From: Candidatus Binatia bacterium
GTDB lineage: Bacteria; Eisenbacteria; RBG-16-71-46; SZUA-252
Direction: 5' to 3'
Assembly (NCBI GenBank): GCA_035631035.1
Contig: DASQJL010000099.1
Coordinates: 1 to 35,310, forward strand
DNA: 35,310 bases
The stretch's first letter is position 1. Each line of letters begins with the position of its first letter. Made by a program: the position numbers and the translations under genes. Of this stretch, positions 1 to 35,310 are shown piece by piece. The notes beneath the pieces are model-generated. The model was given only the letters and a program-made list of their open reading frames with translations, was not told the DNA's origin and searched no databases.

Positions 1-174
1 AAAACGAGCGCGTTCGTCGGTGGAGACCGGCCCGCTCTGGGGAAGGATCTTGATCGCAACTTCGCGAGCTAGGCGTTCATCGCGTGCGCGGTATACCTCT
101 CCCATTCCGCCCGAACCTAAAGCTCCGATGATTTCGTACGGTCCAAGACGAGTGCCGGGAGCAACTGGCCTCAC
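1..174 (-). CDS. Ser/Thr protein kinase, N-terminal fragment (cut by window edge)
   Basis: Only the first 58 codons lie in the window; the rest continues past position 1. The reading frame gives a glycine-rich ATP loop (GSGGMGEVY) followed by the lysine strand (EVAIKIL), the start of a Hanks-type Ser/Thr kinase domain. GTG at 174 is chosen because it places the GTRLGPYE segment at almost the same distance from the N-terminus as in the neighbouring kinase; a TTG at about 204 is the only earlier in-frame option before a TGA. No convincing Shine-Dalgarno sequence is visible. The visible part is nearly identical in layout to the N-terminus of the kinase that begins at 2809, so the two look like tandem paralogues. 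Whether this copy also carries a beta-propeller cannot be seen. Confidence 0.85.
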
Positions 175-217
175 GAACGAGTGGCTTCTGTCATGGGGTG
201 GCAATCCTCAGACTCAT

Positions 218-2809
218 TCAATTGCTGAAGGCAATCGCGTACATCGTCGAGCGTCGCCAGTTTGCGTCGTATGCGTAGGAGCGATCATCTGCGGAGATGT
301 CAGTTAGGAATACAGACTCAAGGCCAGTCAGATTGGGGGGAGAGATTTCGGCAAATAAGGTACGGCGGCCGGTTTCGAGGTTCATGCGCTCGACCCGCAA
401 TGGAATTCCGCGCTTGCAGACCATCACTGACTGCTCGTCGGCAGACCAGTGGTACGGGTTCTCCTCCGGACCAAGCGATGCCAGTTCACGCCAGGGGCCG
501 CCCTGCCGGGGAACCATGAAGAGGCGCTGTCCCTTGCGACAAAGGAGCCGGTTCCCATCGCGTGAAACGCCGAACAATACCGGTGGCAGGTCGGTCGTCA
601 GCTTCCGGAGTTCTCCCCCGGCCAAGCTCTGGAAGTAATGGTTGCGGCGATCCTGGCCAGGGAGAAGTGTCGCGAGCGTAAGACTGTCACCGCCACGATT
701 GAATCGCGCATAGACCGTCAACTCCTTTTCGCCAGCTTTTAATTCGCGCGGTTCTCCTGCGCCCGTGGGTTGCAACATGATCTTCCCCGCACCGCCTGTG
801 ATAACCCATTTGCCATCAGCAGAGAGATCCATGGGCCGCCCCTCTCCCAGACGAACGACAGATCCACCCTCGACGTTTCTCAGGCATACCGAGGACAGCG
901 AGTCCTCGCTGCTCTCCTCACTGAATGCAACCTTGCGCCCATCACCTGAAAGTTTCCCATCACTCGAGTAATCGAGCCAGGTGAGGCTGCGATCGGTGGG
1001 CCACTCAGGTCGATGCACCATGACATCGCAACGTACGTCTTCCTGCGTGGCTAGCCAACGGCCGTTCGGCGCGATGTCATGAATGGTGAGGCCACCCGCG
1101 CTTCTCAGCGCTATCCTGCGAGCTCCCGCCAGGGACACCGCATAAATCGCGTGGTCTCCTGAGCTATTGACTGAGAAGAAGAGTTCTTTCCCGTCGGGAG
1201 CCCAGGCAAGCCCCTCCTCATCCCGGTATTCGTTCAGGAGAGCCTTCTCTCTTCCCCTTCGATCGACCACCATTAGAGCGCCTTCCCCACTCCATCTTGA
1301 GGGGCCCTCAAAGTACGCGAGCCGGTCACCATCGGGCGAGAAGGTGAGGTAGGAAAATCGACCCTTTGCGATAACGTGCCCAATAGGGAATTCGAGCTGC
1401 TCGTAGTTCCCCTCGCTCCTACCGGAGTTATCGTTCAGGACTCGGATGACAGCAAGCGCCGTACCGTCCGGGGTCCAGTCAGCCTCAGTCACGTCGGTGA
1501 GGATCTCCCGAGGAGCACCGCCCCCGAGGGGCATCCGGGCAAGCGTGCCAATGTAGGCGCGACGGTCGAGCAATCGGGCGCCGGTGAGTATTGCCAGTTC
1601 CCCACGGGAGGAGACGGACAAGAAATGCATCCCCGGCTCACTCAAGGGTTGTGGTTCGGGACTCTCAGGACGAAGCACATAGATTTGCGGAATATTGCCC
1701 TGTGTCGAGGCACTGAAGACAATCGTCCTCATGTCAGGTGCGAATGCGGCTCTCTGGATCGTCATTGGAGTGAACGTCAGCTTCGTGAACAGTGGCTGGT
1801 CCGTTCGGGATTTCATGGCCCGGATAGCAACGACAGCACTGGATGCGATGAGCAGGGTTAGAGACAGAGCCACGGCCCATACCACCTGCTGGCGGCGCCT
1901 TCTGCGCGCCGCAGGGGGAGCACCAATGCCCGCCTGAGACCCGGCCTCCAGTACCCACAGCAGCTCGCGGCGAAGATCTGCCGCTGATTGCCAGCGGCCG
2001 TCTGGGTCCTTATCTAAACACTGCCTTACAGAGCGTTCGAACGCCGGCGGTGTGAGCGGCACAAGGTCTGAAATTCGCCTCGGCTCGTCCCGCATGATTG
2101 CCGAGATCACGCTCACCGGCGTTGACCCTTCGAACGCCCGCTTTCCCGTCGCCATCTCGTAGAGCACGCATCCCAGAGCCCAGATGTCGCTTCGTCCGTC
2201 GGCCCGCTTCCCCTCCAGCTGCTCCGGGGACATGTACTGGAAGGTACCGACGATCATTCCCTTCTTCGTGATGGACCCGTCGGGATCTACCCCACGCTCC
2301 GTAACCGTCACTTCGGGATCGCGCCCCGTCGGTGTGAACTCCCGCGCCAGGCCGAAGTCCATCAACTTCGCTCCACTCTTCGTCAGCATCACGTTGCCGG
2401 GCTTCAGGTCTCGGTGCACGACTCCGGCTCGATGGGCGCGATCCAGGGCGTCCGCAATCTGTGCTCCGATCCGAAGCACCTCGGCGGTGGGAAGCGGTCC
2501 CTTGGCGATTCGCCGGGCGAGGGTCTCTCCCTCGATCAGCTCCATCACCAGGTAGTCGGTGTCACCTTCTTGACCGATGTCGTGGAGAACGCAGATGTGA
2601 GGATGGTTCAGCGAAGAGATGGTCTTCGCCTCGCGGCGGAAGCGGGCTCGTTCCTCGGCGGAGGCGGGACCGCGGTGCGGCAGGATCTTGATCGCCACTT
2701 CTCGCCCAAGCCGCGTGTCTCGGGCGCGATAGACCTCGCCCATGCCCCCGGCACCGAGCGGAGCGATCACCTCGTACGGGCCGAGGCGGGTACCGGATAC
2801 GAGCGTCAT
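218..2809 (-). CDS. Membrane-anchored Ser/Thr kinase with C-terminal beta-propeller (863 aa)
   Basis: An N-terminal Hanks-type kinase (about residues 10-285) has the ATP loop GAGGMGEVY (19-27), the lysine K41, the catalytic HRDLKPGN (132-139), DFG (151-153) and the SPE motif (194-196), so it should be active. An Arg-rich stretch (about 302-307) and one hydrophobic helix (about 308-330) follow, putting the kinase in the cytoplasm. The remaining 530 residues are TolB/PD40-like repeats (motifs such as FAPDMRTIVFSAS, FSPDGDRLAYF, WAPDGKELFF), a predicted periplasmic sensor propeller in place of the PASTA repeats of PknB. This architecture is common in Acidobacteriota-like genomes. Codon use in the propeller half looks less GC-rich than in the kinase half. 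ATG at 2809 has only a weak upstream signal. The signal sensed and the substrate are unknown. Confidence 0.93.
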   Translation of the reverse strand: MTLVSGTRLGPYEVIAPLGAGGMGEVYRARDTRLGREVAIKILPHRGPASAEERARFRREAKTISSLNHPHICVLHDIGQEGDTDYLVMELIEGETLARRIAKGPLPTAEVLRIGAQIADALDRAHRAGVVHRDLKPGNVMLTKSGAKLMDFGLAREFTPTGRDPEVTVTERGVDPDGSITKKGMIVGTFQYMSPEQLEGKRADGRSDIWALGCVLYEMATGKRAFEGSTPVSVISAIMRDEPRRISDLVPLTPPAFERSVRQCLDKDPDGRWQSAADLRRELLWVLEAGSQAGIGAPPAARRRRRQQVVWAVALSLTLLIASSAVVAIRAMKSRTDQPLFTKLTFTPMTIQRAAFAPDMRTIVFSASTQGNIPQIYVLRPESPEPQPLSEPGMHFLSVSSRGELAILTGARLLDRRAYIGTLARMPLGGGAPREILTDVTEADWTPDGTALAVIRVLNDNSGRSEGNYEQLEFPIGHVIAKGRFSYLTFSPDGDRLAYFEGPSRWSGEGALMVVDRRGREKALLNEYRDEEGLAWAPDGKELFFSVNSSGDHAIYAVSLAGARRIALRSAGGLTIHDIAPNGRWLATQEDVRCDVMVHRPEWPTDRSLTWLDYSSDGKLSGDGRKVAFSEESSEDSLSSVCLRNVEGGSVVRLGEGRPMDLSADGKWVITGGAGKIMLQPTGAGEPRELKAGEKELTVYARFNRGGDSLTLATLLPGQDRRNHYFQSLAGGELRKLTTDLPPVLFGVSRDGNRLLCRKGQRLFMVPRQGGPWRELASLGPEENPYHWSADEQSVMVCKRGIPLRVERMNLETGRRTLFAEISPPNLTGLESVFLTDISADDRSYAYDANWRRSTMYAIAFSN

Positions 2810-2870
2810 GAGGAAGTCTTCATGGTCCGTCGACCTCGTATCTCAGAGGAGTCGATCAGCCAGAGAAGCG

Positions 2871-3998
2871 CTACGCCTTGGGCAATGTGACGCCCTTTTG
2901 CCCCTGATACTTTCCGCCGCGATCCTTGTAGGAGGTTTCGCAGACTTCGTCGGATTCGAAGAAGACCATCTGTGCGGCGCCCTCGTTGGCGTAGATCTTC
3001 GCGGGGAGCGGCGTGGTGTTGCTGAACTCCAGCGTCACGTGCCCTTCCCATTCGGGCTCGAGGGGCGTGACGTTCACGATGATTCCGCAATTGTGGACGA
3101 AAACTCCCGCCTCCAGCGCGAAGTTGCCTGCGGCCGGCACGGTGAGGCAATAGGTGTCGTGCAGACCCGGAATATCGCGCACCGCCCTCACTCGATGACC
3201 GCGACCCACGTGCAAACTCGGCCGGCTCGTTGCCTGGCCATTGCTGGCTTCGCACTCTTCAAGGAGCGCGACGTTCTGTCGCGTCGCTCCATTGCGACAC
3301 TTGTCAATGGATTCACCGCCGCTAGCGGCGGTAAAAGCTTGGCCAGGGGTTTCGACTCGCGCCATTAGCGAATCACCGGGTCTCAGATCGTCGGCCGCTG
3401 CCATCTGACCATCGCGGCGCATGAACGGATGATCGGGGGTAGCTTGGATCCGTTCCCGGTTGTCGAGCTCGATCTCGATCAGCGAATCGCGGGCGATGAA
3501 CCGCGGGGCCTCGAGCCGGGTCACGATCACGCGACCGTTCGGACCGATGCTGTAGCCCCGAAAAACTTCCCCGTCCTCGTGGCGACGGACCATCGCCTCC
3601 AACGTCGGCGCCGTGCCGTCCGCGAGCGCCACCCGGGTGTCCCCGCTGAAACAGCGGGCATAGGTGCTCTTTCCCAGGCAGATCGTCAGCACGCTTCGCG
3701 GGATTCGGAAATACTCCACGGTCCGCGCCAGCGCGAAGGAGTTGGGCGGGATGATGCAGATCTCGGAATGCACGTCGACGAAGCTCTTCTCGTCGAACTT
3801 CTTGGGATCGACGATCGTGGAATTGATGTTGGTGAAGATCTTGAACTCGCTGGCGCAGCGGACGTCGTAGCCGTAGCTGGAGGTGCCGTAGGAGATGATG
3901 CGGCCGTTCTCGGCGCTTCGAACCTGACCCGGTTCGAAGGGCTCGATCATGCCCTGCGCGGCCATGCGGCGGATCCAGCGGTCCGACTTGATGCTCAT
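2871..3998 (-). CDS. dcd: dCTP deaminase precursor interrupted by a mini-intein
   Basis: dCTP deaminase converts dCTP to dUTP, feeding dUTPase and thymidylate synthesis. The 375-codon frame encodes 115 residues of N-extein, a 188-residue intein (C116-N303) and 72 residues of C-extein. The joined exteins give 187 residues, the normal size for this trimeric enzyme. Extein landmarks are [21 protein letters not shown] (with the Ser and Arg equivalent to S111 and R115 of E. coli Dcd) and, after splicing, [14 protein letters not shown] with the catalytic Glu. The intein splits the conserved STYAR-CGIIVN sequence right after the catalytic Arg, so unspliced protein should be inactive. ATG at 3998 lies about 13 bp after the stop of the NmrA-like gene, with a weak GAGGG upstream, suggesting co-transcription. 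Confidence 0.95.
3263..3290. repeat. Hairpin-forming inverted repeat in the intein linker
   Basis: The arms ggag+cgcgac and gtcgcg+ctcc (written as they read on the minus strand) pair as ten base pairs around a five-base loop (agaac), with a three-base bulge on one side. It lies 24 bp from the 18-bp palindrome in the same intein linker. Together they suggest a small structured DNA element carried within the coding sequence. Confidence 0.5.
3315..3332. repeat. Perfect 18-bp palindrome in the intein linker
   Basis: The sequence accgccgctagcggcggt reads the same on both strands. It lies in the linker that replaces the endonuclease between intein blocks B and F and is translated in frame as part of the TAASGG segment. 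It could be a structured insertion such as a REP-like or MITE-like remnant, or a chance feature; no protein constraint obvious from the splicing domain requires it. Confidence 0.7.
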
Positions 3999-4011
3999 GC
4001 CGAAGCCGCCC

Positions 4012-4884
4012 TCAGCTCACCGCGACCTTGGGTGAGGCCCCGAACGCGCTCGCGAAGTCCTTGGCGAACTGATCGTACGGGCGCGCCTTCTTGCCCGTGA
4101 TCCGCGCGTAGGCATCGGAGAAATCCGCGTCCTTGCCCGACCAGGAGAGCGAGAGGTCGAGGAACGCGTCCGCCAGCCACGGCGGCAGGACCGCGCGCAT
4201 CCCCTCCCGCACCTGCTCGGCCGGGACTTCCTCGAAGCGCACGGGGCGATCGAGCGCGGCGCTGAGCTTCTCCGCGATCTGCGCGTGCGAGATCGACTCG
4301 GGTCCGGTCAGATCGTAGATGCGGCCGCTGTGTCCGTTCCCGGTGAGCACCGAAGTCGCGGCGGTAGCCACGTCACGGCTGTCGATCATCGGGCCCGCCC
4401 CGTCGCGCGAGACGCCGTACATGACGCCCTGGGCCGCGATGGTCGCCGCGTACATGAGGGTGTTCTGATAGAAGGCGTGCGGGCGGAGGATGGTGTACGA
4501 GAGCCCCGACCGCGAAAGGTTCTCGTCCACGTCGCCGTGGACCTTCAGCAGCAGATAGGGCGAGCCCTGCGAGGCGCCGCGCGCGGAGAGGCGCACGACG
4601 TGGCGGATGCCGGTCCGCTTGGCCGCTTCGAGCGCGTTTCCGTGAAGGGTTTCGACGTTCGGGTCCGGCGAGGAAACCAGGAAGAGCTTGTCGGCTCCTC
4701 GAAACGCGGGATCGAGCGTATGGGGTTTGGACAGATCGCCGACGACGACTTCGATGCCGGGCCCGGTGAGCCCCTTCACGCGGGCGGGATCCCGCACGAG
4801 GGCGCGAACGCGGATGCCGCGCGAGGAGAGCTGGCGCACGACTTCGCCGCCCGTCCGGCCGGCGGCGCCGGTGACGATGACCAT
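4012..4884 (-). CDS. NmrA-like / SDR-type NAD(P)-binding protein (290 aa)
   Basis: The protein opens with a Rossmann dinucleotide motif ([13 protein letters not shown], about residues 4-16) and a following [11 protein letters not shown] segment, typical of the atypical SDR/NmrA/QorB family of NAD(P)H-binding oxidoreductases and redox sensors. The length fits the family. The substrate is not evident; it could be a quinone reductase-like enzyme or a non-catalytic redox sensor. ATG at 4884 is chosen over an upstream ATG at 4956 because AGGAGGAG stands five bases before it and the Rossmann fold then starts at residue 2-3, as usual. A candidate sigma70-type promoter lies at 4934-4962. dcd follows 13 bp downstream. 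Confidence 0.88.
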
Positions 4885-4933
4885 GGGACTCCTCCTGAAT
4901 CGCGATGTGGTTTGTTCGGGGGAGGCGGCCCTA

Positions 4934-4962
4934 ATGATTGGCTGGAACGATGCCAATTACAA
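4934..4962 (-). promoter_or_regulatory. Candidate sigma70-type promoter of the NmrA-like gene and dcd
   Basis: On the minus strand TTGTAA and AATCAT are separated by 17 bp, each matching four of six consensus positions. The pair sits about 50 bp upstream of the ATG at 4884 in a locally AT-rich stretch. This is judged from sequence only. Confidence 0.35.
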
Positions 4963-4973
4963 GGGGATATGTC

Positions 4974-4995
4974 GGGCGCGGCAAGAGCCGCGCCC
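4974..4995 (-). terminator. Strong hairpin just after the outer-membrane barrel gene
   Basis: A perfect nine-base-pair stem (gggcgcggc / gccgcgccc) closes a four-base loop, starting 11 bp beyond the stop codon of the gene ending at 5007. No U-run follows on the minus strand, so it may act as an mRNA 3' stabiliser or a weak terminator. It could equally be a REP-like element. Confidence 0.45.
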
Positions 4996-5006
4996 AACCC
5001 TGGTTC

Positions 5007-5978
5007 TTACCGCACGAACGCGTGCGTGAACCCCACGAAGAGATTGGAGTCCGAAACCAGCTGAATGCCGTTCACCCGCTGATACACGGGGATCTGCACC
5101 AGGCCATACAGGTACGTCCCGCCGCCGCCCACGCGCATTCCCGGCGATAGATAGAGCGCCGTGCCGCCGGTGTTGCCCGCCTCGGCATCGGTCTTGCCGA
5201 CGTCGTCCTTGGCGTGCACGCGAAGGTTGGTCTGCAGCAGGAAGGTTCCCCACGAGAAGGCCGGAGCCTCGGCCGCGAGGTGCGCCGTGACTTCGCTCCC
5301 CACGCGGTAGCGCTCGGTGCCGCGCCCGTTCCAGCGGCCGTTCACGCTCGCGCGGAGCGGAACGCCGCCGCGCCCTTGGAAGGCGGCCACGCGCAGATGC
5401 CACTCGGCGCCGGCGCCGCCCATGAAGTCCCACGAGCCGGTGCCGGGCCGGGCGGTGGGCTCGGGCTGATCGCCATCGATCTCCTGCACGTTGCGAACCC
5501 CGGTCGGGGCCTTCACGGCCGCGGTGAGGAAGCCGTGCATCCCGCTCCCCCCCAACCGCCGCGTGACCCCGGCCTCGAGATCGCCGATCCCGTGATACTT
5601 CCAGCGCAGATATTCCTGCTCTCCGAGGTCGTTGTGGATGTGCTCGTGCGTGCGGTCCACGTACGGGAGCGCGAGCGACGCGGTCCAGGCCGGCGACCAG
5701 CCGTAGGAGGCGCGGCCGATCGTGATCCGGTTGACCGTGCGCACTTCGTCCTCAGGAGACGCGATCTGGCCGACCACGGCGTCCTCGGTGCCGACCCGCG
5801 GCTGGGACTGGTCGATGTACTGCTGCGACAGCTCGAAATGGAAGGAGGCCTCATCCCAGCGGGCGGCCTGGTCCAGCGGACAGTTCTCGGCGCCGCAACT
5901 CGCCGCCGCGGGGGCGGCGGCGAAGGGAGCGAAACCAACGCAAAGTTGGGCGGCGAGCGCCGCGATGAAAAGACGCAT
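5007..5978 (-). CDS. Predicted outer-membrane beta-barrel protein (323 aa)
   Basis: A signal peptide with an Ala-rich cleavage region (residues about 1-27) precedes a region with CGAENCP. Then come alternating amphipathic strands with many aromatic and Gly residues, ending in a strand with phenylalanines (LFVGFTHAFVR), as in outer-membrane barrels. It resembles the transporter/MetA-pathway group of barrels without clear functional assignment. ATG at 5978 has GAGGAG six bases upstream. The gene is 57 bp downstream of a Cys-rich exported protein in the same direction, so the two are probably co-transcribed. A strong hairpin follows the stop codon. Transported ligand unknown; metals or hydrophobic compounds are guesses. 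Confidence 0.75.
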   Translation of the reverse strand: MRLFIAALAAQLCVGFAPFAAAPAAASCGAENCPLDQAARWDEASFHFELSQQYIDQSQPRVGTEDAVVGQIASPEDEVRTVNRITIGRASYGWSPAWTASLALPYVDRTHEHIHNDLGEQEYLRWKYHGIGDLEAGVTRRLGGSGMHGFLTAAVKAPTGVRNVQEIDGDQPEPTARPGTGSWDFMGGAGAEWHLRVAAFQGRGGVPLRASVNGRWNGRGTERYRVGSEVTAHLAAEAPAFSWGTFLLQTNLRVHAKDDVGKTDAEAGNTGGTALYLSPGMRVGGGGTYLYGLVQIPVYQRVNGIQLVSDSNLFVGFTHAFVR

Positions 5979-6035
5979 GAAAAGCTCCTCGGAGCGGGTG
6001 CGAGTTCGGTTCGCGAACGAAAGCCGGAGGTGCGG

Positions 6036-6428
6036 CTACGCGCGAGGAGGCGGCGGTGTGAGCTCGGGAGGTACGGATTCGAGAAGGGACAAGGCGCCGG
6101 ACGCGGCCGGTGCGCTGCCGGGACGCGGCATGACAAGGACGTTGGCGCGGAACACCATCGGATCGAGCCCGGGAAGGGTGATTCCCGGGAGGGCATGCCC
6201 GCATCCGAGGGCTCGGACGCAGGGCGCACCCGGGGCCTCGCCGCGCGGGCCCGCGTGCGACGGGCAGCGCGGCGCCGCGGCGGCTTCGCACGAAACGTGC
6301 GACGCGCAGCAGGCCATCGTCCCGCCGCAGGCAGGCCCCACGGCGCCACCGCCCACGGGCAGGGCCGCGATCAGGGCCTGGATGCCCAGAACGAGAGCGG
6401 CGGCAAGTCCGGAGAAAGCTCGTTTCAT
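6036..6428 (-). CDS. Cys-rich exported protein of unknown function (130 aa)
   Basis: The N-terminus (MKRAFSGLAAALVLGIQALIAALP) looks like a signal peptide. The next 60 residues carry several cysteines, in CGGTMACCASHVSCE, RCPSH and CVRALGCGH, which could bind a metal or form disulfides; the C-terminus is Pro-rich. ATG at 6428 is preferred to ATG at 6446 because it begins directly with the signal peptide. There is no Shine-Dalgarno sequence; instead TGCTACACT, an extended -10-like box, ends eight bases before the ATG, suggesting a leaderless transcript. The barrel gene follows 57 bp downstream. The pair is reminiscent of small metal-handling proteins beside outer-membrane channels, but that is inference. 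No known family was recognised. Confidence 0.6.
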   Translation of the reverse strand: MKRAFSGLAAALVLGIQALIAALPVGGGAVGPACGGTMACCASHVSCEAAAAPRCPSHAGPRGEAPGAPCVRALGCGHALPGITLPGLDPMVFRANVLVMPRPGSAPAASGALSLLESVPPELTPPPPRA

Positions 6429-6514
6429 GGCCGGAAAGTGTAGCATGGGCGCCCCTTGACCGGCCGCGCCGCGGGTGCCAGAGTGAACGGCTCACCCTGG
6501 AACAGGAGATCCGA

Positions 6515-7375
6515 TTGGGCAGCCTCAAAGTCCAGAACATCGCCGTGATCGGCGCGGGCGTGATGGGACGCGGCATCGCGCTGGTCTCGGCGCTCGCGGG
6601 CTTCGAGACCCGGGTCGTCGAGACGAACGCGGCGGCCGCCCAGTCCGCCCGCGGCGAGCTGGAGAAGATCCTCGCGCGCGGCCGCGAAAAGGGTGACTGG
6701 GACGACGCCGCGCTCGCCCGCGCCACGAAGAATCTCGGCTGGTCCGAGACCCTCGCCGGAGCGCAGGGCTGCGACCTGGTCATCGAGGCCGTCCCCGAAA
6801 GCATCGCGCTCAAGGCCGAGGTCTACCAGGGGATCGCATCCCACCTCGCCCCCGAGGCGGTGATCGCGACCAACACCTCGTCCCTGAGCATCACCGAGCT
6901 GGCCGCCACCTCCGGGCGCCCCGCGCGCTTCGTCGGCATGCACTTCTTCAACCCGGTCCACCGCATGCGCCTCATCGAATTGGTGAAGGGCCTGGAGACG
7001 GACGACGCCACGCTCGCCACCGCGGACGAGGTCTCCAAGCAGATGGGCAAGGAGACGGTGCTGGTTCGCGAGTCGCCCGGGTTCGTGACCTCGCGCGTGA
7101 ACGTGCTGATCGGCAACGAGGCCTTCCACATGCTGGAATCGGGCGTCGCCTCCGCGCGCGACATCGACAAGGCGCTGAAGCTGGGCCTCAATCATCCGAT
7201 GGGACCGTTCGAGCTGGTCGACCTGGTCGGTCTGGACACGCGCCTCAGCATCCTGGAATACTTGCACCGCTCGCTGGGCGAGCGCTTCCGCCCCAACCCG
7301 CTCCTGATCCAATACGTGAAAGCCGGCCGCCTGGGACGGAAGGTCGGACGCGGCATCTACGAGTACTCCCGCTAG
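6515..7375 (+). CDS. hbd: 3-hydroxyacyl-CoA (3-hydroxybutyryl-CoA) dehydrogenase (286 aa)
   Basis: This NAD(P)-dependent enzyme interconverts 3-hydroxyacyl-CoA and acetoacyl-CoA in beta-oxidation or its reverse. Visible marks are the dinucleotide motif GAGVMG (residues 13-18), HFFNPVH with the catalytic His at 143, and the C-terminal dimerisation domain with NHPMGPFELVDLVGLD. The length matches single-domain Hbd/PaaH proteins (about 282). The start is TTG at 6515, supported by AGGAGA six bases upstream and by the position of the Rossmann motif; no ATG or GTG fits. The aldehyde dehydrogenase begins nine bases after the stop, and further acyl-CoA genes follow downstream, so this is the first gene of a probable fatty- or aromatic-acid degradation operon. 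Confidence 0.95.
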   Translation: MGSLKVQNIAVIGAGVMGRGIALVSALAGFETRVVETNAAAAQSARGELEKILARGREKGDWDDAALARATKNLGWSETLAGAQGCDLVIEAVPESIALKAEVYQGIASHLAPEAVIATNTSSLSITELAATSGRPARFVGMHFFNPVHRMRLIELVKGLETDDATLATADEVSKQMGKETVLVRESPGFVTSRVNVLIGNEAFHMLESGVASARDIDKALKLGLNHPMGPFELVDLVGLDTRLSILEYLHRSLGERFRPNPLLIQYVKAGRLGRKVGRGIYEYSR

Positions 7376-7383
7376 GAGACGAC

Positions 7384-8862
7384 ATGGCCCCGAGTGATAC
7401 GATTCCCGCGACCCTCCTCGCCTCCGGCGGAAAGCTCCTGATCGGCGCCGAGTGGCGCGAGGCGGCCTCCGGCAAGCGCTTCACGACCCTCAACCCCGCG
7501 ACCGCCGAGCCGATCCTGGACGTGGCCGAAGGGGACGGTCCGGACATCGATCTCGCCGTGCGCGCCGCTCGGGCCGCGCTCGATGGCGCCTGGGGCAAGA
7601 TGTCCGCCTCCGAGCGCGGCGTCCTCCTCTGGAAGCTGGCCGACCTCCTCGAGAAGAACAAAGACGAGCTGGCCCGGCTGGAGACGCTCGACACCGGAAA
7701 GCCGATCGCCGAATCCTCGCGCATCGACATTCCCCTGGCCGTGGACGTGCTCCGCTACTGCGCGGGCGCCGCGACCAAGCTCGAGGGGAGCACCATCCCC
7801 GTGAGCGGCCCCTTCTTCAACTACACGCTGAAGGAGCCGATCGGCGTCGTGGGGCTGATCGTCCCCTGGAACTTCCCCATCTTGATGGCAGCTCGAAAGG
7901 TGGCGCCCGCGCTCGCCGCGGGAAACGCCGTGGTCCTGAAGCCGGCCGAGGAATCGCCGCTCACGGCGCTCCGCCTGGGCGAGCTCGCCCTGGAAGCGGG
8001 GCTTCCCCCGGGCGCGCTGAACGTGGTGCCGGGGTACGGCCCCACGGCGGGCGCCGCGCTCGTGGCGCATCCCGGCGTGGCGGGGATCGCGTTCACCGGC
8101 GAGACCGGAACGGGGCGGCTCATCATGCAGAACGCCTCGGGCACGCTGAAGAAGCTGTCGCTCGAGCTGGGAGGCAAGTCGCCGAACATCGTGCTCGAAG
8201 ACGCGGACATGGAGACGGCCGCGCGCGCGGCGATGGCGGCGATCTTCTACAACAAAGGCGAGGTCTGCACGGCGGGCTCGCGGCTCTTCGTCCAGAAGGG
8301 CGCCCACGACGCCCTGCTCGAGAAGGTGGTGGACCGCGCGAACAAGCTGGTCCAGGGCGATCCGATGGATTCCAAGACGCGCCTGGGACCGCAGATCTCC
8401 GAGGCGCAGGTGGACCGCATCCGCCGCTACGTGGAGATCGGATCGAAGGAGGGCGCGCGCCTCGCGCTGGGCGGCGAGCCCGCGCGGGTCGGCAACGGCA
8501 AGGGCTACTTCTGGAAGCCGACCATCTTCGACGGCGTGAAGAACGACATGACCATCGCGCGCGAGGAGATCTTCGGCCCCGTGCTCGCGGTGCTCGCTTT
8601 CGACAGCTTCGACGACGCGATCGCGATGGCGAACGACACCGCCTACGGCCTGGCCGCGGCGGTCTGGACCCGCGACGTGAAGAAGGCGCACCAGGCGGCC
8701 CGACGGCTGCAGGCGGGAACGGTCTGGATCAACACCTACAACATGTACGACGCCGCCTCGCCCTACGGCGGCATGAAGTCCTCGGGCTTCGGCCGCGAAT
8801 CGGGACTGGCCGGCCTCGAGTTCTACTCCCAGACGAAGAGCGTCTGGGTGGATCTCTCGTGA
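7384..8862 (+). CDS. NAD(P)-dependent aldehyde dehydrogenase (492 aa)
   Basis: A full-length ALDH superfamily enzyme oxidising an aldehyde to the acid. It shows PWNFP with N163, the cofactor-loop segment FTGETGTGR, the general-base Glu in LELGGKSPN (E261), the nucleophile in GEVCTAGSR (C295) and the EEIFGPV and GGMKSSGFGRE signatures near the C-terminus. The sequence is closest in style to betaine-aldehyde/phenylacetaldehyde-type dehydrogenases, but substrate cannot be fixed from motifs. ATG at 7384 has GGAG upstream and starts just after the hbd stop, so the two are almost certainly co-transcribed. Its place beside hbd and crotonases suggests it feeds an acid into the CoA pathway. Confidence 0.95.
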   Translation: MAPSDTIPATLLASGGKLLIGAEWREAASGKRFTTLNPATAEPILDVAEGDGPDIDLAVRAARAALDGAWGKMSASERGVLLWKLADLLEKNKDELARLETLDTGKPIAESSRIDIPLAVDVLRYCAGAATKLEGSTIPVSGPFFNYTLKEPIGVVGLIVPWNFPILMAARKVAPALAAGNAVVLKPAEESPLTALRLGELALEAGLPPGALNVVPGYGPTAGAALVAHPGVAGIAFTGETGTGRLIMQNASGTLKKLSLELGGKSPNIVLEDADMETAARAAMAAIFYNKGEVCTAGSRLFVQKGAHDALLEKVVDRANKLVQGDPMDSKTRLGPQISEAQVDRIRRYVEIGSKEGARLALGGEPARVGNGKGYFWKPTIFDGVKNDMTIAREEIFGPVLAVLAFDSFDDAIAMANDTAYGLAAAVWTRDVKKAHQAARRLQAGTVWINTYNMYDAASPYGGMKSSGFGRESGLAGLEFYSQTKSVWVDLS

Positions 8863-8887
8863 GGGAGGGCCGGAAGCCCCCGACGCC

Positions 8888-9694
8888 GTGCCGGACCCCA
8901 GTTCCATAGGAGCGCCGATCGCCTGGCCGGTCGGCCCGCTTCCCGACGCCGCGCCATCCGGGGCCGCCGCATCCAGACCCCCCGATCTCTCGATCATTCT
9001 GCCCGTCTACAACGAGCGCGAGAGCCTGCCGCCGCTGATCGCCGAGATCCATGCCGCGCTCCGCGGCACGCCACACTCCTACGAAATCCTGCTCGTCGAC
9101 GACGGCAGCACCGACGGAAGCGCCGAGGTGATCCGCGCGGCGGCGCTCGAGTCCCCCGCCGTCACGGGGATCGTCTTCGAGAAGAACGCGGGCCAGAGCG
9201 CCGCCTTCGCCGCCGGGTTCCGCTTCGCGCGCGGGGACGTGCTGATTACCATGGACGCCGACGGCCAGAACGACCCGGCCGACATCCCCGTCCTCCTGGC
9301 CGCGCTCGAGAACGCCGACGTCGCCGCGGGCATCCGCGCGGCGCGCGCCGACGGATGGCGACGGCGCGCGTCGTCGAAGATCGCGAACGCGGTGCGGCGC
9401 GCCGTCGTCGGCGACCACATCGTCGACACCGGCTGCTCGCTCAAGGCCTACCGCCGCCGCGCGGTGGAGGGGATTCCCTTCTTCGCCGGCGCGCATCGAT
9501 TTCTCGCCGGCATCTGCGAGATGCGGGGCGCCCGCGTCGCGCAGATTCCGGTCCGGCACCGTCCGCGCCTTCGCGGCGTCTCCAAGTACGGCGTCGGCAA
9601 CCGCCTCTTCCGGGGCATCCGCGACCTGATCGGCGTCCGCTGGCTCCGGTCGCGCCTGCTCCAGTTCCGTGTCCGGGAGGTCATCCATGGATAA
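8888..9694 (+). CDS. Family 2 glycosyltransferase, polyprenyl-phosphate type (268 aa)
   Basis: A GT-A fold transferase resembling dolichol-phosphate mannosyltransferase and ArnC. The N-terminal strand LSIILPVYNE, LLVDDGSTDGS, and the metal-binding DADGQND all match the family, as does the HRFLAGICE segment near the acceptor region. It lacks the two C-terminal membrane helices of ArnC-like proteins. It probably transfers a sugar from an NDP donor to a polyprenyl phosphate on the cytoplasmic face. GTG at 8888 is the likely start; the spacing to a GGAGGG is long. The last eight bases overlap the LAB_N gene, and an ArnT-like transferase follows, so the three make one lipid-linked sugar pathway. 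The sugar is unknown. Confidence 0.9.
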   Translation: MPDPSSIGAPIAWPVGPLPDAAPSGAAASRPPDLSIILPVYNERESLPPLIAEIHAALRGTPHSYEILLVDDGSTDGSAEVIRAAALESPAVTGIVFEKNAGQSAAFAAGFRFARGDVLITMDADGQNDPADIPVLLAALENADVAAGIRAARADGWRRRASSKIANAVRRAVVGDHIVDTGCSLKAYRRRAVEGIPFFAGAHRFLAGICEMRGARVAQIPVRHRPRLRGVSKYGVGNRLFRGIRDLIGVRWLRSRLLQFRVREVIHG

Positions 9695-9983
9695 GTGGTT
9701 CTCTTCGGCGCCCATGTGGTACGTGGTGGGACTGGTGGGCCAGATCCTCTTCGGCTCGCGGTTCTTCGTGCAGTGGGTCGCCTCGGAATGGGCGAAGCGC
9801 CCGGTGTTCCCCCGCGGCTTCTGGTATCTGAGCCTCGTGGGCGGCTGCGCGCTGTTCGTCTACGCCCTGCATCAGAAGGATCCGGTCTTCGCGATCGGGC
9901 AGGGCGCGGGTCTTCTCGTCTACGCGCGCAACCTCATGCTGGATCACCGGCCGCAGGCGGCCGCCGTACCCAGCGCGCCCTGA
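9687..9983 (+). CDS. LAB_N (lipid A biosynthesis N-terminal) domain membrane protein (98 aa)
   Basis: This small integral membrane protein has about three hydrophobic helices and the LAB_N hallmarks: WYVVGLVGQILFGSRFFVQW, then FPRGFWYLSLVGG and a YALHQKDPVFAIGQ segment. LAB_N proteins occur as N-terminal parts of lipid A disaccharide synthases or as small stand-alone proteins beside GT2 and ArnT-like genes, where they are suspected of flipping or assisting lipid-linked sugars (inference). ATG at 9687 is chosen because GGGAGG stands seven bases upstream; the frame also has a GTG at 9669. The gene overlaps the GT2 gene and its TGA overlaps the probable start of the next gene. Confidence 0.92.
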   Translation: MDKWFSSAPMWYVVGLVGQILFGSRFFVQWVASEWAKRPVFPRGFWYLSLVGGCALFVYALHQKDPVFAIGQGAGLLVYARNLMLDHRPQAAAVPSAP

Positions 9984-11590
9984 CCCTCTCTCGTCTCGCC
10001 TGGGCGGGGCCGGCGCTCGCGCTCATCCTCACGTGCGGCGCCCTCGGCCTGATGGAGCCGACCGACGCCCGCTACGCCGAGATCGGGCGCGAGATGGTCG
10101 CCAGCGGCGACTGGCTGATTCCGCGGCTGAACGGCGTGACGCACCTGGACAAGCCGCCGGTGGCCTACTGGGCCGCGGCCGCGGGGATGCAGGTGCTGGG
10201 TGTGAACGCGGCCGGGGCCCGCATCGGCGCGGCCCTCGCGGCCGCGTTCCTCTTCTGGGCCGCCGCCTGCATCGCGCGCCGAGCCGGGGTCGCGCCGCGC
10301 GAGTCCTTCCTGGCGCCCCTCGTCCTTGCCTCGAGCGCCCTCGCGTTCGCCCTCTCGCGCCTGCTCGCGACCGACATTTTCCTCGCGGCGGCCGTCGCCG
10401 CCTTCTATGTCGCCTGGCTCGCGCCGGAAGGGCGCGGGCGCCTGTGGATGTTCGTGGCGCTGGGGCTGGGATTCCTGATCAAGGGGCCGGTCGTCTTCGT
10501 GCACACGCTGCTTCCGCTCTTTGTCGCGGCGCTGTGGCGCCGGGATCGCGGCGTGCTCGCGGGGCTGGGCAGCCGCCTGGGCTGGGCGGTCTTCGCGCTG
10601 GTCGCGTTTCCCTGGTACGTCATCGTGGCCGAGCAGACGCCGGGACTCCTCGGATGGCTCCTCAAGAAGGAGATCTGGCTGCGCTACACGAGCACGGTCC
10701 ATCACCGTCCCGGACCGCCCTGGTACTTCGCGGCGATCCTGGTGGCGGGGGCGCTGCCGTGGACGGCCGCGGCCCTCGACGGGCTCTTCCGGAGCGCGCG
10801 CGGCGCGGCGCGGTCGCCCACCCCTGCCGCGTCGGCGCTCGTCGCGTGGGCCGTCGTGCCGGTGCTCTTCTTCTCGGCCTCCGGCTCGAAGCTCCCCGCG
10901 TACGTACTCCCGGAGCTGACGGCCGTCGCGATCCTGGCGGCCTGCGCGCTCGCGCGCTCCGCGTGCCTGGCGCGCTGGGGAACGGCGTCGCTCTTCGCCG
11001 CGCTCGCGATCGCGATCGAAGCGGCGGGACCGCGCGCGCTGGCCGGTCTGGTGGGCGCGCAGCACGCCGCGACCCTGCCGCTCCCGCCGCTCGCCCACGT
11101 CGCGGCGGCCACGTTCGCCGCCGGCGCGATCGCGGCGGCTGCGCGCATGCCGGCCGCCGCCGCGATCGCGGGGCTCGCCGCGTGGTACGGTCTCCTGGGC
11201 GGGGCGCGCGCCATCGAGGGGCCGCTCGGATCCCCCGTGCAGGTTGCGGGGATCATGGAGCGCACGCGCCAGCCGGGGGAGCCGGTCATCGAGCTGGGCG
11301 CCTTCTCGGCGGGGCTTCCCTTCTATGCGGGCGCGACGATCCCGATGGTGGACGTGCCGCGCTCCGAGGCGTTCGAATCGCCGGGTACCGAGCGCCGGGC
11401 GTTTCTGGACGAGAGCGCCCTCCCCGCGCTGATCCGGGGCTCGGGCCGCGTCTGGGTCTACGGCCCGCGCGACCGCGCCGCACGGGAAGCCGATACCCTG
11501 GGGGTCCGCTACGAAGTGGTGGCGCGCACCCGGAATCGAGAGCTGGGATTGCTCGAGCCGATGCCGCCCAGCACCGGCATCGTGCGATAG
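9980..11590 (+). CDS. ArnT/PMT-like membrane glycosyltransferase (family 39/83, about 536 aa)
   Basis: A polytopic membrane transferase of the GT-C fold, moving a sugar from a polyprenyl-phosphate carrier to lipid A, a protein or another envelope acceptor. After the first helix comes EPTDARYAEIGREM with the acidic residues that bind and activate the donor, then GDWLIPRLNG and HLDKPPVAYW, all typical of ArnT-like enzymes. Many further hydrophobic helices and a soluble C-terminal part follow. The start is unusual: between the stop of the upstream gene and the first helix the frame holds no ATG, GTG or TTG. CTG at 9980, overlapping the upstream TGA as CTGA, is the best guess. ATG at 10052 would remove the first helix. 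Coupled translation with the LAB_N gene is likely. Confidence 0.85.
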   Translation: MTLSRLAWAGPALALILTCGALGLMEPTDARYAEIGREMVASGDWLIPRLNGVTHLDKPPVAYWAAAAGMQVLGVNAAGARIGAALAAAFLFWAAACIARRAGVAPRESFLAPLVLASSALAFALSRLLATDIFLAAAVAAFYVAWLAPEGRGRLWMFVALGLGFLIKGPVVFVHTLLPLFVAALWRRDRGVLAGLGSRLGWAVFALVAFPWYVIVAEQTPGLLGWLLKKEIWLRYTSTVHHRPGPPWYFAAILVAGALPWTAAALDGLFRSARGAARSPTPAASALVAWAVVPVLFFSASGSKLPAYVLPELTAVAILAACALARSACLARWGTASLFAALAIAIEAAGPRALAGLVGAQHAATLPLPPLAHVAAATFAAGAIAAAARMPAAAAIAGLAAWYGLLGGARAIEGPLGSPVQVAGIMERTRQPGEPVIELGAFSAGLPFYAGATIPMVDVPRSEAFESPGTERRAFLDESALPALIRGSGRVWVYGPRDRAAREADTLGVRYEVVARTRNRELGLLEPMPPSTGIVR

Positions 11591-11598
11591 GAGGACCC

Positions 11599-12387
11599 AT
11601 GTCCGAAGTACGGCTGGAACGGCGCGGCTTGATCGCGCTCCTTACCTTGAACCGTCCCGACGCCTTGAATGCGCTCTCGGTTTCGATGGCCTCGGAGCTG
11701 GCCCTGGCCGTCGAGGAAGCATCGCGGAGCGAGGACGTGCGCATCATCGTCATCACCGGCGAAGGGCGGGCCTTCTCGGCGGGGGGCGACATTGGGTTCA
11801 TGAAGAAGGTCATCGATCAGGGGGGGCGGTTCGAGGATTTCGAGCCGCTGGTGGGTGGCGGCCCGGGCGTCGTTCGCGCCATCGTGCGCGCGAAGGTGCC
11901 CGTCCTCGCGGCCGTCAACGGTGTCGCGGCAGGCGGGGGAATGAGCCTGGCCCTGGCGTGCGACATCCGGTGGGCGGCCGAGGGAGCGCGCTTTGGGCAG
12001 TCCTTCGTCAAGATCGGTCTTCATCCCGATTGGGGGGCCGTGTACACCCTCCCCCGTCTGGTTGGCGTCTCCCGCGCGCTCGAGTTGATGTGGACCGGCG
12101 ACCTCATCGGCGCGGTCGAAGCCGAGCGGATCGGGCTGGTGAGCCGGGTGCTGCCTCCGGATCGCCTTCTGCCCGAGATGCTCGACTTCGCGACGCGCCT
12201 GGCGCGCGGCCCCGATATCGCTCTGTCCGAGATCAAGCGCTCGGTAGGCGAGTCGCTCGGATACACCCTGGAAGAGGCGCTGGCCCGGGAGTTGAACGCG
12301 CAGGAGCGCTGCTGGGGAACGGCCGACGCGAAGGAGGGGATCAAGGCGTTCCTGGAAAAGCGCGAGGCGAAGTTCGAGGGACGCTAG
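11599..12387 (+). CDS. Crotonase-family enzyme, PaaG-like isomerase (262 aa)
   Basis: A complete crotonase fold with the oxyanion-hole segments AFSAGGDI and NGVAAGGGMS. The two glutamates used by enoyl-CoA hydratase are replaced by Ser (S116 and S135), whereas Asp is present in LHPDWGA (D144), matching the catalytic Asp of PaaG in LIPDCGG. It should therefore isomerise (for example the ring epoxide of phenylacetyl-CoA, or a 3-enoyl-CoA) rather than hydrate. The start is ATG at 11599, four bases after AGGAGG; upstream in-frame sequence is the shadow of the previous gene. It continues the operon and is followed by a true hydratase. A response-regulator relic overlaps the last bases on the other strand. 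Confidence 0.9.
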   Translation: MSEVRLERRGLIALLTLNRPDALNALSVSMASELALAVEEASRSEDVRIIVITGEGRAFSAGGDIGFMKKVIDQGGRFEDFEPLVGGGPGVVRAIVRAKVPVLAAVNGVAAGGGMSLALACDIRWAAEGARFGQSFVKIGLHPDWGAVYTLPRLVGVSRALELMWTGDLIGAVEAERIGLVSRVLPPDRLLPEMLDFATRLARGPDIALSEIKRSVGESLGYTLEEALARELNAQERCWGTADAKEGIKAFLEKREAKFEGR

Positions 12388-12464
12388 TCCCCGTCGGCCA
12401 TTCGATAGCCCACGCCCGTCTCGGTGAGGAGAAGCCGCGGACGCGCGGGCTCCGCCTCCAGCTT
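12384..12464 (-). pseudogene. Relic of an OmpR/KdpE-family response regulator (C-terminal wing)
   Basis: The last 26 codons before a TAG on the minus strand read KLEAEPARPR followed by LLLTETGVGYR. These are the recognition-helix exit and beta-hairpin wing that end KdpE/PhoB-type winged-helix domains (consensus RRKLE-DP-RPRYLLTEPGVGYRL). Upstream of this the frame has no recognisable helix or receiver domain, and no start, so only the tail of a former gene survives. It abuts and slightly overlaps the stop of the crotonase gene. A hybrid histidine kinase with a KdpD-like membrane domain occurs 8 kb away, but no link is shown. Confidence 0.6.
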
Positions 12465-12658
12465 GCATGATCCGGCATCGCCGGCGGGCGACGGCGGAGT
12501 CCTAGCCGCGCCTCCGTCTGGTGACGTTCCCGGGCTGGCGCCCGCCCATGGAACCGGGTAAGCTCCCGGCACGATCGACGAATAGCGGCAGGACCCCGAG
12601 GCGCCGGCAGGGCCGGCCCGCCGGTCCCCGTGACCCCGCGAACCAGGAGGACCGAACC

Positions 12659-13468
12659 GTGACCCCCGAGACCATGGCCGCGCCCAGCGGCCTCTGCACG
12701 TACCGCACCGAGAGCGGCATCGCGATCCTCGAGCTGTGCGATCCGCCGGCCAACACCTACACCTATGAAATGATGCGCGCGCTGGACGAGGCGATCTTGA
12801 AGGCGCGCTTCGACGAGAACGTGCACGTCATCCTGCTCCGCGGCGCGGGCGACAAGTTCTTCTGCGCGGGCGCGAATATCAAGATGCTCCAGACCGCCAA
12901 TCCGGTCTTCAAGTACTACTTCTGCCTCCACGCCAACGAGACGCTGAACCGCCTGGAGCAGACGCCCAAGCTGGTGATCGCGGCGCTGAACGGCCACTGC
13001 GTCGGCGGCGGCCTGGAGATCGCGATGGCGGCGGATATCCGGATCGCGAAGAAGGGCGCGGGCAAGATCGGTCTTCCGGAAGTAACGCTGGGCGTCCTCC
13101 CCGGCACCGGCGGCACGCAGCGCCTGGGCCGGCTGGTCGGGAAGCCGCGCGCGATCGAGATGATGGCGCTGGGCTCCACCTTCTCCTTCGAGGAAGCCGA
13201 GCAGATGGGGCTGGTCAACCACGTCTGGGACGCCGAGGGCTTCGACGCCAAGATCATGGAGTTCGCGCGGCAGTTCACGCCGCCGAACAAGGCCTCGAAG
13301 GCCGTCGGCCGGATCAAGCGCTCCGTGCAATCGGGGCTGGAGGCCGCATTCGGCGAAGGGCTCGCCATCGAGCGCGAGCTGCAGCAGCAGCTCTTCCAGA
13401 GCGAGGACGCGAAGGAAGGGCTGACCGCCTACGTCGAGAAGCGCGCCGCCAAGTTCAGCGGCAAGTAG
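12659..13468 (+). CDS. Enoyl-CoA hydratase (269 aa)
   Basis: A crotonase that adds water to trans-2-enoyl-CoA. The oxyanion segments FFCAGANI and CVGGGLE are present, and both catalytic glutamates are in place (E120 in GGGLE and E141 in GLPEVTLG), followed by the GTGGTQRL loop. GTG at 12659 is chosen because AGGAGG lies eight bases before it; the open frame extends upstream to 12521 but that part is Arg/Pro-rich and unlike the family. The 270-bp gap before it contains the response-regulator relic. It works with the hbd-type dehydrogenase upstream. The next gene, a CoA-transferase subunit, begins ten bases after the stop. Confidence 0.94.
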   Translation: MTPETMAAPSGLCTYRTESGIAILELCDPPANTYTYEMMRALDEAILKARFDENVHVILLRGAGDKFFCAGANIKMLQTANPVFKYYFCLHANETLNRLEQTPKLVIAALNGHCVGGGLEIAMAADIRIAKKGAGKIGLPEVTLGVLPGTGGTQRLGRLVGKPRAIEMMALGSTFSFEEAEQMGLVNHVWDAEGFDAKIMEFARQFTPPNKASKAVGRIKRSVQSGLEAAFGEGLAIERELQQQLFQSEDAKEGLTAYVEKRAAKFSGK

Positions 13469-13478
13469 TCCTCGCGCC

Positions 13479-14252
13479 GTGACGCCGCCGGTCGCTCCGC
13501 GGGAGCGGATGGTGCTGCGCGCGGCGCGCGAGATCCAGGAGGGGGAGACCGTGTTCGTGGGAACGCGGCTTCCCCTTCTCGCGTATCTGGTCGCCAAGCG
13601 CACGCACGCGCCGCATGCCGTGGCGCTGTACGAGAACGGGCTCATCCGCGAAGAGGCCGCGCGCGAGCTTCTCTTCACGATGGGCGATCCGCCGAACATC
13701 CTGGACGCGACCATGGCGTCGACCACGATCGACGTCATGGGGATGCTGGCGGCGGGACGCGTGGACCTCGGCCTCCTGGGCGGCGCCGAAGTCGACCGCT
13801 ACGGCAACGTGAACTCGACCGAGGTCCCGGGGCGGGACGGCGGCATCACGCGGCTTCCGGGAAGCGGCGGCGCGGCCGACATCATCGCGCTGGCGCGACG
13901 CACGGTGATCCTGATGCCGCAGGAGAAGCGGCGGCTGGTTCCGCGCGTGTCGTTCCGCACGTCGCCGGGGCGAGGGGACGGCCCGGGATGGCGCGCGGCG
14001 CAGGGCCTTCCGCCGGGCGGGCCCAGCGCCATCGTCACGACGGTCGCGGTCTTCCGCTTCGACGCCGTGATCGAAGAGGCGTTCCTTTCCGAGATCTATC
14101 CCGGCCTCTCCGTGGACCACGCCCTCGTGGGCATGAGCTGGGAGCCGCGCATCCAGCAGCCGATCGGCCTCACGCCGCCGTTCACGGACGAGGAGATCGG
14201 CGCGCTCCGAGCCATCGACCCCGAGGGGTTCTGGACCGGCACGCGCGCCTAG
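13479..14252 (+). CDS. CoA-transferase family I, beta subunit (GctB/IpdB-like, 257 aa)
   Basis: Family I CoA-transferases move CoA between acids using a glutamate of the beta subunit. Here the segment ALYENGLI carries the ENG motif with the expected catalytic Glu (E52). LGLLGGAEVDRYGNVNST and RLPGSGGAADI match the GctB/IpdB branch. An alpha subunit is required, yet none lies beside this gene; the only candidate in the window is the GctA-like gene at 24832-25866 on the other strand. GTG at 13479 is taken as the start (ATG at 13509 is an alternative and also keeps the domain); no strong ribosome site is seen. It closes the acyl-CoA gene run. Substrate unknown; a hydrolase role as in IpdAB is possible. 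Confidence 0.87.
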   Translation: MTPPVAPRERMVLRAAREIQEGETVFVGTRLPLLAYLVAKRTHAPHAVALYENGLIREEAARELLFTMGDPPNILDATMASTTIDVMGMLAAGRVDLGLLGGAEVDRYGNVNSTEVPGRDGGITRLPGSGGAADIIALARRTVILMPQEKRRLVPRVSFRTSPGRGDGPGWRAAQGLPPGGPSAIVTTVAVFRFDAVIEEAFLSEIYPGLSVDHALVGMSWEPRIQQPIGLTPPFTDEEIGALRAIDPEGFWTGTRA

Positions 14253-14257
14253 CGCGC

Positions 14258-14287
14258 TGGACACCGAAGCTCCTTCCCCACTATTCT
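14258..14287 (+). promoter_or_regulatory. Candidate sigma70-type promoter for the barrel/lipoprotein pair
   Basis: TGGACA (five of six consensus positions) and TATTCT (four of six) are separated by 18 bp. They lie about 40 bp upstream of the ATG at 14326 and just after the preceding gene's stop. Confidence 0.4.
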
Positions 14288-14325
14288 CCGCCTCATCGGG
14301 CCACACACATCACGAGGAGGGGTCA

Positions 14326-14871
14326 ATGATGCGAACGGTCGCACTCGCAGTGCTTGCGCTCGCCCTGGCCGCGGGCGTCGCGTCCGCGGCGCCGGTCGGC
14401 GTCGGCGTCGGAGCCTTCGGGGGTCTCAGCTACCCCATTCTCCAGGACGACGTGGGGAACGGCTCCGTGTACGGACTCCGCGTACCCGTCCGACTCCTGC
14501 CCATGATCACGGTCGAGCCCTACTGGCTCACCGGCAAGATGGACGACGCCACGGAGACGATCGGCGGCGTGGAGTACACGCGCGACGGCTTCGACAACAA
14601 GGGATTCGGCGCGAACGCCATCCTGGGCCGCGTGGGCGGGGCGGGCTTCCACTTCTATCCCTTCGGCGGGATCGGCTCGCACAAGCTGACGCGCGCCGGA
14701 ACGCCCGAGATCAAGGAGACGGCCTACAACTTCGGGCTGGGATTCGGGATCTCGCCGACGCCCAAGGTGTCGCTCCAGATCCGCGGCGAAGTGAACATGA
14801 TCAAGACCGGCGACACGTCGCGCAAGTTCGGGAACGCGACCGTCGGCTTGAACTACGACCTCTTACCCTGA
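14326..14871 (+). CDS. Small outer-membrane beta-barrel protein (181 aa)
   Basis: A clean signal peptide (MMRTVALAVLALALAAGVASA) is followed by alternating Gly/aromatic strands (VGVGAFGGLSYPI, YNFGLGFGISPT, SLQIRGEVNMI) and a short final strand ending LNYDLLP. This is the pattern of 8-stranded OmpA/OmpW-like barrels. No specific family could be named. ATG at 14326 (or ATG 14329) lies after GAGGAGGGG, and a candidate promoter is at 14258-14287. The lipoprotein gene begins 13 bp after the stop, so both belong to one transcript that would end at the terminator at 15453-15485. Confidence 0.75.
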   Translation: MMRTVALAVLALALAAGVASAAPVGVGVGAFGGLSYPILQDDVGNGSVYGLRVPVRLLPMITVEPYWLTGKMDDATETIGGVEYTRDGFDNKGFGANAILGRVGGAGFHFYPFGGIGSHKLTRAGTPEIKETAYNFGLGFGISPTPKVSLQIRGEVNMIKTGDTSRKFGNATVGLNYDLLP

Positions 14872-14884
14872 CGGGAGGCGCGCG

Positions 14885-15424
14885 ATGAAGAATCTGCGAT
14901 GGATTCTGCCCTGCTTGGCGCTCGTGCTCTTCGCGCCGGGCTGCATTCTGACGTCGGGCCAGTTCACGCTCGACTTCGATCTGCCGGACGTCACCGCCAC
15001 CAGCGCGACGGGAATCGTGGGCGAGCAGATCGACCTGAACGATGAGAGCGACTACAAGGACCACAAGGACAACGTCAAGGACATCTCCGACTTCGCGGTC
15101 CTCGGCACGTTCCACAACACGGGCCTGACGGACGTGGACATCGAGGTCTACATGACCCGCGACCTCACGACGCTGACCGACGCCGCCACGATCCGGTCGA
15201 CGGGCATCAAGCTCTGGGGCCCCTTCCAGGTCCCGGCCGGCGGCACGAAGACGATCGACTGGGATGCCTCGGCGGCGCTCTTCACGGCGGCCGGCAAGGC
15301 CGCGGTGCTCCAGGAGGCCAAGGGCGACGGCAACTTCACGCTCTACGCCGTCGGCTCCGCGGGCACCTACCAGTTCGACGTGGAAAACGGAAAGCTGGTG
15401 CTGGTGATCGACGTCGGAATCTGA
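14885..15424 (+). CDS. Predicted lipoprotein of unknown function (179 aa)
   Basis: The leader MKNLRWILPCLALVLFAPGC ends in a lipobox-like APGC, giving a lipid-anchored envelope protein. The mature part is rich in beta-strand-forming, acidic stretches without a recognisable domain. The segments DIEVYMTRDL and GTFHNTGLTDVDIEV suggest an immunoglobulin-like or late-embryogenesis-like fold, as in proteins that compare field-like repeats, but this is uncertain. GGGAGG lies before the ATG. It follows a small barrel gene and precedes a strong terminator. Function unknown. Confidence 0.75.
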   Translation: MKNLRWILPCLALVLFAPGCILTSGQFTLDFDLPDVTATSATGIVGEQIDLNDESDYKDHKDNVKDISDFAVLGTFHNTGLTDVDIEVYMTRDLTTLTDAATIRSTGIKLWGPFQVPAGGTKTIDWDASAALFTAAGKAAVLQEAKGDGNFTLYAVGSAGTYQFDVENGKLVLVIDVGI

Positions 15425-15452
15425 GCTGAATCCAGGGACGTTCGGATGGACC

Positions 15453-15485
15453 GGCGGGCTCCGATCTGGAGCCCGCCTTCGTTTT
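15453..15485 (+). terminator. Intrinsic (Rho-independent) terminator
   Basis: A perfect ten-base-pair stem (ggcgggctcc / ggagcccgcc) with a five-base loop is followed by ttcgtttt. It lies 29 bp after the lipoprotein stop and marks the end of the barrel/lipoprotein transcript. Confidence 0.85.
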
Positions 15486-15537
15486 GCTCTACACTCCGGG
15501 CACTCCCCGCGAGAAACCGCCTGAACCGGAGGTCCCC

Positions 15538-17541
15538 ATGGTCGTAGCGCGCCCCGCTCCGCGCTGGTATCGGTTCGCTTTGGGCTCCCTGATCGCATTG
15601 GCCGCCGTGCCATGCGCCGGCTCGCCCGCGTGGGACCCCATCGGCCCCCAGGATCTGAAGATCGCCCGGGCGCAAGTGGACAGCACGGCCGACGCCGAGG
15701 CGCTCTTCTGGAAGATCCAGGTCGAGGACGCATGGACCGGTTCGTCGCTCTACTCCGATTATTTCCAGTACATACGGATCCAGGTCTTCAACGAACGGGG
15801 GGCTGCCGCCCACAACCAGGTCGCCGTTCCCTACGACAGCAAGACCAAGATCCTCGACCTCCAGGCCCGGGTGGTCGGTCCGAACGGCATCGTGAAGGAG
15901 ATCGCGAAGAGCGCGGTGTTCGAGCGCACCCTGCTCAAGGCCGGCGGCCGCAAGATCAAGGAGAAGTCGTTCGCCGTCCCCGATCTCAAGCCCGGCTCGA
16001 TCCTGGAATACCGCTGGACCCAGCGGCGGTACGACCGGCTCGCGAACTACCTTCAGGTCGATCTGCAGCGTGGAATTCCGGTCCGTTCCCTGGAGTTGCG
16101 CATGAAGCCGCTCGAGATTCCCGGGTCGGACTTGCAGTTCCGGATCAGCTCGTTCCACGGGCCGACCCCCTCCTTCGATGACGCCCCGGGCGGATTCCAC
16201 GTGGCCGAGTTCCGGAACGTCGAAGCGTTCCACTCCGAACCGCGAATGCCGCCGGAGAACGCCGTGCGCCACTGGATCCTGCTTCAATACCGATCGGGGA
16301 TCGAGCCACCGCCGACGGAAGCCTGGAAGCGTTACGCCAAGACAGCCTGTGAGTCCTGGGGCCCGCGCCTGCGCTCCGACGGAGCCGTCAAGAAGGCGGC
16401 CGCCGATGCGGTTGCGGGCGCATCCTCCGAACCGGAGAAGATCCGCAGGCTCGCGGCGTTCTGCCGGTCGCATGTCCGGAACATCGAGGAGGACGCGGTC
16501 GGAGCTCCGCCTGTGCCGGACGACGCCAAAAAGAACGATAGCCCCGGCGAAACGTTGAAGAGCGGCGCCGGCGGCTCGTTTGACATCCAGTGCCTCCTTG
16601 CCGCCATGGCAACGACGGCCGGCCTGCAGGCGCGCATCGCCCTCCTTCCCGACCCGGACGAGGGCGCCTTCCAGCCTGAGTCGTTCACCCCGTACTTCTG
16701 GACCGAGAGCTGCGTCGCTGTTTGGGTCGACGGGGCCTGGACCTTCTTGAATCCGGCGGAGCGATACACGCGGGAGTGTGCCCTGCCCGCGCGCCAGGAG
16801 GGTCGCCAGGCTCTTCTCTTGGACGCCGACAACCCGCGCTTCCTTCCCACCCCGGTGTCCCCGCCGCTGGACTCCCAGGGTCGCCGACGCGGAGTCTTCC
16901 AGCTCGGCCCGGACGGAGCGCTGGAAGGTGACGTCACGATCCAGTACTCGGGGCACTGGGGCGAGGAGATGAAGGAGGAGGCGGACGACGTGTCGGCGGA
17001 GCAGCGGGAGAAGAACTACCGCGAACAGCTCCGCTCGCGCATGAGCGCGGCCGAGGTGAGTGCCCTCCGCTTCGATCATGCTTTGGATGCCGACGGCCCG
17101 TACACCGTCTCGTATCACGTACGCGTGCCGGACTACGCCACGCGCGTCGGCAAGCGGCTCATCTTCGACCCCGCCATTTTTGAGACCGGCCGGACGCCCG
17201 AGTTCCGGTCCGCCGTCCGCCGCTTCCCAGTCTCGTTTCCGTATTCCTGGTCTGAAGACGATTCGATCGTGGTCCGTCTCCCGGCCGGATTCAGCGCCGA
17301 AGGATTGCCCCAGCTGGCTCCTCTCACGTTCCCGAACCTCGGAGGGTACGACGGTCTGCTCGCGACCTCGATGGACGGAACCTCGCTCCTGTTCCGGCGG
17401 CGGTTCGAGTTCGGCCGGAACGGAACGCTGGACTTCCCCGCTTCGGAATACCCGACGCTGAAGAAAGCCTTCGACACGATCGCGGAGCGGGATGCGATGG
17501 CGGTCAGCCTGACCACGGCGTCCGCGGCGGAGGGGCGATGA
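15538..17541 (+). CDS. DUF3857/transglutaminase-like exported protein, catalytic residues lost (667 aa)
   Basis: After an N-terminal hydrophobic leader (about residues 9-28) comes a DUF3857-type beta domain (VFNERGAAAHNQVAVPY, KSFAVPDLKPGSILEYRW), then a transglutaminase-like region, then a second beta domain. Aligning it with the next gene shows the catalytic triad is gone. The YGDCKDKA cysteine corresponds to S347 in GGSFDIQC, the NHC histidine to Ser in ESCVAV, and the FDPTD aspartate to Asn in LNPAE. It is therefore probably a non-enzymatic partner or scaffold. ATG at 15538 is chosen because GGAGG is five bases upstream and the signal sequence starts there. Its end overlaps the next gene by four bases (ATGA). 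Confidence 0.85.
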   Translation: MVVARPAPRWYRFALGSLIALAAVPCAGSPAWDPIGPQDLKIARAQVDSTADAEALFWKIQVEDAWTGSSLYSDYFQYIRIQVFNERGAAAHNQVAVPYDSKTKILDLQARVVGPNGIVKEIAKSAVFERTLLKAGGRKIKEKSFAVPDLKPGSILEYRWTQRRYDRLANYLQVDLQRGIPVRSLELRMKPLEIPGSDLQFRISSFHGPTPSFDDAPGGFHVAEFRNVEAFHSEPRMPPENAVRHWILLQYRSGIEPPPTEAWKRYAKTACESWGPRLRSDGAVKKAAADAVAGASSEPEKIRRLAAFCRSHVRNIEEDAVGAPPVPDDAKKNDSPGETLKSGAGGSFDIQCLLAAMATTAGLQARIALLPDPDEGAFQPESFTPYFWTESCVAVWVDGAWTFLNPAERYTRECALPARQEGRQALLLDADNPRFLPTPVSPPLDSQGRRRGVFQLGPDGALEGDVTIQYSGHWGEEMKEEADDVSAEQREKNYREQLRSRMSAAEVSALRFDHALDADGPYTVSYHVRVPDYATRVGKRLIFDPAIFETGRTPEFRSAVRRFPVSFPYSWSEDDSIVVRLPAGFSAEGLPQLAPLTFPNLGGYDGLLATSMDGTSLLFRRRFEFGRNGTLDFPASEYPTLKKAFDTIAERDAMAVSLTTASAAEGR

Positions 17542-19520
17542 CCGGTCGGGACCGCCGGTGGACGCTGGGGCGCGCGTGCACGGCCGTTGTCGCCTTGACC
17601 CTGGCCACCGGCGCCCACGCGGGGCATGCCCCCGAGTGGCTCGAGCGGGCGGCGGCGGTATCCGTGCCTCCAGCCGACGCGCACGCGGCGGCGGTGAACC
17701 TTCTAGACGAGCAGGCCGTCGTGCTCGACGACAACGGCACGGCCCATCTCGTGCGGCGAAAGGCGGTGCGGGTCCTGTCCGCGGAGGGCCGGTCCGCAGC
17801 GATCGCCTGGATCCCTTACGAGACGAGCAGCGCCAAGGTGAACGATATTCAGGCCTGGATTCTTCGGCCCGGTGGCCATGCCCAGGAGATGGGCTCGGAT
17901 CGGAACCTCGACATGGCTCTGGTCAATGGAGACGTGTTCAACGAGGCACGGATTCGGTCCATCGTCGCCACGGACCAGATCCAGGTCGGCGAGACCTTCG
18001 GCTGGGAGTGCCGGCTGGACCAGCGCTCCATGCTTCGCGAATTCGAGTGGTCCTTCCAGGATGCTCTCCCCAGCCTCTGCTCGCGGCTCACGATCGACGC
18101 GCCGTCCTCCTGGACCGTGAAGGCCGTCGCTTTCAACCACGCCCCGATCGAGCCCTTGAAGCGCGGAACGGCGTGGACCTGGGAGCTTCGGGATTTGCCC
18201 GGTATCCCGGACGAGCCGATGCGGCCGCCGATCACCTCGCTGATCCCGCGGCTGGCAGTCAGCGCGATCTCGCCCTCCCGCGGCGTGCCATCGGCCGCGT
18301 TCGAGCAGTGGGACTCATTGGCAGCCTGGCTGAGCGACCTCGCTGCCGTTCCGTCGCGGCCTGACGCGGCCGTCACGGCCAAGGCCCACGCCCTGACCGG
18401 CTCGCTGCGCGCGCGTGACGAGAAGGTGCGAGCCGTGGCGCGGTTCATTCAGGGGATCCCGTACGCTTCCATTCAGATGGGCAACGGGCGCGGAGGCGGG
18501 TACCAGCCGCACCCTTCGGGGGAAGTGCTGACACGCTACTATGGGGACTGCAAGGACAAGGCGAACCTCATGTGTTGCATGCTCCGAAGCCTCGGGATTC
18601 CGGCGTACCTCGTCGCGGTCTATTCCAGCGACCGCGCGTATGTCCGCGAGGATTGGCCCGCGGCACAGCAGTTCAATCACTGCATCGTGGCGGTCGCGGC
18701 CGACTCCCTGAGAGGGCCGATCGTCGATCACCCGAGGCTGGGACAGCTGCTCCTGTTCGACCCCACCGACACGAACACCCCCCTGGGAGATCTTCCCATC
18801 GAGGAGCAGGGCGGCGCAGGGATTCTGATGGTTCGCGAGCCTGGAGCCCTGATTCGACTCCCCATCCTGCCGGCCGAGCGAAACCGCATGGAGCGGACCA
18901 ACGAGGTCACGCTGACTCCGGACGGATCGATCCACGGAACGATACGGGAGCGTTCCTGGGGAAGCGTCGCCACGCTGGAGCGGAGCTTCTTTCAATCGCT
19001 GTCGGCGGCCCCCTATCGCGATCGCGTGCAGGCGTGGGTCGCCCTTTCGGCCCCGCGCGCCGTGGTGAGCGGCCTCAGGGCCGAGCCGATGGATTCAACG
19101 GGAGCCTTCGAGCTGAATCTGGAGTACGCGGCCGAGCGATACGCCCAGGCGATGGACCGGCTGCTGCTCCTCCGGCCCACCTTCGTGGAGCGATGGGAAG
19201 AGGTCCCGTCGTCGGACACGCCGCGCACGACGCCGGTCGACATCGAAGAGCAGACGTGCCGGGAGTTGACCAAGGTTCACCTGCCCGCGGGGGTGACCGT
19301 GGACGAGGTTCCGGAGGCAGTCCACCTGGAGACCTCGTTCGGCTCCTATCGCTGGGAGGTCGAGTCGAACGCACCGGCGGGCGAGATACGGGTTCGCAGG
19401 GAGATCCGGATGCATCGCGCCACCCTGGCGCCGGATCAATACCCTGCGGTTCGGTCGTTCTATGAGCGCGTTCGGGCGGCCGAGCAGGCGCGAATCGTCC
19501 TGGCGAAGACGGGCGGGTAG
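17538..19520 (+). CDS. DUF3857 and transglutaminase-like domain protein, intact catalytic triad (660 aa)
   Basis: Same domain order as the preceding gene: signal peptide (about residues 1-28), a DUF3857 beta domain (about 45-240), a transglutaminase-like cysteine protease fold, and a C-terminal beta domain. Here the triad is intact: C338 in YYGDCKDKANLM, H381 in FNHCIVAV, and D408 in FDPTD. Family members are secreted or periplasmic, and their substrates are mostly unknown; peptide cross-linking or hydrolysis is the generic chemistry. ATG at 17538 overlaps the upstream stop (ATGA), implying translational coupling and a 1:1 relation with the degenerate paralogue. It converges on the alcohol dehydrogenase gene. 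Confidence 0.88.
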   Translation: MTGRDRRWTLGRACTAVVALTLATGAHAGHAPEWLERAAAVSVPPADAHAAAVNLLDEQAVVLDDNGTAHLVRRKAVRVLSAEGRSAAIAWIPYETSSAKVNDIQAWILRPGGHAQEMGSDRNLDMALVNGDVFNEARIRSIVATDQIQVGETFGWECRLDQRSMLREFEWSFQDALPSLCSRLTIDAPSSWTVKAVAFNHAPIEPLKRGTAWTWELRDLPGIPDEPMRPPITSLIPRLAVSAISPSRGVPSAAFEQWDSLAAWLSDLAAVPSRPDAAVTAKAHALTGSLRARDEKVRAVARFIQGIPYASIQMGNGRGGGYQPHPSGEVLTRYYGDCKDKANLMCCMLRSLGIPAYLVAVYSSDRAYVREDWPAAQQFNHCIVAVAADSLRGPIVDHPRLGQLLLFDPTDTNTPLGDLPIEEQGGAGILMVREPGALIRLPILPAERNRMERTNEVTLTPDGSIHGTIRERSWGSVATLERSFFQSLSAAPYRDRVQAWVALSAPRAVVSGLRAEPMDSTGAFELNLEYAAERYAQAMDRLLLLRPTFVERWEEVPSSDTPRTTPVDIEEQTCRELTKVHLPAGVTVDEVPEAVHLETSFGSYRWEVESNAPAGEIRVRREIRMHRATLAPDQYPAVRSFYERVRAAEQARIVLAKTGG

Positions 19521-19564
19521 GTTAGAGTCACACGAAATCAGTGGCGAAGGTACGTGGTGGCTTC

Positions 19565-20563
19565 CTACGGCACCAGCACTCCCGTCCCGTTCAGGCCGTC
19601 GCTCTTCAGCAGCGCGAGCCCGCGGTTCGCTTCTTCCAGCCGAAATGTCGTTACGCGCGGCCGGATCGGGATGGCCGCCGCCTCGCGCAGCAGCGCCTCC
19701 CCGTCGGCGCGGGTGTTGGCGGTGACGCTCCGGACATTTCGCTCGTAGAAGAGCTCCCGTTCGTAGTTCAGGGGCGGGATGTCGCTCAGCCAGATCCCCG
19801 CGATCGCCAGCGTCCCGCCTTTCTGGATCGACCGGAGCGCGACCGGGACGATCTCCCCCGCCGGTGCGAAGAGGATTCCGCCGTCCACGCGGACCGGCAG
19901 GGCGTCGGTCGCGCCCCCCACCCATGCGGCGCCCATCGCGCGCGCCAGCGCCTGGTGCTTCTCCCCGCGCGTGGCGACGTAGACCTGAATGCCGCGCGCC
20001 CGCGCCACCTGGATCGTCACGTGCGCGCTCGAGCCGAAGCCCCACAACCCCAGCGTTCCGCCCGGCGGCGCCTCGCTCCGCTCCAGCGCGCGGTAGCCGA
20101 TGATGCCGGCGCAGAGGAGCGGGGTCGCCTCGGCGTCGCCGAACACGTCGGGGATCGCGTAGGCGAAGTCCTCGGGCACGACGGCGTATTCGGCATAGCC
20201 TCCGTCGGAGTGGTAGCCGGTGAAGCGGGAGGATTCGCAGAGATTCTCGCGGCCGGAACGGCAGTAGACGCAGATGCCGCACGTATGCCGAAGCCAGGCG
20301 ATCCCGATCCGGTCGCCCTCGCGGAACCGCGCGGCCCCCGGGGCGGCCCGCTCCACGACCCCCACGACCTGGTGCCCCGGGATCAGCGGCAGCTTGCGCG
20401 GGGGGAGATCCCCCTCGATCACGTGCAGGTCGGTGCGGCAGAGCCCGCAGGCGCGGACCCGGACGCGCACCTCGCCGGGGCCCGGTTCCGGCACCGGGAT
20501 GTCGCGCGGGACCAGGGGACCGGAGCCGATCGGCGCCTGTCGCTCCAGCACCATCGCTCGCAT
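19565..20563 (-). CDS. Zinc-dependent alcohol dehydrogenase, MDR family (332 aa)
   Basis: Medium-chain dehydrogenase oxidising an alcohol with NAD(P). The catalytic zinc region shows C39 in RACGLCRTD and H64 in PGHQVVG (GHQ instead of the usual GHE). The structural zinc lobe has C95, C98, C101 and C109, and the cofactor motif is GLWGFGSSAH. The overall pattern is close to AdhA-type enzymes (segments GYHSDGGYAEY and LLCAGIIGYRAL). ATG at 20563 has no Shine-Dalgarno sequence; TATCGT ends six bases upstream, consistent with a leaderless message. The gene diverges from the hybrid kinase at 20630 and converges on the transglutaminase-like gene. Confidence 0.93.
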   Translation of the reverse strand: MRAMVLERQAPIGSGPLVPRDIPVPEPGPGEVRVRVRACGLCRTDLHVIEGDLPPRKLPLIPGHQVVGVVERAAPGAARFREGDRIGIAWLRHTCGICVYCRSGRENLCESSRFTGYHSDGGYAEYAVVPEDFAYAIPDVFGDAEATPLLCAGIIGYRALERSEAPPGGTLGLWGFGSSAHVTIQVARARGIQVYVATRGEKHQALARAMGAAWVGGATDALPVRVDGGILFAPAGEIVPVALRSIQKGGTLAIAGIWLSDIPPLNYERELFYERNVRSVTANTRADGEALLREAAAIPIRPRVTTFRLEEANRGLALLKSDGLNGTGVLVP

Positions 20564-20629
20564 GGTCCCACGATACTCCGGGGCGGGTCCGATGGTAAGC
20601 TCAGGGCGGCGCGGCTGACCGGGAGGGAT

Positions 20630-23344
20630 ATGAAAGCCAAGGTCTTCCAGGAGATCACCGGGCTCACCATCGCGATCGCGTCGGTCGCGGCGGCCATCCT
20701 GCTTCGGTCGCTCCTCGACCCGATCCTCGATGACAAGCTCGCCCTCATCACGATCTACGGGGCGGTCGCGATCACGGTCTGGTTCGCGGGACTCCCGTAC
20801 GCCGTCCTCACGACGCTCGCCGGTTACGTTCTGTCCAACTACCTGTTCATCCAGCCCCGAGGCACGTTCAAGTTCGACGATCCCTCCTCGTGGGTCGGAT
20901 TCGCCCTCTACCTAATCTCCTGCTCCCTGATCATCCTCTTCGGCGAGCGGGCCCATCGCGCCGAGCGGCGCCGGCACGAGGCCGACCAGCGGCTCCAGCT
21001 CGCGCTGGGCGCGGGCCGGATCGGAACCTGGGAATGGGATCTCCGCACGGGAAAGATCCAGGCCTCCCCCGAAGCGCGCCGGATGCTCGGCACGTCGCAC
21101 TTCGGCAGTCTCGAAGAAGGGCTCTCCACGGTGCATCCCGAGGATCGGCCCGCCCTGGAGGCCGCGCTCGAGCGCGCCATCGTCGACGGAAAGCCCTTCG
21201 CCTCCGAGGCCCGCTACCACCGGCCCGACGGCACCGTTCTTCGCCTCGCGGGGCACGGCGTCGTCGAGGTGGACCGCCAGGGGCGCCCCATCCGGATCGT
21301 CGCGGCCACGATCGACCAGACCGAGACCTGGCGCGCGGGCGAGTCGCTGCGGCACGAGCGGGAGCTGTTGCGCCGCATCATCGACACCATCCCCGTCATG
21401 ATCACGATGTTCGACCCCGAGGCCAAGATTCTGCGCCTGAATCCGGAATTCACGCGGGTGGTCGGCTGGTCGACGGAGGAGGCGGCGAGCGTTTCGCTCC
21501 TGGAGGAGGTCTATCCCGACCCCGCGTATCGCCGGCAGGTGCTGGAGTTCATGGATTCCTGCCGGGAGGGGTGGATGGACGTGCGCATGCGCGCGCGCGA
21601 CGGGCGCACGATCGAGACCTCGTGGGCCAACATCCGGCTGAGCGACGACACGCGCGTCGGGATCGGCATCGACATCACCGAGCGGAAGCGGGCCGAGCGG
21701 GCCCTGCGCACCCGAAACCGGCGCCTTCGCCTGCTTTTCGAGGCCGCGGCGGTCACGCTCACCAGCGACGACCCCGACGCGATGCTCCACGCGCTCTTCG
21801 CGAAGATCCGCCCCGAGCTGGGCCTGGACGGCTACTGGAACTACATGCTGGACGAGTCGGGCTCGACCCTTCTGCTCGCCTCCTACGAGGGCGCCCCTCC
21901 CGACGTCATGCGCGGAGCGGACCGCCTGTCGCTGGGCGAGGGGGTGAACGGCAGAGTCGCCGTGTCGCGGCATCCCGTCGTGCGGACCCATGTGCAGGAC
22001 TCGAGCGACGGCGAGGACGGCGTGGCCAAATCGCTGGGACTTCACGCCTTCATCTGCCACCCGCTGGCCGCGGGAGACCGGCTGATCGGCACCCTCACGC
22101 TGGCCAGCCGCTCGCGCGATACGTTCGAGCCCGACGAGCTGGAGTTCGCCGAAACAATCTGCCAGCACGTGACCCTCGCCTACGAGCGGATCCGCCACGT
22201 GCGCGAGCTCAAGGAGTCGGGGCGCATGAAGGACGAGTTCCTCGCGACCCTGGCGCACGAGCTGCGCAATCCGCTCGCCCCGATCCGCAACGCGGCCCAC
22301 ATCCTGAAGCAGCACGGGCCGCGCGATCCCGAGCTGGTCTGGGCCCGCCAGGTGATCGACCGCCAGGCCGAGCATCTCTCCCGCCTGGTCGACGACCTCC
22401 TCGACGTCTCTAGGATCACGCGCGGCAAGATCGAGCTGCGCCGCGAGCGCATCCCGATCACGGTCATCGTGAGCAGCGCGGTCGAGACGGCGCGGCCGCT
22501 CATCGAGGGGAACCAGCACGCGCTGACCGTCTCGCTGCCGGGCGAGCCGCTCTTCGTGAACGGAGATCTGACGCGCATGGCGCAGGTGGTGTCGAATCTG
22601 CTCACCAACGCGGCGAAGTACACGCCCCCCAGCGGGCGCATCGAGGTGGGCGCGGAGCGGGACGGGGACCAGGCGGTGCTCCGCGTGAAGGACAACGGCG
22701 TGGGAATCCCCCGGGAGATGCTGGGGCGCATCTTCGAGATGTTCGCCCAGGTCGATTCTTCCCTGGAGCGCACGGCGGGCGGCCTGGGCATCGGACTCAC
22801 GCTGGCGCGAACGCTGGTGGAGCTGCATGGCGGCTCGATCGAAGCCCGAAGCGACGGGGCCGGGCGAGGCAGCGAGTTCCTGGTGCGCCTGCCGCTGGCG
22901 ACAACGGAGCCTTCGGCGCTCCCGCCGCAGGCCGCGGCGGAGGGTCCGGGCGCGCGCGACGCCAAGGCGCGCATCCTGGTGGTGGATGACAACGTGGACG
23001 CTGCCGACAGCCTGGGGCGCCTGCTCACCCTGGACGGCTACGACGTGCGGATCGCGAACGGCGGGATGGAGGCGCTGCACGACGCCGAGGCGTTCCGCCC
23101 CGAGGTGATCCTCCTCGACATCGGCCTGCCGATGATGAACGGGTACGACGTGGCGCGCCGGCTGCGGAAGGAGCCGTGGGGCGCCGACATCCGGCTCGTG
23201 GCGCTGACCGGCTGGGGGCAGGACGAGGATCGCCGCCGCTCGAAGGAGGCGGGCTTCGACGAGCACGTGGTGAAGCCGATCGATCCCGCGTCCCTGCGGG
23301 CGCTGCTGCGGCGGATCCGCGGCACGCGGGTGGGCTCGACGTAG
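20630..23344 (+). CDS. Hybrid sensor histidine kinase with DUF4118, PAS, GAF and receiver domains (904 aa)
   Basis: The order is a KdpD-like DUF4118 membrane domain (about residues 8-105, several helices), PAS (about 120-235), PAS (about 240-355, ending DITERKRAE), GAF (about 360-517), and HisKA with phospho-acceptor H543 in LAHELRNPL. The ATPase follows (N box LLTNAAKYT, G boxes DNGVGI and GGLGIGL), then a receiver (about 781-900) with D830 in ILLDIGLP and K in VVKPI. Phosphate can pass from His to the internal Asp. No partner regulator or output protein is adjacent, so the target is unknown. ATG at 20630 has GGGAGGG just upstream; the long open frame before it is not coding. An extended -10-like TGGTAAGCT lies at 20593-20601. 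Confidence 0.93.
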   Translation: MKAKVFQEITGLTIAIASVAAAILLRSLLDPILDDKLALITIYGAVAITVWFAGLPYAVLTTLAGYVLSNYLFIQPRGTFKFDDPSSWVGFALYLISCSLIILFGERAHRAERRRHEADQRLQLALGAGRIGTWEWDLRTGKIQASPEARRMLGTSHFGSLEEGLSTVHPEDRPALEAALERAIVDGKPFASEARYHRPDGTVLRLAGHGVVEVDRQGRPIRIVAATIDQTETWRAGESLRHERELLRRIIDTIPVMITMFDPEAKILRLNPEFTRVVGWSTEEAASVSLLEEVYPDPAYRRQVLEFMDSCREGWMDVRMRARDGRTIETSWANIRLSDDTRVGIGIDITERKRAERALRTRNRRLRLLFEAAAVTLTSDDPDAMLHALFAKIRPELGLDGYWNYMLDESGSTLLLASYEGAPPDVMRGADRLSLGEGVNGRVAVSRHPVVRTHVQDSSDGEDGVAKSLGLHAFICHPLAAGDRLIGTLTLASRSRDTFEPDELEFAETICQHVTLAYERIRHVRELKESGRMKDEFLATLAHELRNPLAPIRNAAHILKQHGPRDPELVWARQVIDRQAEHLSRLVDDLLDVSRITRGKIELRRERIPITVIVSSAVETARPLIEGNQHALTVSLPGEPLFVNGDLTRMAQVVSNLLTNAAKYTPPSGRIEVGAERDGDQAVLRVKDNGVGIPREMLGRIFEMFAQVDSSLERTAGGLGIGLTLARTLVELHGGSIEARSDGAGRGSEFLVRLPLATTEPSALPPQAAAEGPGARDAKARILVVDDNVDAADSLGRLLTLDGYDVRIANGGMEALHDAEAFRPEVILLDIGLPMMNGYDVARRLRKEPWGADIRLVALTGWGQDEDRRRSKEAGFDEHVVKPIDPASLRALLRRIRGTRVGST

Positions 23345-23387
23345 AAGACGTCAGCCACCGGCGCGGGAGTCTTCGGCGCCGGCCTCT

Positions 23388-24842
23388 CTACACCGGCGCG
23401 CGGACCCCGAGCGCGCGCATCATCCCGCTCGCCTTGACGAGCGTCTCCTCGTACTCCCCCTCGGGCGTCGAGTCGGCCACGATGCCGCCCCCCACGTGGA
23501 ACGATGCCGCGCCCCCGCCCGCCACGATCGTGCGGATCGCGATGTTCCAATCGCAGTCGCCGCGGACGTCCCAGTAGCCGAGCGCGCCCGTGTAGATGCC
23601 GCGCCGCACCGGCTCCAGCCGGTCGATGATCTGAACGCTCCGGATCTTGGGGGTGCCGGTGATCGAGCCCCCCGGGAAGAGGGCGCGCAGGATGTCGACC
23701 GGCGTCGCGTCCTCGCGCAGGTCGCCCACGACGCGCGACTCGAAATGATGGACGTTGGAGTGGCTCGCGATCTCGCACAGCGCGGGCACGGCGACGCTGC
23801 CGATGGCGCAGACGCGCCCCAGGTCGTTCCGCTCCAGGTCCACGATCATGACGTTCTCGGCGCGGTCCTTGTCGCTGTGGATCAGCTCGAGCCGCAGCGC
23901 GGCGTCCTCCTCCGGCGTCGCCCCGCGGGGGCGCGTCCCCTTGATCGGCCAGGTCTCGATGCGGCGGCCCTGAACCCGGAAGAAGCGCTCGGGGGACGAC
24001 GAGGCAACCCCTCCATTCTCGAGCGACAGGAAAGCCAGGAAGGGCGCCGGCGCGGCCGCGCGCAGCGATCGGTAGAGCGCTGCCGGCCGCGATGGGGTGT
24101 CCACCAGGAAGCGCTGCGACAGGTTGACCTGGTAGATGTCGCCCGCCGCGATGTGCTCGAGCGCCACCTCGACCATGCGGCCGTAGGACTCGCGCGTGAA
24201 GTTGGAGCGGACCGCTCCCGCGCGTACCACGGACTCCGAGCCGGGGACGTCCCCCGCGCCTCCGGCGGCCACGCGCGACCACTGCGTTTCGAGAAACTCC
24301 CCCGCCCGGCGGTCCCGCCGCCGTGGGTCGCTCTCCGCGAGCCCGGTCGAGACGCACCATCCCTCCCCGGTCGAGCGGCGCCAGGCCCAGACGCAGTCGT
24401 AGAAGCCGAGCGAGAGGTCGGGGACCGGGCGCTCGCGCCGGGCGCGCGCGGGGTAGCGCTCGATCCAGTCCTTGAAGTCGTAGGCGATCGCCCCCGCGAG
24501 CCCGGAGAGAAACGGGGCGGGCGGCGCGTTCTCGATCTCCGCGCGACAGGGCCACGCCGCCGCGAGCGCCTCGAGGGGTAGACCGGGCCTCCGCGCGCGG
24601 TGCCCCTCGCGTACCTCCCAGAGCGCGCCCTCGGCGACCTCGAGGCGCCACGGGGGGTCGAACGCGAGCAGGGTCCACTCCGAGGCCGCGCCCGTAGCAC
24701 CGCCGCTCTCGAACAGGACCGTGTGCGGCGCGTCCTCGACGGCCGCGAGCGCGCGGAGCGGCGTGAGCCACTCGGGCAGCGCGCGGACGCACGCCCCGGC
24801 GCGAAGCGCCGGAATCCCCAGGAGCGCCGAGTCAGTACCCAT
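23388..24842 (-). CDS. pabB: Aminodeoxychorismate synthase component I (484 aa)
   Basis: Chorismate-binding enzyme of folate synthesis, making 4-amino-4-deoxychorismate with an amidotransferase partner. The motif PIKGTRPRG has Lys (K301), the residue that marks PabB; anthranilate synthases have Ala there (PIAGT). Other family marks are GDIYQVNLSQRF, SSSPERFF, AENVMIVDLERNDLGRV, GSITGTPKIR and the C-terminal VGGGIVADS. ATG at 24842 overlaps the end of the CoA-transferase alpha gene by 11 bases. A PabA partner or a PabC lyase is not visible nearby. A stem (7 bp, about 23358-23382) lies between this gene and the convergent kinase gene. Confidence 0.93.
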   Translation of the reverse strand: MGTDSALLGIPALRAGACVRALPEWLTPLRALAAVEDAPHTVLFESGGATGAASEWTLLAFDPPWRLEVAEGALWEVREGHRARRPGLPLEALAAAWPCRAEIENAPPAPFLSGLAGAIAYDFKDWIERYPARARRERPVPDLSLGFYDCVWAWRRSTGEGWCVSTGLAESDPRRRDRRAGEFLETQWSRVAAGGAGDVPGSESVVRAGAVRSNFTRESYGRMVEVALEHIAAGDIYQVNLSQRFLVDTPSRPAALYRSLRAAAPAPFLAFLSLENGGVASSSPERFFRVQGRRIETWPIKGTRPRGATPEEDAALRLELIHSDKDRAENVMIVDLERNDLGRVCAIGSVAVPALCEIASHSNVHHFESRVVGDLREDATPVDILRALFPGGSITGTPKIRSVQIIDRLEPVRRGIYTGALGYWDVRGDCDWNIAIRTIVAGGGAASFHVGGGIVADSTPEGEYEETLVKASGMMRALGVRAPV

Positions 24843-25866
24843 AGTCCACCGGCTCGGCGAAGCGGTGCTCCAGCGGGATCAGCGAGTGGATCCGTTCGTT
24901 CCCGACCCGCGCCACGTAGGCCGCGAGATCGGCGGGGCCGTCCACCCATTCCGCGCGCCAGGCCGCAAACCCCTCGGCCGTCCGGGTCCGCGCGTGGTAG
25001 TCGGCATAGGCCTCGTGGTCGCGGCGGTAGTAGCCCTGGACCGGGGACGGGTGGGCGCCCCAGCGCGCCTCGCATACGGCCGCGACCAGGAGCCCGGGAA
25101 CGACGACCCGGTTGGGGTCGCTCCGGATCCGCTCGGGGCTCACGATCTCCTCGGCCGTGACGATCACGGCGCGGGATGCGCGCGCGGCGTCGGGCGTGAT
25201 GCCGAGACTCCCCCACATCACCGCGTTCCCGTGCGGGTCGGCGCGCTGGGCGTGGACGATGGTGACGTCGGGAGCGAGCGGGCGGACCGCGAGCACCGGC
25301 CCTCCGTTCACGGGGTCCTCCACGCGCCGGAGCCAGGGGTTGCGGTCCAGCCAGTCCGCGCCCAGCGCGCTGCGCGTCGGAAGGAACGGCGCGCCGATCG
25401 CCGCGGCGTGGAGCGCCAGGGCCAGCGTGAAGTTCGAGAAATCGACGACCTCGAGGGGGCGCGGCTCCCCGCGCTCGGCGGCGCGCCGGAACGCGTAGGC
25501 CGAGCCCATCATGACGTTGCCCACCCACGCGGCCACCACGCGCCGCGCGAGCCCCGCCCCGATCAATTGGTCGAAGCAGATGTCGGAAACCGGCCCGACC
25601 AGCGTCAGGTCGCCGATCCCCGCGCGGATCAGCTCGCGCGTCGCGGCGAAGGGGATCATCTGCTCGAGGCAGGTTCCGAGGGCCACGGTGGCGCCGGGGG
25701 GAACGAAGCGGCGCACCGCCTCCCCGAGCGGCAGGACCTTGTCGGCGGCGGCGTAGTGCCCCGGCGTCCCCTCGCGCAGGGCGGGGCGCCACGGGGCGAG
25801 ATCGTCCATGCGGACCTGGGGCTCGCGCGGGGTGCGCCGGTCGCCGGTGTTGTCGCGCGGGGTCAT
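24832..25866 (-). CDS. CoA-transferase family I, alpha subunit (GctA-like, about 344 aa)
   Basis: The segment ADKVLPLGEAVRRFVPPGATVALGTC matches the N-terminal strand and glycine loop of the alpha subunits of glutaconate-type CoA-transferases. DLTLVGPVSDICFDQLIGAG and DVTIVHAQRADPHGNAVMWG are further family blocks. Two starts are possible: ATG at 25866 or ATG at 25809; the longer one is given because TAGGCT ends eight bases before it, as in other presumably leaderless genes here. The nearest beta subunit is the gene at 13479-14252. Overlap with pabB suggests a shared transcript, and the MFS gene diverges 68 bp away. Substrate unknown. Confidence 0.82.
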   Translation of the reverse strand: MTPRDNTGDRRTPREPQVRMDDLAPWRPALREGTPGHYAAADKVLPLGEAVRRFVPPGATVALGTCLEQMIPFAATRELIRAGIGDLTLVGPVSDICFDQLIGAGLARRVVAAWVGNVMMGSAYAFRRAAERGEPRPLEVVDFSNFTLALALHAAAIGAPFLPTRSALGADWLDRNPWLRRVEDPVNGGPVLAVRPLAPDVTIVHAQRADPHGNAVMWGSLGITPDAARASRAVIVTAEEIVSPERIRSDPNRVVVPGLLVAAVCEARWGAHPSPVQGYYRRDHEAYADYHARTRTAEGFAAWRAEWVDGPADLAAYVARVGNERIHSLIPLEHRFAEPVDYGY

Positions 25867-25933
25867 GGGCGCGAAGCCTACCCGGTGTGCTAGGCTCCAT
25901 CCATTGGAAACGAAGCAGCAGGACCGACGACCC

Positions 25934-27295
25934 ATGCCCCGTCTCCGGAACGCGTCGCGCCCCATGCTCCGCTGGATCGATACGGTGCTCCCGCGCCGCG
26001 CGCTGTTCGACAAGGACCGGCGGCTCCTCCATCTGTTCCTGGGACGGCTCCTCGCCTCGACCGGCTTCTCCGTCGTCATCCCCTTCCTCGCCCTCTACCT
26101 CCACGGCACGCGTGGCGTGTCGATGAGCGCCGTGGGATCGCTCTTCTTCTTCGGCGCGCTCTGCGGGGTCGCGGGGCAGGTCGTGGGCGGCGAATGGAGC
26201 GACCGGAGCGGACGGAAGCGCGTCCTGGTCACCTGTCAGATCATTCGGTCGGTCACGTTCGCGGGGCTCGGCTATGCCGTGACGGTGCATGCCTCCATCG
26301 TCGCCTTCGCGCTCCTCACGGGCTTGAGCGCGTTCGCGGGGCGGATGTTCGAGCCCCCCTCGGGCGCGATGATCGCCGACATCACGACCGGCGAGCGCCG
26401 CGTGGAGGCGTACGGCGTGCTCCGGATCGGCGGCAACCTGGGCTGGGCGATCGGCCCCGCGCTCGGGGGCTTCCTCGCCGCGCTCTCCTACGCCTCGCTC
26501 TTCTACGTGGCCTCCGGCGTCCTCCTTCTGGCCGGGATCCTGATCGCGATCCTGGTCGAAGAGACGCATCCCCGGCGCCGGCGCCGCGCCGAGGAGACCG
26601 CGGGCCCGGAGCGCGTCGCGATCCCGCCGGTCGGACCGGTCGGCGCCGGGCGCGGCATCTCGATCGCGGGGACGCTCGCCGTGCTGCGCGACGCCCTCTT
26701 CCTGCGCTACTGCATCGTCACGCTCCTTCTCTTCACCGTCATGGGACAGCTCATGGCGACCTTCTCGGTCTACGCCGTCGACTGGGCGGGGCGGTCGAAG
26801 GTGGAGCTGGGAGCGATCTACACGCTGAACGGGATCATGGTCGTGCTGCTGCAGTTCCCCGTCACGCGCATCCTGGCGCCGCTACGGATGACCTCGGCGC
26901 TCATCGTGGGCTGCCTGCTCTACTCGGTCGGGTATGGCATGATGGGCTGGGGATCGAGTTTCGCGCTCCTGCTCGCGGGCATGTTCGTGGTGACCGCGGG
27001 GGAGATCACCTGCTCGCCGGCCTCGATGAACCTGGTCGCGAACTTCTCCCCCGAAGACCGGCGCGGGCGCTACATGGGCGTGTACGGGATCTTCAACTCG
27101 TTCGGATGGTCGATCGGCCCTTTGGTGGGCGGTGTGCTGCTCGACCTGGCGACCGGAAGACCGCAGCTCCTCTGGAGCGCGATCGCGAGCCTGACCGTGC
27201 TGGCCGCGATCGGCTACGCCGATCTCCGGCGCCGCATCGATCCCGCCCTGGACCAGAGTCCCGAAGCGGCGACGGCACGACCAGCCGTCGCCTGA
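25934..27295 (+). CDS. Major facilitator superfamily transporter (453 aa)
   Basis: Twelve predicted helices and the MFS signatures GGEWSDRSGRKR after helix 2 and FSPEDRRGRYMGVYGIFNSFGWSIGP near the start of the second half. The drug/multidrug efflux (MdtH/YceL-like) branch fits best by style. A substrate cannot be inferred. ATG at 25934 is chosen as the first Met before a basic N-terminus; the upstream frame is antisense to the CoA-transferase gene. An extended -10-like TGCTAGGCT lies at 25888-25896. The OsmC-like gene starts 38 bp downstream, suggesting a co-transcribed stress-response unit. Confidence 0.88.
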   Translation: MPRLRNASRPMLRWIDTVLPRRALFDKDRRLLHLFLGRLLASTGFSVVIPFLALYLHGTRGVSMSAVGSLFFFGALCGVAGQVVGGEWSDRSGRKRVLVTCQIIRSVTFAGLGYAVTVHASIVAFALLTGLSAFAGRMFEPPSGAMIADITTGERRVEAYGVLRIGGNLGWAIGPALGGFLAALSYASLFYVASGVLLLAGILIAILVEETHPRRRRRAEETAGPERVAIPPVGPVGAGRGISIAGTLAVLRDALFLRYCIVTLLLFTVMGQLMATFSVYAVDWAGRSKVELGAIYTLNGIMVVLLQFPVTRILAPLRMTSALIVGCLLYSVGYGMMGWGSSFALLLAGMFVVTAGEITCSPASMNLVANFSPEDRRGRYMGVYGIFNSFGWSIGPLVGGVLLDLATGRPQLLWSAIASLTVLAAIGYADLRRRIDPALDQSPEAATARPAVA

Positions 27296-27333
27296 TGACC
27301 CGGCGCCCGCAGGGTGCCGGAAAGGAGGACTGG

Positions 27334-27819
27334 ATGAGCCCCGCCGTCGCGGAACACAAGTTCGAGTGCCACCTCACCTGGACCGGGGCCGCCAAGGGTC
27401 CCACCGAGGACTACGCCACCTACTCGCGCGAGCAGCGCGTCGAGTTCCCGGGCAAGCCGCCGATCATGATGACGTCCGCCGCGGTTTTTCGCGGCGATCC
27501 CGCGCTCGCCGACCCCGAGGATCTGCTCGTGGCCGCGCTCGCCTCGTGCCACTTCCTCTCCTACGCCGCGCTCTGCGCCCGGAAGGGCGTGCGCGTGACC
27601 GCCTACGAGGACGACGCCGTCGGCATCATGACGCGCGGCGCGACGACGTTCCATTTCACCGACGTGCTCCTCCGCCCGCGCGTCACGATCGCATCCGACT
27701 CCGACGCCGCGCTCGCGCGCGATCTCCATCACCGCGCGCACGAGGAGTGCTTCATCGCCGCCTCCGTCAACTTCCCGGTCCGGCACGAGCCGACGATCAT
27801 CGTGGCGGCGCCGGTGTGA
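27334..27819 (+). CDS. OsmC-family peroxide-detoxifying protein (161 aa)
   Basis: OsmC/Ohr proteins reduce organic hydroperoxides with two cysteines. Both are present: C72 in ALASCHFLSY and C139 in HEECFIAAS, 67 residues apart, close to the E. coli OsmC spacing. The N-terminal strand HLTWTGA and SREQRVEFPG resemble OsmC rather than Ohr. ATG at 27334 is seven bases after AAAGGAGG. The gene is preceded by an MFS transporter and its TGA overlaps the GTG start of a membrane protein by four bases, so these three genes form one unit. Confidence 0.93.
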   Translation: MSPAVAEHKFECHLTWTGAAKGPTEDYATYSREQRVEFPGKPPIMMTSAAVFRGDPALADPEDLLVAALASCHFLSYAALCARKGVRVTAYEDDAVGIMTRGATTFHFTDVLLRPRVTIASDSDAALARDLHHRAHEECFIAASVNFPVRHEPTIIVAAPV

Positions 27820-28322
27820 CCACGCTTCGCCCGCTCACGTCTCCCGAACCGGATGTGCCGCGCCGCCTGCGCCGGCCGTGGCAGGTCTACGCCATGGTCA
27901 TGCTCTGGGCGATCAAGGGCTTCCAGGAGCTTCTGAGCGGCGTGATCGGAACGTCCTTCTTCGTGGCGGCCCAGGCCGCGGAGGGGAGGCTCGCGGGGTA
28001 CGCCCTGCAGACCGCCTTCCAGAGCATCTTCTTCTCGACGCTGCTCGCGGCGGGATCGTTCTACGTGATGGCGGGGATCTGGCTGGGGAAGCGCTCGGCG
28101 CGCCCCTGGGGCATCGGCGTCGCGCTCGCGAGCGAGCTGACGCTGCTCGCCTTCCTGATCACGCGACCGCCCGAGTTCGGGGGAACGGTTCCGCTCGTGC
28201 GCACGGTGATCACGGGGAGCTTCGTCAATCTGGGGATCGTGGGGTTCCTGCTCTTCGACGGGCGGCTCACGGCGTTCCTGGGAAGCCCGCCGCTCACCGG
28301 CTGGTGGTCGCCGAGGCGGTAA
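27816..28322 (+). CDS. Four-helix membrane protein of unknown function (168 aa)
   Basis: Hydrophobic helices are seen near residues 24-46, 60-90, 94-112 and 128-150, with a short basic N-terminus (RRLRRPW). The size and helix number are like DoxX/MauE-type proteins but no diagnostic motif was recognised. GTG at 27816 overlaps the OsmC stop (GTGA). The gene converges on fabL with a 27-bp gap. Function unknown; its coupling to the OsmC gene hints at a role in stress protection. Confidence 0.7.
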   Translation: MTTLRPLTSPEPDVPRRLRRPWQVYAMVMLWAIKGFQELLSGVIGTSFFVAAQAAEGRLAGYALQTAFQSIFFSTLLAAGSFYVMAGIWLGKRSARPWGIGVALASELTLLAFLITRPPEFGGTVPLVRTVITGSFVNLGIVGFLLFDGRLTAFLGSPPLTGWWSPRR

Positions 28323-28349
28323 ACCGCGCCCCGTCGGGACGCGCGCGGC

Positions 28350-29099
28350 TCAACCCAGCGTGTAGCCGCCGTCCACGATGATCGTCTGCCCCGTCACCCA
28401 TGACGCCTTGTCGGTGCACAGGAACGCAACCATGTTGGCCACTTCCTTGGGCGTTCCCACGCGGCCGAACGGCGTACGGCGCGTGGATTCGCGGATGATC
28501 TCCTCGTAGCTGGGGAAGATCTTGAGGGAGTCGGTGTCGATGAACCCGCCCGAGACGGCGTTCACGTTGATCTTCTTCGGCGCCAGCTCGTAGGCCAGGT
28601 AGCGCACCAGGGTCTCGATCGCGGCCTTGGAGACGCCGATCGACGCGTAGCCGGGGATGTAGCGATGGCTGCCGAGCGACGTGAGCGCGACGATCTTCCC
28701 GCCCTCGCGCATCATCTTCACGGCCTGCTGCGCCGAGAAGAGGAGCGCCTTGGCGTTCGTGTTCATCGCGATGTCCCACATCTTGTCGTCCACGTCGAGG
28801 ACGTTGCCGAAGTGGCCGAGCGCGGCGTTCGAGACGAGAATGTCGAGGGTGCCGAACTCCGCCTTCAGCTGCTCGAACATGGAAGGGATCTGCTCTTCGT
28901 TCCCGATGTTCGCCCGCAGCGCCAGCGCGCGGACGCCTCGCGATTCGATCTCCGCCGTCGTGGCCTTCGCCGACTCCCGGCTGCGGAAGAAGTTGATCGC
29001 GACATCGGCGCCCATGTCGGCCAGGTCCAGCGCGACCGCTTTCCCGATGCCGCGCGTCCCGCCCGTGACCAACGCCTTCTTCCCGGTCAGCTCGCCCAT
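28350..29099 (-). CDS. fabL: Enoyl-ACP reductase, FabL type (249 aa)
   Basis: An SDR enzyme reducing enoyl-ACP with NADPH in fatty-acid synthesis. It shows TGGTRGIG (12-19), NAA (91-93), SLGSHRY and the catalytic Tyr/Lys pair with six residues between them (Y151 and K158), the same numbering and spacing as B. subtilis Fab[17 protein letters not shown], and the C-terminal [13 protein letters not shown] also match FabL rather than FabI or FabG. ATG at 29099 lies after AGGAGGGG. It is transcribed on its own, 105 bp from the anti-sigma gene. A general SDR with other substrates cannot be excluded. Confidence 0.85.
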
Positions 29100-29204
29100 G
29101 GCCCCTCCTGTAACTCCTTGAATGGGCGCAGATTCTGTTCGGCGAAGCGGGGAATGTCAAGCAAAAGCCCGGGGAGGCGCCCGGAACGGGAATGCCGTCG
29201 CGGC

Positions 29205-29432
29205 TCAGCGGAATTTCTTGCGGTAGGCCTCGATGATCTCGGCGCGACGCGGGTTCGGCCGTCCGCTCTTGGGGAGGCGCTTCAGCGCCTGGACCGAGAG
29301 ACGGATCTGCTCCACGTAGGTCCGGCAGGCCGAACACCGGTCCATGTGCTCGAGGAACTCCCGGCGGGCGCTTTCCTCGAGGGTCTCGTCGAGCGCTTCC
29401 GCGACGACGTCGAGCGCCTCCTTGCAGTTCAT
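29205..29432 (-). CDS. Zinc-binding anti-sigma factor, ZAS/zf-HC2 type (75 aa)
   Basis: A short soluble protein with the anti-sigma zinc motif: C3 near the N-terminus, H29, C33 and C36 in EHMDRCSAC (HxxxCxxC). No membrane helix follows, so it is a cytoplasmic, probably redox- or metal-responsive, regulator of the sigma factor. ATG at 29432 overlaps the sigma stop (ATGA), giving coupled production of the pair. The domain is short at 75 residues, with a basic C-terminus. Confidence 0.88.
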   Translation of the reverse strand: MNCKEALDVVAEALDETLEESARREFLEHMDRCSACRTYVEQIRLSVQALKRLPKSGRPNPRRAEIIEAYRKKFR

Positions 29433-30118
29433 CGAGTCTCCTGGACCGGGGTCTCTGCGGTGGACGGGCGCGTACCTTCGCGGAGATACAGGTCGAGCGC
29501 GCGACGGATGCGCGCGCGGCCGCGGTGAAGGAGCACCCTCATGTTGGTCTCGGTCAGGTCCAGGATATTACAGATTTCCGAGGGGGACACGTCCTCGACG
29601 TCGCGCAGCAGCACCACCTGCCGCTGCGCCTCCGGAAGCCCGTCCAGGGCCGCGCGCACGATCTCCAGCGCTTCCAGCCCCTGCACGACCTGCTCGGGAG
29701 TGTCGAGGGTCCAGGGCTCGGGCGCGGCCTCCCATAACCCGACCCGTCCCCGTCCCAGGTCCCATTCCTCGCGATCCGGGGCCGCGCCGTTCGCCGGCGC
29801 GACGCCGGCGCGGCGGGCTTCGCGCGAGGCGAGGGTCCGGGCGCGGCGAATCAGGATGCTGAAGATCCAGGTGCGGAGGGACGACCGTCCTTCGAACCCG
29901 TCCAGGCCGCGGATCACGCCCAGCCAGGTCTCCTGGACGATGTCCTCGGCGAGCGCGGGGGAGGACGTGAAGGTGGCGGCCAGCGCCTGGAGCCTGCAGT
30001 TCAGGCCGTCGACGAGCGCCGTGAACGCCGCTTCGTCTCCCGCCCGAAGCTTCACGAGGAGGGCGCCTTCCGGACCGGGAACGTCCGGCAGGACCGGGTT
30101 TCCTTCCATCCGCTTCAT
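29429..30118 (-). CDS. ECF sigma factor (229 aa)
   Basis: Region 2 is seen in EDIVQETWLGVIRGLDGFEGRSSLRTWIFSILIRRA and region 4 in LPEAQRQVVLLRDVEDVSPSEICNILDLTE with the helix-turn-helix. A linker of about 60 residues between them is somewhat long and rich in Pro and Trp. It would direct RNA polymerase to a stress regulon under control of the adjacent zinc anti-sigma factor. ATG at 30118 has no Shine-Dalgarno sequence; TACACT ends nine bases upstream. The secreted cytochrome gene starts divergently 169 bp away, so it could be a target; no matching ECF promoter was confirmed. Confidence 0.92.
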   Translation of the reverse strand: MKRMEGNPVLPDVPGPEGALLVKLRAGDEAAFTALVDGLNCRLQALAATFTSSPALAEDIVQETWLGVIRGLDGFEGRSSLRTWIFSILIRRARTLASREARRAGVAPANGAAPDREEWDLGRGRVGLWEAAPEPWTLDTPEQVVQGLEALEIVRAALDGLPEAQRQVVLLRDVEDVSPSEICNILDLTETNMRVLLHRGRARIRRALDLYLREGTRPSTAETPVQETR

Positions 30119-30286
30119 ACCCCGAAAAGTGTACTCCCGCTGCCCGGCCCGAAGAACGGCGGCGCTGTAATGAACGAAGCCGGGCCGGGACTAATACGCA
30201 GATGGCCGCGGCGCATGACCGGGGTTTTCGTCATCGAACGCGCCTCCACGTCGTTTCATTCAGGCATCGCTGAGGAGGTTTTCACC

Positions 30287-32017
30287 ATGTCCCCCAGACT
30301 TCGTTCTTGGATCGCGGTGTCCGTGGCGCTGGCCGGCCTGTACCTGGTCGTCAGAGCGCCGCAGGCCGCGGAGAGCCGAAAGCGGCCGAAATCCCACCTG
30401 CCCGGCGCAGGCTTCGACCAGATCATCCGCCAGCACGCGAACACGATGCTCGACGAGGGGCGGCAGACCTTCCGCTATGACACCTTCGGCGACGAGGCGT
30501 TCTGGGGCGGCACCCTTCGCCTGCACGAGGCGATCGAGGGGGCCGCTCTGGGCGGCGTGGGTCCGGGGGTCAGCCCCCGCACGGCGCTCGAGGTCGGCCT
30601 CAAGGTCGACGCGGACGCGCTCGCTCCGGCGGTCCGCGACGCGATCGAAGGGGGGCAGGTCAATCTGGACGACCCCGCCGTCACCGTGGAGCTGCTCCGC
30701 GAGAACGCGGTGGTCGGCGTCACCGGAACCGTGGGCGGCGACGGACGGCTCCAGACGATGGGCATCCAGTGCGCCTTCTGCCATTCGACCGTGGACAACT
30801 CCCTGGCGCCCGGCATCGGGCACCGCCTGGACGGATGGGCGAACCGCGATCTGGACGTGGGGAAGATCGTGTCACTGGCTCCGAATCTGCAGCCGCTCGC
30901 GGATCTCCTGGGCACCGACGTGGCGACGGTGCGTCGCGTTCTTCTCTCCTGGGGGCCCGGCAAGTTCGACGCGGAGCTGATCCTGGACGGCAAGGCGTTC
31001 CAGCCCGACGGCCGCTCCGCGGCCACGCTCATCCCCCCCGCGTTCGGGCTGGCCGGGGTGAACCTGCACACCTGGACCGGCTGGGGCTCGGTGCCGCACT
31101 GGAACGCGTTCGTCGCGAATCTGGAGATGCATGGATCGGGGACCTTCTTCGACCCGCGGCTGGACGACGCATCCCAGTTCCCGATCGCCGCCGCGCATCA
31201 CTTCGGCCACGTCACGACGACGGACGACCGGATCACCCCCAAGCTGCCGGCGCTGCATTACTACCAGCTCTCGATCCCGGCGCCGAAGCCGCCGCCGGGC
31301 AGCTATGACGAGGCCGCGGCGGAGCGGGGCGACGTTCTCTTCACGGGGAAAGCCAAGTGCGCGACCTGTCACACCGACGAGCTCTACACCGAACCGGGAT
31401 GGAACATGCATCGCGGGGAAGAGATCGGGATCGACAATTTCCAGGCCGACCGCGCTCCCGATCACCGGTATCGCACGTCGCCGCTGAAGGGACTCTGGAC
31501 GCACCAGAAAGGGGGCTTCTTCCACGACGGCCGCTTCCCGACCCTTCTCGCGGTGGTGAACCACTACAACACCTTCTTCGGGCTGGGGCTCAGCGAATCG
31601 GAAAAGAGCGACCTGGTGGAATACCTGAAATCGCTGAGCGACGACGTGCCGCCGACGATGCTGGCCAACGCGACCCCCGCGATGGAGGCCCCGTCGTCCG
31701 CCTCCCCGGCTGCGTCGCGATGGAAGCTGATCACGACCCCCACGCCGACCCGCCGCGGCGAGGCGTTTCGGATTCAGCTGGCCGGAGCGACGGCGGCGAC
31801 GACGCCCTCCGACCTGGTTGTGCGGATCTTCGACGTGCAGGGGCGCGCGGTGGCCCGCTTCGATCGGGAGCGGCTGGAGTTCGCCAGGGAGGGAGCGTCG
31901 CTGCGCTGGGATGGAACCGACCGGACGGGCAGGACGGTCGCGGCGGGCGTCTACTTCGTTCGCGCGGAGGCGCCCTCCGCGTCGTATCGGGAACAGAGCA
32001 AGGTCGTGATGCGCTGA
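30287..32017 (+). CDS. Secreted c-type cytochrome with two haem motifs and FlgD-Ig-like C-terminus (576 aa)
   Basis: A leader (MSPRLRSWIAVSVALAGLYLVVRAP) precedes a long alpha-helical part with CAFCH (162-166) and CATCH (358-362), two sites for covalent haem, plus a distal conserved GLWTHQKGGFFHDGRFPTL region as in MauG/di-haem peroxidase-related proteins. Residues about 477-576 form a FlgD-Ig-like domain (VVRIFDVQGRAV, LRWDGTDRTGRTVAAGVYFVR) that in related phyla ends many secreted proteins and may serve export or anchoring. ATG at 30287 follows AGGAGG by eight bases; an upstream Met at 30170 was rejected. Substrate unknown; electron transfer or peroxide reduction is likely. Confidence 0.88.
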   Translation: MSPRLRSWIAVSVALAGLYLVVRAPQAAESRKRPKSHLPGAGFDQIIRQHANTMLDEGRQTFRYDTFGDEAFWGGTLRLHEAIEGAALGGVGPGVSPRTALEVGLKVDADALAPAVRDAIEGGQVNLDDPAVTVELLRENAVVGVTGTVGGDGRLQTMGIQCAFCHSTVDNSLAPGIGHRLDGWANRDLDVGKIVSLAPNLQPLADLLGTDVATVRRVLLSWGPGKFDAELILDGKAFQPDGRSAATLIPPAFGLAGVNLHTWTGWGSVPHWNAFVANLEMHGSGTFFDPRLDDASQFPIAAAHHFGHVTTTDDRITPKLPALHYYQLSIPAPKPPPGSYDEAAAERGDVLFTGKAKCATCHTDELYTEPGWNMHRGEEIGIDNFQADRAPDHRYRTSPLKGLWTHQKGGFFHDGRFPTLLAVVNHYNTFFGLGLSESEKSDLVEYLKSLSDDVPPTMLANATPAMEAPSSASPAASRWKLITTPTPTRRGEAFRIQLAGATAATTPSDLVVRIFDVQGRAVARFDRERLEFAREGASLRWDGTDRTGRTVAAGVYFVRAEAPSASYREQSKVVMR

Positions 32018-32032
32018 GCCCGAAGAATCCCG

Positions 32033-32061
32033 TTGATCCCGACGGCCGCCTCCCGTAGGTT
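32033..32061 (+). promoter_or_regulatory. Candidate promoter of the DtxR-like regulator gene
   Basis: TTGATC and TAGGTT are separated by 17 bp and end right where an inverted repeat begins (32062). The expected transcription start falls inside that repeat, the usual arrangement for a self-repressing metalloregulator. Confidence 0.4.
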
Positions 32062-32085
32062 TGCCGACTCAAACTGAAGTTGGCA
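32062..32085. promoter_or_regulatory. Candidate operator: dyad overlapping the start of transcription
   Basis: TGCCGACT and AGTTGGCA are inverted copies with one mismatch, separated by eight bases. The dyad lies directly after the -10 box and 20 bp before the ATG of the DtxR-like gene, so it is a plausible autoregulatory binding site. No published box for this family member was matched. Confidence 0.45.
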
Positions 32086-32105
32086 TACACAAACAGGAGG
32101 CGGCC

Positions 32106-32669
32106 ATGGCGTCCGCGAGGGTTCGACAGCGACCGGGCTTGTCGGTCAGCAGCGAACACTACCTTCGAACGATCCTCGAGCTCCGCGAGGAGCGCGGCTA
32201 CGCGCGCGTCGTGGACATCGCCGCGCGCCTGGGGCTCACCAAGGGCTCGGTCTCGGTCGCGCTTACGCACCTGGCCGAGCGCGGCCTCGTGCGCTTCGAC
32301 GCCGCCCACTTCCCGCTGCTCACCCCGGCGGGCCGGAGAGTCGCCCTCGACGTGCGCGGCCGGTTCCAGATCGTGCTCACGTTTCTCACGGAAGTGCTCG
32401 GACTCCCCGCTCCGCTCGCCACCGCCGAGGCCTGCCGCTGGGAGCACGTGGTGAGCCACGACGTGGCCGACCGCATCCTCGACTTCATCCGCTTCACCGC
32501 CGACACCCACGGCCGGGAGGAGCTCCTGGCGTCCTTCGCCGAATACCGCCGCTCCTGCACCTCGGGGGACTCGTGCTCCACCTGCTCGGTGCACGGCCCC
32601 CTTCGACTCTATTGCGCCCATGAAGCGGACGATCGTCACCAAGGGGGAACGAGTGCCTCGAAGGAATGA
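32106..32669 (+). CDS. DtxR/MntR-family metal-dependent repressor with a Cys-rich tail (187 aa)
   Basis: The N-terminal winged helix (RVVDIAARLGLTKGSVSVALTHLAERGLV) is followed by the metal-binding and dimer domain. ACRWEHVVSHDVADR corresponds to the C102, E105 and H106 ligands of DtxR (here C110, E113, H114). Unusually the tail has C151, C157, C160 and C170, including CSTCSVHG and CAHE, which could bind a second metal or an iron-sulfur cluster. There is no SH3-like third domain. ATG at 32106 follows AGGAGG with five bases between. Promoter and dyad at 32033-32085 suggest autoregulation. Its last codons overlap the next gene, an outer-membrane protein, which is likely controlled by it. Confidence 0.9.
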   Translation: MASARVRQRPGLSVSSEHYLRTILELREERGYARVVDIAARLGLTKGSVSVALTHLAERGLVRFDAAHFPLLTPAGRRVALDVRGRFQIVLTFLTEVLGLPAPLATAEACRWEHVVSHDVADRILDFIRFTADTHGREELLASFAEYRRSCTSGDSCSTCSVHGPLRLYCAHEADDRHQGGTSASKE

Positions 32670-33474
32670 GTGGGTGCCGCGCCGGGTTGTCGCCACGGTG
32701 TTCGTACTGGCCCTGGTCTCGATGCTGCTTCCTCGATCGGCCCGTGCCGATCGCAAGTACTTCGTCGAGACCTACACGCCCTATCTGGCGCCCGCCGGCG
32801 AGCTCGAGCTGGAGACGTGGCTCACCTCCCGGTCCGGAAAGGCGGAGGACCAGGGCTCCACGGCGTGGGAGTGGCGGCAGGAATTCGAGTACTCGATCAC
32901 CAATCGCCTCACGGCGGCGGCCTATCTGAATTTCGATCAGCCTGGCGGTGGTGCCCTCCGCTTCAAGGCGCCGTCGCTGGAATTCATCTACGCCCTGGCC
33001 GATCCCGGACGGATCCCGGGACATCCCGCCCTCTACCTCGAGACGACGGAGTCGGGAGAGGAGCTGGAATTGGAACCCAAGCTCCTTCTGGCGCACCGGT
33101 CGCGCCGCTTCGTCGGCGCCATGAATCTCGTCGGCGAATTCGAGTTCCGGCACAACGACGAGGAGCTGCTCGAGGACGGCACGGTGATGCGGAAGGCGTG
33201 GGCGTGGAGGGTCGTCGGCGGGGCCGCGTACGAGCTCTCCTCACGCGTCTCGGCGGGCGTGGAGGGGCGCTACGTGGCCGAATATCCGAACTTCGGCCCG
33301 CGGTCGGGCTCGGCCTTCTCCCTCGGACCCGTGTTCAACGTCCAGGCAGGCGAGGTCCAGATCGGCGTCGGCGTGCTGCGCCAGCTTAGAGGCAGCCCCC
33401 ACACCTCCGGCGATCTGAACCTCGACGAATTCGAACGCACACAGGTTCGCGCCATCATCGGCGTGGAGCTGTGA
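32653..33474 (+). CDS. Exported outer-membrane barrel-like protein (273 aa)
   Basis: A signal peptide (VATVFVLALVSMLLPRSARA) precedes a series of amphipathic strands (LELETWLTSR, FEYSITNRLTAAAYLNF, ELEPKLLLAHRS, SAFSLGPVFNVQAG) typical of a monomeric outer-membrane barrel. The strands end in IIGVEL. Family not recognised with certainty. GTG at 32653 has GGGGG five to six bases upstream and overlaps the regulator gene; ATG at 32620 is an alternative. Its stop overlaps the start of the haem-lipoprotein gene, so regulator, barrel and haem lipoprotein are translated together. A metal- or haem-uptake role is an inference from the DtxR-like neighbour. Confidence 0.72.
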   Translation: MPRRNEWVPRRVVATVFVLALVSMLLPRSARADRKYFVETYTPYLAPAGELELETWLTSRSGKAEDQGSTAWEWRQEFEYSITNRLTAAAYLNFDQPGGGALRFKAPSLEFIYALADPGRIPGHPALYLETTESGEELELEPKLLLAHRSRRFVGAMNLVGEFEFRHNDEELLEDGTVMRKAWAWRVVGGAAYELSSRVSAGVEGRYVAEYPNFGPRSGSAFSLGPVFNVQAGEVQIGVGVLRQLRGSPHTSGDLNLDEFERTQVRAIIGVEL

Positions 33475-33794
33475 GACGAACGCCGCTCGCCCGTTTCGGG
33501 ATCGGCGCGCCTCTCCTCGCTCTCTTCGCGTGGGGCTGCGCCCATGCGCCGGGAACGCCCCGGGCGAGCGTGGCCGGCGTGGAGGAGAGCTACGGCTGGC
33601 ACCTCCTGGAGCGCCGCTGCCAGGGATGCCATGCCCTGCCCGACCCTCGAAGACATTCCCGGACGCGCTGGGTCAAAGGGATCGAACAGATGCGCGGGCG
33701 GTTCGCGATGCCGGCGTCGGATTGGGACACGCTGCTGGCCATGGTGCCCGCGGATACGGTCTCGGCTGATCCTACTCGGGAAGCGCCCCGCTGA
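33471..33794 (+). CDS. Small mono-haem c-type cytochrome, probable lipoprotein (107 aa)
   Basis: A hydrophobic leader ends in LFAWGC, an imperfect lipobox with C23, after which the chain carries one haem-binding site CQGCH (50-54). A Met in RFAMPASDW (about residue 80) is a candidate second haem ligand. The protein probably shuttles electrons in the periplasm or at the outer membrane. GTG at 33471 overlaps the preceding stop (GTGA). The final 23 bases overlap the convergent membrane-protein gene. It belongs to the metalloregulator operon. Confidence 0.82.
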   Translation: MRRTPLARFGIGAPLLALFAWGCAHAPGTPRASVAGVEESYGWHLLERRCQGCHALPDPRRHSRTRWVKGIEQMRGRFAMPASDWDTLLAMVPADTVSADPTREAPR

Positions 33795-34134
33795 CGGCGC
33801 GCCGCCACTGCTCCGGCGTGAGCGGGCCGTGGACGGCGACGAAGAGCACCGCCGCACCGTAGACCAGAAGGTCCCAGCGGAACTGCTCGTGCAGATGCGC
33901 GAGCCACGCGATCGCGATCGCGAGGAGGAGCCCCGCCGCCCCGAGGCGCAGGGTCCGGGGCTGCAGGAAGAGCAGCGCGCCCGCCGCTTCGACCCCGGCC
34001 AGGAGTGCGAGATGAAGGCCGTGTGCGCCCTCGTGGGCCGCGAGGAGCAGCGTGCGAGTGCTCAGGACGAGCAGCGACACGCCGAGCACCCACCAGAGGA
34101 CCACGAACGACCGGATCAATCCGCGCGAGGGCAT
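33772..34134 (-). CDS. DoxX-like small membrane protein (120 aa)
   Basis: Four hydrophobic helices can be seen (about residues 8-26, 36-56, 63-80 and 87-103) with two His-containing loops (AAHEGAHGLHLAL and LAHLHEQF). Size and helix spacing resemble DoxX-type proteins; no diagnostic residues allow a firm name. ATG at 34134 has no Shine-Dalgarno sequence; TAGTAT ends six bases upstream, again suggesting a leaderless message. It overlaps the convergent haem lipoprotein gene by 23 bases and diverges from the LiaF-like gene. Confidence 0.65.
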   Translation of the reverse strand: MPSRGLIRSFVVLWWVLGVSLLVLSTRTLLLAAHEGAHGLHLALLAGVEAAGALLFLQPRTLRLGAAGLLLAIAIAWLAHLHEQFRWDLLVYGAAVLFVAVHGPLTPEQWRRAVSGALPE

Positions 34135-34199
34135 GGACGAATACTACACCGCGGACGCGCTCTTGCAACGCGCGGCCGCGCGTGGTACCGCTTCCCCCC

Positions 34200-35108
34200 G
34201 TGGGATTCGTGAAGCTCGTCTTCGGCGTGCTTCTCGCCGGCCTGGGGGCGATCCTCCTGGCCGGCCATCTCGGCTATCTCCCCACCGATACCGGCGGCTG
34301 GCTCCTGCGCTACTGGCCCGCCCTCCTCGTGCTGATCGGACTGGCCCTGCTCGCAAGCGCGCTCAAGAACCCGCTCATCGGCTGGGTCGCGACGATCCTC
34401 GTGCTCGGGGCCCTGGTCTTCGGCGCCTGGTGGGTCCATCAGCACGGCACCGGCACGCACCCGGAGGCCGCCAAGACCTACGACCTGACCCGGCCCCGGG
34501 CCGAGACGCTCACGATCCGCGCGCGCGTGTTCGGCGGATCGCTCTCCCTCGAGTCGAACGCGGCCGCGCGCGCGGGCCGCCTGGACGTCGTCGCCACCGG
34601 CGCGGACACCGACGACGCGGACTTCACGTCGTCGGGCGGCGCGGCCATCTTCGACTGGCCGACCGAGGACGCGCGTGTCTACCAGGCGCCGCTCGGCGGC
34701 AACGTCCGCGTGCTCGTGCCGCAGCGTTTTCGGGTCCGCCTCCTGGCCAAGAGCCTCTTCTCGCAGGTGCGCGCCGCGCTCGCCCGGCTCCGGCCGGAGC
34801 GCTGCGAGGTAGAGGCGATCGCCTCGTCGGTGCGGATCGATGCCACGGGGCCGGCGCGCCCGTCCCTGGTCCTCATCCGCGGAACGCTCGCGAACGTGGA
34901 GCTGGACCTTCCCGCGAGCTGCCCGGCACGGCTGGAATTCGACCCGCTCACCTTCCGCACCCTTCCCGACGATTTCATGGAGCACGCGGTGGGGCGATCC
35001 AAGGTCAAGATCTGGACGTCGGAGGGAAGCGGCCCCGTGGTACGGGTGCGCGTGGCGGGACCGCTGATCCACCTCAAGGTGAAGCGCGAGCCCGTCCGGG
35101 CGCTTTGA
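34200..35108 (+). CDS. LiaF/LiaI-type membrane protein (302 aa)
   Basis: Two to three N-terminal helices carry the LiaI/LiaF-like repeat (FGVLLAGLGAILLAGHLGYLP, LLRYWPALLVLIGLALLASAL). A soluble, beta-rich C-terminal domain follows (TIRARVFGGSLSLES, PLGGNVRVLVPQ, RLLAKSL) resembling the cell-wall-active adhesin-like domain of LiaF/YvqF. Such proteins sense envelope stress in Firmicutes; the role here is not known. The start is uncertain: GTG at 34200 precedes the first helix, GTG at 34182 is an alternative, and neither has a clear ribosome site. The next gene repeats the same helix motif, so the two are likely an operon. Confidence 0.75.
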   Translation: MGFVKLVFGVLLAGLGAILLAGHLGYLPTDTGGWLLRYWPALLVLIGLALLASALKNPLIGWVATILVLGALVFGAWWVHQHGTGTHPEAAKTYDLTRPRAETLTIRARVFGGSLSLESNAAARAGRLDVVATGADTDDADFTSSGGAAIFDWPTEDARVYQAPLGGNVRVLVPQRFRVRLLAKSLFSQVRAALARLRPERCEVEAIASSVRIDATGPARPSLVLIRGTLANVELDLPASCPARLEFDPLTFRTLPDDFMEHAVGRSKVKIWTSEGSGPVVRVRVAGPLIHLKVKREPVRAL

Positions 35109-35143
35109 GCCAGACCCATCGTGACGATATCCAAGGAGACCTG

Positions 35144-35310
35144 ATGCCCGGCAAAGGCGGCGGCACCGGAATTGCGTTCCCCCTCACCCTGATCACGATC
35201 GGCATCGTTCTGCTCCTCAAGGAATTGGGCTATCTGCACGGCAACATCCTCCGCTACTGGCCGGTGCTCCTGATCGTGTGGGGGATCGGAATGATCTGGG
35301 CCGCGCGGAA
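35144..35310 (+). CDS. LiaI/LiaF-like membrane protein, N-terminal part (cut by window edge)
   Basis: Fifty-five codons are visible, beginning MPGKGGGTGIAFPLTLITIG and including LLKELGYLHGNILRYWPVLL, the same helical motif as the preceding gene (LGYLP...LLRYWPALL). ATG at 35144 lies four to five bases after AAGGAGA, 36 bp after the previous stop. It is open to the window edge, so its length and C-terminal domain are unknown. It is probably a duplicate of the upstream gene's membrane part. Confidence 0.8.
   Translation, partial: MPGKGGGTGIAFPLTLITIGIVLLLKELGYLHGNILRYWPVLLIVWGIGMIWAAR

Follow-up and report, generated by a model that had tools for sequence, protein, structure and literature searches.

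We describe a subfamily of DtxR-type regulators, defined by comparison, in which the primary metal site is altered (His-Cys-Glu-His, HCEH), the ancillary site is not intact, the SH3 domain is missing and the C terminus carries a tail of four cysteines (Cys4 tail); as sampled, the subfamily occurs so far only in the phylum of the source genome. By comparison with its relatives, the subfamily is real, conserved and somewhat unusual, and the promoter of the member from which we started holds conserved tandem sites. It is encoded in a 35,310-nt stretch of DNA (the window, meaning the whole stretch analyzed) of a draft assembly of 3.35 Mb (G000), ahead of a predicted outer-membrane barrel and a mono-haem cytochrome lipoprotein (Table 1). 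We consider it probable that the regulator is an Fe2+-responsive autorepressor of this three-gene unit, which would form an envelope redox operon for iron limitation.

Table 1. Features of the regulator locus, in positions of the window
Feature	Position	Strand	Description
Promoter-like element	32033-32061	+	-35-like TTGATC (32033-32038), 17-bp spacer, -10-like TAGGTT (32056-32061); layout common to 5/5 close promoters
Candidate operator O1, GTTTGCCGACTCAAAC	32059-32074		GTTTG-N6-CAAAC palindrome overlapping the -10
Candidate operator O2, GTTGGCATACACAAAC	32079-32094		One-mismatch copy at an offset of +20 bp from O1, reaching as far as the ribosome-binding site
Ribosome-binding-site-like AGGAGG	32095-32100	+	Read from sequence
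DtxR/IdeR-type repressor	32106-32669	+	187 aa, without SH3 domain; Pfam PF01325 and PF02742; AlphaFold core resembling IdeR 2isy (Foldseek)
Primary metal-site residues H18, C110, E113, H114	32157-32447 (first to last codon)	+	Alignment to IdeR
Cys4 tail, C151-x5-C157-x2-C160-x9-C170	32556-32615	+	Alignment of HCEH relatives
Predicted outer-membrane beta barrel with signal peptide	32620-33474	+	Could also start at GTG 32674
Mono-haem c-type cytochrome, probable lipoprotein	33471-33794	+	CXXCH motif CQGCH

A DtxR-type regulator with an altered metal site

The initial annotation of this locus proposed a DtxR-like repressor, and both Pfam domains confirm this assignment, with scores of 41.4 bits for Fe_dep_repress (PF01325; cut-off 26) and 55.2 bits for Fe_dep_repr_C (PF02742; cut-off 27). 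No NCBIfam regulator model reached its cut-off for this protein (best score 69.6 bits against a cut-off of 153), and the MntR model at 69.6 bits, itself below cut-off like the other MntR models, scored about as high as the DtxR model at 67.0. A Pfam search gave no FeoA/SH3 match in the regulator. Its AlphaFold core retrieved IdeR 2isy as the top Foldseek match, and its closest named relative is encoded on a MAG contig of Candidatus Eisenbacteria, L004, which is also G018:C175.

The protein shares with the IdeR/DtxR repressors of Mycobacterium, Corynebacterium and Saccharopolyspora a winged helix, a dimerisation domain and the conserved residues C102, E105 and H106 (IdeR numbering; C110, E113 and H114 here). 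The annotated retention of the DtxR metal ligands is thus correct for the Cys, Glu and His of the primary site but does not extend to Met10, which is replaced by His (H18), or to the ancillary site, where all three ligands (H79, E83 and H98) have given way to Phe, Leu and Thr. In the recognition helix, P39 and Q43 of IdeR correspond to G47 and V51 (ungapped offset of 8), changes that go together with the changed operator half-sites described below.

We inspected 32 regulators, comprising all 31 matches in 47 genomes (26 of which had a match) and the MntR-like protein L003 of the source genome. The HCEH site is present in 28 of them, the other four being DEEH, MCEH and two DCEH. None of the 28 has a full ancillary triad, and only L103 retains two of its ligands. 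The source genome encodes a third DtxR protein (L124, G000:C43, 4640-5320, minus strand) that has a DEEH site and an intact ancillary site; the next gene in line is Nramp/MntH-like, making L124 a manganese-type control for the Cys-tailed subfamily.

A four-cysteine tail found, as sampled, only within the phylum

The four extra cysteines previously noted at the C terminus (C151, C157, C160 and C170) are present, and the tail, as C-x5..9-C-x2-C-x3/4/9-C, recurs in 26 of the 28 HCEH regulators of the phylum. One of the two exceptions (L093) is truncated at the edge of its contig; the other (L109) is a true absence. The tail spacing is absent from all four non-HCEH regulators among the 32, three of which (L098, L106 and L107) have tail cysteines at other spacings. 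C151, C157 and C160 are invariant across the 14 rows of an alignment whose other 13 members share 29-61% identity with the regulator. In 26 of the 27 complete HCEH rows, the tail accompanies both the replacement of Met10 by His and the decay of the ancillary site.

Elsewhere, we found the Cys4 tail in none of 35 best matches (30 loci from the best-scoring matches and 5 starting genomes). The 30 loci came from 188 matching genomes in one draw of 296 genomes, centred on a record titled Acidobacteria, and phylum specificity is to be read as sampled in that draw and the 5 starting genomes. A tblastn search of plasmids with a feo-type paralogue as query returned 230 records, with many among the matches listed annotated as MntR. 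No Cys-tailed DtxR protein came up in literature searches, judged by titles and abstract openings. The AlphaFold model of the regulator is uninformative on the tail (pLDDT < 50).

On a tree of 31 regulators and an IdeR fragment, leaving out L093, the window regulator groups with L084, L085, L086 and L109 (group 1); the IdeR fragment, which has a long branch, also falls within this group, a placement flagged as unsure by the tree program. Group 2, with six rows, is its sister (join supported at 91/80), and a feo class holds 16 rows (94/91). The Cys4 label requires three changes on this tree rather than one; a single origin of the tail with later losses is possible.

Tandem candidate operators at the regulator promoter

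A strict sigma-70 scan found no promoter for the element at 32033-32061. All five group-1 promoters share the order TTGNNN, 17 bp, TANNNT, followed by a GTTTG-N6-C(A)A(A)AC palindrome beginning within the -10. The O1 motif is exact in four of them and matches at 9 of 10 positions in the fifth (L109), always at the same position relative to the -10. An exact GTTTGN6CAAAC occurs once in the 3.35-Mb source assembly, at O1, and this uniqueness makes it likely, as predicted from sequence, that the regulator acts on its own promoter. The extended form AGTTTGN6CAAAC has its sole site at the regulator in G000, G018, G025 and G034. Across the phylum we found seven distinct sites of this form in six genomes that lack a close orthologue, about the control rate (8 forward and 9 reverse in controls over the 47 genomes). 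Shuffling of the window region yields the exact O1 motif in 0.02% of cases; because we picked this motif with the orthologues in view, the whole-genome scans are a better test than the shuffles.

When up to one mismatch is allowed, the source genome holds six O1-type sites, O2 among them, against nine in the control, and O2 lies exactly 20 bp downstream of O1. We estimate the chance of five other random sites landing within 100 bp of O1 at about 3 in 10,000. We do not claim a wider regulon in this genome, as the six one-mismatch sites do not exceed the control. Over the five close promoters, +20 is the top of 62 offsets, with a mean of 6.8 of 10 matches (all-offset background: mean 2.29, sd 1.08) and individual scores of 9, 6, 6, 5 and 8, so that O2 is weak (5-6) in three. 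The +20 site is second or third best in 5/7 group 2 promoters and has 5/12 matches in the other two; no consistent +20 site appears in promoters of the feo class. Since 20 bp is about two helical turns, O1 and O2 lie on the same face of the DNA. Both are likely operators of the regulator, as predicted from their conservation.

The two sites differ from those of IdeR/DtxR in half-site and in layout. At the O1 position, group 2 promoters carry the IdeR box TTAGGNNNNCCTAA, exactly in 5/7 and with one mismatch in 2/7. PMC8464063 gives this box as the one-dimer IdeR consensus, and the sister-clade palindrome is of the TTAGG-N4-CCTAA type. The window operator has instead the half-site GTTTG (GTTTG-N6-CAAAC), as opposed to the TTAGGNNNNCCTAA-type operator of DtxR/IdeR. 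IdeR and DtxR bind a single 19-bp box as a pair of interleaved dimers, whereas the window offers two boxes of the one-dimer type, 20 bp apart.

A different dyad, TGCCGACT/AGTTGGCA, had been put forward at this promoter. It is there, at 32062-32085 with 7/8 pairs, spanning the inside of O1 to the left arm of O2, but it is unconserved and at chance level. An equally good pair of 8-bp arms (spacer 0-12) occurs in 22.5% of 5000 Markov shuffles of the region, and none of the four other close promoters has a counterpart at the operator, L084 alone having other 8-bp arms further upstream. We rejected this dyad as an operator.

Envelope redox genes and feo genes beside related regulators

The barrel and the lipoprotein had both been described as overlapping the regulator. 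This applies to the barrel, by 50 nt, provided that ATG 32620 is its start; a start at the in-frame GTG 32674 would leave the two frames separate, as they are in L004, whose barrel ATG comes 3' of the regulator stop. The lipoprotein frame overlaps only that of the barrel, by 4 nt. Pfam has no family for either protein. We infer an outer-membrane barrel for 32620-33474 as a predicted fold; an AlphaFold model built from two sequences was discarded (pLDDT 33.9). The barrel is 54% identical to that of L004 and has homologues in 8/47 genomes. The cytochrome lipoprotein, 48% identical to its L004 counterpart, was found in 4/47 (E<=1e-3), and its conserved M74 is a candidate axial haem ligand.

Other genes flank the trio. 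Directly upstream on the same strand (30170-32017, plus strand) lies the gene of a haem protein whose MauG/cytochrome peroxidase-like matches are weak and whose C terminus has a FlgD-Ig/T9SS-like stretch, preceded at 29205-30118 (minus strand) by an ECF-sigma-like gene and then a short zinc-finger anti-sigma-like gene, both read from sequence. On the opposite strand, a small membrane-protein ORF with a weak SPW-repeat match (33772-34134, minus strand) shares 23 bp with the 3' end of the cytochrome gene.

The suggested link of the regulator to envelope redox genes held up. The regulator, barrel and cytochrome follow in the same order on the L004 contig and recur in G034 split between two contigs, C223 (regulator and barrel start) and C368 (barrel end and cytochrome), so that barrel and cytochrome accompany group-1 regulators in G000, G018 and G034. 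In G025, a TonB-dependent receptor (PF00593, 171 bits) lies downstream of the orthologue. The source genome belongs to family f1; the nearest kin of its group-1 gene are in families f10 and f11, and none of the eight other f1 genomes shows such a gene, a patchy distribution that would fit transfer or loss.

The seven group 2 loci hold ABM-family monooxygenases (three, one of them also with a cupredoxin-like gene), ApbE with a porin-like gene (two) or a porin-like and a cupredoxin-like gene (one); at the last the contig ends. The porin-like and cupredoxin-like proteins at L119 matched no Pfam family, and these labels are our reading of the sequence. At L118 (G029:C147, 5444-8272), the porin-like protein is followed in the same frame by an FMN_bind-like stretch (20.7 bits, cut-off 22) that adjoins ApbE and a Cys4-tailed regulator. 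According to PMC8238504, cytochromes and flavinylated proteins interchange in extracytosolic electron transfer, a pattern also suggested by the neighbours of these related regulators. The redox-envelope idea of the initial annotation thereby gains support from comparison.

Within the feo class, feoB lies downstream in 15 of 16 cases (with feoA detected in 14), and the sixteenth is at a contig edge. These Cys-tailed proteins are likely the iron-uptake regulators of the phylum, judging from their neighbours. We searched the 47 genomes with the FeoC profile (PF09012) and found no separate FeoC. Five genomes gave matches (G030, G043, G040, G041 and G042; L219-L223), all to the winged helices of Cys-tailed feo regulators (profile positions 5-52), with the cysteines outside; neither the window regulator nor the rest of G000 matched.

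Tail-less relatives with the same gene set and regulation had been named as evidence against the proposed link, and such relatives exist in part. The second group-1 copy of G018 (L109; L114, G018:C47, 5050-5556) has lost the tail, precedes feoA-feoB and retains the promoter pattern, and in G016 a FeoA-domain DtxR protein without the tail (L162) directly precedes a barrel homologue. The tail is thus not strictly needed for linkage to the barrel or to feo. Barrels without a Cys-tailed regulator also occur in G037, with no regulator beside the gene, and in G003, near a membrane polyferredoxin.

Discussion

In the mechanism that we favor, when Fe2+ is sufficient a metal-loaded dimer would bind O1 on the -10 and a second dimer would bind O2 up to the ribosome-binding site. 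The bound dimers would block the -10 and the transcript start, keeping the regulator-barrel-lipoprotein operon off; when iron is short, the regulator would lose its metal and the freed promoter would allow the operon to be made. The barrel and the mono-haem lipoprotein might then help to acquire iron, with its reduction outside the cytosol, or provide an electron path under iron shortage. Our choice of Fe2+ rests on the Cys aligned with C102 and on the feoAB and TonB-receptor neighbours of close relatives, although the metal is uncertain given the His in place of Met10 and the lost ancillary site. A further point counts against an Fe2+ response: according to PMC7762939, none of the DtxR relatives without SH3 reported to date responds to Fe2+ in vivo, and the regulator lacks SH3 as they do.

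That report would suit a manganese sensor of the MntR kind, which the regulator resembles in its two-domain size without SH3 and in its similar profile score. We consider this reading improbable. MntR has an Asp/Glu manganese site and other neighbours. In the regulator, the residue aligned with C102 is a Cys, like that of iron-type DtxR/IdeR, instead of a Glu, and Asp is absent from the place of Met10. Its relatives lie upstream of feoAB and a TonB receptor, and the genome separately encodes a DEEH protein of the MntR kind, with Glu aligned to C102, next to an Nramp-like gene. Alternatively, the barrel and the lipoprotein may be a respiratory electron or haem-handling pair, tied to iron only through the iron cost of cytochromes. 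The ApbE, FMN_bind-like and ABM-family neighbours of the sister loci would accord with this, as would the substitution of cytochrome and flavin carriers for one another in extracytosolic chains. The TonB-dependent receptor at the same place in G025 fits import, and we hold the respiratory reading to be possible, if doubtful.

The tail may hold zinc, an Fe-S cluster or a thiol pair. A CXXC with two flanking cysteines is a common arrangement at zinc sites, which tolerate variable cysteine spacing such as that of the fourth cysteine here (x3, x4 or x9). It is plausible, at somewhat less than an even chance, that the tail of an otherwise ordinary DtxR-type repressor forms a structural zinc knuckle or acts as a thiol switch; the feo linkage, which points to iron and not zinc, weighs against the zinc form. 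FeoC, for its part, has been proposed to bind an Fe-S cluster. Like the Cys-tailed regulators, gamma-proteobacterial FeoC is a winged-helix protein of feo loci with four cysteines (C-x4-C-x2-C-x5-C in E. coli), and the only PF09012 matches in the phylum are the winged helices of the regulators themselves. A tail that binds a cluster as a second sensor, reading cluster or redox state in addition to Fe2+ and replacing the ancillary site and SH3, would also account for its joint occurrence with the His substitution and the ancillary decay. We nevertheless rate it as rather unlikely: the profile match spans the winged helix and not the cysteines, and the window regulator has no such match; the low-confidence model of the tail adds nothing; and L109 sits upstream of feoAB without a tail. 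FeoC lacks the dimerisation domain and the DtxR metal site and spaces its cysteines differently, and the likeness of the two motifs may be convergence. More speculative still, and in our judgment unlikely, is a DtxR-fold regulator whose tail is an Fe-S site and which integrates free Fe2+ at the HCEH site with cluster or redox status, merging DtxR and FeoC/RirA-like logic, binding cooperatively to tandem operators spaced by 20 bp and controlling extracytosolic redox operons across the phylum.

Altogether, the comparison defines from sequence, in an uncultured phylum, a DtxR subfamily with an altered metal site and a four-cysteine tail. Its exact predicted operators and its set of feo-linked paralogues provide material for studying DtxR repression that does without the ancillary site or SH3, and the tail-less copy of G018 offers a natural comparison for the tail. 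The subfamily allows one to ask whether DtxR-type proteins also read Fe-S or redox status, and it ties likely iron control to a small outer-membrane barrel and to cytochrome, flavin or cupredoxin-like modules.
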